Assembly: GCA_001644045.1 (NCBI GenBank)
Contig: LUUF01000074.1
Span: forward strand, 1 to 50,867
From: Methylomonas methanica
Lineage (GTDB): Bacteria > Pseudomonadota > Gammaproteobacteria > Methylococcales > Methylomonadaceae
DNA length: 50,867 nt
Direction: 5' to 3'
Made by a program: the position numbers and the translations under genes. Under the pieces are notes generated by a model that was not told the DNA's origin, ran no database searches, and saw only the letters and a program-made list of their open reading frames with translations. Of this stretch, positions 1 through 50,867 are shown one piece after another; position 1 is the stretch's first letter; each line of letters starts with the position of its first letter.

Positions 1-1
1 T

Positions 2-154
2 TCCAAGATTTTCAGCGAAGGATATAAAAAACGAAACTATCTTGCAGAGGGAGCAGGAATATTCCGAGCGGTTATTTGCGGGGATGTTGGCGTAGAGGTG
101 TTTGATTTGGTTAGGCTTGTTGGGTTTGTGTCGCTGGCGCGGCGGTTATTTTAA
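2..154 (+). CDS. possible 3' end of a gene cut by the window start
   Basis: Frame 2 is open from the first base to a TAA at 152-154, giving about 50 codons with no start inside the window. The residues match no family I recognise. The stop lies just before the dispersed repeat that begins near 156, so the repeat could have truncated the gene or simply follow it. An open frame of this length can occur by chance, so this is only a possible partial gene. Confidence 0.22.
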   Translation, partial: SKIFSEGYKKRNYLAEGAGIFRAVICGDVGVEVFDLVRLVGFVSLARRLF

Positions 155-155
155 T

Positions 156-377
156 GTCGGTTCGCGGACCGACAGCCGCGATACTTTCTTTTGTTTGGCC
201 AAAAGAAAGTATCCAAAGAAAAGGCCACCTGGATGCCGCTTTGATCCTGCGCTCCTCGCTTTTGAACGGGGTTGCCGAAAGGGGCTTCCTACCCCTTCGT
301 CAACGCGCCGCATCCCTGCGGCGCCCCTAACGGGCTAATCCGTTCAAAAGCTCCGGTGCTCGGCGCGGCATACGGGA
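156..377 (-). repeat. dispersed intergenic repeat, left copy
   Basis: This block reappears in inverse orientation at 1307-1506. Shared pieces, in the same order, include the AAAAGAAAGTATCCAAAGAA stretch, GATGCCGCTT, CTCCTCGCTTTTG, GAAAGGGGCTTCCT and AAAGCTCCGGTGCTCGGCG. Inside it, 180-213 forms a near-perfect 14-bp stem (GATACTTTCTTTTG against its complement) with a 6-nt loop. It encodes no convincing protein; the short open frames through it are repeat-driven. Stem-bearing repeats of this kind are common between genes of Gamma- and Betaproteobacteria. The flank 378-581 holds no gene. Confidence 0.75.
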
Positions 378-527
378 GAAAATCCTCGCGCGATTTGTAG
401 GATTTGAGGCTACGAAAATGTAGCCTTAGGGGGAGCTCCGAATAGCGAAGCGTATTCGGAGAAATGAAGGATCTTACATGCATCGTTTGGCTAGCGAAAT
501 GCCCCGATAGATTTATTTCAACATGCG

Positions 528-551
528 TCCGATTACGCTACGCTAATTGGA
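528..551. repeat. short stem-loop next to the attC-like site
   Basis: TCCGATTA and TAATTGGA pair as an 8-bp stem with one G-T wobble around the loop CGCTACGC. It lies just outside the cassette end. It could be a separate small dispersed repeat; nothing shows that it acts as a terminator. Confidence 0.4.
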
Positions 552-581
552 TCTACTTCGCTGCTTTTGAATTTAATTGAC

Positions 582-668
582 GCCCAACGTAGAGCTAACC
601 GGCGCTGCGCGGCATCGTTGCGTAGCGTCCAGCGACGGAAGGGAGCGAGGTTAAGCGCCATGTTAGGC
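582..668 (-). other. attC: attC-like integron recombination site
   Basis: Read on the minus strand, the site starts with GCCTAAC (668-662) and ends with GTTGGGC (588-582). These fit the inverse core RYYYAAC and core GTTRRRY of integron attC sites. Just inside are the second pair of arms, GCGCTTAACC and CGGTTAGC, which can pair, around a GC-rich centre. The length of 87 bp is usual for attC. The stop codon of the adjacent gene (TAA, 665-663) lies inside the GCCTAAC box, as is typical of cassettes. No integron integrase is in the window, so this would be a lone cassette (a CALIN-type remnant). Confidence 0.75.
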
Positions 669-1112
669 CTCACGTAACGAAACTAATAGCTCGCCGACAC
701 CGGGTTCTTCCAACGCATTTGTTACAATGATCTCCACTGCCCGCCCAGGGTAGTCTCGCGCAACTTTGGCTGCCCACGTTTGCTCAAGTGTTGCCGCGAG
801 GTAAAGCAGTTGATCGTCCTCAATCGTCTCTGCCGCTTCGGAAAAGAGTGTTGACAGGTCAAGTGCATTAATAAAGGTCTGCGCGACGCTTGGTGAGGCC
901 CCAGAGGCAAGCATTTTGCCCAACCGGGCGTGACTAAAAAAGTCGCTCACATATATCCGGCCTTGATGCTCTAGAAGTTCTGGCCACAGCAAGCGGCTGA
1001 ACCCTACAAAGTGATCGTACCGCCCGACACAGCAGATCCAATCGGCCACGGAGATTCCTGAACCGTCGTTCCATTGGGAGAGGTTATCGGTGAGGCTGCA
1101 GGGCGCTTTCAT
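663..1112 (-). CDS. hypothetical protein carried on an integron-like cassette
   Basis: This 149-residue soluble protein starts with MKAPCSLTDNLSQW, and I do not recognise its family. It has no signal peptide or membrane segment, and several Trp and Cys residues lie in the first third. The start ATG at 1112-1110 lies five bases after a GTTAGAC core site, and the stop lies within the attC site. The gene therefore fills its cassette almost completely, as cassette genes usually do. Such genes often lack their own promoter and encode accessory or adaptive functions. Function is unknown; the coding call rests on the cassette architecture and the uninterrupted frame. Confidence 0.7.
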   Translation of the reverse strand: MKAPCSLTDNLSQWNDGSGISVADWICCVGRYDHFVGFSRLLWPELLEHQGRIYVSDFFSHARLGKMLASGASPSVAQTFINALDLSTLFSEAAETIEDDQLLYLAATLEQTWAAKVARDYPGRAVEIIVTNALEEPGVGELLVSLREA

Positions 1113-1116
1113 TCAG

Positions 1117-1123
1117 GTCTAAC
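1117..1123 (-). other. upstream cassette boundary (GTTAGAC core site)
   Basis: On the minus strand this heptamer reads GTTAGAC and fits GTTRRRY, the crossover box where integron integrases join cassettes. With the attC at 582-668 it delimits a cassette of about 535 bp. The sequence further upstream (1124-1200) has no obvious attC arms, so it may be an attI-like or secondary insertion site. Confidence 0.55.
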
Positions 1124-1142
1124 AAGTGATTAGATAGTTTCT

Positions 1143-1170
1143 GTATATCTCCCTGAATTGGGTGATATAC
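1143..1170. repeat. 11-bp imperfect stem-loop upstream of the cassette
   Basis: GTATATC-t-CCC and GGG-t-GATATAC pair around the loop TGAATT. The rest of 1124-1306 is AT-rich and holds no gene. The hairpin has no U-tract on either strand, so a terminator role is not supported. It might be part of the secondary insertion target of the cassette. Confidence 0.45.
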
Positions 1171-1306
1171 AAGTTATGTCAATTTAGGGGAAAGTCTAGC
1201 TGGAAAAAGGATTCAGATTTTGTTCGAGTCAAAAACAATATACCAACATGCTTAAGGATGAAGCTCGACGTACGTTGGATTGATCTTGGATTGTGGGATG
1301 GGGTTG

Positions 1307-1506
1307 CCCCGTATGCCGCGCCGAGCACCGGAGCTTTTGTCGGGAACAGCCCGTAGGGGCGCCGCAGGGGCAGGAAGCCCCTTTCGTCAACCCCCGGCAA
1401 AAGCGAGGAGCACAGGAAATAAGCGGCATCCGGGCCGCCTTTTCTTTGGATACTTTCTTTTGGCGGAGAAAAAGAAAGTGTCTCGGTTGTCGGGCCGAGA
1501 CCCGAC
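1307..1506 (+). repeat. dispersed intergenic repeat, right copy (inverted)
   Basis: This is the inverse-orientation homologue of 156-377; the two line up over about 200 bp with scattered substitutions and small gaps. It carries the same stem motif (GATACTTTCTTTT near 1449) in a decayed form. The two copies bracket the integron-like cassette. Neither copy encodes a transposase. Confidence 0.75.
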
Positions 1507-1542
1507 TTCTAAACAATCCGTCGCGCTAGCGACACAAAAAAA

Positions 1543-2028
1543 TCAGTTGACCTTAATCAACTCAACATCAAAAATCAAAGCCGCATTCGGCCCAATATCC
1601 CGCCCAGCCCCACGCTCGCCATAAGCCAGATTGGAAGGAATAAAGAAACGATATTTCGCGCCTTCTTTCATCAATTGCACGCCTTCGGTCCAGCCGGGGA
1701 TGACGCGGTTCAATGGGAAGGTGGCTGGTGCGCCGCGGCCGTAGGAGCTGTCGAATTCCTTGCCGTCGATGGTGGTGCCTTTGTAGTGTACGGTGACGTT
1801 GTCGCTGGCTTTGGGTTGGGCGCCGGTGCCTTCGGTGAAGATCAGATATTGCAGACCGCTGGCGGTCGTTACCACGCCGGCGGTTTTGGCGTTGTCGGCC
1901 AGAAATTTTTCCCCGGCGGCTTTATTTTCGGCTGGGGTTGGAGCATTGGCGTTGGCCAGTGAGAACATAGCAAATCCTGTAATAAATGCGATTAAAATTG
2001 CGATGACACGTTGTTTCGTGGATTTCAT
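1543..2028 (-). CDS. FKBP-type peptidyl-prolyl cis-trans isomerase, exported
   Basis: This 161-residue protein speeds proline isomerisation during folding outside the cytoplasm. Residues 1-28 form a signal peptide (hydrophobic core, then a SLANANA cleavage-like region). A short helical linker follows, then a single FKBP domain from about residue 50 to the end, with the hallmarks VTVHYKGTTIDGKEFDSS, VIPGWTEGVQLMKEG and YGERGAG. The length fits short Mip/FkpA-like enzymes that lack the long dimerisation arm. A GGGAG box lies just before the ATG. It is a single gene upstream of the repeat region. Confidence 0.93.
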   Translation of the reverse strand: MKSTKQRVIAILIAFITGFAMFSLANANAPTPAENKAAGEKFLADNAKTAGVVTTASGLQYLIFTEGTGAQPKASDNVTVHYKGTTIDGKEFDSSYGRGAPATFPLNRVIPGWTEGVQLMKEGAKYRFFIPSNLAYGERGAGRDIGPNAALIFDVELIKVN

Positions 2029-2064
2029 GAAAACTCCCGTTAGATGATTGGGGCGGCTAGTTTA

Positions 2065-2655
2065 TCAGTTTTTTTGTTCCAGCTCCTGCCGGCAGCTTGC
2101 CAGTTGCGCGTCGTAACGCAAGGCGCGCTGATGGACTTTTTGCGCGGTATTCATCAACCATTGCTTGGTTAAAAAGCTGTTGCGCTGATAGCCGCCCAAA
2201 CCCTCGTGATAGGTTAAATACAGATTGTTAGTGTCGGAGGTGGGGATGCCCAGCTTGCGGTTGCTGGTTGCGCAATACCAGGCCACAAAGTCGCAGCTGT
2301 CGGCAAAATCTTCTCTATCGGCCCAGCCGTTGCCGGCTTTTTGTTGATAGTCCGCCCAGGTTTCGTCCTTGGCTTGCGGATAGCCGTAAGCGCTGCTGGA
2401 ACGAAACCAGGGAATAAAGCCTAGTATCAACGGCCGGGGCGGTTGGGCGTCGGCGACGAAGCTGGATTCTTGATGGATGATGGCCATTTGCACGGCGATG
2501 GGTACGCCCCAGCGCCTTGCGGAAGTCAATGTCGCTTGATACCAATCGTCTTTTTCCCGGAAGATTTGACAGATATTTTCAAGGTTTTTCGGCGGCATGG
2601 TTGTGCAGGCCGATAAAACGGCTAGACTTGCGAGACAAATTATTCTGCTTTTCAT
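2065..2655 (-). CDS. lipoprotein with lytic-transglycosylase-like (SLT) fold
   Basis: This 196-residue protein has a lipoprotein signal with lipobox LSAC (Cys17), so it is probably anchored in the outer membrane. The segment IAVQMAIIHQESSF resembles the catalytic-glutamate helix of soluble-lytic-transglycosylase-type domains, and AYGYPQAKDETW and TYHEGLGGY resemble their later conserved stretches. It probably acts on peptidoglycan by cleaving glycan strands. It lies behind the FKBP gene on the same strand, 36 bp away, and divergent from the PilZ gene. The domain call is by motif only. Confidence 0.78.
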   Translation of the reverse strand: MKSRIICLASLAVLSACTTMPPKNLENICQIFREKDDWYQATLTSARRWGVPIAVQMAIIHQESSFVADAQPPRPLILGFIPWFRSSSAYGYPQAKDETWADYQQKAGNGWADREDFADSCDFVAWYCATSNRKLGIPTSDTNNLYLTYHEGLGGYQRNSFLTKQWLMNTAQKVHQRALRYDAQLASCRQELEQKN

Positions 2656-2722
2656 ATCCTAACGAATCAGATTGCAAAAAGGACTTGCCTTTAGGGAAGC
2701 CCTGCCAAACAGAAGGATTATT

Positions 2723-3355
2723 ATGCCAACGACCGAAAATCGCGCCTATCGCAAAAATCTGGCCAGCCATGGATTGTTATATCTAGGCTTTGAGGAGCAC
2801 GAGATTTGGGTCGTGAATTTGTCGTTGACCGGTTTGTTGGCGGAGTTAAAGGTCAAGCCCCAGGTCAATGGCATCAAAGACATTTTTAATGCTTTGCAAG
2901 TTTCGCCGATTGTCGATTTTTATCTACCGGACATGCGTCTCGCCGGCGAGGCCGAAATGGTGCGTGCCGAAGCAACGCCGCATGGGTTTGAAATTGCCAT
3001 CGAGTTTCGCAACCTGTCTTACGATACCGACAATTTACTTTACAGCCGCCGCGCCTACCGCAAAAACATGACCGCACCCGGGCATATCGTCTTCAACGAC
3101 ACCGATTATGCGTTCAATACCGAAAACGTCTCGGTGGACGGCCTGATGATACGCATGTTGGGTAGAGTTGAAGTGCCGGACGGCACGGTGGCCAAATTCG
3201 ATTATAAGCATTTGAATCTGGAAGGCGAGGTGAAAGTGGTCTGGATAGATCACGACGATATTTCCACGCTGATGGGTCTGCAATATCTGCATATGCAGCG
3301 CGACTATATCAAAGGTATTCCAAACTTTAGTCACCCGCCGCTGGAAGCTGGCTAG
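2723..3355 (+). CDS. protein with two PilZ-like domains
   Basis: The protein has 210 residues. The ATG at 2723 is chosen because AGAAGGA sits just before it; a longer frame from 2672 has no such site. Two similar halves are visible. Each begins with a basic box (NRAYRKNL near residue 6; RRAYRKNM near residue 117) and later has a turn like the PilZ D/N-x-S-x-x-G motif (NLSLTGLL and NVSVDGLM). PilZ domains usually bind cyclic di-GMP and adjust motility, pili or exopolysaccharide. The motifs deviate from consensus, so ligand binding is uncertain. The gene is divergent from the upstream lipoprotein. Confidence 0.65.
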   Translation: MPTTENRAYRKNLASHGLLYLGFEEHEIWVVNLSLTGLLAELKVKPQVNGIKDIFNALQVSPIVDFYLPDMRLAGEAEMVRAEATPHGFEIAIEFRNLSYDTDNLLYSRRAYRKNMTAPGHIVFNDTDYAFNTENVSVDGLMIRMLGRVEVPDGTVAKFDYKHLNLEGEVKVVWIDHDDISTLMGLQYLHMQRDYIKGIPNFSHPPLEAG

Positions 3356-3386
3356 AACTGCTTCGCTCTTGCTAAGCGTCCGTGCA

Positions 3387-4385
3387 TCAAAAACGTTGCC
3401 GATTACGCGCCACCCAAAACTCGGTCGCCAATTGCTGAGCGTGTTCTTGGTCATCGGCTTTGCCCAGCAGTTTCAACGCAACTGCGGCAGTCGCTATCAC
3501 GGTCGCTTCGCCGAATTCGTCGTTAAATTCGCCGCGCCAGCATTGCGCCAATAACTGTGGGTCCATGTCTTCGGCTTTCATATGCCGGCGTTCGAACAAG
3601 GCCGGCCAAGTTTCGTCGTTAAGTTCGCCGTCATTGACGCTTTGCACCAGGCATTCCACGTCCGGATTGCGCTCGGTTTCACCGCCTTCGCCTTTTAACA
3701 CCGCCATGTTTTTCTGACCCAGCAACAGCGCCGCTTTTTGATGCACCTGGCGGTAACTGGGATGGAAGATGCCTTGAATGCTGGCTGTGGCGTCGAACGG
3801 GTTCAACAATCTAACCAATGTGTGTACCGGCGAACGCAAGCCCATCACCGGCCGCAGATTAATCATGTCGTACAGTTTCGGGCAAATATATTCCAGCGAC
3901 AGATAGCTGAAATTGTCTTGCTCCAATTGCTGGCCGGCTTCGGCTATCGAGGTTGCGGCTTTGATTCCCAAGGCTTGCAGCGCATTCTCGGTATATAAAC
4001 GGCCTTCGGTATGACCGCCGGCGCCGTGCATGAATACTCTTACACCGTTTTCAGCCAGCAGCAGGGTGGATAATAAAAACCAGGGCAGATGGCGGCGTTT
4101 GCCGGCATAAGACGACCAGTCCAGATCCACAGCGACTTTGGCTTCGAAGGCAAAACTTTCCCGCGCCGCTTGCACGAATCCCGCCAGCTCTTCGCAGGTT
4201 TCTTCCTTCACGCGCATCAGCATTAAAAATGCGCCAAGCTGAATCGGCTCGACTTGATCGTCGGCCAAGATCATTTGCATCGCCCGGTAGGCTTCGTCTT
4301 GGGTCAGCGGGCGGGCGCCTTTCTTGCCCTTGCCGAGTATCTTGATAAATTCCGCGAACGGATGTTCCTGGGTCAACAAGCTCAT
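3387..4385 (-). CDS. ybiB: YbiB/TrpD2-family protein (anthranilate phosphoribosyltransferase fold)
   Basis: The 332 residues match the TrpD-like glycosyltransferase family 3 fold: an N-terminal helical domain ([20 protein letters not shown], then a [16 protein letters not shown] stretch), followed by the alpha/beta domain with [10 protein letters not shown]. Family members of the YbiB type do not make tryptophan; E. coli YbiB binds nucleic acids and is tied to the SOS response. The diagnostic phosphoribosyl-pyrophosphate glycine loop of true TrpD is altered here. The ATG overlaps the TGA of the heme O synthase gene by four bases, so the two are translationally coupled. Confidence 0.85.
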
Positions 4386-5272
4386 GAGAATGACAGTGGA
4401 AAATAATGGTCGATCAGCAATGCCGCGAAAATCAGCATCAAATAAACAATGGAGTAGCCGAAGGTGCGCATCGCGGTTTTATTGTCCTTCTTACGCATCA
4501 TTTGCACGGCGTAATAGATAAAGCCCAAGCCCAGCAGCACCGCCGACAGCAGATATATCAAGCCGCTCATGCCGGTCAGATAGGGCAGCAGGGTGGCGAT
4601 CAGCAACAGAATGGTATAGAGCAGAATCTGCAAACGGGTGAATTCGACGCCATGCGTCACCGGCAGCATCGGGATGGAGACTTTGGCGTATTCCTCGCGT
4701 TTGGCGATAGCTAGTGCCCAGAAATGCGGCGGGGTCCAGACGAAAATAATCAAAAACAGCAGTAACGCGTGTGGATGCACTTCGCCGGTAATCGCCGCCC
4801 AACCCAATACCGGTGGCGCCGCGCCGGCCGCGCCGCCGATAACGATATTCTGCGGCGTCATTTTTTTGAGGTATACCGTATAAATCAGCGCGTAGCCGAT
4901 CAGCGACAAAAAGGTCAAAAAGGCGGTCAATACGTTGATCTTGATGGTTAAAATCGCCATCGCGATAAAGCCGATCAAGCTGGCGAACACCAATACCTGG
5001 TGAGAGTTCAAATGACCCGTGGGTAGTGGTCTATTCTTGGTGCGGCCCATTTGGGCATCGGCTTTTTGATCGATAAAGTGATTGATCGCCGCCGCCGAGG
5101 ACGCGGCTAGGGCGATGCCTATGCTGCCGTAGAAAAAGTTATCCAGAGGCGGTAGGCCGGGTACGGCCAGCAGCATGCCGACGATGGCGGTAAACACGAT
5201 CAATGCCACGACTCTGGGCTTACAGAGTTCTAAGTAGTCTTTCCAAGATAGCGCGGAGGTTGTGTCGGTCAT
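4382..5272 (-). CDS. cyoE: protoheme IX farnesyltransferase (heme O synthase)
   Basis: This UbiA-family membrane prenyltransferase adds a farnesyl group to heme B to give heme O for terminal oxidases. The 296 residues form about nine membrane helices. The first Asp-rich prenyl-diphosphate motif is visible in [20 protein letters not shown] (about residue 64 on), and the second loop contains [18 protein letters not shown]. The start at 5272 ([14 protein letters not shown]) fits the family; 18 codons further upstream look non-coding. It overlaps ybiB by four bases. The cytochrome oxidase genes it serves are not in the window. Confidence 0.95.
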
Positions 5273-5379
5273 CAAGTACCAAATGGATTTGCAGGTCTTT
5301 AAACATATAGAATAACAGTGAACCATTGATTATTAAAATAATCACAAGCGCTCACCATCTTTTAGTCAACGAGGGATTT

Positions 5380-6750
5380 ATGAACTATAGGCTCGCGGCG
5401 TTAGCGCTGCTTTGCCCTGCTGTCGCGGCGCATGCCGAGGCCGGCAAGGTACACGAACATGTTTTTAGCAACGGCTTGAAACTATTGGTAAAGGAGGATC
5501 ATCGTTCGCCGGTGGTAGTATCGCAAGTTTGGTATAAGGTCGGGTCCAGTTACGAGCCCGGCGGCATCACCGGTATTTCGCACATGCTGGAACACATGAT
5601 GTTCAAAGGCACCGCAAAATATCCAGCCGGCGAGTTTTCCCGAATCATCGCCGAAAACGGCGGCAACGAGAACGCGTTTACCGGTCAGGATTACACCGCT
5701 TATTTCCAAACCCTGGAAAAATCGCGCCTGGAAATCAGCTTTAAACTGGAAAGCGACCGGATGCGCAATCTGGATTTAAAGGCCGACGAGTTGAAAAAAG
5801 AACTGGAAGTGGTTACCGAGGAACGGCGGATGCGTACCGATGACCAGCCGCGCTCGAAAGTGCATGAGCAATTTATGGCCACTGCCTTCACCAACAGTCC
5901 GTACCAAAATCCGGTGATCGGCTGGCCGTCCGATATAGCCAACTATAAAGTCGAAGACCTGCAATCCTGGTATCAGCAATGGTACGCGCCGAACAATGCC
6001 ACGCTGGTGGTGGTGGGCGATGTCGATGCGTTGCAAGTCGAAAAACTGGCCGAGCAATATTTCGCGCCGCTGCAACCCAGCGTGTTGAAGCCGGTAAAAC
6101 CGCAAGACGAGAGCGAACAACGCGGTGTGCGGCGCATCACCGTGAAAGCGCCGGCCAAATTGCCGTATCTGATGATGGGCTATAAAGTGCCGGTGCTGAA
6201 AACCGCCAAGCCGGAATGGGAAGCTTATGCGCTGGAAGTGTTGGCCGGGGTGTTGGACGGTGGCGATAGCGCCCGCCTGTCTTCGCGTTTGATTAGAGGC
6301 AAGCAAATTGCGGTATCGGCCGGTGCCGGCTACGATTTGGCCTCGCGCTTGCCGGAGATGTTCCTGTTGGAAGCGACTCCGGCGGAAGGCAAAACCGTAT
6401 TCGATCTGGAATATGCCCTGCTGGACGAAGTTTATCAATTAAAGAACGAGCTGATCGACAAGGACGAATTGCAACGCATCAAGGCCCAGGTGTTGGCCAG
6501 TGCGGTGTATCAAAAAGACTCCAACTTCTATCAAGCCATGCAGTTGGGCACGTTGGAAACCGTTGGCATTGGCTGGCAGAAAGCCGATGAGTATGTGGAC
6601 AAGGTCAATCAAGTCACCGCCGAACAGGTCAGGGAAGTGGCGCGCAAATACTTGATTGAAGACACGCTCACCGTCGCTTATCTCGATCCGCAACCGATTA
6701 CCCAAGCCGCCAAACCTGCAAAAGCCATAGGAGCCCATCATGCGTTTTAA
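5380..6750 (+). CDS. M16 zinc peptidase, active subunit
   Basis: The 456-residue secreted or periplasmic protein has a signal peptide at residues 1-20. It carries the inverted zinc motif H-x-x-E-H as HMLEH (residues 68-72), with the third ligand Glu in EVVTEERR about 76 residues later. M16 peptidases cut short peptides within a two-half clam shell. The ATG at 5380 follows GAGGGA. The next gene, whose product lacks the zinc motif, overlaps by 11 bases, which suggests an active/inactive heterodimer. The gene is divergent from cyoE. Confidence 0.93.
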   Translation: MNYRLAALALLCPAVAAHAEAGKVHEHVFSNGLKLLVKEDHRSPVVVSQVWYKVGSSYEPGGITGISHMLEHMMFKGTAKYPAGEFSRIIAENGGNENAFTGQDYTAYFQTLEKSRLEISFKLESDRMRNLDLKADELKKELEVVTEERRMRTDDQPRSKVHEQFMATAFTNSPYQNPVIGWPSDIANYKVEDLQSWYQQWYAPNNATLVVVGDVDALQVEKLAEQYFAPLQPSVLKPVKPQDESEQRGVRRITVKAPAKLPYLMMGYKVPVLKTAKPEWEAYALEVLAGVLDGGDSARLSSRLIRGKQIAVSAGAGYDLASRLPEMFLLEATPAEGKTVFDLEYALLDEVYQLKNELIDKDELQRIKAQVLASAVYQKDSNFYQAMQLGTLETVGIGWQKADEYVDKVNQVTAEQVREVARKYLIEDTLTVAYLDPQPITQAAKPAKAIGAHHAF

Positions 6751-8038
6751 TTTAATCGGCTTGGCACTATTACTGTTGAGCCAGACAGTCTGGTCCGCCG
6801 CCAAAATCGAAAACTGGCAAACCCCACAAGGTAGCCGGGTTTACTACGTGCGCACCGCCGGCTTGCCGATGGTGGATGTGCGGGTGGTGTTCGATGCCGG
6901 CAGCGCCCGCGACGAAGCCCAATTCGGCATCGCCGCGCTGACCTCCGCCTTACTGGATAGCGGCGCCGGCGAATTGAGTGCCGACGACATCGCCCAACGT
7001 TTCGAATCGGTAGGCGCCAACTATTCAGCCGGCGTCAGCGAAGACATGGCCTGGCTGGCGGTACGGACGCTGACCGAAAAAGCCTTGTTCGACAAAGCGT
7101 TGGCTACCTTCGAAACCGTGTTGAGCAAGCCGGCCTTTAATCAAGCCGACTTCGAGCGGGAAAAAGCCCGTACCTTGGCCGGTTTGAAACACCGGGAAGA
7201 ATCCCCGGGCGAATTGGCCGGGATAGCCTTTAACAAAGCGCTGTACGGCGACCATCCTTACGCGCATCCCGAAACGGGCGTTGTGGAAACCGTGGCCGGT
7301 TTTAGTGCTGACGATCTGAAAAGCTTTTATCAAAAATATTATGTGGCCGCCAACGCGATGGTGGTCATCGTCGGCGAAGTCAGTCGCGAGCAAGCCGAAC
7401 AAACCGCTAATCAGGTGCTAAGCAAGTTGCCGGTCGGCAGCAAGCCCTCCGAAATTCCGCCGGTGACGATGCCCGGCAAAGCCAGCAAGCAGCACATCGA
7501 ATTTCCGTCCACACAAACCCATGTCCTGGTCGGTTTGCCCGGCACCTATCGCAAAGACCCTGACTATTTTGCTTTATACGTCGGTAACCATATTCTGGGC
7601 GGCGGCAGCATGGTGTCCAGGCTGTTCGAAGAAGTGCGGGAGAAACGCGGTTTGGCGTACGGCGCTTACAGCGTGTTCGCGCCGATGTACCGGCAAGGTC
7701 CGTTCATGATGAGCCTGCAGACCCGCAACGATCAGACCGAGCAGGCTTTGGATGTATTGCTGAAAACCTTCAACGAGTTTCTGGATAAAGGCCCAAGCGA
7801 TAAGGAACTGACCGCCGCCAAACAAAACATCACCGGCGGCTTTGCGATGCGTTTCGATACCAACAGCAAGCTGACCGACTATGTGGCGATGATCGGCTTT
7901 TATCAACAGCCGCTGGATTATCTGGATACGTTTCAGAGTAATGTCGAAGCCGTCAGCATCGAGCAAATCAAGGATGCGTTCAAACGCCGGGTCAAACCGG
8001 AGTTGTTGCAAACTGTGACGGTCGGTGCCGGTAAATAA
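6740..8038 (+). CDS. M16 peptidase-like protein, non-catalytic partner
   Basis: The protein has 432 residues with a signal peptide (to about SQTVWSA). It shares the M16 fold (FDAGSARDEAQFGIAALTS, EREKARTLAGLKHREESPGE, LFEEVREKRGLAYGAYSVF), but where H-x-x-E-H should be it has IAALTSALL. It therefore cannot bind catalytic zinc. In known two-gene M16 systems such a subunit completes the substrate chamber of the active one. The start lies inside the end of the upstream gene (11-base overlap), so the two are almost certainly co-translated. The stop is two bases before rsmD. Confidence 0.92.
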   Translation: MRFNLIGLALLLLSQTVWSAAKIENWQTPQGSRVYYVRTAGLPMVDVRVVFDAGSARDEAQFGIAALTSALLDSGAGELSADDIAQRFESVGANYSAGVSEDMAWLAVRTLTEKALFDKALATFETVLSKPAFNQADFEREKARTLAGLKHREESPGELAGIAFNKALYGDHPYAHPETGVVETVAGFSADDLKSFYQKYYVAANAMVVIVGEVSREQAEQTANQVLSKLPVGSKPSEIPPVTMPGKASKQHIEFPSTQTHVLVGLPGTYRKDPDYFALYVGNHILGGGSMVSRLFEEVREKRGLAYGAYSVFAPMYRQGPFMMSLQTRNDQTEQALDVLLKTFNEFLDKGPSDKELTAAKQNITGGFAMRFDTNSKLTDYVAMIGFYQQPLDYLDTFQSNVEAVSIEQIKDAFKRRVKPELLQTVTVGAGK

Positions 8039-8040
8039 GT

Positions 8041-9385
<1,345 letters not shown>

Positions 9386-9490
9386 CATGCGTTAGCCGCG
9401 TCAGGCACATTTGCGCCCGACGCGGGCAAAATCAATCGACGGGCTGAGCCCTGGCGCCGGCATCGCACAATCTAAATCTAGGAGATCGAT

Positions 9491-10540
9491 ATGCTCAAAA
9501 GTGTTGGCTATGCTGCTTATAACCCGCAAACGCCGCTACGCTCGTTTCATTTCGAACGCCGGCAACCCGGACCCACGGATGTGCGTATCGAAATTCTGTA
9601 TTGCGGGGTTTGTCATAGCGATCTGCATCAGGTGCGCAACGAATGGCGCGGCACGACTTTTCCGATTGTGCCGGGCCACGAAATTGTCGGCAGGGTGGTC
9701 GAAGTCGGCTCCCTGGTCACCTGCTTTAAACTGGGCGATTTGGTCGGAGTAGGCTGCATGGTCGATTCCTGCGGTGTCTGCCCCGATTGCCAGGATTATC
9801 AGGAACAGTTTTGCGACCAGACGGTGTTCACTTACAACAGTCCGGACAAGCATAACGGCAAAATGACTTACGGCGGCTACTCCAATCAGATCGTGGTCGA
9901 TCAGGGGTTTGTGCTGCATGTTTCCGATAAGCTGGAGTTGGCGGCGGTCGCACCCTTGCTGTGCGCCGGCATCACGACCTATTCGCCGCTACGGCATTGG
10001 AAAATCGGCAAGGGCCACAAGGTTGGCATCGTCGGCTTGGGCGGGCTGGGACATATGGGCGTGAAGTTTGCGCATGCCTTTGGCGCGGAAGTCGTGCTGT
10101 TCACTACTTCGCCTGGCAAGGAAGCCGATGCCAAGCGCTTGGGGGCGAGCGAGGTGGTGATTTCCAAACACGCCGACGAAATGGAAAAACATCTGAACAG
10201 CTTCGATTTCATTTTAAATACCGTCGCCGCGCAGCACGACCTGGATCAGTATCTAAGCCTGTTGAAGCGCGACGGCACGATGTGTCTGGTCGGCGTGCCG
10301 TCCGAGCCGCATCCGTCGCCGAACGTCGGCAACCTGATATTCCGCCGCCGCGCGCTAGCCGGATCGTTGATCGGCGGCATCCGCGAAACTCAGGAAATGC
10401 TGGATTTCTGCGCCGAGCACGGCATCGTTTCCGACATTGAGGTGATTCCGATGGCCGGTATCAACGACGCCTATCAACGCATGTTGAAAAGTGATGTGAA
10501 ATACCGTTTTGTGATCGACATGGCAACTCTACAAGGCTAA
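9491..10540 (+). CDS. zinc-dependent NAD(P) alcohol dehydrogenase (YahK/CAD-like)
   Basis: The 349-residue medium-chain dehydrogenase has the catalytic zinc Cys in CGVCHSDLH (about residue 36), GHEIVGRVVEVG, and the structural zinc site CGVCPDCQDYQEQFC. The nucleotide-binding glycines are VGIVGLGGLGHMGVKFA. The features fit the cinnamyl-alcohol/YahK branch, which reduces aldehydes using NADPH. A role in clearing aldehydes is plausible for a C1-metabolising host but not shown. It begins 105 bp after the ferredoxin gene with GGAGATCG before the ATG, so it probably has its own promoter. Confidence 0.92.
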   Translation: MLKSVGYAAYNPQTPLRSFHFERRQPGPTDVRIEILYCGVCHSDLHQVRNEWRGTTFPIVPGHEIVGRVVEVGSLVTCFKLGDLVGVGCMVDSCGVCPDCQDYQEQFCDQTVFTYNSPDKHNGKMTYGGYSNQIVVDQGFVLHVSDKLELAAVAPLLCAGITTYSPLRHWKIGKGHKVGIVGLGGLGHMGVKFAHAFGAEVVLFTTSPGKEADAKRLGASEVVISKHADEMEKHLNSFDFILNTVAAQHDLDQYLSLLKRDGTMCLVGVPSEPHPSPNVGNLIFRRRALAGSLIGGIRETQEMLDFCAEHGIVSDIEVIPMAGINDAYQRMLKSDVKYRFVIDMATLQG

Positions 10541-10724
10541 GCGGTCGTCAAAAAACGACTAATCCTCTCGGGCAGAGTCTGTATAGGCCTTATAGAATCT
10601 GATTGTTTAGGTTTCGGCTCGCTGCTTTCCTGGCGTTACCGGAGCCGGCCGGTCGGCATTTTTACCAAAGCATTTAACCTATAATCTCCATCTCACTATT
10701 GATGGCTTGTTGGATAGAGAACGA

Positions 10725-13700
10725 ATGCGTTTGAGCTTTTACCGATATATTTTTCTGACAGCAAGTATTGTCGTGGCGGGTTGGGCCGCGCTGCGCCTGG
10801 CCTTACCGCCGGGCTATGCCAGTCCGATTTGGCCGCCGGCTGGGATTGCGCTGGCGGCGGTGCTGCTCTGGGGCAAAAAAATCTGGCCGGCGATATGGTT
10901 CGGATCGTTCCTGACAAATCTGTTCTATGGATACGATTTAAGCGGCTATTTGACGCCGCCGACGGTGTTCGTGGCGATGGGCATTGCTGTGGGCAGTACC
11001 ATACAGGCGTTGGCTGGCGCTTGGCTGTCCCAACGTTTTATAGAGCCCGGCGTGCCGCGCCTGGATAACGGCAAAAACATCTTCAGATATGTATTACTGG
11101 CAGGGCCTTTAAGCTGCTTGATCGCTGCCTCCATCGGCGTAGGGACTTTATCCGGGTTCGATGTTTTAACCAATTCCACCATTTCGACTGCTTGGTGGAA
11201 TTGGTGGATAGGCGATTGTCTGGGGACCATCATCATCTCGCCTCTGGTTTTTTGCTTGTTTGCCGAACCAAGAGCGCTCTGGCGTTCCCGGCTGATAGGC
11301 GTGGCCATGCCGCTGGTTGCCATGCTGGCCGGGTTGGCCGTGACTTTCGTGCTGGTTTTGCGAGCGGAAGACAGCCGGTTGCAGCTGCAATTCGACACCA
11401 ATGCCAGTGCGGTCAATAAAGCCTTGGCGGAAAATTTTTCCGCAGTCCTGAACGCGTCTTTTTCGCTCAATAGTTTTTTTCAAGCGGCCGGCTTGGTTGA
11501 TCGGGACAAATTCGGTGTTTTTGCCAATAGCGTGCTGACGCGGAATAAGCATATTCAAGCGCTGAGTTGGGTGCCGCGGATTCCGATTGAACAGCGGACG
11601 TCCTACGAACAGTCTTTCCGCGACCAAGGTTATAAAGATTTTACGATCAAGGAGATGGGAGAAAATCGTCAGTTTATCAAGGCCCAGGAGCGTGCCGAGT
11701 ATTTCCCTGTTACCTACATCGAGCCTTTAGCGACCAATAAGCAGGCGTTGGGCTTTGATCTGAGTTCCGAACCCGTCCGCGGAGAGACCTTAACGGAAGC
11801 CAGGACCAGTCGCTCGGTCAGCGTCACCCGACCTATTCAACTGGTGCAAGACGGCCAACCGAATCAAGCCGTGTTGCTGGTCATGCCGGTATACCTCGCC
11901 AATATCTCGGACGCGGAGCCGGGATTTAGCGGGTTTTTGTCGACAGTGGTGCGTATCGATTCCTTGGTGAATGCGGCCATGCAAGGTTTAAATCTTGACG
12001 ATATGAACGTGGCGCTGCTTTATTACGATGCGGAAAACCATGCCACGCTTTTACACGGTGCGCTGAAAGCGGCAAAGACCGGCATAAGCGAGTCCAGGCA
12101 ATCCATCAGGTTCGGCAATCGTGTACTGGAAATTATTGTTCAGCCCGAAGAAGTGTTTGTGTCGACGCATGCCTCCTGGCTACCGTGGATGGTGTTGTTG
12201 GGCGGATTGCTGTTTACCATGCTGTTAAGCGTGTACTTGTTATCGGCCACCGGTCGGGCGGCGATGGTGGCTGCACTTGTCGATCAACGCACCGCTCAAC
12301 TCGACGCGGCAAACTCGAGTTTAAAGAATGCGTATATCAGTTTGGCGGAGAAAGGCCAAAAGCTTCGGGACTTGTACGAACTGTCGCCGTTAGGGATAGC
12401 TTTGCTGGATGTGCACGGCAAATTCGTTGAATTCAATCATGCTTTCCAACGGATGACGGGGTATGCGGAGGAAGAACTCAAACAGCTTGATTATCTGAGC
12501 TTATCCGCCGATAAAGATCAGGATTTGGACGAGCAATTAAACTGGTTGGCGAAAACCGGGCAATACGGCTCCGACGAAACCACGTTTATCCATAAAAGAG
12601 GGCGGCCGGTGTCGATGCAGCTGAGCGGCACCAAGGTCGCCGGCGCCGAAGGTCAGGACTATATCTGGTTTATTGCCGAGGACGTTACCCAAGCCAAAGC
12701 CAATAAGGAAGTGCTGCGGCAAAGTGAGTTGAAGTATCGGAAGCTGTTCAATAGTTCGCATGATGCGGTGATGATGGCCGACAGTAGCGGATTTCTGGAT
12801 TGTAATCAGGCCACGCTGGATTTATTCGGCTACGATACCGTCTCCGAGTTTTGCCGCTTGCACCCCGGTAAAGTTTCACCGCCAAACCAATCCGACGGGA
12901 GAGATTCGCTAGAGTTGGCTAACGAGCATATGGCTACCGCGATCAAAAACGGTCATTTGGAATTCGAGTGGCTGCATCAGCGTGCCGACGGCAGTATTTT
13001 CCCGGCGCAGGTAACGCTGGCGCGCGTTAGCTTGGACGGTCATTTGGTATTGCAAAGCGTGGTTCGCGATCTTAGCGAGCGGAAGCGGGTGGAACAGGCT
13101 CTGATCGAAGCCAAAGAAGCCGCCGAGACCATGGCGGCATTCAAATCGGAGTTTCTGGCGAACATGTCGCATGAAATCCGCACGCCTATGAACGCGGTGA
13201 TCGGCTTGTCGCAGCTGGCGCTGAATAAACCGGTATCGGACGAGGTAAGGGATTATCTGCAAAAAATCCACGGCAGTTCGGTAAGTTTACTGGACATACT
13301 CAACGATATTCTGGACTTCTCCAAAATGGAGGCCGGTAAATTGGGCATCGAACAGGCCGAATTCAACCTGAACAACGTGTTGGATAACCTGCATAATCTG
13401 TTTGCCTTGTCCGCGGAGGAAAAACGCCTGGACTTCAAGGTAGAGGTCGCGCCCGACGTGCCATTCGGTTTGGTGGGCGATGCGCTGCGTTTGCAACAGA
13501 TTCTCTCCAATCTGCTGGGAAATGCGCTGAAATTCACCGAGCGCGGCAGCGTCACGTTGCGGGTGGCCTTGCTGGATTTGCACGATGCCCAAGCCAAGAT
13601 ACGTTTTAGCGTGGTGGATACCGGTATCGGCATTCCCGAGGCGGATCTACCCAAGTTGTTTCAGTCTTTCAGCCAGCTGGATGCGTCGATTACCCGCCGT

Positions 13701-14687
13701 TTCGGTGGTACCGGGCTGGGTTTGACCATTAGCCAAAAACTGCTGCAATTGATGGGCAGCGATTTTCATGTCGAAAGTAGTCTGGGGCTGGGTTCGAATT
13801 TTAGTTTTGAGCTATTGCTGGGCGTTGCCGAGCAGCAAGTCGGACCGCCGACGGCGCGGCCGAATTCCGAAACCAAGGCGGGCGGATTGGCGACCACGCT
13901 TGGCGAGCATGGCGCCGCGTTGCGGGGTACGCGTATCTTGGTTGCCGAAGATCATGTTATCAATCAGAAAGTCTTGAAGGAGTTTCTGGAGTTATGCGGG
14001 GTCAGCGTCGATCTTGCCGGTAACGGCCGCGAAGCCCTGGCCTTGCTGGTAGAGCATACTTATGACGCGGTGCTGATGGATATTCATATGCCGGTGATGA
14101 GCGGTCTGGCCGCCACCGAACATATACGCAGCAATCCCGATTATAAAGGGCTGCCGATTATTGCGCTCAGCGCCGGCGTGACGCAGGAAGAGCGGGAAAA
14201 ATGTCTGGCTAGCGGCATGAACGATTTTGTCGTCAAACCGATTCAACCCTTACAGCTAATTGGTGTGTTGTGCGAGCAGATAGGCCGAGGCAGCGCTGAC
14301 GTTGCCGCTAGTGAAGTGTTGCAAAACGAGCGTAGTGTTTCGTCGTTTAACTTAAAGGATTTGCCCGGTTTTGATTTCAGCAATACGCTGGAACTGCTGG
14401 ACGGCGACGAAAGTTTTCTGATCGATTTACTCAACAGTTTTCGAACCAGCTCCGCAGCCACGTTGACAGAGTTTGACGATTTACTGGTCAAGCAGGATTT
14501 TCAGGCGGCGCGGGACGTGCTGCACGGTTTGAAAGGCGTCGCCGCTAATTTGGGTGCAAACAGCGTGAAATTGGCAGCGGCGAAACTGTATCTTTCGCTA
14601 AAGCAGGACAGCTTAAATCAAGCCGACTACGACGAGTTTAAACGCGTAATGACTGAAATGCTGGCTACGCTGGAACCGCTGGGATAA
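10725..14687 (+). CDS. hybrid sensor histidine kinase (MASE1-CHASE-PAS-PAS-HisKA-HATPase-REC-HPt)
   Basis: This is a 1320-residue inner-membrane phosphorelay protein. Residues about 1-205 are a MASE1-like bundle of membrane helices. A periplasmic CHASE-type domain follows (about 215-480, QFDTNASAVNKALAENFSAV), then a closing helix near 490-515. Two PAS domains follow (YELSPLGIALLD, FNSSHDAVMMAD). The kinase core has phospho-acceptor His816 in MSHEIRTPMN and the ATP lid RRFGGTGLGL. A receiver domain has Asp1119 in LMDIHMPVMSG, and a C-terminal HPt domain has His1267 in LHGLKGVAANLG. The start at 10725 is favoured; a TTG at 10707 is also in frame. No separate regulator gene is adjacent. The signal sensed is unknown. 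Confidence 0.93.
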   Translation: MRLSFYRYIFLTASIVVAGWAALRLALPPGYASPIWPPAGIALAAVLLWGKKIWPAIWFGSFLTNLFYGYDLSGYLTPPTVFVAMGIAVGSTIQALAGAWLSQRFIEPGVPRLDNGKNIFRYVLLAGPLSCLIAASIGVGTLSGFDVLTNSTISTAWWNWWIGDCLGTIIISPLVFCLFAEPRALWRSRLIGVAMPLVAMLAGLAVTFVLVLRAEDSRLQLQFDTNASAVNKALAENFSAVLNASFSLNSFFQAAGLVDRDKFGVFANSVLTRNKHIQALSWVPRIPIEQRTSYEQSFRDQGYKDFTIKEMGENRQFIKAQERAEYFPVTYIEPLATNKQALGFDLSSEPVRGETLTEARTSRSVSVTRPIQLVQDGQPNQAVLLVMPVYLANISDAEPGFSGFLSTVVRIDSLVNAAMQGLNLDDMNVALLYYDAENHATLLHGALKAAKTGISESRQSIRFGNRVLEIIVQPEEVFVSTHASWLPWMVLLGGLLFTMLLSVYLLSATGRAAMVAALVDQRTAQLDAANSSLKNAYISLAEKGQKLRDLYELSPLGIALLDVHGKFVEFNHAFQRMTGYAEEELKQLDYLSLSADKDQDLDEQLNWLAKTGQYGSDETTFIHKRGRPVSMQLSGTKVAGAEGQDYIWFIAEDVTQAKANKEVLRQSELKYRKLFNSSHDAVMMADSSGFLDCNQATLDLFGYDTVSEFCRLHPGKVSPPNQSDGRDSLELANEHMATAIKNGHLEFEWLHQRADGSIFPAQVTLARVSLDGHLVLQSVVRDLSERKRVEQALIEAKEAAETMAAFKSEFLANMSHEIRTPMNAVIGLSQLALNKPVSDEVRDYLQKIHGSSVSLLDILNDILDFSKMEAGKLGIEQAEFNLNNVLDNLHNLFALSAEEKRLDFKVEVAPDVPFGLVGDALRLQQILSNLLGNALKFTERGSVTLRVALLDLHDAQAKIRFSVVDTGIGIPEADLPKLFQSFSQLDASITRRFGGTGLGLTISQKLLQLMGSDFHVESSLGLGSNFSFELLLGVAEQQVGPPTARPNSETKAGGLATTLGEHGAALRGTRILVAEDHVINQKVLKEFLELCGVSVDLAGNGREALALLVEHTYDAVLMDIHMPVMSGLAATEHIRSNPDYKGLPIIALSAGVTQEEREKCLASGMNDFVVKPIQPLQLIGVLCEQIGRGSADVAASEVLQNERSVSSFNLKDLPGFDFSNTLELLDGDESFLIDLLNSFRTSSAATLTEFDDLLVKQDFQAARDVLHGLKGVAANLGANSVKLAAAKLYLSLKQDSLNQADYDEFKRVMTEMLATLEPLG

Positions 14688-14768
14688 TAGTTTGTTCGAT
14701 GTTTGCCTCGCGGCAGCGGCTCTTTTGTTTCCAGTGTTTTATCAAATTGTCAGCCTGCGGAGGGCATC

Positions 14769-15812
14769 ATGAACACCAGTATCGAGATCAGCGAATCGGT
14801 TCGTCACTATTACGGCGAGGTGCTGCAAGCCAGCAGCGATCTGAAAACCAGCGCCTGTTGCAGCATCGATGCGATGCCCGCTTATCTGAAAGCCTTGCTG
14901 GCGGGATTACATCCGGAAGTGTTGGAACGTTTTTACGGCTGCGGTTCGCCGCTGCCGCCGGCCTTGCAAGGTAAAACCGTGCTGGATTTGGGCTGCGGTT
15001 CCGGGCGCGATTGCTATTTGCTGTCGACCCTGGTCGGCCCGAGCGGCCGGGTAATCGGCGTGGATATGACGCCGGAACAGCTGGACGTGGCGCTGCGCCA
15101 TCGCGACTGGCACGCCGAGCGCCTAGGTTATGCCAACGTCGAGTTTCTGCAAGGGCATATCGAGGATTTATCAGCCATCGGTATTGCGGATAACAGCATC
15201 GACGCGGTGGTATCGAATTGTGTGATCAATCTGTCGCCGGAAAAAACCAAGGTATTAGCGGAAATCTTCCGGGTGTTGAAGCCGGGCGGCGAATTGTATT
15301 TTTCCGATGTGTTCGCCGATCGCCGTATTCCGGTCGAGTTGCGCCAGGACCCGGTTCTGCTGGGGGAATGTCTGGGCGGCGCTTTGTATTGGGAAGATTT
15401 CAGAAGGATATTGCAGGGCCTGGGTTGTCCGGATGTGCGGGTCGTCAAACAAAACGCCATCAGCCTGGACGACCCGGAGGTAGCCGCCAAGATCGGCATG
15501 GTCAATTTCAAATCGGTGACGGTGCGGGCCTTTAAACTGGAACTGGAAGACCGCTGCGAGGATTACGGACAGGTCGCATGCTATCTGGGCACTATCGCCG
15601 AGCATCCGCACGCGTTTGCCTTGGACGACCATCATTATTTCGAAACCGGCCGGCCGCTGAGAGTGTGCGGCAATACGGCCGACATGCTGGCGGGGACTCG
15701 GTATGCCGCGCATTTTCAGGTGTTGGGCGATCAATCCCGGCATTTTGGCTTATTCGATTGCGCGCCCGGCCCGCAAGGCGAAACAGCAAAGGCCGATGGC
15801 GCTTGTTGTTGA
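14769..15812 (+). CDS. arsM: arsenite methyltransferase
   Basis: The enzyme methylates As(III) using S-adenosylmethionine. The 347 residues carry the AdoMet loop VLDLGCGSGRDCYLLS. The cysteines known from ArsM are present: Cys30/31 in SACCSID, Cys58 in FYGCGSP, one in VVSNCVINLS and one in LGECLGGALYWEDF. Their spacing resembles that of algal ArsM. A Cys pair (GACC) ends the protein, a common ArsM trait. GGAGGG precedes the chosen ATG. With arsS about 5.4 kb downstream it suggests production of organoarsenicals. No arsR-type regulator is nearby. Confidence 0.93.
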   Translation: MNTSIEISESVRHYYGEVLQASSDLKTSACCSIDAMPAYLKALLAGLHPEVLERFYGCGSPLPPALQGKTVLDLGCGSGRDCYLLSTLVGPSGRVIGVDMTPEQLDVALRHRDWHAERLGYANVEFLQGHIEDLSAIGIADNSIDAVVSNCVINLSPEKTKVLAEIFRVLKPGGELYFSDVFADRRIPVELRQDPVLLGECLGGALYWEDFRRILQGLGCPDVRVVKQNAISLDDPEVAAKIGMVNFKSVTVRAFKLELEDRCEDYGQVACYLGTIAEHPHAFALDDHHYFETGRPLRVCGNTADMLAGTRYAAHFQVLGDQSRHFGLFDCAPGPQGETAKADGACC

Positions 15813-15915
15813 GGATGTGCCGATTAAGTTGTTCGGCGTCGCGATTAGTTTATCGGTGTAGAATCCTGCGCCATGTTGCAGTTAGTTAATCCACCCAGCC
15901 AAGGAGAAACGCACA

Positions 15916-16542
15916 ATGAATGATCTGGTGTTTTATACCAATCCGCAGTCGCGTGGGCGCATCGCTCACTGGATGCTGGAAGAAATCGGCGAGCCCTACG
16001 AAACGGTCTGGTTGGAGTTCGGCGCCGCGATGAAAAATGCCGAGTATCTGGCTGTCAATCCAATGGGCAAGGTGCCGGCGCTGAAACACGGTGCGGCGTT
16101 CGTCACCGAAACTGCCGCGATTTGCGCGTATTTGGCGGATCGTTTTCCGGAGAAAAATCTGCTTCCGGCCGCAAATCATCCCGCGCGCGCCGACTATTTT
16201 CGCTGGCTGTTTTTCGCGGCGGGTCCGCTGGAGCAGGCCGTCACGGCCAAGGCGCTGGGTTGGCAAGTGCCCGAGGGCAAAAGCGGCTTTGTCGGTTTTG
16301 GCAGTTACGAGGAAGCCTTGGCTACCGTCGAAAAAGCCCTGCAGCCCGGACCGTACATTTGCGGCGCGCAATTTACCGCTGCGGATGTGTATGTCGGCTC
16401 TCAGTTGGGGTGGGGCATGATGTTCGGTACCATCGACAAGCGTCCGCTGTTCGAGGATTATGTGGCGCGGATCTACGCGCGCCCGGCGGCCCTGCAAGCC
16501 ATTCGTCTCAACGAAGAGTATTTGCAACAGCGCCAGACCTGA
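15916..16542 (+). CDS. glutathione S-transferase family protein
   Basis: The 208 residues show an N-terminal thioredoxin-like half (LVFYTNPQSRGRIAHWMLEE, then NPMGKVPALKHG and TETAAICAYLADRFPE) and an all-helical C-terminal half (FTAADVYVGSQL). Substrate specificity cannot be read. AAGGAGAAA lies before the ATG. It sits between arsM and murI; a role in thiol chemistry of arsenic or electrophile defence is possible but only a neighbourhood inference. Confidence 0.9.
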   Translation: MNDLVFYTNPQSRGRIAHWMLEEIGEPYETVWLEFGAAMKNAEYLAVNPMGKVPALKHGAAFVTETAAICAYLADRFPEKNLLPAANHPARADYFRWLFFAAGPLEQAVTAKALGWQVPEGKSGFVGFGSYEEALATVEKALQPGPYICGAQFTAADVYVGSQLGWGMMFGTIDKRPLFEDYVARIYARPAALQAIRLNEEYLQQRQT

Positions 16543-16582
16543 TCAATTTCAAAGTTGCATAAAAACCAGACAGCATCAATCC

Positions 16583-17425
16583 ATGACAGCGTTGCGCACT
16601 AATGCCCCCATTGGCGTATTCGATTCCGGTGTCGGCGGCTTGTCCGTGTTGCGGGCAATTCGCGCGGAACTGCCCATGGAAGACCTGCTCTACGTGGCCG
16701 ATTCCGGCTACGCGCCCTACGGCGACCGGGATGCGGATTTTATTGCGGATAGGGCGACAACGATTACCGAGCTGCTGCTCGATGCCGGCGTGAAGGCCAT
16801 CGTGGTGGCGTGCAATACCGCCACCGTGGTCGCGATCGAAAAGCTGCGTGCTTGGTGTCCGGTACCGGTGGTGGCGATGGAACCGGCCATCAAACCGGCG
16901 GCGCAAAGCACCAAGTCCGGAGTGGTCGGCGTGCTGGCCACCAGCCGTACATTAGCCAGCCCCAGCGTCGCGAGGCTGTGCGCGGCTTACGGTAAAGACA
17001 TTGAAATACTGTTGCAACCTTGTCCCGGTCTGGTCGAACAAGTTGAAAAGGCGCAATTGCACAGCGATACGACGCGTGAATTGCTGGTCCGTTACCTGTC
17101 GCCGCTGTTGCGGGCCGGCGCCGATACCATCGTGCTGGGTTGCACGCATTACCCGTTTCTGGCCGCGCTGATTCGCGAAATCGTTGGACCGAACGTTGCG
17201 ATAATCGACCCGGCCACAGCCGTGGCAAAAGAGCTGGCGCGGCGTCTGCAAGGCAATTTTTCGCCCGTTTCCCGCGTGCGAGCGGCAGAGGTCAGCTTTT
17301 TTTCCAGTACCGCAGCCGAAGAGGCAAGCCTGATCATATCCGCACTCTGGGGCAGCCGTGTGCTTGTTTACGAGCTTGCTCGGAGCGGTAAGGGCAATCA
17401 AATCAATTCGGCTGCTTTGGGCTAG
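16583..17425 (+). CDS. murI: glutamate racemase
   Basis: This enzyme makes D-glutamate for peptidoglycan. The 280 residues begin with the standard IGVFDSGVGGLSVLRAI, and both catalytic cysteines are in family motifs: VVACNTATV and VLGCTHYPFL. The start at 16583 is chosen because the protein then begins like its family; a longer frame overlaps the GST gene. No promoter is obvious in the 40-bp gap after GST, so read-through from GST is possible. Confidence 0.96.
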   Translation: MTALRTNAPIGVFDSGVGGLSVLRAIRAELPMEDLLYVADSGYAPYGDRDADFIADRATTITELLLDAGVKAIVVACNTATVVAIEKLRAWCPVPVVAMEPAIKPAAQSTKSGVVGVLATSRTLASPSVARLCAAYGKDIEILLQPCPGLVEQVEKAQLHSDTTRELLVRYLSPLLRAGADTIVLGCTHYPFLAALIREIVGPNVAIIDPATAVAKELARRLQGNFSPVSRVRAAEVSFFSSTAAEEASLIISALWGSRVLVYELARSGKGNQINSAALG

Positions 17426-17484
17426 CGTCCAACCGGATTTTTAATAAACCGTTCGAGCCGGTTATCTTCCATTTGCAGGCCACC

Positions 17485-17961
17485 ATGAACGATAAACATA
17501 CCCCAATAGCCGTATCGGCGGCAGACGTCGCGCCACGCACCACATCACTCTATCCGGAACCGTTTGCGTCGCGCATGGCGGGGCGGGAGAAACGCCGTCT
17601 CGGCGATGTATTCGATCTGGCAAATTTTGGCGTCAATCAAACCACGTTAGCGCCCGGCGCCAGATCGGCGTTGCGGCACAGCCATTCGCTGCAAGACGAG
17701 TTTATTTACATACTGCAAGGCCATCCGATACTGGTGACGGATGACGGCGAAACCCAGCTGGCGCCGGGGATGTGCGCGGGATTTAAAGCCGGCACCGGCA
17801 ATGCGCATCAGTTGCTGAATCGCTCGAACGCAGACGTGCAGTACCTGGAAGTTGGCGACAGGACGGCCGGAGACGCGGTGATTTACCCGGACGACGACTT
17901 GCAAGCGATGTCGGTTGACGGGAGCTGGCGTTTTGCCCACAAAGACGGCGAGCCATATTGA
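17485..17961 (+). CDS. cupin-domain protein
   Basis: The 158-residue small beta-barrel protein has a cupin core with RHSHSLQDEFIYILQGHP (metal-binding His/Glu motif 1) and GNAHQLLNRSNADVQYLEVG (motif 2). This subfamily resembles proteins annotated as auxin-binding or oxalate-like cupins, but no enzymatic role can be assigned. The ATG at 17485 is preferred to the in-frame TTG at 17473. The stop overlaps the region of the next gene's leader. Confidence 0.85.
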   Translation: MNDKHTPIAVSAADVAPRTTSLYPEPFASRMAGREKRRLGDVFDLANFGVNQTTLAPGARSALRHSHSLQDEFIYILQGHPILVTDDGETQLAPGMCAGFKAGTGNAHQLLNRSNADVQYLEVGDRTAGDAVIYPDDDLQAMSVDGSWRFAHKDGEPY

Positions 17962-17975
17962 AAGCGGGAGTCTGC

Positions 17976-18257
17976 ATGCCACACGTATTAATCATCCATG
18001 AGGTCGCCGCTTATCCGGCCTGGAAGCAGATTTTCGATCAGGCCGCCGAGATCAGAAAACGCGCCGGAGAAATTAGCTACCAGTTGCTGCGCTACGACGG
18101 CGATGCCAATAACATTGTCCACTTTTCCGCCTGGTCCTCGCTGGACAATGCTCGGCGCTTTTTCGAATCCCCGGAGCTGGTGGAAATCAGGAAGCAGGCC
18201 GGCGTAAAAGCACCGGAATTTATCTATCTACAAGAGCTGGAAAAGGGAGTGCTTTAG
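17976..18257 (+). CDS. antibiotic-biosynthesis-monooxygenase-like (ABM, dimeric alpha-beta barrel) protein
   Basis: The 93-residue protein has the layout of small ferredoxin-fold ABM proteins: an opening strand VLIIHEVAAYPAWKQIFDQA, then a middle YQLLRYDGDANNIVHFSAWS, and a helix with DNARRFFESPELVEIRKQAG. Many such proteins act as heme or quinone monooxygenases or have unknown function. The chosen ATG (17976) follows GCGGGAG; an in-frame TTG at 17958 overlaps the cupin stop. It is probably co-transcribed with the cupin gene. Confidence 0.75.
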   Translation: MPHVLIIHEVAAYPAWKQIFDQAAEIRKRAGEISYQLLRYDGDANNIVHFSAWSSLDNARRFFESPELVEIRKQAGVKAPEFIYLQELEKGVL

Positions 18258-18366
18258 TCCCGGTATTGCCCAACGCTGAACTTGGTCGGGAACGATACCG
18301 AATCCAAATTGCCTGAGCTGTTGCCGAAGATTGTAATCACCGGCTAGATAAATCATGGGAGATGGG

Positions 18367-19797
18367 ATGCGTAACGCGACAGAGTACGATCTATGCGTCA
18401 TCGGCGGCGGTGCGGCCGGCTTGGTGGTGGCTGCCGGCGCGGCCGCACTGGGTGCGAAAGTGGTGTTGGTGGAAAAACGCGCCTTGGGCGGCGACTGTTT
18501 GCATTACGGTTGCGTGCCGAGCAAAGCGCTGATTCACAGCGCCAAAGTCGCGCAAACCATCCGCGACGCGGAACGCTTTGGTATCGCCGCGCAAACTCCC
18601 TCTATTGATTTACCCACAGTGATGCAACGAGTGCAAAGCGTGATTGGGCAGATCGAGCCTAACGATAGTCCGGAACGTTTCGCTGCGCTGGGCGTGGAGG
18701 TGCTATTCGGGGTCGGCGAATTTACCGCTGCCGATGCGTTTACCGTTAACGGCCGGCCATTGCGCGCCAAGAATTTCGTGATCGCCACCGGCACCCGCCC
18801 GGCGATTCCGCCATTATCCGGCCTGGAAAACATCCCGTATCTAACCAACGAAACCCTGTTTGCGGTGAAGGAACCGATTGAGCATTTACTGGTATTGGGC
18901 GGCGGACCTATCGGCTGCGAAATGGCGCAAAGCCTGGCCCGGCTCGGCAGCCGGGTAACGCTATTCGATCTAGCACCCCGCTTGCTGCCGCGCGAGGATG
19001 CCGACATCAGCGCGGTAGTATGGGGCCGGTTTAAACAGGAAGGCATTGATTTGCATCTGGGCATTCAAGTCCTGAAAGTCGAACACAATAATGGTGAACC
19101 GAGGGTGTTGCTGGAACATCCGCAACAAGGCCAATATTGGCTAAGCGGCAGCCATCTATTGATCGCGGCTGGGCGCAAGCCCAATCTGGAAAATCTGGGG
19201 CTGCGCTTGGCCGGTGTCGAACTGGATAATGGCCGCTTAATACTGGATGCCCGGCTGCGCACCAGCAATAAAAACATCTATGCTTGCGGCGATGTTGCCG
19301 GCCCGTATTTGTTTACCCACATGGCCGAACATCAGGCTGGCGTCGTATTGAAAAACGCGTTATTCCATTGGCCCAGCAAAGCCCAAACCCGCAACATTCC
19401 GTGGTGTACTTATACCGATCCGGAGCTGGCGCGCGTCGGACTATCCGAAACTGAAGCCATTGAACAAGGCTTGCCGCACCGGGTTTATCGTTTCCCGTTC
19501 GCCGACATCGACCGGGCCGTGGCCGCCGGCGACACTGTCGGCATGGCCAAGATCATCACCACGCCGCGCGGTAAATTGCTGGGCGCCTGTATCGTCGGCC
19601 CGCAAGCCGGGGAATTGATTGCCGAATATGTGTTGGCAATCAGCAAGGGTATGTCTGCCGCCGATTTGAGCAACACCATTCATATTTACCCGACGCTGGC
19701 GCAAATCAATCGCCGAGTCGCCGACCAGCGCCTGAAGCAAGCGTTGACACCCCAGCGCAAATGCTGGCTTAAATGGCTGTTCGGTTTTAGAGGCTAA
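18367..19797 (+). CDS. FAD-dependent disulfide oxidoreductase (mercuric-reductase-like)
   Basis: The roughly 476-residue class I flavoprotein disulfide reductase shows an FAD loop CVIGGGAAGLVVAAGAAALG, the redox pair in GGDCLHYGCVPSKAL, an NAD(P) loop LVLGGGPIGCEMAQSL, the second FAD motif IYACGDVAGPY, and the dimer-interface end NTIHIYPTLAQIN. It lacks the metal-binding N-terminal domain and C-terminal Cys pair of true MerA. Such genes often adjoin TVP38/TMEM64 membrane proteins, as here. ATGs at 18355 and 18367 are both possible; GGGAG before 18367 favours the latter. It probably opens the operon that runs to arsS. Confidence 0.9.
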   Translation: MRNATEYDLCVIGGGAAGLVVAAGAAALGAKVVLVEKRALGGDCLHYGCVPSKALIHSAKVAQTIRDAERFGIAAQTPSIDLPTVMQRVQSVIGQIEPNDSPERFAALGVEVLFGVGEFTAADAFTVNGRPLRAKNFVIATGTRPAIPPLSGLENIPYLTNETLFAVKEPIEHLLVLGGGPIGCEMAQSLARLGSRVTLFDLAPRLLPREDADISAVVWGRFKQEGIDLHLGIQVLKVEHNNGEPRVLLEHPQQGQYWLSGSHLLIAAGRKPNLENLGLRLAGVELDNGRLILDARLRTSNKNIYACGDVAGPYLFTHMAEHQAGVVLKNALFHWPSKAQTRNIPWCTYTDPELARVGLSETEAIEQGLPHRVYRFPFADIDRAVAAGDTVGMAKIITTPRGKLLGACIVGPQAGELIAEYVLAISKGMSAADLSNTIHIYPTLAQINRRVADQRLKQALTPQRKCWLKWLFGFRG

Positions 19798-19846
19798 ATA
19801 AACGCCGATCAAGGCGAATTTGTCGATTGCATTAAGGAGAAAAGTC

Positions 19847-20530
19847 ATGCAAAAACGGTATTTGATTTGGCTGCTGCCGATAGCGATAGCCGCGTTTTTT
19901 CTGTTCGACGGCCCGCAATTGTTTAGCCTGGAGAACATCCGCGAGCATCGGCAAGCGCTCACCGCTTTCACCGAGCGGCATTATCTGGGGATGCTGCTGG
20001 CTTGCGGTGTGGTGTATACCCTGTCAACGGCTTTGAGTCTCCCCGGCGGTACGGTGTTGTCCTTATTGCTGGGGTTTTTATTCGGGCGCTGGGTCGGTAC
20101 GGGCTTGATTCTGTTGGCCGCGACGTTAGGCGCCACTGCGGTGTTCTGGCTGGCTCGCTATTTACTGGCGGACTGGGCCAGGCAGCGTTTGCAAGGCCAC
20201 GCGTTGTCGCAAAAGCTGTTGGCGGGCTTTCAGGAAGACGCATTCAATTACCTGCTGTTCCTGCGCCTGGTGCCGCTGTTTCCATTCTGGCTGGTGAATC
20301 TGGCGCCGGCCTTTACCCAAGTATCGTTGCGCACCTATGTGATCACCACCTTCATCGGTATCCTGCCGGGCAGTTTTATTTTTGCCAATCTGGGCCAGTC
20401 GCTAGGCGATATCGAGCGGCTGGATGATTTGTTTTCCTGGCAAACGCTACTGGCCCTGAGCCTGCTGGGCGGTTTGGCATTGATCCCGGTATTATCGAAA
20501 CACTTGCAGCCCAATCGATTTGGCGAGTGA
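19847..20530 (+). CDS. TVP38/TMEM64 (DedA-like) membrane protein
   Basis: The 227-residue integral membrane protein has about six hydrophobic segments and the SNARE-associated/VTT core: LPGGTVLSLLLGFLFGRWVG and LRLVPLFPFWLVNLAPAF. Members of this superfamily have been linked to lipid flipping or cation exchange. AGGAG lies seven bases before the ATG. It follows the FAD oxidoreductase gene by 49 bp, a frequent pairing, and precedes DUF3047. Confidence 0.9.
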   Translation: MQKRYLIWLLPIAIAAFFLFDGPQLFSLENIREHRQALTAFTERHYLGMLLACGVVYTLSTALSLPGGTVLSLLLGFLFGRWVGTGLILLAATLGATAVFWLARYLLADWARQRLQGHALSQKLLAGFQEDAFNYLLFLRLVPLFPFWLVNLAPAFTQVSLRTYVITTFIGILPGSFIFANLGQSLGDIERLDDLFSWQTLLALSLLGGLALIPVLSKHLQPNRFGE

Positions 20531-20536
20531 ATCGGG

Positions 20537-21202
20537 ATGTTGAATCGAAACATGGGCGTTAAACGTCTCTCGCTACTTTTGTTGGTGTTGTCGAACTCGG
20601 TTACGTTCGCTGCGGAACCGCGTGTGCCGCTCGGTGAGTTCAGCCAAAACCGTCTGGACGGTTGGGAACAAAAAAGCTTTAAAGGTCAAACCCAATATAG
20701 TCTGCAAGCCGTTGGTGGCGTCGCCGCATTGCAAGCCGATAGCCGCGCCGCCGGTTCCGGCTTGTTCAAAGAACAACGCATCGATTTGCAGCAAACGCCA
20801 TTTCTGAACTGGTCGTGGCGAGTCGGGCAGCGTCTGAGCGGGCTGAACGAACAAAGCAAGGCCGGCGACGATTATGCGGCCCGCGTCTACGTCGTGGTAA
20901 AAGGCGGGCTGGCATTTTGGAATACCAAAGCCATCAATTACGTCTGGGCCGGCAACACCGCCAAAGACACCGTTTGGCCCAACGCCTTCGCCGGCGATCA
21001 CGCGATGATGCTGGCGCTGCGCGGCCCGGAAGCTGAGTTGAATGTCTGGCTCAAGGAAAAACGCAACGTCAGGGTCGATCTGCAAAAACTCTTCGGCGAA
21101 GACATCCGCTATATCGACGCGGTGGCGCTGATGACCGATACCGACAACAGCGGCGGCCAGGCTTTGGCGTATTACGGCGACATTTGGTTTTCCAAGGATT
21201 AA
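20537..21202 (+). CDS. DUF3047 family exported protein
   Basis: The 221-residue protein has a signal peptide (hydrophobic run LSLLLLVLSNSVTF, cleavage near FAAEP). The body matches the DUF3047 pattern: FLNWSWRVGQ, DDYAARVYVVVKGG, AINYVWAG, then GDIWF near the end. The function is unknown; the fold looks like a beta sandwich. The gene starts six bases after TVP38 and ends three bases before arsS, so it belongs to the same operon. This placement hints at a periplasmic role in the arsenosugar or lipid pathway. Confidence 0.85.
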   Translation: MLNRNMGVKRLSLLLLVLSNSVTFAAEPRVPLGEFSQNRLDGWEQKSFKGQTQYSLQAVGGVAALQADSRAAGSGLFKEQRIDLQQTPFLNWSWRVGQRLSGLNEQSKAGDDYAARVYVVVKGGLAFWNTKAINYVWAGNTAKDTVWPNAFAGDHAMMLALRGPEAELNVWLKEKRNVRVDLQKLFGEDIRYIDAVALMTDTDNSGGQALAYYGDIWFSKD

Positions 21203-21205
21203 AGC

Positions 21206-22177
21206 ATGCACGACACCAGACCTTTACTGGCCAACAGCGACTTCCCGGCCATCTTTCGCAAGCCGCTGGAAATTCTGCAAGTTAATCTCGGCTATCTGTG
21301 CAACTTGAGTTGCGTGCATTGCCATGTCAATGCCGGCCCGAAACGCACCGAGTTGATGAGTGAGGGCACGTTGGCGCAGTTGTTGGCATTTGCGGAAGAA
21401 GCGAATATTCACACCCTGGATTTAACCGGCGGCGCGCCGGAAATGCATCCGCAATTTCAATATCTGGTGCGCGCGGCACGGGCCAGGGGCATCAAGGTCA
21501 TCGATCGCTGCAATCTGACGATTCTGGAAGAGCCGGCTTATGGAGGATTTGCCGAATTTCTTGCCGAGCAGCAGGTGGATATCGTCGCTTCCTTGCCGTG
21601 CTACTTGCAGGAAAATGTCGATAAGCAGCGCGGCAAGGGCGTGTTTCAGGATAGTCTGGCGGCTTTGCAACGTTTGAACGGATTGGGTTATGGCCAGCCG
21701 GATAGTTCGTTGCAATTGAATCTGGTGTTCAACCCGCAAGAGGCGGTATTGCCACCGGATCAACATAACTTGGAACAGGCCTACAAACAGCATCTGCATC
21801 AGCATTACGGCATTGTGTTTAATCGCCTGTTCGCGATTGCCAATATGCCGATTCAGCGTTTCGGTAGCATGTTGGTCAGTCAGGGGCGGTTTGAGGAATA
21901 TCTGAGTCTGCTCCGCGATAGTTTCCGTGCCGAGAATCTTGCCGGCCTGATGTGTTTGAATACCATCAGCGTCGATTGGCAAGGTTATGTGTACGACTGC
22001 GATTTTAATCAGATGCTGGCGATGCCTTTGCCGGCCAGCAATCCGCGTCCGCATATCCACGAATTGAACGCTGCGGCGATACACGGTGCGGCTATAGCCA
22101 CGGCCGCTCATTGCTACGGCTGCACCGCCGGCCAAGGCAGCAGTTGCGGCGGGGCTTTGGATGCCCGCAGCACATGA
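21206..22177 (+). CDS. arsS: arsenosugar biosynthesis radical SAM protein
   Basis: The 323-residue radical S-adenosylmethionine enzyme has the 4Fe-4S motif CNLSCVHCHV (CxxxCxxC, from about residue 32), DLTGGAPEMHPQF, and a Cys-rich C terminus HCYGCTAGQGSSCGG that marks the ArsS (DUF3641-bearing) family. Family members move a deoxyadenosyl group to dimethylarsenite, the first arsenosugar step, and work with ArsM. It ends with an ATGA overlap into a glycosyltransferase gene, which supports a shared pathway. Confidence 0.93.
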   Translation: MHDTRPLLANSDFPAIFRKPLEILQVNLGYLCNLSCVHCHVNAGPKRTELMSEGTLAQLLAFAEEANIHTLDLTGGAPEMHPQFQYLVRAARARGIKVIDRCNLTILEEPAYGGFAEFLAEQQVDIVASLPCYLQENVDKQRGKGVFQDSLAALQRLNGLGYGQPDSSLQLNLVFNPQEAVLPPDQHNLEQAYKQHLHQHYGIVFNRLFAIANMPIQRFGSMLVSQGRFEEYLSLLRDSFRAENLAGLMCLNTISVDWQGYVYDCDFNQMLAMPLPASNPRPHIHELNAAAIHGAAIATAAHCYGCTAGQGSSCGGALDARST

Positions 22178-22857
22178 TGCCGCAAATCAGCATTATCATT
22201 CCGGTCGTCAACGAGGCGGCGCAACTTACCGACAAATTGCGAGCCTTGCAGCCGCTGAGAACGCGCTGCGAATTGCTGCTGGTCGATGGCGGCAGTAGCG
22301 ATACCAGTCCGGCTATTGCCGAGCCATTGGTCGATCAGGTTTTGCACCGTCCGCGCGGCCGGGCCAGACAAATGAATCTGGGTGCGCAACATGCGCAAGC
22401 GGATGTGTTGTTGTTTCTGCATGCCGACACCCAACTGCCGGATCAATCTATCGATTTGATTATGTCGGCCGTGGAGCAGGGCGCGGTGTGGGGGCGTTTT
22501 GATGTGCGGTTCGATAGCCAGCAAGCCGTTTTTAAATTGATTGCCTGGATGATGAATTTGCGTTCGCGGCTGACCGGTATCGCCACCGGCGATCAAGCCA
22601 TCTTCGTCAGTCGCCAGGCTTTTCAGGCGGTAGGCGGTTTTCCGGACATAGCCTTGATGGAAGATATTGCCGTTAGCGCCGCGCTGAAAAAGCTCGCCAA
22701 ACCTTGCTGTCTGAAGGCTAAGGTCGTCACGTCCGCACGGCGTTGGCAACAACACGGTATCCTGAAAACCATCTTATTGATGTGGCGCTTGCGGCTGAGG
22801 TATTTTTTCGGGGCCCATCCGGATGATTTGGCGGCGCGGTATTATCGGAGGCAGTGA
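22174..22857 (+). CDS. family 2 glycosyltransferase (TIGR04283-type)
   Basis: The 227-residue GT-A-fold enzyme has no membrane helices of its own. The nucleotide-sugar site is visible as ISIIIPVVNEAAQL, LLVDGGSSDTS and the metal-binding FLHADTQLP. GDQAIFVSRQAFQAVGGFPD is the acceptor-side motif of this subfamily. Genes of this type commonly sit next to arsS and TIGR04282 genes. Start at 22174 (ATGA overlap with arsS) or 22177. Its sugar donor is unknown; adding sugars to an arsenic- or phospho-lipid is a context guess. Confidence 0.9.
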   Translation: MMPQISIIIPVVNEAAQLTDKLRALQPLRTRCELLLVDGGSSDTSPAIAEPLVDQVLHRPRGRARQMNLGAQHAQADVLLFLHADTQLPDQSIDLIMSAVEQGAVWGRFDVRFDSQQAVFKLIAWMMNLRSRLTGIATGDQAIFVSRQAFQAVGGFPDIALMEDIAVSAALKKLAKPCCLKAKVVTSARRWQQHGILKTILLMWRLRLRYFFGAHPDDLAARYYRRQ

Positions 22858-23648
22858 TGGAAGCAATGGTGCGCTTGGGCGTGTTTCTAGGGATTTTCTT
22901 AGTTATGGCGGCTTGGGAGTTGTGGCGACCGAAGCGGCAACTTAGCTTGGGACGGCGCCGGCGTTGGCCGGTCAATTTGGGTTTGGCGGTTTTGAATGTC
23001 GGCGTGATGCGCTCGAGTATTGGCGCGGCGGCTTGGCTGGCGGCGACTTGGGCAGCCGAACAACAAATTGGCTTGTTCAATCTAGTGCCGGTGCCGCATT
23101 GGCTGTCGGTAGCGCTGAGCCTGTTGCTGCTGGATCTCGCCATTTACGCGCAACACCTCGCCGCCCATCGTTGGCGCTGGTTTTGGTGTTTGCATCAGGT
23201 GCATCATAGCGATATGGATTTCGATGCCACGACCGCCGTGCGCTTTCATCCCTTGGAGATCATGCTGTCGATGCTTTACAAGGTTGTACTGGTGGTGTTG
23301 CTGGGTGCCGATCCTGTCGCGGTGATTGCTTTCGAAGTGATCTTAAACGGTTGCGCCTTGTTCAATCACGGCAATGTTGGCCTGCCGCCAGTTGTCGAGC
23401 GCTGGTTGCGCTACGCGTTGGTGACGCCGGATATGCACCGCATTCATCATTCCGCATTTCAGCCGGAAACCGATAGCAATTATGGCTTCTCGCTGTCGTG
23501 CTGGGATCGGTTATTCAAAACCTATTGTGGGCAGGCCCGAGAAACGCAGACCGAAATGACGATAGGTTTGTACGCGTTTCGCGATAGCGCCGAGCTGGGG
23601 TTCTTCGGCCTGCTGGCGTTGCCGTTTCGGCGCTTACGCGCTAGATGA
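22857..23648 (+). CDS. sterol desaturase/fatty acid hydroxylase family membrane protein
   Basis: The roughly 263-residue membrane diiron enzyme has hydrophobic segments at the N terminus and middle and the histidine clusters HLAAHR, HQVHHSD and HRIHHS that bind the metal pair. Substrates in this family are sterols, carotenoids or fatty chains. The ATG at 22857 overlaps the upstream stop as TGATG. Its place between two glycosyltransferase-type genes beside arsS suggests lipid modification linked to arsenolipids, an inference only. Confidence 0.88.
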   Translation: MEAMVRLGVFLGIFLVMAAWELWRPKRQLSLGRRRRWPVNLGLAVLNVGVMRSSIGAAAWLAATWAAEQQIGLFNLVPVPHWLSVALSLLLLDLAIYAQHLAAHRWRWFWCLHQVHHSDMDFDATTAVRFHPLEIMLSMLYKVVLVVLLGADPVAVIAFEVILNGCALFNHGNVGLPPVVERWLRYALVTPDMHRIHHSAFQPETDSNYGFSLSCWDRLFKTYCGQARETQTEMTIGLYAFRDSAELGFFGLLALPFRRLRAR

Positions 23649-24271
23649 GTTATTTGTTTCCGGATGGCGTGCTGTTGATTTTCTGCAAAGCGCCGGTGGC
23701 GGGCCAAGTCAAAACCCGGCTGCAACCAGCTCTGACTGCCTTGCAAGCGGTTGAGGCACATATCGAACTGACGCGGTTTACGCTGGATCGCGCTTTTCGG
23801 CAGTCTTTGTGTGACGTGCGACTATATTGCGCGCCCGGGCCTGAGCATGAGTTTTTTCAACGATGTGCGGCAACTTACCCGGTAACCTTGCATGAACAAG
23901 AGGGCGCTGGCTTGGGCGAAAGAATGCAGGCCGCTTTTGCCGAAACGTTGCAGGCTTACCGACACGCCGTTCTGATTGGCTGCGATTGTCCCAGTTTGAC
24001 CGTCGAAGATCTGCGAGAGGCATTTGCAGCGTTGAGCGACGGTGCCGACCTGGTGCTGGGGCCGGCGGAAGACGGCGGTTATGTGCTGATCGGCATGAGC
24101 CAACTGCAGCCCTGGTTGTTTACGAATATGCCCTGGGGAAGCAACGCGGTGATGGCCGAAACCCGGCGGCGGGTTACCGACACGGGTCTGAACATGCGCC
24201 AACTTGCAAGGCAGTGGGATGTCGATACCGTCGCGGATTGGCGGCGATTTCAAGATCTTTATCGCGCTTAA
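23645..24271 (+). CDS. TIGR04282-type glycosyltransferase-like protein
   Basis: The 208-residue protein has the nucleotidyltransferase-like fold of DUF2064: LLIFCKAPVAGQVKTRL at the start, AVLIGCDCPSLTVEDL in the centre and GPAEDGGYVLIGM, which together mark the family. It occurs almost always near TIGR04283 genes and arsS. Its reaction is not established. The start overlaps the preceding gene by four bases. It closes the run that begins at 18367. Confidence 0.9.
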   Translation: MSYLFPDGVLLIFCKAPVAGQVKTRLQPALTALQAVEAHIELTRFTLDRAFRQSLCDVRLYCAPGPEHEFFQRCAATYPVTLHEQEGAGLGERMQAAFAETLQAYRHAVLIGCDCPSLTVEDLREAFAALSDGADLVLGPAEDGGYVLIGMSQLQPWLFTNMPWGSNAVMAETRRRVTDTGLNMRQLARQWDVDTVADWRRFQDLYRA

Positions 24272-24431
24272 GGCTTAATCGATAGCGTTTAAAGGTATCT
24301 GTGTCGACACCGGCAATTGGTTAAATGCATTTGTTTCCTTTTGGTGATCAATCAATGCGTTTTTTGTGTCATTGTCAATGAATGTAATCGGGCATATAGT
24401 CTAAGTGCGTGTATTACTTCGGGAAACTAAC

Positions 24432-24581
24432 ATGAATCGCTTACACAAAGATATTTTGACCGGGCTGGTATTCGTGACGGGTGTTATCGAATTCATCTCG
24501 GGCGACTTTATCATTTCATCCGCATTATTCGCGGCTACCACGTTTGCCAGCAACATGGGTTCGAAACAGAAAAAGCCGTAG
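24432..24581 (+). CDS. small hypothetical protein (49 aa)
   Basis: The frame begins MNRLHKDILTGLVFVTGVIE and ends with a basic tail GSKQKKP. A moderately hydrophobic middle could be one membrane helix or an amphipathic hairpin. The Shine-Dalgarno sequence is weak. The surroundings 24272-24431 and 24582-24734 hold nothing else I can support. It could be real, or a chance frame in an intergenic stretch of about 460 bp. Confidence 0.4.
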   Translation: MNRLHKDILTGLVFVTGVIEFISGDFIISSALFAATTFASNMGSKQKKP

Positions 24582-24734
24582 GAATTGATTTTCCGATACT
24601 GCGGCCGATCCGGCCGTTGCTGCGACAAACACCTTTGGTTCTTGCCTGCTAAGATTGGATTTCCGCTTCGCTTGCATAAGCAATGATTTACAATATTGCG
24701 ATGCATGCAATTAATCTTGAATCGGCTGCGGTAA

Positions 24735-25010
24735 ATGGCTGACGCGAAAACTTACCTGAACGTACCCTATGCGGAAAAGGACGCGGCGAAAGCGTTGGGC
24801 GCCAGATGGGATGCCGCCGTTAAGAAATGGTATGTTCCTGCCAACAAGGACATGGCGCTGTTTGCCAAATGGCAAGCCGAGTCCGGTCCGGCGCAATTGC
24901 CTAACGACGAGCCGAAAAAACCAAAAGCCGATGGCGTAGTCGGCGGGACTACTCGTTCCAGCGATAAAAACTTTATAGCCTATGACGGCGACGAGCCGCC
25001 ATGGGATTGA
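24735..25010 (+). CDS. DUF5710 domain protein
   Basis: The 91-residue protein's first 40 residues match the DUF5710 signature closely (YLNVPYAEKDAAKALGARWD, then KKWYVP). This domain is found alone or joined to DNA primases and other phage or plasmid proteins and probably binds a nucleic acid or protein partner. The tail is charged and disordered-looking and ends DEPPWD. It is followed 25 bp later by the metallopeptidase gene on the same strand. Confidence 0.85.
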   Translation: MADAKTYLNVPYAEKDAAKALGARWDAAVKKWYVPANKDMALFAKWQAESGPAQLPNDEPKKPKADGVVGGTTRSSDKNFIAYDGDEPPWD

Positions 25011-25035
25011 TCCTACCGGCGCGCGGTTTTAGCCT

Positions 25036-25539
25036 ATGCGTCCGCTAAAATACTTGGCCGGCTATGCGCCTGCCGTCACCGAGCAAGTGCATAGTCTGAT
25101 CGACAGCAATAAATTGCCTGCGCTATTGCTAAAAAAATACCCGCGTCCGCATGATATAAAGACCGACAAGGCGCTTTATGTCTACACGATGGACCTTAAA
25201 AATCAATTTCTGCGGCAATCCAATCCTCTTAGCAAAGTCGTTTACGACGACAAAATCGATGTATTGCATCAAGCCTTGGGCTTGCATTCCGTGGTCTCGC
25301 GGGTACAGGGCTGCAATTTGAAAGCAAAAAATGAAATTCGTATCGGCGCGATCTTTAAACTTGCGCCGCCGGAGTTTTTAAAAATGATCGTCGTCCACGA
25401 GCTTTCGCATTTGCGCGAAAAACAGCACAACAAGGCTTTTTACAAATTATGCGAGTACATGGAGCCGGACTATCATCAATTGGAGTTCGATATGCGGCTT
25501 TATCTGACCTGTCTGGATTTGGGCGGGACGCTGTATTAA
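25036..25539 (+). CDS. YgjP-like zinc metallopeptidase-fold protein
   Basis: The 167-residue protein has the zinc motif HELSHLREKQHNKAFYKL (first His about residue 121), which has the H-E-x-x-H...H form of the YgjP/DUF45 group. The N-terminal half has a mixed beta region typical of the family. Whether it acts as a peptidase is unclear, since E. coli YgjP has been reported to act on nucleotides. It is a likely two-gene unit with the DUF5710 protein. Confidence 0.8.
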   Translation: MRPLKYLAGYAPAVTEQVHSLIDSNKLPALLLKKYPRPHDIKTDKALYVYTMDLKNQFLRQSNPLSKVVYDDKIDVLHQALGLHSVVSRVQGCNLKAKNEIRIGAIFKLAPPEFLKMIVVHELSHLREKQHNKAFYKLCEYMEPDYHQLEFDMRLYLTCLDLGGTLY

Positions 25540-25704
25540 GTCTTTCGATATTCATGGGCTAGCGGTTCGCGGCCCGTGCTTCGTGACTTAATGGGGATGT
25601 ATATCCATAAGGCTGCGATATTTCTTAATTTTGCCTGGCTATAGTTTCACTATTGCGTCAGAATTTACTTACTTTTTTATAGACATTTTTATTGGAGAAA
25701 CATC

Positions 25705-26172
25705 ATGCGTGTAGCAGAGTTAATGACCGCCAAGGTATTTACCGTCGAACCTCACGATCTGATCGATCGCGTGTTCTTTTTGATCCATTACGAGAAAATC
25801 CGCCATCTGCCCGTGGTTGAAAAAGGCAAATTGGTCGGTATCGTTTCCGACCGGGATTTATACAAAGCCCTTGGGCCAAAAAGTAATTCCAATGCGGTGG
25901 AGACCAGTAAAGACAACACCCAATTGCACGTGGTTTCGCAAAAAGTCGTGCATATCATGCATCGTGGCGTTTATACCGTCACCCCGGAAACGCCTGCGTC
26001 GGAAGCTGCGGCGATGATGGCGGAACATCGCGTCGGCGCTTTGCCGGTGGTGGAAAAAGATAAATTGGTAGGCATATTGTCCGCTACCGATATTTTAAGA
26101 GTGTTTGCCAAGCTGGAACGCGCGCACGAAAAATTGGAACAACAGATCAAGGAAAGCGCCGCGCACGGCTAA
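25705..26172 (+). CDS. protein with two CBS domains
   Basis: The 155 residues are two tandem CBS motifs. The first is MTAKVFTVEPHDLIDRVFFL followed by IRHLPVVEKGKLVGIVSDRD; the second is MHRGVYTVTPETPASEAAAM followed by VGALPVVEKDKLVGILSATD. CBS pairs bind adenosyl nucleotides and sense energy state. The protein is stand-alone with no catalytic domain. TTGGAGAAA precedes the ATG. It converges on the Rieske gene downstream. Confidence 0.92.
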   Translation: MRVAELMTAKVFTVEPHDLIDRVFFLIHYEKIRHLPVVEKGKLVGIVSDRDLYKALGPKSNSNAVETSKDNTQLHVVSQKVVHIMHRGVYTVTPETPASEAAAMMAEHRVGALPVVEKDKLVGILSATDILRVFAKLERAHEKLEQQIKESAAHG

Positions 26173-26201
26173 AGTAGGCTAGGTTTGCCGAGTAAACCGA
26201 T

Positions 26202-26227
26202 GGGGCGACGCTTGTTGTTTTCGCCCC
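26202..26227. terminator. GC-rich hairpin between convergent genes
   Basis: GGGGCGA and TCGCCCC form a 7-bp stem with a 12-nt loop between the ends of the CBS gene (plus) and the Rieske gene (minus). There is no long U-tract on either side, so a bidirectional terminator role is plausible but weak. Confidence 0.4.
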
Positions 26228-26238
26228 GGGCCAAGGCT

Positions 26239-26604
26239 TCAACCGGTAATCGCGGCTCTTTTATCCACTAAATAAATCCAGTCGCCTTGTTCTTTGACTT
26301 TCAACGCGGTCAGTTTTTTACCCAGGCAAATTTCGCTTAAAGACTCGCCGCTGATAGGGTCGTAGCAAATGCTGTGCATGGAACACTGCAAATAGCGCCC
26401 CGATTCGTCGAAAATGTTGCTGTTCTCACAATCCAATGCCTTGGGCATGTGGACGCATTGGTTTAGATACCCGTAAACCTCTCCTTGGAAGCGCACCAGA
26501 ACCGCGTTACGCGGCGTGCCTCGATAGAGCAGGTCAAACGAAAATTTGCCGAGTTCGGGAAGTTGTTGCGTGGGGCAGATGGTAAATGGGTGTTTCACCG
26601 ACAT
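26239..26604 (-). CDS. Rieske [2Fe-2S] ferredoxin-like protein
   Basis: The 121-residue cytosolic protein has the cluster ligands visible as C-x-H in NQCVHMPK and C-x-x-H in LQCSMHSICYD, the two Rieske motifs. It has no transmembrane anchor, so it resembles the small ferredoxins that serve dioxygenases or stand alone. GGAGGATAAAAATC before the ATG is a strong ribosome site. A tiny reading frame (26731-26832) lies upstream on the same strand and could share the transcript. Confidence 0.88.
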   Translation of the reverse strand: MSVKHPFTICPTQQLPELGKFSFDLLYRGTPRNAVLVRFQGEVYGYLNQCVHMPKALDCENSNIFDESGRYLQCSMHSICYDPISGESLSEICLGKKLTALKVKEQGDWIYLVDKRAAITG

Positions 26605-26730
26605 GATTTTTATCCTCCGTTATGTCCGGAAGCAAACCCCGGGCCACAAAACTTTCGATTTCCATGGCCGGTCGTCGGCGAATAAGCATGTGTCGCTAAT
26701 AATTAGCAAGCGTATCCGAGCTAGCGGATA

Positions 26731-26832
26731 TTAAGAAGCGGTAGCCTGTTTCTTGGTTTTATTCAATTGGGCCAGGAAGTAGGTGTCGTAGTGCCAGCCG
26801 ATACGGGGCGGCGGCGGGGTGCGTAAAATCAT
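26731..26832 (-). CDS. 33-residue microprotein with W-x-Y-D-x-Y-F-L-A-Q-L core
   Basis: The frame reads MILRTPPPP then RIGWHYDTYFLAQLNKTKKQ and ends ATAS. GAGG lies before the ATG. The central part is clearly related to the 61-residue protein at 37376-37561 (NWNYDSYFLAQLERINQQ), which makes both far more likely to be real genes. Function is unknown. The core would form a short amphipathic helix ending in a basic or polar stretch. A small inverted repeat (TATCCG/CGGATA, 26713-26730) follows the stop. The rest of the gap 26833-27106 holds nothing I can support. Confidence 0.6.
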   Translation of the reverse strand: MILRTPPPPRIGWHYDTYFLAQLNKTKKQATAS

Positions 26833-27106
26833 AAAGCCTCGATTTTGGTGGGGTAGTGCTGAATTAATTAAGACGTTTCTTCGAGCTGCCGGAAGGCAAT
26901 GGCAAGAGGAAACGTTAGGATTACGAGGGGCAAGGTTGCAGTTTTGCTTTCATTGTCAGTCGTTATGATCTCACTGCGGTTCGATCACGGCTTCGAGACT
27001 ATCAGGAAAGTACCGACAATGATAGCAATAACTTTCCTGGGTGTTTTTCAGTCTGGTGCGGGGCTCTGCCAATTCGCATTTGTCTTGCAAGCAGTTAGTC
27101 GCAAAA

Positions 27107-28186
27107 TTAGCTGTCGCGCAAGCCGGCTTCGTCTTCCTGCTCCTGGCGTTCGCTGCGAATCAGCCAGTCCAGAATCAAGGCGTAACTGGTGGCCAGCAAG
27201 GTTGGGCCGATAAATACGCCGATAAAGCCAAACGCCAACAAGCCGCCGAAGATGCCGAATACGATCAACACAAACGGCAATTCCACTTCCCTGCTGATCA
27301 AAATCGGCCGCAGCCAGTTGTCGATGGTGCCGACAAACAACAAAAACCACAGGGCGATGAAGATCGCCCAACCGGTCTCGCCTTCCGCCAGCAACCATAA
27401 GGCAATCGGCAGCCAGATTACCGTGCCGGCTGCGGGTATGATCATCAAAAAGAACGCAATCACGCCCAGTACAAAGGCGTAAGGCACGCCGGCAATCACA
27501 AAGCCCAGGATAGAGGCCAGCGCCTGTACCAGCGCGGTGCCGAGTATGCCGTATACCACCGCGCGCAGACTGGAACGCACGATATGCAGGATGCGTTGGG
27601 TACGCTCGCCAGCCAGGCGTTCGACGGCGATTACCACGTGCTGAGCGACGTGTTCGCCGTCGCGATAGAAAAAAAACAGCACCAAGATGGCCAGGCCCAT
27701 ATGCATCAGCTCCCCGGCTAAACTAATCCCCTGTTGCAGCACCCAGCTGCTGGCGCCCAACGCGTATTGCCGGGCCAGATTGACGATGCGGCTGGAATCT
27801 TCGCCGACACTTTGCCAGGCGCTGACGGCTTTATCGCCAAACACAGGCAATTTTTGCAGCCAGTCAGGTGCGGCCGGCCAGACATGCGTGCTCTGATTCA
27901 ACCATTGCAGCAGCCGATTGATGTCGTCGGTAAAGGTCATGGCTGCCGCGACGAAGGGCGTCAGCAGCAATATGCCAATAGGCAAGACCATCGCGGTGGC
28001 CGCCCAGTTGGCGGTCAATTTCCAGTCGCGTAGACGGGCATACAGCGGCCAGGTGACAAAACACAGAATCGCCGCCCACAACAAATCGAAAACAAACGGT
28101 CTTAACACCTGGTAACAGGCAAATAGCAGCAGACACAAGGCCGCCAGGCTGGCGATTTTTTCGTAACGGGAAATCTGGATAGGCAT
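27107..28186 (-). CDS. AI-2E family transporter (putative permease)
   Basis: The 359-residue membrane protein has about eight hydrophobic segments. The family pattern is seen in the N-terminal helix pair, the central amphipathic domain and the C-terminal block FGGLLAFGFIGVFIGPTLLA. Members export autoinducer-2 or act as Na+/H+ exchangers; the substrate here cannot be told. The ATG at 28186 is preferred for the N-terminus (MPIQISRYEKIA), though a TTG at 28222 is also in frame. It is divergent from moaB. Confidence 0.88.
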   Translation of the reverse strand: MPIQISRYEKIASLAALCLLLFACYQVLRPFVFDLLWAAILCFVTWPLYARLRDWKLTANWAATAMVLPIGILLLTPFVAAAMTFTDDINRLLQWLNQSTHVWPAAPDWLQKLPVFGDKAVSAWQSVGEDSSRIVNLARQYALGASSWVLQQGISLAGELMHMGLAILVLFFFYRDGEHVAQHVVIAVERLAGERTQRILHIVRSSLRAVVYGILGTALVQALASILGFVIAGVPYAFVLGVIAFFLMIIPAAGTVIWLPIALWLLAEGETGWAIFIALWFLLFVGTIDNWLRPILISREVELPFVLIVFGIFGGLLAFGFIGVFIGPTLLATSYALILDWLIRSERQEQEDEAGLRDS

Positions 28187-28341
28187 GATCGAGTAGGCGG
28201 CAGCTAACTTAATTGGAATCAATAATCCGGAGTTTACGGCATTCTCGGTTAAGCCGGTATGACAGATGGCGAATTAAACAACGCTTGCTTGTCTGGCGGC
28301 GCTTTACATAGAATGCGGTAGCCTTTTTCTGGAGCCGTACC

Positions 28342-28863
28342 GTGAACGAAGTCCGAGAGTTTATTCCTATCAATATCGCTGTGTTGACTGTTTCTGATAC
28401 GCGTACCGAATTGGACGACGTATCCGGGCAAACTTTGGTCACCGGCCTGACCGATGCCGGCCATATCTTGATCGACAAAAAAATCGTTCCCGACGATATT
28501 TACCAAATTCGCGCCGCCGTCAGTCATTGGATTGCCGATCCGCAGGTTAATGCGGTTATCACCACCGGCGGTACCGGCGTGACTGGCCGCGACGGTACGC
28601 CGGAAGCGGTCTCGCCGTTGTTGGATAAGGTGCTGGATGGCTTCGGCGAAGTGTTTCGGATGATTTCCTACCAAGACATCAAAAGCTCGACGATGCAATC
28701 GCGGGCTATCGCCGGCGTGGCCAACGCCACCTATATATTCTGCGTGCCTGGTTCGTCCGGTGCCTGCCGTACCGCCTGGGAGTCCCTAATCAAGGAACAA
28801 TTGGATTACCGCACCCGGCCCTGTAACCTGGTGCAACTGATGCCGCGCCTGTTGGAGAAATAA
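28342..28863 (+). CDS. moaB: molybdenum cofactor biosynthesis protein B
   Basis: The 173-residue MogA/MoaB-family protein is implicated in adenylylation of molybdopterin before metal insertion. Hallmarks are [16 protein letters not shown] near the N terminus, [18 protein letters not shown] and [15 protein letters not shown]. It starts at GTG (28342) with GGAG eight bases upstream. It shares one base with the start of the DUF423 gene, so the two are coupled. Confidence 0.94.
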
Positions 28864-29234
28864 TGCGTCCACCTTTTTTGTTTCTGGCCGCCGTCGGCGG
28901 TTTTATCGGCGTGGCGATGGGCGCATTTGGTGCGCACGGCTTGAAGCATTTGCTGTCCGAGCATTTGCTGGATGTTTACAAAACCGCGGTAAGCTACCAG
29001 ATGTGGCATATATTGGCCTTGGCCTTGATCGCGGTGTTGCCGGACCATAAGTTGCTGCGTTGGGCCGGCTGGTTGTTGGTGGCGGGCATCGTGCTGTTTT
29101 CCGGCAGTCTATACTTACTGGCGATATTCAATATCGGCTGGCTGGGTATGATTACGCCGTTTGGCGGCCTGGCCTTTTTAGCGGCATGGGCATTATTGGC
29201 CTATGTGGCTTGGCAGAAAAACCAGGAGCTATAA
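28863..29234 (+). CDS. DUF423 membrane protein
   Basis: The 123-residue protein has four predicted membrane helices. The opening LFLAAVGGFIGVAMGAFGAH and the later YQMWHILALALIAVL are the DUF423 signature; the Gly-rich loop SLYLLAIFNIGWLGMITPFG is also typical. Function in the family is unknown. Start and stop abut moaB and the PsiE gene, so a moaB-DUF423-psiE operon is likely. Confidence 0.92.
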   Translation: MRPPFLFLAAVGGFIGVAMGAFGAHGLKHLLSEHLLDVYKTAVSYQMWHILALALIAVLPDHKLLRWAGWLLVAGIVLFSGSLYLLAIFNIGWLGMITPFGGLAFLAAWALLAYVAWQKNQEL

Positions 29235-29783
29235 ATGGACACTAAACCGCCCGTTCGACCTTCAATGCCGCCACCGGCATCTTCCCGTCCCAGCGCCAAT
29301 CGTAATCTGCGCGACGATAATCACGAAGTAAAAGTGCCGCAGGTTCCGGAAGACGCCATGCTCAAAGTCCTGCACGCGGTGATTCACTTTGCGGTCAGAA
29401 TTCTGGCTGTGCTGATGGTGCTGGTGATTTTGTGGGGCGTGGCCGACGTGGGCTATGTGATGTATCAGCGCTTGGTCGCGGAACCGTTTATGATGCTGAC
29501 GGTCTCCGACATACTGGTGATTTTCGGTTCGTTCATGGCGGTGTTGATTGCTATAGAGATATTTATCAACATCACGTTGTACATCAAGCACGACACGTTA
29601 CCGATTAAAATGGTCATAGCCACCGCCTTGATGGCCGTGGCCCGAAAAGTCATCATGCTGGATTTCAAGGATCTGGACCCGGCCTATATTACGGCTATTG
29701 CCGCGGTAATCGTGGCGCTGGGCCTTACTTACTGGCTGATTTCCTATAAACCGCCACAACCTGTCAAACAAGACGAGCGATAA
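29235..29783 (+). CDS. PsiE-family (phosphate-starvation-inducible) membrane protein
   Basis: The 182-residue protein has a charged Pro-rich cytoplasmic N terminus of about 45 residues, then four membrane segments. Family motifs are SDILVIFGSFMAVLIAIEIF and INITLYIKHDTLPIKMVIATA, plus AVARKVIMLDFK. PsiE in E. coli responds to phosphate limitation and catabolite control; its action is unknown. It is directly downstream of DUF423 and three bases before pepN. Confidence 0.9.
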   Translation: MDTKPPVRPSMPPPASSRPSANRNLRDDNHEVKVPQVPEDAMLKVLHAVIHFAVRILAVLMVLVILWGVADVGYVMYQRLVAEPFMMLTVSDILVIFGSFMAVLIAIEIFINITLYIKHDTLPIKMVIATALMAVARKVIMLDFKDLDPAYITAIAAVIVALGLTYWLISYKPPQPVKQDER

Positions 29784-29786
29784 ATA

Positions 29787-32429
29787 ATGCGCGATGCAAG
29801 CCCGCAAACTGTTTTCCTGAAAGACTACACTCCGCCCGAATATCTGATCGATCAGGTCGAATTGAATTTCGATCTGCACGAGCAGCGCACTCAAGTCCGT
29901 TCCATTTTGAATCTGCGTCGAAATCCGCAGAGCCAAGAGCGCAGTGCCGCATTGACATTGCTCGGCGAGGAATTGCAGTTGGTGAGCATTGCGATAGACG
30001 GCCAGCCGCTGGAGCAAAGCCAGTATTTGCTGGACGGGGAGGCTTTGATCGTGCATGAAGTGCCGCAGGATAGACCGTTTCAGATCGTCATCGAAAACAT
30101 TATTAACCCGCAAGCCAATACGGCGTTGGAAGGTTTGTACTTGTCCAGCAGCATGTTGTGTACCCAATGCGAGGCACAGGGCTTTCGGAAAATTACCTGG
30201 TTTCTGGACCGTCCGGATGTGATGAGCCGTTTCAAAACCACGTTGACCGGGGACAAGAGCAAGTACCCGGTCTTGCTGTCCAACGGCAACAAGGTCGGTC
30301 AGGGGGAGCTGGAAAACAATCGGCATTGGGTGAGTTGGGAAGATCCATTCGCCAAGCCTTGCTACTTGTTTGCGCTGGTGGCCGGGCAGTTGGAATGCGT
30401 CGCCGACGAGTTCGTCACGATGAGCGGTCGCCGTATCGCATTGGAGATATTTGTCGAGAAGCACAATGTCGACAAATGCGCGCATGCGATGCAATCCCTG
30501 AAAAATGCGATGCGTTGGGACGAGGAGACTTACGGTCTGGAATACGATCTAGACTTGTATATGATCGTCGCGGTCGACCACTTCAATATGGGGGCGATGG
30601 AAAACAAGGGCTTGAACGTATTCAACACCAAGTTCGTGCTGGCCCGTCCCGATACCGCCACCGACAGCGATTACGAGCATATCGAAGGCGTGATCGGCCA
30701 CGAATATTTCCATAACTGGTCCGGTAACCGGGTGACTTGCCGGGACTGGTTTCAGTTGAGCTTGAAGGAAGGCTTTACCGTATTCCGCGATCAACAATTC
30801 AGCGGCGACCGCACCTCGCCGGCAGTAAAACGCATCGAGGATGTTAATGCGTTGCGCACCCGGCAGTTTGCGGAGGATGCCGGCCCGCTGGCGCATCCGA
30901 TTCGGCCGGAAGCCTATATCGAAATCAACAATTTCTACACGCTGACCGTCTACGAAAAAGGCGCTGAAGTGGTGCGGATGCTGCACACCTTATTGGGGGC
31001 GGCCGGTTTCAGAAAAGGCTGCGATTTATATTTCCAACGCCACGACGGCCAAGCGGTGACTTGCGAGGATTTCGTCAAGGCATTGGAAGACGCCAACGGT
31101 GTCGAACTGGAGCAATTCCGGCGCTGGTATTCGCAAGCCGGTACCCCGGTGTTGACTGTCGGCCAGCAATACGACGCGGAGTCGCAACAACTGCATCTGA
31201 CCATTCAGCAAAGCTGTCCGCCCACCCCCAACCAGCCAGTGAAAGCGCCGCTGCATATCCCGGTAAAGCTGGGCTTGCTCGCCGCCGACGGTTCAGCTGC
31301 GACGATCCACTACAACGGTTCCAGTCAGGCGGAAATTACCTTGAATGTCACGGAAGCGGAGCAAACTTTTAGTTTTGCTAAGCTGCCGCAACAACCGGTA
31401 GTGTCGCTGCTAAGAGGCTTTTCCGCGCCGGTTACTCTGAAAATGGAACGTAGCCTGGACGAATTGGCGTTTTTGCTGCGGCACGACAGCGATACTTTTA
31501 ATCGTTGGGAAGCCGGCCAGCAATTGGCGGTGCAAGTGATTTTCAAGCTGATCGACGCAATAGAGTTGAGCCGGCCTTTGCAACTGGAGCCGGTTATCGT
31601 CGATGCCTATCGCAGCGTGCTCACCGATAGCGGCGGCGATTTGTCTTATCAAGCGCTGTTGCTGGCGCTGCCGGAAGAAAGTTATTTGTCCGGTCAGATG
31701 GCTATCATCGATGTCGAAGCCATTCATCAAGCTCGCGAATTTGTGAAAAAAACCCTGGCCGAGCAATTGCATGCCGAGTTTAAACAGCTGTATGTGCAGC
31801 ATCACCTCGACGAATCCGGCATTTTCGATGCCGGTGCGGTGGGGCGGCGGCGTTTGAAAAACGCCTGCTTGAGTTATTTGAGCAAGCTGGAAAATGAGGA
31901 CGTTTATCATATCGCCGAGCAGCAGTTTTACAGCGCCCGCAATATGACCGATCAAATGGCGGCGTTGTCGGCCATCGTCAATAGCAATCATCCGGCCAAG
32001 GCCAGAAGTCTGGACAGCTTTTATATGCAATGGCGGCAGGAAGCGCTGGTTATCGACAAATGGTTTACCTTGCAGGCGACTAGCAGCATGCCCAACACCT
32101 TTGCGACCGTGCAGGCTTTAATGAAGCATCCGGCTTTCGATATGAAAACGCCTAACCGGGTGCGTTCATTGATCGGCGCTTTCAGCCAAGCCAATCCGCT
32201 GCATTTCCATGCCATAAACGGCGAGGGTTATCGCTTCCTGGCCGACCAGGTATTGGCGCTGAATACTCTCAATCCGCAAATCGCCTCGCGGATGGTAACC
32301 GGGCTGGCGCAATGGCGGCGTTATGACGCAGCCCGGCAGGGCTTGATGAAACAGCAATTACAGCGTATCGTCGCTACCGAGCATCTGTCCAAGGATGTCT
32401 ATGAGATCGCCAGCAAGAGTTTGGCGTAG
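29787..32429 (+). CDS. pepN: aminopeptidase N
   Basis: The 880-residue M1 zinc aminopeptidase is the major N-terminal exopeptidase of the cytosol. The substrate-recognition motif GAMENKGLNVFN lies near residue 269; the zinc site HEYFHNWSGNRVTCRDWFQL begins at His305, with the third ligand Glu in LKEGFTVFRD. The length and the C-terminal helical domain match E. coli PepN. It follows psiE by three bases. A 298-codon minus-strand frame inside is an antisense shadow. Confidence 0.97.
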   Translation: MRDASPQTVFLKDYTPPEYLIDQVELNFDLHEQRTQVRSILNLRRNPQSQERSAALTLLGEELQLVSIAIDGQPLEQSQYLLDGEALIVHEVPQDRPFQIVIENIINPQANTALEGLYLSSSMLCTQCEAQGFRKITWFLDRPDVMSRFKTTLTGDKSKYPVLLSNGNKVGQGELENNRHWVSWEDPFAKPCYLFALVAGQLECVADEFVTMSGRRIALEIFVEKHNVDKCAHAMQSLKNAMRWDEETYGLEYDLDLYMIVAVDHFNMGAMENKGLNVFNTKFVLARPDTATDSDYEHIEGVIGHEYFHNWSGNRVTCRDWFQLSLKEGFTVFRDQQFSGDRTSPAVKRIEDVNALRTRQFAEDAGPLAHPIRPEAYIEINNFYTLTVYEKGAEVVRMLHTLLGAAGFRKGCDLYFQRHDGQAVTCEDFVKALEDANGVELEQFRRWYSQAGTPVLTVGQQYDAESQQLHLTIQQSCPPTPNQPVKAPLHIPVKLGLLAADGSAATIHYNGSSQAEITLNVTEAEQTFSFAKLPQQPVVSLLRGFSAPVTLKMERSLDELAFLLRHDSDTFNRWEAGQQLAVQVIFKLIDAIELSRPLQLEPVIVDAYRSVLTDSGGDLSYQALLLALPEESYLSGQMAIIDVEAIHQAREFVKKTLAEQLHAEFKQLYVQHHLDESGIFDAGAVGRRRLKNACLSYLSKLENEDVYHIAEQQFYSARNMTDQMAALSAIVNSNHPAKARSLDSFYMQWRQEALVIDKWFTLQATSSMPNTFATVQALMKHPAFDMKTPNRVRSLIGAFSQANPLHFHAINGEGYRFLADQVLALNTLNPQIASRMVTGLAQWRRYDAARQGLMKQQLQRIVATEHLSKDVYEIASKSLA

Positions 32430-32478
32430 CCGTCACAATCACGTAAACTAGCGCCGAAATAAGCCATTCGCATCAAGC

Positions 32479-33072
32479 ATGAACCCACGCACCGCCCAGG
32501 TTGAGCGCAATACGCTCGAAACCCAGATCAAAGTTTCCATTAATCTCGACGGCAACGGCACGGCCGCGTTTACTACCGGTTTGCCGTTTTTGGATCATAT
32601 GCTGGATCAGATAGCCAGACACGGCTTGATAGACATTGAGGTCGTGTCGCACGGCGACCTGCATATCGATGCCCATCACAGCGTGGAAGACATCGGCATT
32701 ACGCTCGGCCAAGCCTTTGCCAAAGCGCTGGGTGACAAAAAAGGCATCTACCGCTACGGTCACGCATATTGTCCGCTGGACGAGTCCTTGTCGCGGGTGG
32801 TGGTGGATTTTTCCGGCCGGCCCGGCTTGTTCTATCAAGTGGAATTCAAGCGCGCGTTGATCGGCAGTTTCGATGTGGATTTATTTAAGGAATTTTTCCA
32901 GGGCTTTGTGAATCATGCCGGCGTCACCTTGCATATCGATAATATCAAGGGCGGCAATGCTCATCATATTGCCGAAACCGTTTTCAAGGCATTCGGTCGA
33001 GCCGTGCGCATGGCAATCAGCCATGACGAACGGATGGCCGGCATCATGCCTTCCACAAAAGGCAGTCTATAA
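32479..33072 (+). CDS. hisB: imidazoleglycerol-phosphate dehydratase
   Basis: This is the sixth step of histidine synthesis. The 197-residue protein is the monofunctional form without the phosphatase half found in enteric HisB. Metal-binding histidine blocks are [32 protein letters not shown] and [12 protein letters not shown], and again in [13 protein letters not shown]. It is the first gene of a hisBHAFI run. The preceding 50 bp after pepN contain no clear terminator. Confidence 0.97.
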
Positions 33073-33119
33073 TTCCCACACTTTTCGCCTAGAAACCCCG
33101 ACCTTGTATCACTAGTTTT

Positions 33120-33761
33120 ATGTCATCAGTAGCCGTTATCGATTACGGAATGGGAAACCTGCATTCCATTGCCAAAGCGCTTCAACATGCCGATAGCCGG
33201 GTAAATGTACAAATAACCGCCGATGCCTCGGTGATCCGCGCGGCGGATCACGTGGTATTTCCGGGCGTTGGCGCGATACGCGATTGTATGCACGCCCTGA
33301 ACGATAGCGGTTTGGCGGATGTGATCCGTGAAGTAGCCCAAAGCAAGCCGTTTCTGGGCATCTGCCTGGGTATGCAGGCCTTGCTGACCGACAGCGAGGA
33401 GAACGATGGCATCGCTTGTCTGAATGTATTTTCCGGCCATGCGCGCCGTTTTGCCGATCACATGTTGGATGCAGACGGTAATGTTCTGAAAATTCCGCAT
33501 ATGGGCTGGAATCAGGTTAAACAAAATCCACATCCGCTCTGGCGCGACATTCCTGATCGTAGCCGCTTTTATTTCGTACATAGCTACTATGCGGCGCCGG
33601 ACGATCCGCGCCACAGCGCCGCAACGGCCGATTATCCGCAAGCATTTACCTGCGCACTGGCAAAAGACAATATGTTTGCCGTGCAATTTCATCCCGAAAA
33701 AAGCCAGACTGTCGGATTGCAGCTATTGCAAAACTTCTTGGCGTGGGATGGGATTGCGTAA
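33120..33761 (+). CDS. hisH: imidazole glycerol phosphate synthase, glutaminase subunit
   Basis: The 213-residue class I amidotransferase supplies ammonia to HisF. The start [18 protein letters not shown] is diagnostic. The nucleophile Cys lies in [12 protein letters not shown] and the His-Glu pair in [13 protein letters not shown]. It follows hisB by 47 bp and precedes hisA by about 70 bp. Confidence 0.97.
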
Positions 33762-33829
33762 CTCCCCAACCCTTAGATGTTGGCTTTACTAACCTTTAGA
33801 TTTAGTGTTTTAACTGTCGAGATTTAGAT

Positions 33830-34576
33830 ATGTTGCTGATACCCGCAATTGACTTGAAGGAAGGAAAATGTGTCCGTTTGCGCCAGGGTCGTATGGAAGA
33901 CGACACCGTATTCTCGGACGATCCGGTGGCTGTGGCCGGGCGTTGGGTGGAAGCAGGGGCAAAACGATTGCATCTGGTCGATCTGGACGGCGCATTCGCC
34001 GGTAAACCGAAAAATGCCCAGGTGATTAACGCCATCGTCCAGGCTTATCCCGATGTGCCGGTGCAAATCGGCGGCGGCATCCGTGACGAAGACACCATCC
34101 AGGCCTATTTGGAAGCCGGCGTACAGTACGTGATTATCGGCACCAAGGCTGTCAGCGAACCGCATTTTGTCCGCGACGTATCGATCGAATTTCCCGGCCA
34201 CATCATCATCGGGCTGGACGCCCGTGACGGTAAGGTAGCGATCGACGGCTGGTCGAAACTGTCTCGCCACGATGTGATCGACCTGGCGCAAAAATTTGAG
34301 TCCAACGGCGTCGCCGCGATCATCTACACCGATATTTCCCGCGACGGCATGATGCAGGGCGTCAATGTCGAAGCCACCGCCAAATTGGCGCGTTCGGTGC
34401 ACATTCCGGTCATCGCTTCCGGCGGCATTACTAATCTGGACGACATTCGCGCCCTCGGCGAGGTAGCCCACGAAGGCATCATGGGTGCCATCACCGGCCG
34501 GGCTATCTACGAAGGTACGCTGGATTTTGCCGAAGGAGAAAAACTGGCCGAGTCTTTCGGCGGAGCCGATGTCTGA
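33830..34576 (+). CDS. hisA: phosphoribosylformimino-5-aminoimidazole carboxamide ribotide isomerase
   Basis: The 248-residue TIM barrel catalyses an Amadori isomerisation in histidine synthesis. The first catalytic Asp is in [43 protein letters not shown] and the phosphate loop [13 protein letters not shown] are family marks, and the second catalytic Asp is in [12 protein letters not shown]. It lies just upstream of hisF in standard order. Confidence 0.97.
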
Positions 34577-34600
34577 GCTATTGCCGGTAAATCGTAAACA

Positions 34601-35374
34601 ATGAGCCTAGCCAAACGCATTATTCCCTGCCTGGATGTCGATAACGGTCGCGTCGTCAAAGGCGTGAAGTTCGTCGATATCCGAGATGCCGGCGATCCGG
34701 TGGAGATCGCCCGCCGCTACGACCGCGAAGGGGCAGACGAAATTACTTTCCTGGACATCACTGCTACCCACGACAACCGCGACACCATCGTCCATGTTGT
34801 CGAACAAGTGGCCAGCGAAGTGTTTATTCCGCTGACGGTTGGCGGCGGCATCCGGGTGTTGGAAGACATTCGCCGTATGCTTAACGCCGGTGCGGACAAA
34901 GTTGGCATCAACAGCGCCGCAGTGTTTAGGCCGGAATTCGTCAAGGAAGCGGCCGAAAAATTCGGTTCGCAATGTATCGTGGTCGCGATCGACGCCAAGA
35001 AAGTCAGCCAAGACGGCGAGGAAAACCGCTGGGAAATTTTTACCCACGGCGGCCGCAAGCCAACCGGCATTAATGCGGTCGAATGGGCCGTGAGAATGAA
35101 AGACTACGGTGCCGGCGAAATTCTGTTGACCAGTATGGACCGCGATGGCACCAAATCCGGCTTTGACTTGGCTTTGACCCGCGCCATCAGCGAAGCGGTC
35201 AGCATTCCTGTCATTGCTTCCGGCGGCGTCGGCAATCTGGACCACTTGGCAGACGGCATCATAGAAGGCAAAGCCGACGCAGTACTGGCCGCCAGCATTT
35301 TTCATTTTGCCGAATATACGATAGAGCAGGCCAAAAAACATATGCAATCCAGAGGCATAGAGGTGCGCTTATGA
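34601..35374 (+). CDS. hisF: imidazole glycerol phosphate synthase, cyclase subunit
   Basis: The 257-residue TIM barrel forms imidazole glycerol phosphate and AICAR with ammonia from HisH. Catalytic residues are in [18 protein letters not shown] (Asp11) and [13 protein letters not shown] (the second Asp). [11 protein letters not shown] and [13 protein letters not shown] are the phosphate sites. Its TGA overlaps the ATG of hisI by four bases. Confidence 0.98.
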
Positions 35375-35757
35375 GCGTCGCCTGGCTGGAGGAAATCCAG
35401 TGGACCGAAGACGGCTTAGTGCCGGTTATTGCTCAACTACAGGATAGCGGCCGCGTGGTGATGTTTGCCTGGATGAACCGCGAGTCGCTGGCCTTAACGG
35501 TTGCCGAAGGTTATGCGGTATATTGGTCGCGCTCCCGCCAGCGTTTGTGGCGCAAGGGCGAAGAGTCCGGCCATCGCCAAAAGGTTATCGATATACAATT
35601 GGATTGTGATGCCGATGTGATTTTGCTTAAAATTGAACAGGAAGGCGGTATCGCCTGTCATACCGGCCGGGAAAGTTGTTTTTTCCGTAGCCTGACAGAC
35701 GGCGAGTGGCAAGCCACCGAGCCGGTACTGAAAGACCCCAAAGCCATCTACAAATAG
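35371..35757 (+). CDS. hisI: phosphoribosyl-AMP cyclohydrolase
   Basis: The 128-residue protein opens the purine ring of PR-AMP in histidine synthesis. Zinc ligands are in [20 protein letters not shown] and [12 protein letters not shown]. It is the short monofunctional form: no HisE (pyrophosphohydrolase) domain is fused, and no hisE follows, so hisE must be elsewhere. The next feature, 11 bp downstream, is the tRNA gene. Confidence 0.96.
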
Positions 35758-35767
35758 ACAATCACAC

Positions 35768-35843
35768 GCCGGCATAGCTCAGCAGGTAGAGCAGCGCACT
35801 CGTAACGCGAAGGTCGTAGGTTCGATTCCTATTGCCGGCACCA
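35768..35843 (+). tRNA. tRNA-Thr (anticodon CGT)
   Basis: This is a 76-base cloverleaf with encoded CCA. The acceptor stem GCCGGCA pairs perfectly with TGCCGGC, the D arm is GCTCAGCAGGTAGAGC, the anticodon loop is CTCGTAA, and the T arm contains GGTTCGATTCC. It closely resembles E. coli tRNA-Thr(CGT), including the G27-A43 mismatch. Unlike that tRNA, the pair closing the anticodon loop is A31-C39 instead of A-U. The region 35844-36106 downstream holds no gene I can support; a 70-codon frame there starts with GTG and looks spurious. Confidence 0.96.
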
Positions 35844-36106
35844 TTAAAATCAACACATTACCCTTTTTAAAATTTGCAAAAGTTGCCTCGTTACACTCAC
35901 GTGCAAAGTGCCGGGAAGTTTGAGAAAGCAGGCAAAAATGCAGATGGTGTATAGACTTACGCCATCTCGCCCGGTCAGTCGATTTGTCCAGCCCTGGCTG
36001 GTCATTAGACAGCTGATTATTAGCACGGTCCGGAACCTTTCAATCCTGACTTTTTATCCGAAGGCATTCAACGTCCTTCCCTTGCACTTTACAGAGACAA
36101 CACATT

Positions 36107-37231
36107 TTGAGTTTAAATAGTTACCAGTCGGTTGATCGCGAGCAATTAGCCAAAGACATCAGTCAAATCCACAAACAAGCGTTAGCGGATATAGGTCCGG
36201 CGGATTTCGAGCATTTAAAAAGGATGGAACAGTGGGGAAAGATTTGCTCACTGATCGGTTACGCGACTGCCTGGATATTCCCCAATCCGATTTCGGCACT
36301 GTTGATCAGTCAGGGTAGTTTTTCGCGCTGGACTGCAGTTGGCCATCCCATCGTGCATAAAGCTTTCGATAAAATGCGGGATACTGACAAAAATTACACC
36401 AGCAAAAAATTCGCGAAGGGTTGGCGGCGGTTTTTGGATTGGCCGGACTGGATGACGCCGGCCGGCTGGCATCACGAACACGATTTATTGCATCATTACA
36501 ACCTGGGTGAAGAAACCGATCCCAACAATGCCCAGCACAACATGGAATGGTTGCGGCAATCCACGCTGCCGATGTGGCAGCGTTACGCCATCGTGGCGTT
36601 TTTTTCCGGTATCTGGAAAATTATCTATTACACGCCGCGCACGCATAAAGAGTTGGTTTTGAATGCCGCCCGCTTGCAAGGTAAACCCAGGCCCGAAACC
36701 ACGCGCATAGGTGCCTGGAGCCTGTTTACGCCGCAAGGTAAGGCACTGTGGCTGGAAAGCGTATTGCCTTATACGGCGTATCGTTTTGTGCTATTGCCGC
36801 TGCTGTTCTTACCGCTGGGTTCGTTTGCAGTTGTCAGTGTGTTGATCAATTCCCTGCTGGCGGAGATTTTCACCAATATGCATAGCTTTCTGGTGATGAT
36901 CCCCAATCATGCCGGCGACGACGTGATGATGTTCGATGAAAAATCGCACAGCAAGGGCGAATTTTATTTGCGGCAGATCTTGGGTTCGGTCAATTATCCG
37001 ACAGGGTCTAATTTCAATGACTTTTTCTACGGCTGGTTGAATTATCAAATCGAACACCATTTATGGCCGGATTTGCCGCTAAGCCAGTACCAAAAACTGC
37101 AGCCGCAAGTGAAAGCGCTGTGCGAAAAGCATAATATTCCCTACTGCCAGGAATCGGTATTTAAACGCATGCTGAAAGCGGCGGATATTATGGTAGGTAA
37201 AACCTCAATGCTGAAGCCAGCGGTTGTTTAA
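36107..37231 (+). CDS. membrane fatty acid desaturase
   Basis: The 374-residue diiron membrane enzyme introduces double bonds into acyl chains. Histidine boxes are [11 protein letters not shown] (about residues 125-135) and [11 protein letters not shown] near residue 311. Hydrophobic pairs lie near residues 50-75, 160-180 and 220-260. The first codon is probably TTG (36107), since no ATG lies nearby in frame and AGAGA sits upstream. It stands alone, behind a 260-bp leader after the tRNA gene. It could adjust membrane fluidity with temperature. Confidence 0.88.
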
Positions 37232-37375
37232 TACGTCCAGCGCGAGTTGCTCAAATATCGACCGAATCAATCCTAAGGTTTTAGGTATGCGATTCCTAGT
37301 CATTGACGATACGCGCTATTTCGTGTCAATACAGTTAATCTCCCAGCCAGACGAGCGCAATCAACGAAAAATAAT

Positions 37376-37561
37376 ATGAGCGACATCAGAGATACCAAAC
37401 CCGAACCCATCGCAGCAAAACCAAACTGGAATTATGATTCGTATTTTCTAGCCCAGCTTGAACGTATCAATCAGCAAACTGCGAGTAAGCAGCCGAAAAA
37501 ACGCGTTGTCGAGCCGACCCCGAAAGACGACGCGGATGCAGTCGACGAACAGAATAAATAG
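37376..37561 (+). CDS. 61-residue microprotein, paralogue of the 33-residue one
   Basis: The N-terminal half holds NWNYDSYFLAQLERINQQ, which matches RIGWHYDTYFLAQLNKTKKQ of the minus-strand microprotein at 26731-26832 in eight consecutive core positions allowing S/T. The C-terminal half is charged and probably disordered (KKRVVEP, KDDADAV). No signal or membrane helix is visible. Two separate copies 10.5 kb apart with different extensions suggest a small protein family with a conserved interaction helix. Function is unknown. Confidence 0.68.
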   Translation: MSDIRDTKPEPIAAKPNWNYDSYFLAQLERINQQTASKQPKKRVVEPTPKDDADAVDEQNK

Positions 37562-37573
37562 TTTTTTCCGTGT

Positions 37574-37592
37574 AAACCGCGCACCGCGGTTT
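37574..37592. terminator. perfect 8-bp hairpin between convergent genes
   Basis: AAACCGCG, loop CAC, CGCGGTTT. It lies 13 bp past the microprotein stop and before the end of the minus-strand hydrolase gene. A run of T lies on its left side on the plus strand (37562-37567), which reads as A on the minus strand, so it lacks a classical U-tract in either direction. Confidence 0.45.
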
Positions 37593-37673
37593 GGCCTTGG
37601 AGTGCCTTAAGTAAGCCGAATTGCATCGCAGGTAGTTTTTGCAAACTAAGCCCGACAAGGATTTCCAGACAAA

Positions 37674-38459
37674 CTATTCTGAAGTCATCGCTTCGCGGAT
37701 GGCAGCGATAACCGCCTCGGGCTGTTCCAACGGGATACCGTGTCCGCTATCCGCCCAGATTAGTTTGGAGCCCGGATAGAGTCTGGCTAGGTCTTTGCGC
37801 TTTTCGTTGGCGTCCACAGCCAGTTCGGATTCCTCTTCCAGCGATTCCGACGCGCTTAAAACCAGGACCGGCTTGCCGCTGAATGTCGGCAAACCCATTA
37901 TTGTTTCCCCGGTCGCGTCTATGGCGCTAAATTCCTGCTTTTCTACGTCAGATGTAGCAATCTTAAAGAATAAGCGCAGCCACGCCGGCCAATTCTCCGG
38001 CGAGCCCTTGTCCTTGAGTTGAGCGGGATGCGTGGAGTCCACCAATACCAGCGCTCTGACTTGATCCGGATAGCGTCGGGCAAAATGCTGTATATACAAA
38101 CCGCCTAGAGAATGGCCGACTAACACATAGGGCGGTTTGAGTCCTTTGCTACGTAATAACTCGCGCAATTCGTCAACGATATGCGCACCGTCGCGAGGCG
38201 TCGCAACTGGCTCACTGTTTCCGTAACCGGGCCGATTGTAGGCAAACGCGGTTGTGTCCTTAGCTATTTCCGGGAATACCTCCGCCCACCAATTAAGCTT
38301 GCCGCCCAAGCCGTTTTCAAATACAACAGTGTCTTTGCCATGCCGGGACAGCGCATATTCTATTTGCCTATTGTCGATTTGCTCTGTCGACATATTGGGA
38401 AGCGTGGCGCAGCCCGTTAGCAGCAGTGTCAGACTTAGATAAAACAGTTTTTTGTCCAT
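37674..38459 (-). CDS. alpha/beta-hydrolase lipoprotein
   Basis: The 261-residue protein has a lipoprotein signal with lipobox LTGC (Cys17). It has an oxyanion-side loop FENGLGGKLNWW, the nucleophile elbow GHSLGG and a late catalytic His in DSGHGIPLEQPE. The acid is probably the Asp in the preceding strand (LVLVDSTHPAQL lies mid-protein). Substrate is unknown; esterase or lipase activity at the cell envelope is plausible. It is a single minus-strand gene with its own upstream region. Confidence 0.88.
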   Translation of the reverse strand: MDKKLFYLSLTLLLTGCATLPNMSTEQIDNRQIEYALSRHGKDTVVFENGLGGKLNWWAEVFPEIAKDTTAFAYNRPGYGNSEPVATPRDGAHIVDELRELLRSKGLKPPYVLVGHSLGGLYIQHFARRYPDQVRALVLVDSTHPAQLKDKGSPENWPAWLRLFFKIATSDVEKQEFSAIDATGETIMGLPTFSGKPVLVLSASESLEEESELAVDANEKRKDLARLYPGSKLIWADSGHGIPLEQPEAVIAAIREAMTSE

Positions 38460-38650
38460 AGGGACATCTCTCTACAGTTGTGCCCGGCTTCCCGGAGTGC
38501 TCCGTGCAAGAATAGCGCAAGCCCATCGCCAATAGTGGCCGAATACCTGGCTAAGCGGCTGAACGAAATTGCATGAAAATGTGCGAACAGGCTACACATT
38601 TTTCAGTATCGCAGTAATATCGTTATTTCAAGAATCTGTCGGAGCTCAAT

Positions 38651-39115
38651 ATGTACTGCCCAAATTGCGGAAAGCAAAACCCGGATCATGCGAATTTCTG
38701 TCTTGAGTGTGGCGCAGCCATGCAGTCGACTACCAACTATAGCGGGCCGGTGACTAACGGACGGGGGCTGACGTTTACCGAATCGGTGTCCGGCTGTTTT
38801 TCAAAGGCATTTGTTTTCACAGGTAGGGCATCTAGAGCCGAATATTGGTGGTTTGCGCTTTTCACGCTATTAGTGTCCATGGTGGCCGGGATCATAGATC
38901 AATCGTCCTACGGCGAGCCAGCAACCGTTACGGCAATCACCAATTTGCTTATTCTATTTCCTTCGCTTGCCGTTAATATCCGCCGCTTGCATGACACTGG
39001 GCATAGCGGCTGGTGGTATCTGATTATTCTGACGATTATCGGCATCATCCCTTACTTCATATGGATGGTCTCAAAAGGCGATGACCGTCAAAATGAATAC
39101 GGAGCGCCTGTTTAA
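38651..39115 (+). CDS. zinc-ribbon plus DUF805 membrane protein
   Basis: The 154-residue protein has a zinc ribbon at residues 3-23 (CPNCGKQNPDHANFCLECG). DUF805 follows with GRASRAEYWWFALFTLLVS, NIRRLHDTGHSGWWYLIIL and three to four membrane helices, ending in KGDDRQNEYGAPV. DUF805 proteins are inner-membrane proteins of unknown role. GGAGCTCAAT precedes the ATG. It is followed on the same strand by the DnaJ-type gene. Confidence 0.9.
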   Translation: MYCPNCGKQNPDHANFCLECGAAMQSTTNYSGPVTNGRGLTFTESVSGCFSKAFVFTGRASRAEYWWFALFTLLVSMVAGIIDQSSYGEPATVTAITNLLILFPSLAVNIRRLHDTGHSGWWYLIILTIIGIIPYFIWMVSKGDDRQNEYGAPV

Positions 39116-39157
39116 ATCAAATCTTTTTCTATTTCGCTGATCAGGGATTGAGTTGGG

Positions 39158-39670
39158 ATGATGAACCATATCGGCCTGCTCGCATCGATAGCTTTAAATG
39201 TTACGTTGCTCGGCTTCATCGTATTCAGCGTTAGAAAAGCTCGACTCAAAAATCAAAGTCGAAAAAAGCCCATCGTTAAAACGGCTTCAAACCTAAGAAC
39301 AATTTCCTGTCCATCCTGCTCGCAACACATCAAATTTACCTTACCCACCGACGGTAACAAAGCGCGGTGCCGAAAGTGTCACGCGCAGTTTAAATTGGAC
39401 ATTGACGATCACCGCAATGTTTATATAACCGAAATAAAACTACCTGAGGATGATCGAAATATTAAATCTTTAGCGGATTGCTATTCGATTCTCGGCCTGA
39501 GCGCGGACGCCATTCCCCTGGATATAAAAGCGGCCTACAAAAAGAAAATCTCCGAATATCATCCGGACAGGGTGGGAGCCTTAGGCATAAAAATCAAGCA
39601 AATCGCCGAGGAAGAAACCAGACAAATAAATGCCGCCTACGCCATGCTGCAAGAGCATGGCATGGTGTGA
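39158..39670 (+). CDS. membrane-anchored J-domain protein with zinc ribbon
   Basis: The 170-residue protein has an N-terminal membrane helix (residues about 5-25), a zinc ribbon with ISCPSCSQHIKF and ARCRKCHAQFKL, and a C-terminal J domain with CYSILGLSADAIPLDIKAAY and the HPD triad in EYHPDRVG. J domains stimulate DnaK ATPase, so this may recruit DnaK at the membrane. The frame starts ATGATG; either start is possible. Confidence 0.85.
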   Translation: MMNHIGLLASIALNVTLLGFIVFSVRKARLKNQSRKKPIVKTASNLRTISCPSCSQHIKFTLPTDGNKARCRKCHAQFKLDIDDHRNVYITEIKLPEDDRNIKSLADCYSILGLSADAIPLDIKAAYKKKISEYHPDRVGALGIKIKQIAEEETRQINAAYAMLQEHGMV

Positions 39671-39949
39671 GAGCGTCTCTCCGAATCCAGGGTGGCAGAC
39701 ATGCTTTATATCTTTGACACATACCAAATAGTCTTCAGCGGATATAGTTTTTAATGGATTGGCGTATTAAAAAGCGACGTCCGGCAATGCGAATACTGAG
39801 CCAGGATTGATTCGAGCTGTTCAAAAATAATTCTCGGTAAACCCCGCTGGCGGGCACAAACCCCTAAAATCTTTCTACGTCGAGTTCATGGCTTTTCCTG
39901 ATTAGCAAACTGCTTTAGTTGAATACCTTGTGCATCCTGAAAATTGTCC

Positions 39950-40015
39950 TTTCGGCAAGGAATACCGAAATCCAGTGCTATGGATGGCTCGAAGCTTGCC
40001 ATTCATGGCACTGGA
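39950..40015. repeat. inverted-repeat element upstream of cas3
   Basis: TTTCGG/CCGAAA (39950-39970) is followed by an 18-bp imperfect palindrome: TCCAGTGCtATGgATGGC (39971-39988) against GCCATtCATgGCACTGGA (39998-40015) with a 9-nt loop. The form resembles dispersed intergenic hairpin repeats. The rest of the 500-bp gap 39671-40173 has no gene I can support, though it must hold the cas3 promoter. Confidence 0.6.
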
Positions 40016-40173
40016 TGTCTGTTTCCCGGCGGGTATGACGGAGTTTTTTTGCTTGGCTTGAAATAGCTTACTAGTCTGGTGATTTTTTTGATGAATGCCA
40101 ACAAACGACTACACTACTTACCGGCGGATCGTATCTGCCAGAGACGGATTTTCAATCAAATCAAGGACTGAGC

Positions 40174-42894
40174 GTGACAGCATCCTATTTCCATTACTGG
40201 GGCAAAGCCAAACCGGAAACCGAAGCCGGCCCGGCTTACCATTTGTTGCCTTACCATTGTTTGGATGTGGCGGCGGTGGGTTGGTTTTGGCTGGCTCCAG
40301 ATAAGCCTGTGTGTAAGCAATTGGCGGCGCAATTACACGTTGAGCCGGAATGGCTTCAATGCTGGTTTACGTTTTGCCTGGCATTGCACGATTTGGGCAA
40401 GTTTGCGCGAGCCTTTCAAGGCTTGAGAACCGATTTGTCGGATAATTTGGTTAAGCAGAATCCAAGAATGACTTATGCGGAACGGCACGACAGTCTGGGA
40501 TTCGCATTGTGGCAGGACGTTTTGGAAGCCAAATTGGCCGAACGCTATATGGCAAATGAAAACGATGGAGCCTGGATCGCAAAAATAGAATCATGGTTGG
40601 AAATTGTCACCGGTCACCATGGCATGCCACCGAATCGCTCCGGGTCTATCCGAATTAGCAATTTCTTCGAAGCCGAAGACGAACAAGCGGCGTTCACCTA
40701 TTTGCAAGACCTTGCCGATTGGTTGTTGAAAGATTTCGACTTCCAACCCTTGCTCGACAAAAATCTCTATAAACGCTTAAGGCCGTTGTCTTGGCAATTC
40801 GCCGGTATTGCGGTCTTGGCCGATTGGCAGGGTTCTAATCAACAATATTTCGAGTATTGCGATAAGCCTATGCCGCTTGCGGAGTATTGGCAAAATACTG
40901 CCTTGGTTAACGCTGACCAAGCACTTACTGGTTTGCCGGAAGCACCTAAAATCGGACAGTTCGAAGCTATTCAAAAGCTGTTTCCCTTTATTCAGCAGCC
41001 AACTCCACTACAGCAATACGCCGCTAACGAATCGCTTACCGATTTGCCGCAGCTCTTCATTTTGGAAGATGTTACTGGTGCAGGCAAAACAGAGGCAGCG
41101 CTGATTCTGACCCAGCGCCTAATGGCAAAAGGTTTGGCCGATGGTCTGTATATCGGTTTGCCAACCATGGCGACTGCCAATGCCATGTATCAACGTTTGG
41201 GCAAAGTCTATCGCCATTTTTACCAAGCAACCCAGCAGCCTTCCTTGGTGCTGGCGCATGGCGCCCGCGAGTTGTCGCAGGATTTTCGCGATTCGGTATT
41301 GCTGGCCGAGCAGGTGCAAACCGACACTGATTATCAAACCGGTCATGCTGAAAAAGACCAGGAACTCAGCGCTACCGCTTATTGCAATGCCTGGTTGGCC
41401 GACAGCCGTAAAAAAGCTTTGCTGGCCGATGTTGGTGTAGGTACTCTCGATCAGGCCTTACTGGCGGTGTTGCCGGCTCGACATCAATCCTTACGTTTGC
41501 TCGGCTTGGGGCGTAAAGTTTTGTTGGTCGACGAAGTGCATGCTTACGACAGTTACATGCAAAAGCTGTTGTCTGCTTTGTTGGAAGCTCATGCTAGGCA
41601 AGGCGGTAGCGCGATTTTGTTATCTGCGACGCTACCGCAAACCATGCGCGAGAATCTGGTCGCGGCGTTCCATCGCGGACTCGATCAAGCCCCGCCAAAT
41701 ATCGCATGTCCTGCTGCCTATCCGTTGGCTACCCATACGCCGGCTGAAACTGTCGAGCGGGGCATCAATACCCGAGCCGAAGTCAAACGTACCGTCAATG
41801 TTCAGCGATTGAATGGCGAAGACCTGGTTCTCGCCAAGGTTCGTAAAGCGGCTGAGCAGGGTCAATGCGTTTGCTGGATACGCAATACTGTCAAATCCGC
41901 GTGGCAGGCTTACCAAAACTTGTTGAACAGCGGTATCCAGGCCGAACGCTTGAGCTTGTTTCATAGCCGCTTTGCGATGATAGATCGGCAGGCTATCGAA
42001 AGCCGTACCTTGCAAATTTTCGGCGACCACTCCAACCATGAGTCCCGCAAAGGCCAAATCCTGATAGCAACTCAGGTTGTTGAACAATCGCTGGACTTGG
42101 ATTTCGATGTGCTGATCAGCGACTTGGCACCTATCGATTTACTGATCCAGCGCGCCGGCCGTTTGCGTCGGCATATCCGCGACGAGCAAGGTAATCGGAT
42201 TCGCGAGGTTGATGCCGAAGATGGGCGAGGAATGCCGGTGTTTTACCTGTACGCGCCGGAACCGGTTTTAGACGCCGATGCCAATTGGCTGGAACCCGAG
42301 CATGCCGGTACCCAGGCCGTCTATCCGCATGTTGGCCAACTTTGGTTGTCGGTGCGCTTGCTGGAAAAAGGCTGTTTCACGATGCCGGACGACGCCCGCG
42401 AGCTGATTGAAGGCGTGTATGCCGACGAAGCGCAAGCTCGAATACCCCTGGCGTTGCAAGAGGCCTCGTTCGATGCGGAGGGCAAAGCCATGGTGCAGCG
42501 GAGCATGGCCGACTTGAATGTATTGAAGCTGGAGAAAGGCTACACCTGGAAGAGTAGCGATAATTGGGATGAGGAAACCAAAATCCCGACTCGTCTTACC
42601 GAAGAAGAGAGTATTTCGGTGGCATTGGCTGTTCTGGTTGACGGCCGGCTTAAACCCTACGCCGACGTTGAGCGTTACCCCTGGGCGATGAGCACGATCA
42701 AGTTGCCGGAACGGGAATGGAAAAAAGCCAGTCGGCAAATAGCGGAAGCTTTGAATCAGCAGATAGAAGCATTGAAGAACGAACACAAAGCGTTGCGTTG
42801 GCTTGATGTTTTGCCTTTGGTCGATGGGCAAAGCCTGTATTCGGCGATGAATGGATTTGTCGGGGAAGTCCCCGCGGGTGCGGGGAACGTATGA
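40174..42894 (+). CDS. cas3: type I-E CRISPR nuclease/helicase Cas3
   Basis: The 906 residues combine an HD nuclease and a superfamily 2 helicase that Cascade recruits to degrade target DNA. The HD part has YHLLPYHCLDVAA and LALHDLGKFARAF (His72-Asp73). The helicase has Walker A VTGAGKTEAA (about residue 300), DEVHAY (about 453), ILLSATLPQT, and the arginine motif IQRAGRLRRH. It starts at GTG (40174) with AAGGA upstream. The last eight codons (VPAGAGNV) are the reverse complement of a CRISPR repeat, which is also the 3' half of the predicted antisense guide RNA. Cas3 tails in this family do not usually contain this. Confidence 0.97.
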   Translation: MTASYFHYWGKAKPETEAGPAYHLLPYHCLDVAAVGWFWLAPDKPVCKQLAAQLHVEPEWLQCWFTFCLALHDLGKFARAFQGLRTDLSDNLVKQNPRMTYAERHDSLGFALWQDVLEAKLAERYMANENDGAWIAKIESWLEIVTGHHGMPPNRSGSIRISNFFEAEDEQAAFTYLQDLADWLLKDFDFQPLLDKNLYKRLRPLSWQFAGIAVLADWQGSNQQYFEYCDKPMPLAEYWQNTALVNADQALTGLPEAPKIGQFEAIQKLFPFIQQPTPLQQYAANESLTDLPQLFILEDVTGAGKTEAALILTQRLMAKGLADGLYIGLPTMATANAMYQRLGKVYRHFYQATQQPSLVLAHGARELSQDFRDSVLLAEQVQTDTDYQTGHAEKDQELSATAYCNAWLADSRKKALLADVGVGTLDQALLAVLPARHQSLRLLGLGRKVLLVDEVHAYDSYMQKLLSALLEAHARQGGSAILLSATLPQTMRENLVAAFHRGLDQAPPNIACPAAYPLATHTPAETVERGINTRAEVKRTVNVQRLNGEDLVLAKVRKAAEQGQCVCWIRNTVKSAWQAYQNLLNSGIQAERLSLFHSRFAMIDRQAIESRTLQIFGDHSNHESRKGQILIATQVVEQSLDLDFDVLISDLAPIDLLIQRAGRLRRHIRDEQGNRIREVDAEDGRGMPVFYLYAPEPVLDADANWLEPEHAGTQAVYPHVGQLWLSVRLLEKGCFTMPDDARELIEGVYADEAQARIPLALQEASFDAEGKAMVQRSMADLNVLKLEKGYTWKSSDNWDEETKIPTRLTEEESISVALAVLVDGRLKPYADVERYPWAMSTIKLPEREWKKASRQIAEALNQQIEALKNEHKALRWLDVLPLVDGQSLYSAMNGFVGEVPAGAGNV

Positions 42895-42951
42895 GTTGCT
42901 CCACATAATGAAGTCAGCGAAGCGGTTCATCCCTAACTAGTTTAAGGAACG
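42869..42951 (-). ncRNA. CRISPR-derived guide RNA gene (creA/creR-like)
   Basis: Read on the minus strand: a degenerate repeat (42951-42923) begins CGTTCC and ends GGGATGAACCG. Its middle differs from the array repeat, but it can still fold: CCTTAA and TTAGGG form a 6-bp stem (one G-U) around ACTAG. A spacer of exactly 32 nt follows (42922-42891). Then comes a repeat whose 21 nt CGTTCCCCGCACCCGCGGGG+A are identical to the array (42889-42869). Cas6e cutting would give a 61-nt RNA with 5' handle AUGAACCG, as for normal crRNAs. The array itself lies 7.5 kb away on the other strand. The gene is antisense to the cas3 end. Confidence 0.85.
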
Positions 42952-42953
42952 AG

Positions 42954-42982
42954 CCTATAGTTTACTTGTCTTGGGCAGGTAA
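42954..42982 (-). promoter_or_regulatory. possible promoter of the guide RNA
   Basis: On the minus strand, TTACCT (42982-42977) and TATAGG (42959-42954) are separated by 17 bp. Transcription would start near 42947, inside the first bases of the degenerate repeat. The -10 has four of six consensus bases and the -35 three, so it is a modest match. Confidence 0.45.
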
Positions 42983-42992
42983 GTGAAATATT

Positions 42993-43027
42993 AAGCTTCG
43001 CTGACTCCATTATAAAAAGAATTGACG
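42993..43027 (+). promoter_or_regulatory. predicted Cascade operator: AAG PAM plus partial protospacer
   Basis: AAG at 42993-42995 is the canonical type I-E PAM. It is followed by CTTCGCTGACTcCATTAT (42996-43013), which equals guide nt 1-18 except at nt 12. Every sixth guide base is flipped out in type I-E R-loops, so the one mismatch should be silent. From nt 19 on there is no match. A full 32-bp footprint would end at 43027, exactly covering the -35 box TTGACG. Partial pairing of this type blocks transcription without enough R-loop to call Cas3. Confidence 0.82.
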
Positions 43028-43051
43028 CAACGCAATTGTATCGCCTATGAT
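43022..43051 (+). promoter_or_regulatory. sigma70-type promoter of the microprotein/hicBA/Cascade unit
   Basis: TTGACG at 43022-43027 and TATGAT at 43046-43051 with 18 bp between, both five of six to consensus. This is one of the best-looking promoters in the window. It lies 33 bp before the microprotein ATG. No terminator is visible between it and cse1, so it may also drive hicBA and the Cascade genes. Confidence 0.7.
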
Positions 43052-43083
43052 TTTCCCCATCAGAATTTTTTTGAGGTTTAGTC

Positions 43084-43194
43084 ATGGGGCAGATCAAAGA
43101 ACTTATTGATACGGTCAATGCTTTCGCGCCAAACCCGTTGGCAGTTATTTGCTTGGCGTTAGTTCTTGCGATCATCTTAGCGTTGAAAATGTGA
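43084..43194 (+). CDS. 36-residue single-helix membrane microprotein (candidate creT-like toxin)
   Basis: MGQIKELIDTVNAFAP is followed by a hydrophobic helix PLAVICLALVLAIILALKM that ends the protein. GAGG sits eight bases before the ATG, and a strong promoter lies 33 bp upstream. Small one-helix peptides of this shape are common among type I toxin-antitoxin toxins (e.g. TisB-like), which depolarise the membrane, but similar tiny membrane proteins also have benign roles. The promoter is the predicted target of the Cascade guide next door. It is followed 37 bp later by hicB. Toxicity is inferred from form and context only. Confidence 0.72.
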   Translation: MGQIKELIDTVNAFAPNPLAVICLALVLAIILALKM

Positions 43195-43231
43195 TTGCAA
43201 TATCCGATTTGGTTTTATTGGAGATCGATGT

Positions 43232-43435
43232 ATGAAATTAAAAGTGGTTATTCACGAAGCCGAAGACGGCGGTTACTGGGCGGAAGTGCCCTCAATTCCG
43301 GGTTGCGTCACCCAAGGCGATAGCTTCGACGAGTTGCTGGGCAACATTTACGAAGCGGTCGAAGGTTGTTTGTCGGTGGATATAGACGAGGCCAGCGTCG
43401 GCGATAACGGCCGTATCATGGAGATTGCCGTGTGA
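43232..43435 (+). CDS. hicB: HicB-family antitoxin
   Basis: The 67-residue partial RNase-H-like fold has VVIHEAEDGGYWAEVPSIPG and CVTQGDSFDELLGNIYEAVE, the standard HicB signature. It lacks a C-terminal DNA-binding helix domain, as in short HicBs. GGAG lies before the ATG. It overlaps hicA by four bases (GTGA). Its place between cas3 and cse1 is unusual. Confidence 0.93.
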   Translation: MKLKVVIHEAEDGGYWAEVPSIPGCVTQGDSFDELLGNIYEAVEGCLSVDIDEASVGDNGRIMEIAV

Positions 43436-43638
43436 AATCGATTAGCGGCAAGCGCATGTGCCGATTGTTGGAAATACGCGGTTGGGGGCTAAAACGAGTC
43501 AACGGTAGCCATCATATTTACGCCAAAACGGGTAGTGTCTTGAGAATTTCCGTGCCCGTGCATGGCGATAGTGCATTAAAGATCGGCTTGCAAAAGCAAA
43601 TCATGAAAATGGCCGACATCGGCGAAGCTGAATTGTAA
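43432..43638 (+). CDS. hicA: HicA-family toxin (mRNA interferase)
   Basis: The 68-residue dsRBD-like protein has the catalytic His in NGSHHIYAK and the end motif HGDSALKIGLQKQIMKMADI. HicA cleaves translated mRNAs until bound by HicB. It starts with GTG overlapping the hicB stop. The gene order is antitoxin then toxin. It lies 16 bp before cse1, so the toxin is placed directly upstream of Cascade and probably shares its transcript. Confidence 0.93.
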   Translation: MKSISGKRMCRLLEIRGWGLKRVNGSHHIYAKTGSVLRISVPVHGDSALKIGLQKQIMKMADIGEAEL

Positions 43639-43654
43639 TTTCAAGGAGTAGGGA

Positions 43655-45226
43655 ATGAATTTAATTACTGATCGCTGGCTACCTGTTATCCGTCAAAACA
43701 GCCAAAACGATTGGATTGCGCCCTGGCAAATCGCCGAAGCTGAAAAACCGGTGATCGAAATCAACGCGCCGAGGCCGGATTTTCAAGGTGCGTTGTATCA
43801 GCTCTTGATCGGTTTGCTGCAAACCGGATTCGCGCCGGACGACGAAGACCACTGGTTGGAATATTGGGAGGAAGCGCCCGACTCCGCAGAGTTGCAAGCA
43901 CGTTTTGCCGAATTGGCGCCGGCATTCGAATTGATCAGCCACGGCGGCCCGGCATTTTTGCAGGATTTCGACTTGCCGGATGGCGAAGCCAAGTCTATCG
44001 CAGCGTTATTGATCGAAGCGCCGGGCGGCAAAACGCTAAAAGACAATCTCGACCATTTCGTCAAACGCGGCTCGGCGAACCAACTATGCCCAAGCTGCGC
44101 GGCCACTGCTTTGTTCACTTTGCAAACAAATGCGCCGTCCGGCGGCGTCGGGCACCGGGTTGGATTACGCGGCGGCGGGCCATTGACGACCTTAGTAGTC
44201 CCCAAAGCCCCTCAAACGACATTGTGGCAAAAGCTTTGGTTGAATGTGCTCAATCATGAAGACCTGCAACCAGTGGAAAAACTAGATGTTTCTATCTTGC
44301 CTTGGTTGGGCAAAACCCGTACTTCCGAAAAAGGCCAGTTCACTACGCCGGCAGACGTCCATCTTTTACAGGCTTATTGGGGTATGCCGCGCCGGATTCG
44401 CTTGGCCGAAACTTCCGGGCCGGGTATTTGTGATTTGTGCGGGCGTCATGCCGAATCGCTGTTTCGCGAATACCGTACCAAAAACTACGGCACTAACTAC
44501 GACGGGCCTTGGCGCCATCCTTTGACACCGTATCGCCTTGATCCCAAGAATCCTAATGGACTGTCTTTAAAAGGCCAACAAGGCGGCTTAGGCTACCGGC
44601 ATTGGTTGGGATTGGCATTACAGGATGACAGCAACGGCGACAAAGCTGCACAAATTGTTCGCCAATACAACCAGGAACGTGGCCGCAAGCTAGCCGACCG
44701 AGGCCGAGTGGCGCTGTGGTGTTTCGGTTACGACATGGACAACATGAAGGCGCGTTGTTGGTACGAAGCGAGGTTTCCGGTGTTTTATCTGTCGGCGCAA
44801 CAACAAAACGATTTGATCGCTTGGGCGCGCGAGTTGATCGACGCGGCACGGGAAACCGTGAAGATCCTACGCAGCGAAGTCAAAGCCGCCTGGTTTCGCC
44901 GTCCGGAAGACGCCAAAGGTGATATGAGCCAAATCGACTCTCAATTTTGGCAAGCCAGCGAAGCCGAGTTTTTCCGTCTGTTGGAACGTCTGGCTACCGT
45001 AGCGGGCGACGGCGGTATGGCGCCCGCCGAAATTTATGCCGATTGGTTGAACGTGTTGGTTGCCAAAATGATTCAGGTTTTCGAAGTTGCAACCTTGACT
45101 GCCTCGCCGGAAGAACTCGATTTAAAACGCATCGTCAATGCCAAGAAATCCATGTTGAGCCGTTTTCACGGCAACAAAAGCATCAAACAATTGAAAACCC
45201 ACGCCAAAACGGAGGAGGCTGCCTAA
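43655..45226 (+). CDS. casA: Cascade large subunit Cse1 (Cas8e)
   Basis: The 523-residue protein recognises the PAM and recruits Cas3. It begins NLITDRWLPVIRQNS, the family start. Two zinc-binding pairs appear as CPSCAAT and CDLCGRH, and the four-helix bundle follows at the C terminus. Length is close to E. coli CasA (502). AAGGAGTAGGGA before the ATG is a strong ribosome site. Its stop is directly followed by the cse2 ATG. Confidence 0.96.
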   Translation: MNLITDRWLPVIRQNSQNDWIAPWQIAEAEKPVIEINAPRPDFQGALYQLLIGLLQTGFAPDDEDHWLEYWEEAPDSAELQARFAELAPAFELISHGGPAFLQDFDLPDGEAKSIAALLIEAPGGKTLKDNLDHFVKRGSANQLCPSCAATALFTLQTNAPSGGVGHRVGLRGGGPLTTLVVPKAPQTTLWQKLWLNVLNHEDLQPVEKLDVSILPWLGKTRTSEKGQFTTPADVHLLQAYWGMPRRIRLAETSGPGICDLCGRHAESLFREYRTKNYGTNYDGPWRHPLTPYRLDPKNPNGLSLKGQQGGLGYRHWLGLALQDDSNGDKAAQIVRQYNQERGRKLADRGRVALWCFGYDMDNMKARCWYEARFPVFYLSAQQQNDLIAWARELIDAARETVKILRSEVKAAWFRRPEDAKGDMSQIDSQFWQASEAEFFRLLERLATVAGDGGMAPAEIYADWLNVLVAKMIQVFEVATLTASPEELDLKRIVNAKKSMLSRFHGNKSIKQLKTHAKTEEAA

Positions 45227-45817
45227 ATGAGCGAAAACTATTTTTTGATGCCGGAAGAGCTGAAGGCTTTGCTGGCATGGCATCGCTGGTTGAACGGCGA
45301 CGACGGCGACCGGGGCGGCAATCGCGGCGATCGCGCCCGTCTACGCCGCGCCGAAATCCCGGAAGACATTTTGCTAACCGACGCCTTTTTTCATTTCTTA
45401 CGGCAAATGCCGGACGACTTTCCGCAAAAAATTTATGCCGAACAGCGCTTGCCGGTCGCGGCGACGATTGCCGGCTTGCTGGCGCATGTCGAAGTCAACG
45501 ACGTCAGCGCCCGGTTTGCGACGCAACTGGGCTCACCCAAAGACAAAGCGAAGCCGCCTATGAGCGAATTACGCTTTCAGCAATTGCAGAAAAGCCCGAC
45601 CGTCGAAGATTTCTACCGGCGCATGCTGCGCGCGATTCGTTTGCTCGGCAAAACCGCCAATGTCGTATCGCTCACCAACGACATTATTCATTGGCACAAA
45701 GAATTCAATCAACCGTTGGGTCGGCATCTCGATGTCAGCAAACGCCTGTCCGTGCGCTGGGCCACCGACTATTTCACCGCCTTACCCAAAATTAATTTCA
45801 AGGAGAGACATTCATGA
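45227..45817 (+). CDS. casB: Cascade small subunit Cse2 (Cas11e)
   Basis: The 196-residue all-helical protein forms the belly dimer that supports the displaced DNA strand. The family pattern LLAWHRWLNG near the start and a basic surface (RGDRARLRRAEIP) are present; LLAHVEVND and FQQLQKSPTVEDFYRRMLRA are typical. It is somewhat longer than E. coli CasB. Start abuts cse1; end overlaps cas7e by four bases. Confidence 0.94.
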   Translation: MSENYFLMPEELKALLAWHRWLNGDDGDRGGNRGDRARLRRAEIPEDILLTDAFFHFLRQMPDDFPQKIYAEQRLPVAATIAGLLAHVEVNDVSARFATQLGSPKDKAKPPMSELRFQQLQKSPTVEDFYRRMLRAIRLLGKTANVVSLTNDIIHWHKEFNQPLGRHLDVSKRLSVRWATDYFTALPKINFKERHS

Positions 45818-46881
45818 GCCGTTTCATTCAACTGCATTTGCTGACCGCTTATCCGCCCGCTAACCTGAACCGTGACGATCAAGGCAGTCCGAAAACCGCG
45901 AAGATGGGCGGCTATGACCGTTTACGGGTTTCGTCGCAGTGTCTGAAAAGAACCTGGAGAACTTCTGATTTGTTTCAAGCGGCGGTCGGCGACCATTTGG
46001 GTACACGCACCAAATTGCTCGGTTTGGAGATATACAACAAACTGCTGGGAGGCGGCGTTAAAGAAAAGGACGCCAAGGAATGGACCAAGGCAATTGCCGG
46101 AATATTTGGCGCGTTGAAAAAAGCCGATAAAAACGATCCGTTAGCCGAATTGGAAATCGAGCAGTTGGTGCACGTCAGCCCGGCTGAACGGGTGGCGCTG
46201 GATGCGTTGATCGCTAAACTGGTTGCCGAACAACGGGCGCCGGAAAAAGACGAGTTGAATCTGCTGCGCGTCAGCGAGCAAGCGGTGGACATTGCCTTGT
46301 TCGGCCGCATGTTGGCATCCAGCCCGGCTTTCAACATCGAGGCCGCCTGCCAAGTGGCGCACGCCATCAGCGTACATCCGGTGGTTATCGAAGATGATTA
46401 TTTCACCGCTGTCGATGATTTGAACAACGGCCTGGACGACATGGGCGCCGCCCACATCGGCGAAACTCGTTTCGCCGCCGGTTTGTTTTATGCCTACATT
46501 TGCATCAATCGCGAGTTGCTGATCAAAAACCTGGATGGTAATGTCGATCTTGCCAATCGAGCGATTCGTGCCTTGACCGAAGCCGCCGTCAAAGTCGCGC
46601 CGGAAGGCAAGCAAAACAGCTTCGCTTCTCGGGCTTATGCGTCCTTCGTGCTGGCGGAAAAAGGCGATCAGCAGCCGCGTTCTTTGTCAGTGGCTTATCT
46701 AAAACCCGTCGGCCGCGAAGCTGACGATTTTGCCGTTCAGGCCATCGCTGCGTTGAAAGAGCAGAGCAGCAGCTTTGACGAAGTTTACTGCGCTTGCGCG
46801 GACAGTCGGTACGAGTTAAATGCCTTGCCGTCGCAACGCCAAGGCACACTGGCCGGATTACTCGACTTCGTCGGCCAATAG
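45814..46881 (+). CDS. casC: Cascade backbone subunit Cas7e
   Basis: The 355-residue RRM-fold protein binds the guide in six copies and flips out every sixth base. The opening RFIQLHLLTAYPPANLNRDD and RLRVSSQCLKRTWR are typical of Cas7e/Cse4, as is the later DNLNNGLDDMGAAHIGE-like thumb region (residues about 200-220). AAGGAGAGACATTC precedes the ATG. It overlaps cse2. Confidence 0.96.
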   Translation: MSRFIQLHLLTAYPPANLNRDDQGSPKTAKMGGYDRLRVSSQCLKRTWRTSDLFQAAVGDHLGTRTKLLGLEIYNKLLGGGVKEKDAKEWTKAIAGIFGALKKADKNDPLAELEIEQLVHVSPAERVALDALIAKLVAEQRAPEKDELNLLRVSEQAVDIALFGRMLASSPAFNIEAACQVAHAISVHPVVIEDDYFTAVDDLNNGLDDMGAAHIGETRFAAGLFYAYICINRELLIKNLDGNVDLANRAIRALTEAAVKVAPEGKQNSFASRAYASFVLAEKGDQQPRSLSVAYLKPVGREADDFAVQAIAALKEQSSSFDEVYCACADSRYELNALPSQRQGTLAGLLDFVGQ

Positions 46882-46890
46882 GAGCCGGTC

Positions 46891-47673
46891 ATGGACCTAT
46901 TGTTATTCCGTTTATACGGGCCGTTGGCGAGTTGGGGCGAAATCGCCGTCGGCGAAAGCCGGCATAGCGCCAACTATCCCAGCAAATCGGCAATATTGGG
47001 TTTGGTCGGCGCCGCTCTGGGCATAGAGCGAAGCGACGAAGCGCAACAAGCCGGTTTGCAGCAGGGTTACCAAGTGGCCGTGGAAGTGTTCAGTACCGGT
47101 CAATTGCTGCGCGATTACCATACCGCGCAAGTGCCTGATTCGGCCGGCAAGTTTGTTTACCGCACCCGCCGCGACGAAGTGGTATTGGGTAAGGAACGCC
47201 TGGGCACGATTTTATCCACCCGCGAATACCGTAGCGATGCCCTGGCCGTCGTCGCCTTGCGCGCTTTACCGGAGGCTCCATTTTGCTTGGCGCAAATCGA
47301 AGAAAAGCTGCGCAAGCCGGTGTTTCATCTGTATTTGGGGCGTAAGTCCTGCCCGTTGGCGGCGCCGTTGAATCCGCAGTTATTGACGGATCAAACCGAT
47401 GTTTTGTCGGCCTTCAAAGCCTATCTACATAAACCGCTGTTACCGCGAAAACAGGCGGATGCCGAAGCGGGTCAGCCTGTTCAGCAAGACGCTTATTGGC
47501 TGAATGCTGGCGGCGAACGCCATTATTACTGGGAAGGTTCGACCGAGGATTTTGCTAAAGGCTTCGATTTACAGCGCAGGCAAACCCGCGTCCGCCACGA
47601 CCAACCCTTGTCGCGCAAACGCTGGCAGTTCACGCCGCGCCAAGAGCATTATTTTTATCAGGGAGGCGAGTGA
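46891..47673 (+). CDS. casD: Cascade subunit Cas5e
   Basis: The 260-residue protein caps the 5' handle of the crRNA. It begins MDLLLFRLYGPLASWGE and has ESRHSANYPSKSAILGLVGA and a C-terminal VRHDQPLSRKRWQFTPR-type end. The stop overlaps the cas6e ATG as TGATG. Confidence 0.95.
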   Translation: MDLLLFRLYGPLASWGEIAVGESRHSANYPSKSAILGLVGAALGIERSDEAQQAGLQQGYQVAVEVFSTGQLLRDYHTAQVPDSAGKFVYRTRRDEVVLGKERLGTILSTREYRSDALAVVALRALPEAPFCLAQIEEKLRKPVFHLYLGRKSCPLAAPLNPQLLTDQTDVLSAFKAYLHKPLLPRKQADAEAGQPVQQDAYWLNAGGERHYYWEGSTEDFAKGFDLQRRQTRVRHDQPLSRKRWQFTPRQEHYFYQGGE

Positions 47674-48560
47674 TGTATTTCTCCAGGGTCAGGATACGGC
47701 CGGATATTTACAAATCCTCGAAGTTGGCGAGAGTGTTGGAAGGCAATGTTTACGGTTGCCATCAATTATTGTGGGATTTGTTCCCGGCCCAGGACAAACG
47801 TACCTTTCTCTACCGCGAGGAAATTGCCCGCGAGCAGCTGGGGGCATCGCCGGCAGTACGCGGAGAACCGGTGTACTACATCGTTTCGCAAACCAAACCG
47901 ATTGAGGTCGAAGGTTCTTTGTTTAAGGTCGAGAGTAAAGAATATGACCCTCAGTTGTCCGAAGGCCAGTGCCTGCAATTTGATTGCCGGGTCAATCCGG
48001 TTGTCAGCCGGTTGGGCAAAAAGCACGACTTGGTGATGGATGCGCAGTTGCAGTTTTTAACGTCGTTGGTCAAATCGCTGGGTCTGGAGAATACCTTACC
48101 CGCCAAAACGGATAAAGGCGTTTACAAAAAATTGTTGCTGGAGAAGGGCGGAGCAGCGCTGGAGACTGAACTGGCCGAATTGCTGAGCGCGGACCGTCAC
48201 TACGCTGAGCGTTTAGGACTAATTTCCGGTTTAGCAGATAAACTGGAATGGGCGATAAAAGCCCGCATCGATCAGGCTTTGGCAAATTGGATGCTCAAGC
48301 AAGGCGTGCGTTGTGGATTTGAGTTATTGGCCGGCGACGACGGTTTACCGAAACTGCAAAACAGTGCCTACGCCTGGCACGGCTTGCAGCAAAAAGCCGC
48401 CAAGAAAAGCGAAAAATCCGGTTTCAGCTCCATCGATTTCACCGGCGAATTGCAAATTACCGACCCCGAGAAATTTCGTCAAACCCTGTTTTCCGGCCTG
48501 GGGCGGGCCAAGGCTTTCGGTTGCGGCCTGCTGATGGTAAGACGACCGGGCAATGGGTAG
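47673..48560 (+). CDS. casE: crRNA-processing endoribonuclease Cas6e
   Basis: The 295-residue RAMP protein cuts at the base of the repeat stem. The catalytic His is His30 in YGCHQLLWDLFP, and the G-rich loop is GLGRAKAFGCGLLMVRR at the C terminus. Most Cas6e proteins have about 200-220 residues. Here an extra helical segment of about 75 residues (roughly 125-200, charged, with LEKGGAALETELAELLSA) lies between the two RRM halves. The ATG at 47673 overlaps cas5e. Confidence 0.93.
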   Translation: MYFSRVRIRPDIYKSSKLARVLEGNVYGCHQLLWDLFPAQDKRTFLYREEIAREQLGASPAVRGEPVYYIVSQTKPIEVEGSLFKVESKEYDPQLSEGQCLQFDCRVNPVVSRLGKKHDLVMDAQLQFLTSLVKSLGLENTLPAKTDKGVYKKLLLEKGGAALETELAELLSADRHYAERLGLISGLADKLEWAIKARIDQALANWMLKQGVRCGFELLAGDDGLPKLQNSAYAWHGLQQKAAKKSEKSGFSSIDFTGELQITDPEKFRQTLFSGLGRAKAFGCGLLMVRRPGNG

Positions 48561-48572
48561 CCTTGGGAGTGT

Positions 48573-48824
48573 GTCCGACCGCTTTGTGGGGGCTTACCGA
48601 GGATTCGTCGGCGCGCACAAGCGTTTCGGCGGCGCCGACGCGCGTTCTGGGCGCGCAGCCAAACGGTCTGTGCGTGCGTCCAGACTTTCCGGGAGTGCCT
48701 CCAAACGTTTCGGGCGTGCATCCGGGTCTGTCGTGCGTACGATAGAATACTTTGCAGGTGCGCTCGAACCTTCTGCGGGTGTCCGCGAAGGCTTCGGAAG
48801 CGCGTACGGATGCTGCGGATGCGC
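48573..48824. repeat. twelve degenerate 21-bp tandem repeats
   Basis: Twelve head-to-tail units of exactly 21 bp, each close to NNCCNAACGNTTCGGGNGTGC; for example CTCCAAACGTTTCGGGCGTGC split at 48699-48719 and its neighbours. Most units end in GYGC. Because 21 is a multiple of three, several frames stay open on both strands, so the open frames here (up to 145 codons plus, 192 minus) cannot be trusted. It fills the gap between cas6e and cas1, where these genes usually abut. The rest of the gap (48825-49002) shows nothing I can support beyond AAGGA before cas1. Confidence 0.8.
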
Positions 48825-49002
48825 CGCTGTTTCTGAATCGATTTTGCCCGTACCGCGAATAAGAGATGAACTGAAACCGGCGTTAGGCGCGTTTGTCTGC
48901 GGGGTATGCGATTTTGGATGGCCGATGCAACCAGTAAACCCTAGCCTAACGATTGATTGGCGCCGACTATTTACTTTGTCGCTTGAATAAGGACTGTTCG
49001 AC

Positions 49003-50218
<1,216 letters not shown>

Positions 50219-50364
50219 GGGTGAAATGCGCACTACATTCCTGTTGGGGCATAGGGCGCTGTAAGGGCTTTCGTCAGCTTTTTAACAACTTGGAAAATGC
50301 CGAAAAAATCGGTAGAAAATTAGACGGGTTGTTTCCGTTTATCTAACAATAAGTTAGGATTAGT
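50219..50364 (+). promoter_or_regulatory. CRISPR leader
   Basis: About 145 bp between cas2 and the first repeat. It holds AT-rich runs (e.g. TTTTTAACAACTTGGAAAAT) and, 7 bp before the first repeat, a small stem CTAAC/GTTAG (50343-50357). The array orientation (handle ATGAACCG at the end of each repeat on the plus strand) agrees with transcription from this side. I see no clear IHF consensus by eye. Confidence 0.8.
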
Positions 50365-50867
50365 GCGTTCCCCGCACCCGCGGGGATGAACCGCCTTTCG
50401 ACGTATCCAGCGCTTCTAGCACCACGCGTTCCCCGCACCCGCGGGGATGAACCGGCCGTGCAAACAGCACTCGATTTAATCAACATGCGTTCCCCGCACC
50501 CGCGGGGATGAACCGCAATCAAACCCAGACCTTACGGATGAAGAGCTGCGTTCCCCGCACCCGCGGGGATGAACCGTATTCTGTCAGTGTGCCAAATTGG
50601 ACTGGCCCGCGTTCCCCGCACCCGCGGGGATGAACCGCGCACATGGGTACAAATTTATTTCAGACGCGCGCGTTCCCCGCACCCGCGGGGATGAACCGCA
50701 TCGGTTGTTGCCAGGTTTCGATCAAAGCTGGCGTTCCCCGCACCCGCGGGGATGAACCGAGAACGTGCCGTAGTTGGTCGTATCCTCGCCTGCGTTCCCC
50801 GCACCCGCGGGGATGAACCGTCGTGGCAGTAAATCTCGCCATCCAGGGTTTCGCGTTCCCCGCACCC
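50365..50867 (+). CRISPR. type I-E CRISPR array (runs off the window)
   Basis: The 29-bp repeats begin GCGTTCCCCGCACCCGC and end GGGGATGAACCG. They start at 50365, 50426, 50487, 50548, 50609, 50670, 50731, 50792 and 50853; the ninth is cut after 15 bp. All eight spacers are 32 bp and all differ. All eight complete repeats look identical. The stem is CCCCGC/GCGGGG with loop ACCC, and the handle is ATGAACCG. No spacer has an obvious match elsewhere in the window by eye. Confidence 0.99.

Follow-up and report, generated by a model that had tools for sequence, protein, structure and literature searches.

The gap between cas3 and cse1 in the type I-E CRISPR-Cas locus of Methylomonas methanica probably holds one Cascade-guided operator that sets the supply of Cascade and also restrains a likely toxic peptide. 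The window, i.e. the whole 50,867-nucleotide stretch of contig LUUF01000074.1 that was analyzed, carries the full type I-E gene set (cas3, cse1, cse2, cas7e, cas5e, cas6e, cas1 and cas2), and a crRNA-like guide element sits between cas3 and cse1 on the opposite strand (Table 1). Type I-E modules are already known for both CreTA (PMC12055562) and CreR (PMC13131331). If our interpretation is true, Cascade self-limitation and CRISPR addiction, which have so far been described apart, would be combined in a single operator, with the effector supply held in check and the cell likely dependent on keeping its CRISPR system.

Table 1. Positions in the window of the guide element, its predicted operator and the surrounding genes.
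Feature	Position	Strand	Details
cas3	40174-42894	+	
Guide gene (crRNA-like element)	42869-42951	-	
psiR2 (downstream repeat)	42890-42869	-	ACGTTCCCCGCACCCGCGGGGA; stem intact, handle lost; overlaps last codons of cas3
Guide spacer, 32 nt	42922-42891	-	CTTCGCTGACTTCATTATGTGGAGCAACTCAT
psiR1 handle	42930-42923	-	ATGAACCG
psiR1 (degenerate upstream repeat)	42951-42923	-	CGTTCCTTAAACTAGTTAGGGATGAACCG; 6-bp stem CCTTAA/TTAGGG; handle intact
Predicted crRNA, 61 nt	42930-42870	-	
Candidate guide promoter	42959-42987	-	-35 TTCACT 42987-42982, 17 bp, -10 TAAACT 42964-42959
Operator	42993-43027	+	AAG PAM 42993-42995; 32-bp protospacer 42996-43027; paired nt 1-18 = 42996-43013
Predicted promoter of peptide-hicBA-Cascade genes	43022-43051	+	TTGACG 43022-43027, 18 bp, TATGAT 43046-43051
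Predicted membrane peptide, 36 aa, unannotated; candidate toxin	43084-43194	+	purifying selection
hicB, 67 aa	43232-43435	+	HicB_lk_antitox 31.8 bits, cut-off 27
hicA, 68 aa	43432-43638	+	HicA_toxin 51.7 bits, cut-off 27
Cascade genes cse1, cse2, cas7, cas5, cas6e	43655-48560	+	
cas1 and cas2	49003-50218	+	
CRISPR array, 8 repeats, 61-bp period	50365-50820	+	close to contig end

A sequence-only reading of this DNA had described a repeat-spacer-repeat unit with a 32-nt spacer on the minus strand, and re-reading of the sequence bore this out: a degenerate repeat, the spacer and a second repeat are present. As in CreTA, a crRNA-like gene with two degenerate repeats thus lies beside cas genes. The intact handle and intact 3′ stem named in that reading belong to psiR1 and psiR2, respectively, and the description needs correcting in that psiR1 also keeps a 6-bp stem of its own. 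Two features speak against a working guide: psiR2 lacks its handle, and part of the psiR1 handle is base-paired in the predicted fold. The guide seed is predicted to fold into a hairpin inside its own spacer that is kept by co-variation. Read by eye, the second arm of this hairpin did not qualify as a further target with a consistent PAM, and comparison of positions 42700-43300 with Rfam gave no match at E ≤ 0.1. A candidate guide promoter, whose basis is a consensus match without random control, lies 7 nt before psiR1. The psiR1 hairpin and this promoter are additions to the sequence-only reading, as are the 36-aa peptide and the hicBA pair.

Spacer nt 1-18 match the target (CTTCGCTGACTCCATTAT) directly after AAG with a sole mismatch at nt 12, just as had been claimed. 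Within three mismatches of AAGCTTCGNTGACTNCATTA, the whole genome contains the target (0), the guide itself (2, without AAG) and one further site (3, with AGG); no second AAG-flanked site was found at this limit. The claim that the full 32-bp footprint ends on a -35 box also held on re-reading, since its end coincides with the last base of TTGACG. The partial match with its PAM therefore lies at the promoter, here a predicted one, of the gene to be repressed, as in CreTA. Taken alone, the promoter hexamers occur about as often as chance predicts (1 found versus 0.8 expected); they are retained in the two closest relatives.

The same layout, with different spacer and target sequences, occurs at the cas3-cse1 gap in 29 of 80 named type I-E loci. 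The relatives were analyzed blind to PAM and phase, by seeking a local match for each of 33 candidate spacers. A match was found for 21, and 20 of these 21 matches are preceded by AAG, in a count that ignores kinship among loci. The cut at 5 mismatches was chosen after the list was seen, and the 12 candidates with at least 6 mismatches were left out before mismatches were counted; these were treated as spurious regex matches well upstream, most probably within cas3 (434-1406 bp before cse1). The Cascade R-loop has a 6-nt phase. In the 21 retained guides, mismatches occupy 29 of 42 cells at nt 6 and 12 versus 3 of 252 elsewhere in nt 1-14 (kinship ignored), with nt 6 mismatched in 15 guides and nt 12 in 14. 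At no more than 3 mismatches of 17, foreign guide-region pairs match in 5 of 420 cases versus 17 of the 21 retained home pairs (17 of all 33 candidates), again irrespective of kinship. Foreign pairs reach 103 of 420 at no more than 5 mismatches, so that a cut at 5 alone is not discriminating. Eleven guides (from a scan ignoring nt 6, 12 and 18, plus G025) are kept outside the mismatch statistics because the scan favours the phase; they do enter the counts made for the stem, the promoter and the guide promoter.

The psiR1 stem is complete (6/6) in 24 of 32 guides of differing sequence, and 0 of 2000 arm swaps attain the sum when kinship is ignored; the hairpin is preserved in relatives through compensatory change. 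Of 27 minus-strand targets, 14 have a -35 that overlaps the PAM, with a random mean of 0.69 and maximum of 5 (kinship not considered). The -35 of the three Methylomonas plus-strand targets begins 2-8 bp beyond nt 18. On the opposing side, 13 of the 27 minus-strand targets have no promoter scoring at least 8 at the PAM edge, a clear promoter was not seen in G076 and L105, and a guide was not found in 12 of the 29 loci of the order set. The sequence-only reading had raised the possibility that relatives keep the repeat relic while spacer and operator drift apart; the opposite was found, with guide and operator co-varying. Its interpretation of the element as a CreTA/CreR-like guide is supported by these comparisons of sequence, as spacer and target vary, yet pairing, AAG and the tolerance at nt 6 and 12 persist. 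The loci form a natural data set of guide-target co-evolution that lets the 6-nt phase be recognized purely by comparing sequences.

In the mechanism we propose, the guide RNA would be transcribed from the minus strand, cut by Cas6e and loaded into the type I-E Cascade, and the complex would go to the operator, where it would occlude the predicted promoter's -35 box. Such Cascade-guided repression is very probable, and it would proceed without Cas3 attack because pairing ends at nt 18. The peptide, hicB-hicA and Cascade genes are likely on one transcript, given that the peptide-hicB gap is 37 bp, hicB and hicA overlap by 4 bp and the hicA-cse1 gap is 16 bp. Cascade would then curb its own synthesis as in CreR, a self-limitation we regard as quite likely. 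Loss or inhibition of Cascade would lead to production of the peptide, together with HicBA in this locus. The peptide is somewhat more likely toxic than harmless, and the locus would therefore double as a CreTA-like addiction module; that HicBA is a working part of the module is slightly less likely than not. A more tentative extension is a self-correcting addiction switch, in which one Cascade-bound operator between divergent guide and Cascade promoters would govern Cascade and a membrane suicide peptide. With both made from one transcript, a short shortage would be mended by new Cascade, and lasting loss through mutation or an anti-CRISPR would arrest the cell. The seed hairpin would make the guide a weak competitor and thus a sensor of crRNA load.

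The peptide appears to be a genuine coding sequence, with dN of 0.04-0.25 versus dS of 0.17 to saturated. Guide and peptide occur together in 15 of 77 named loci, the guide only in 14, the peptide only in 2 and neither in 46 (kinship ignored; L091 was checked for a guide solely because the peptide is present, and without its guide the counts become 14, 14, 3 and 46). The corresponding figures for the 29 loci of the order set are 12, 5, 0 and 12, with kinship likewise ignored. When 151 family genomes were searched for the peptide, six gave strong matches (our genome and five others), each of them between cas3 and cse1 at a locus that has a guide; three others gave weak matches (E 0.002-0.007, genomic context unchecked). 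Among 369 class genomes, a strong match was found in our genome only, with four weak ones (E 3e-4 to 9e-4, context likewise unchecked). An unannotated peptide family is thereby gained, whose toxicity is open to direct testing.

The alternative that survives best, which we consider unlikely, is that the guide does nothing more than adjust how much Cascade is made; the peptide would then be an innocuous leader or a membrane accessory, with HicBA as a passenger. In some relatives the gap is too short for a peptide, as in CreR, and many carry one, as in CreTA. The constant partner is the Cascade genes: in G087, G212 and L105 the guide and operator stand directly before cse1, at 60, 66 and 39 bp, without peptide, and hicBA also occurs in two guide-less loci, G144 and G162. 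Against this speak the strong purifying selection on the peptide, its association with the guide, and its position, which is that of the proven toxin of C. rodentium (PMC12055562). It is considerably less probable that only the peptide (and HicBA) is restrained and that the Cascade genes are expressed mainly from another promoter. Of the 17 loci in the order set that have a guide, 12 have the peptide as the first gene past the operator, and the C. rodentium module in the same gap is an addiction toxin (PMC12055562), but peptide, hicB, hicA and cse1 are almost contiguous here, and the peptide-less loci retain guide and operator.

Very improbable is the view that HicBA is the repressed toxin-antitoxin of importance and the peptide incidental. 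HicA and HicB both exceed the Pfam curated cut-offs, in line with the families of type II HicAB toxin-antitoxins, and both follow the operator, here a predicted Cascade operator within a cas locus. However, no more than four loci of the order set combine a guide with hicBA in the gap, an intact pair was not seen in the gap of 8 of the 12 guide-plus-peptide loci of that set, G144 and G162 have hicBA but no guide, as noted above, and HicA and HicB would increase together. HicB may lack its DNA-binding part, since it has 67 aa and its alignment covers only positions 3-52 of the model's 123. A functionless, decayed mini-array with a chance match, as the degenerate repeats and chance-level hexamers might suggest, is scarcely credible in view of the cross-locus and permutation controls, the compensatory stem changes and a guide-operator co-variation across genera in which AAG and the 6/12 phase persist despite sequence turnover.

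The reading we prefer, one operator for both Cascade and peptide, has its closest counterpart in the type I-E CreTA of C. rodentium (2025), where a translated 96-bp toxin ORF in the cas3/casA gap is held down by Cascade; the ORF needs translation, and Cascade is needed while Cas3 is not (PMC12055562). The two modules occupy the same gap; in each, a crRNA-like gene lies upstream in the opposite orientation, part of its spacer matches a promoter region and a short ORF is present, the two peptides being likened by place and shortness. They differ in the PAM (ATG there, AAG here), in the overlapped element (UP element there, -35 here) and in the hicBA downstream here (PMC12055562). CreR, among whose users type I-E is listed (PMC13131331), is a crRNA-like RNA that partly matches the promoter driving its own Cascade genes (PMC12737573; PMC13131331), an arrangement that our guide would share if the Cascade genes are on the same transcript as the peptide. 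CreR is described as generally without a coupled toxin gene (PMC12737573), whereas here the operator is separated from cse1 by the peptide gene and hicBA. CrePA resembles the mechanism proposed here in that a crRNA-like RNA bound to Cascade keeps a protein from being made, but CreP typically has a KilA-N domain (PMC12737573), for which no match was found at the locus. Haloarchaeal CreTA also has two divergent degenerate repeats around a pseudo-spacer and a partial promoter match, but its CreT is a tRNA-sequestering RNA (PMC8501985; PMC9458426) and the product here is a conserved peptide. No conserved hairpin is reported among the psiR of PMC9458426, whereas the psiR1 stem is conserved here.

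The window, from a genome of 5.02 Mb, carries a type I-E locus made up of cas3, a 760-bp gap, cse1-cse2-cas7-cas5-cas6e, cas1, cas2 and a CRISPR array of 8 repeats that ends 47 bp short of the contig end; 41 further repeat matches lie at the end of another contig. The guide is a minus-strand spacer between degenerate upstream (psiR1) and downstream (psiR2) repeats. Its target, the operator, is followed on the plus strand of the gap by a predicted promoter, the gene of a 36-aa predicted membrane peptide, the toxin-antitoxin genes hicB and hicA, and then cse1. The claim of the sequence-only reading that spacer nt 1-18 match 42996-43013, preceded by AAG and with a sole mismatch at nt 12, was borne out, and no second AAG-preceded site within three mismatches of the spacer was found genome-wide. 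The cas3 stop codon lies at 42892-42894 and, because the downstream repeat supplies the last cas3 codons, cas3 and the guide overlap head to head (42869-42894).

Table. Features of the guide and its operator in the window.
Feature	Position	Strand	Remark
psiR1	42951-42923	minus	in the cas3-cse1 gap
Spacer, 32 nt	42922-42891	minus	between psiR1 and psiR2
psiR2	42890-42869	minus	within the final codons of cas3
Operator	42993-43027	plus	target of the spacer
Predicted promoter	43022-43051	plus	upstream of the peptide gene
Candidate guide promoter, TTCACT-17-TAAACT	42987-42959	minus	across the operator from the predicted promoter; 7 nt before psiR1

A search at the DNA level gave matches in 15 of 101 genomes, two besides the own genome over nearly the full query and the others over shorter stretches. 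Relatives were sampled in an order set (Methylococcales, loci G###) and a named set (loci L###), which share several genomes. For the former, a Cse1 search was positive in 77 of 301 genomes and the best 30 loci were used; one (G139) is interrupted by a contig end. A guide with a nearby match is present in 17 of the 29 loci left to score (the target in G212 has the PAM AAA) and absent from 12, of which five (G006, G160, G026, G262 and G192) have merely 23-65 bp from the cas3 match to cse1. The named set comprises the best 80 of 348 Cse1 relatives, three with too little upstream sequence to judge. A scan for spacer-target pairs that required AAG and left every sixth nucleotide free found guides in 26 of the 80, and 29 are reached by adding L123 and L129, the same loci as G280 and G287, and L091, which has an 11-nt match and was inspected because the peptide is present. 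Guide-bearing named loci include Gammaproteobacteria and Desulfobacterales.

For a blind test, guides were chosen by the handle (the end of psiR1 adjoining the spacer) and the downstream repeat only, and the best local match was taken; since neither PAM nor phase was demanded, the result is not built in. At most five mismatches in 17 nt were found for 21 of 33 distinct spacers, and the 12 with at least six were excluded from the counts. The PAM of the 21 retained guides is AAG in 20 and AAA in one. Mismatches occur at nt 6 in 15 guides and at nt 12 in 14, once each at nt 8, 9 and 11, nowhere else in nt 1-14, and in 2, 7 and 11 guides at nt 15, 16 and 17; given this distribution, pairing reaches roughly nt 15-18 and leaves out nt 6 and 12. 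Every sixth base stays unpaired in type I-E R-loops. Home regions gave at most three mismatches for 17/21 guides, four for 20/21 and five for 21/21; the 420 comparisons with foreign regions gave 5, 19 and 103, respectively, two of the five being between G000 and G034. The p-value of 1e-26 is inflated by shared descent; nevertheless, spacers differ between genera. The comparison of spacer and operator across relatives that the earlier reading had proposed thus came out in its favor, with pairing, AAG (20/21) and tolerance at nt 6 and 12 kept though spacers differ.

Targets lie on the plus strand for five of 32 guides (window, G025, G034, G076 and L112) and on the minus strand for 27. At the three Methylomonas plus-strand targets, TTGAC(A/G)-18-TATGAT starts 2-8 bp beyond nt 18. 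For 14 of the 27 minus-strand targets, the -35 box of a promoter scoring at least 8 begins 1-2 bp beyond the PAM-side edge and hence overlaps the PAM (random positions: mean 0.69, maximum 5); at other targets the best hexamers are weak or located elsewhere. From this arrangement we infer that Cascade is positioned to deny RNA polymerase access to the -35. Candidate promoters of the guides themselves, 2-10 nt before psiR1, reach at least 8 in 18 guides and 7 in eight, score lower in three and are absent in three, on consensus score alone. L113, L117 and L124 have targets that seem to extend into each guide's own candidate -35 box (TTGACA/ATGACA), and these guides may therefore limit themselves too.

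The peptide is alignable from Methylomonas to Saccharophagus, and its gene has a dN of 0.04-0.25 vs a dS of 0.17 to saturated among seven close relatives. Nothing in Pfam scored above cut-off (OppC_N, 16.7 bits, cut-off 23.9), and NCBIfam and PADLOC gave no matching family. In 77 scorable named loci, 15 have peptide and guide, 14 the guide alone, two the peptide alone and 46 neither (Fisher 2e-6); the order set (n = 29) gives 12, 5, 0 and 12 (1e-4). Both values ignore kinship, many of the same loci had gone into the peptide model, and L091 was found via its peptide. The two peptide-only exceptions, L082 and L089, have repeat-like stretches visible by eye. Further guide loci have other short ORFs in its place, hydrophobic in G076, L090 and L115 and not so in G127; G087, G212 and L105 have no short ORF between target and cse1. 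A short arginine-rich frame follows the target in L110, L113, L117 and L124, where it may overlap the cse1 start, and is possibly another class of repressed peptide. In G050 (L041/L131) one repeat remains and the peptide frame looks broken, so guide and peptide seem to decay together. The hicBA pair is found in the cas3-cse1 gaps of the window, G025, G034 and G227; G144 and G162 also have it, with neither guide nor peptide. The G183 (L034) gap has the start of a hicB-like frame after the peptide and no listed hicB or hicA frame of at least 25 aa.

Across loci the peptide is frequent and hicBA occasional. Because guide, operator and Cascade are the constant partners, we favor limitation of Cascade by itself as the basic role, to which many lineages add a probably toxic peptide controlled by that operator. 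Should Cascade be lost briefly, its synthesis would rise and make good the shortage; a lasting loss would let the peptide accumulate. The Citrobacter rodentium case shows that a short translated ORF at this place is able to stop growth and that Cascade keeps it in check (PMC12055562). Guide RNAs repressing a toxin (CreTA) or cas genes (CreR), and the related CrePA, are already described, and type I-E is listed with the systems that use CreR in one review (PMC13131331). Titles and abstract openings among the matches listed in a literature search, a scope outside which the original CreR paper fell, contained no Methylomonas module or Cascade-controlled HicBA.

Directly before the handle, psiR1 forms a 6-bp stem: of 32 guides, 24 have all six pairs, four have five and four have fewer. 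Its sequences are diverse (CCTTAA/TTAGGG, CCCAAT/ATTGGG, CTCCGC/GCGGAG), and none of 2000 arm swaps reached the observed sum. A 97-nt stretch with the window's guide folds at -34.6 kcal/mol vs -22.2 (sd 3.2) for shuffles, with the handle partly paired in the predicted fold. Unexpectedly, the spacer is also complementary to itself, its seed (nt 1-9) pairing with its own nt 18-28, a sum reached by 0/5000 permutations (n = 21) and 6/5000 without the CTTC-seed set (n = 15). Against mononucleotide shuffles, fold energy alone gives p ≤ 0.05 in 9/21 spacers and is not significant for the window's spacer (p 0.23). The complementarity, as in 42891-42922, L055 (Methylomonas sp. LW13), L062 and L118 (GCTTC/GAAGC, ATTCTATC/GATAGAAT, TAGTGTT/AACACTA), is preserved despite differing seeds. 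By eye, spacers of about 20 nt vs 32 nt form a second guide class upstream of cse1 (L090, L105, L110, L112, L113, L115, L117, L124 and L127), which may be used by a Cascade with fewer Cas7 subunits.
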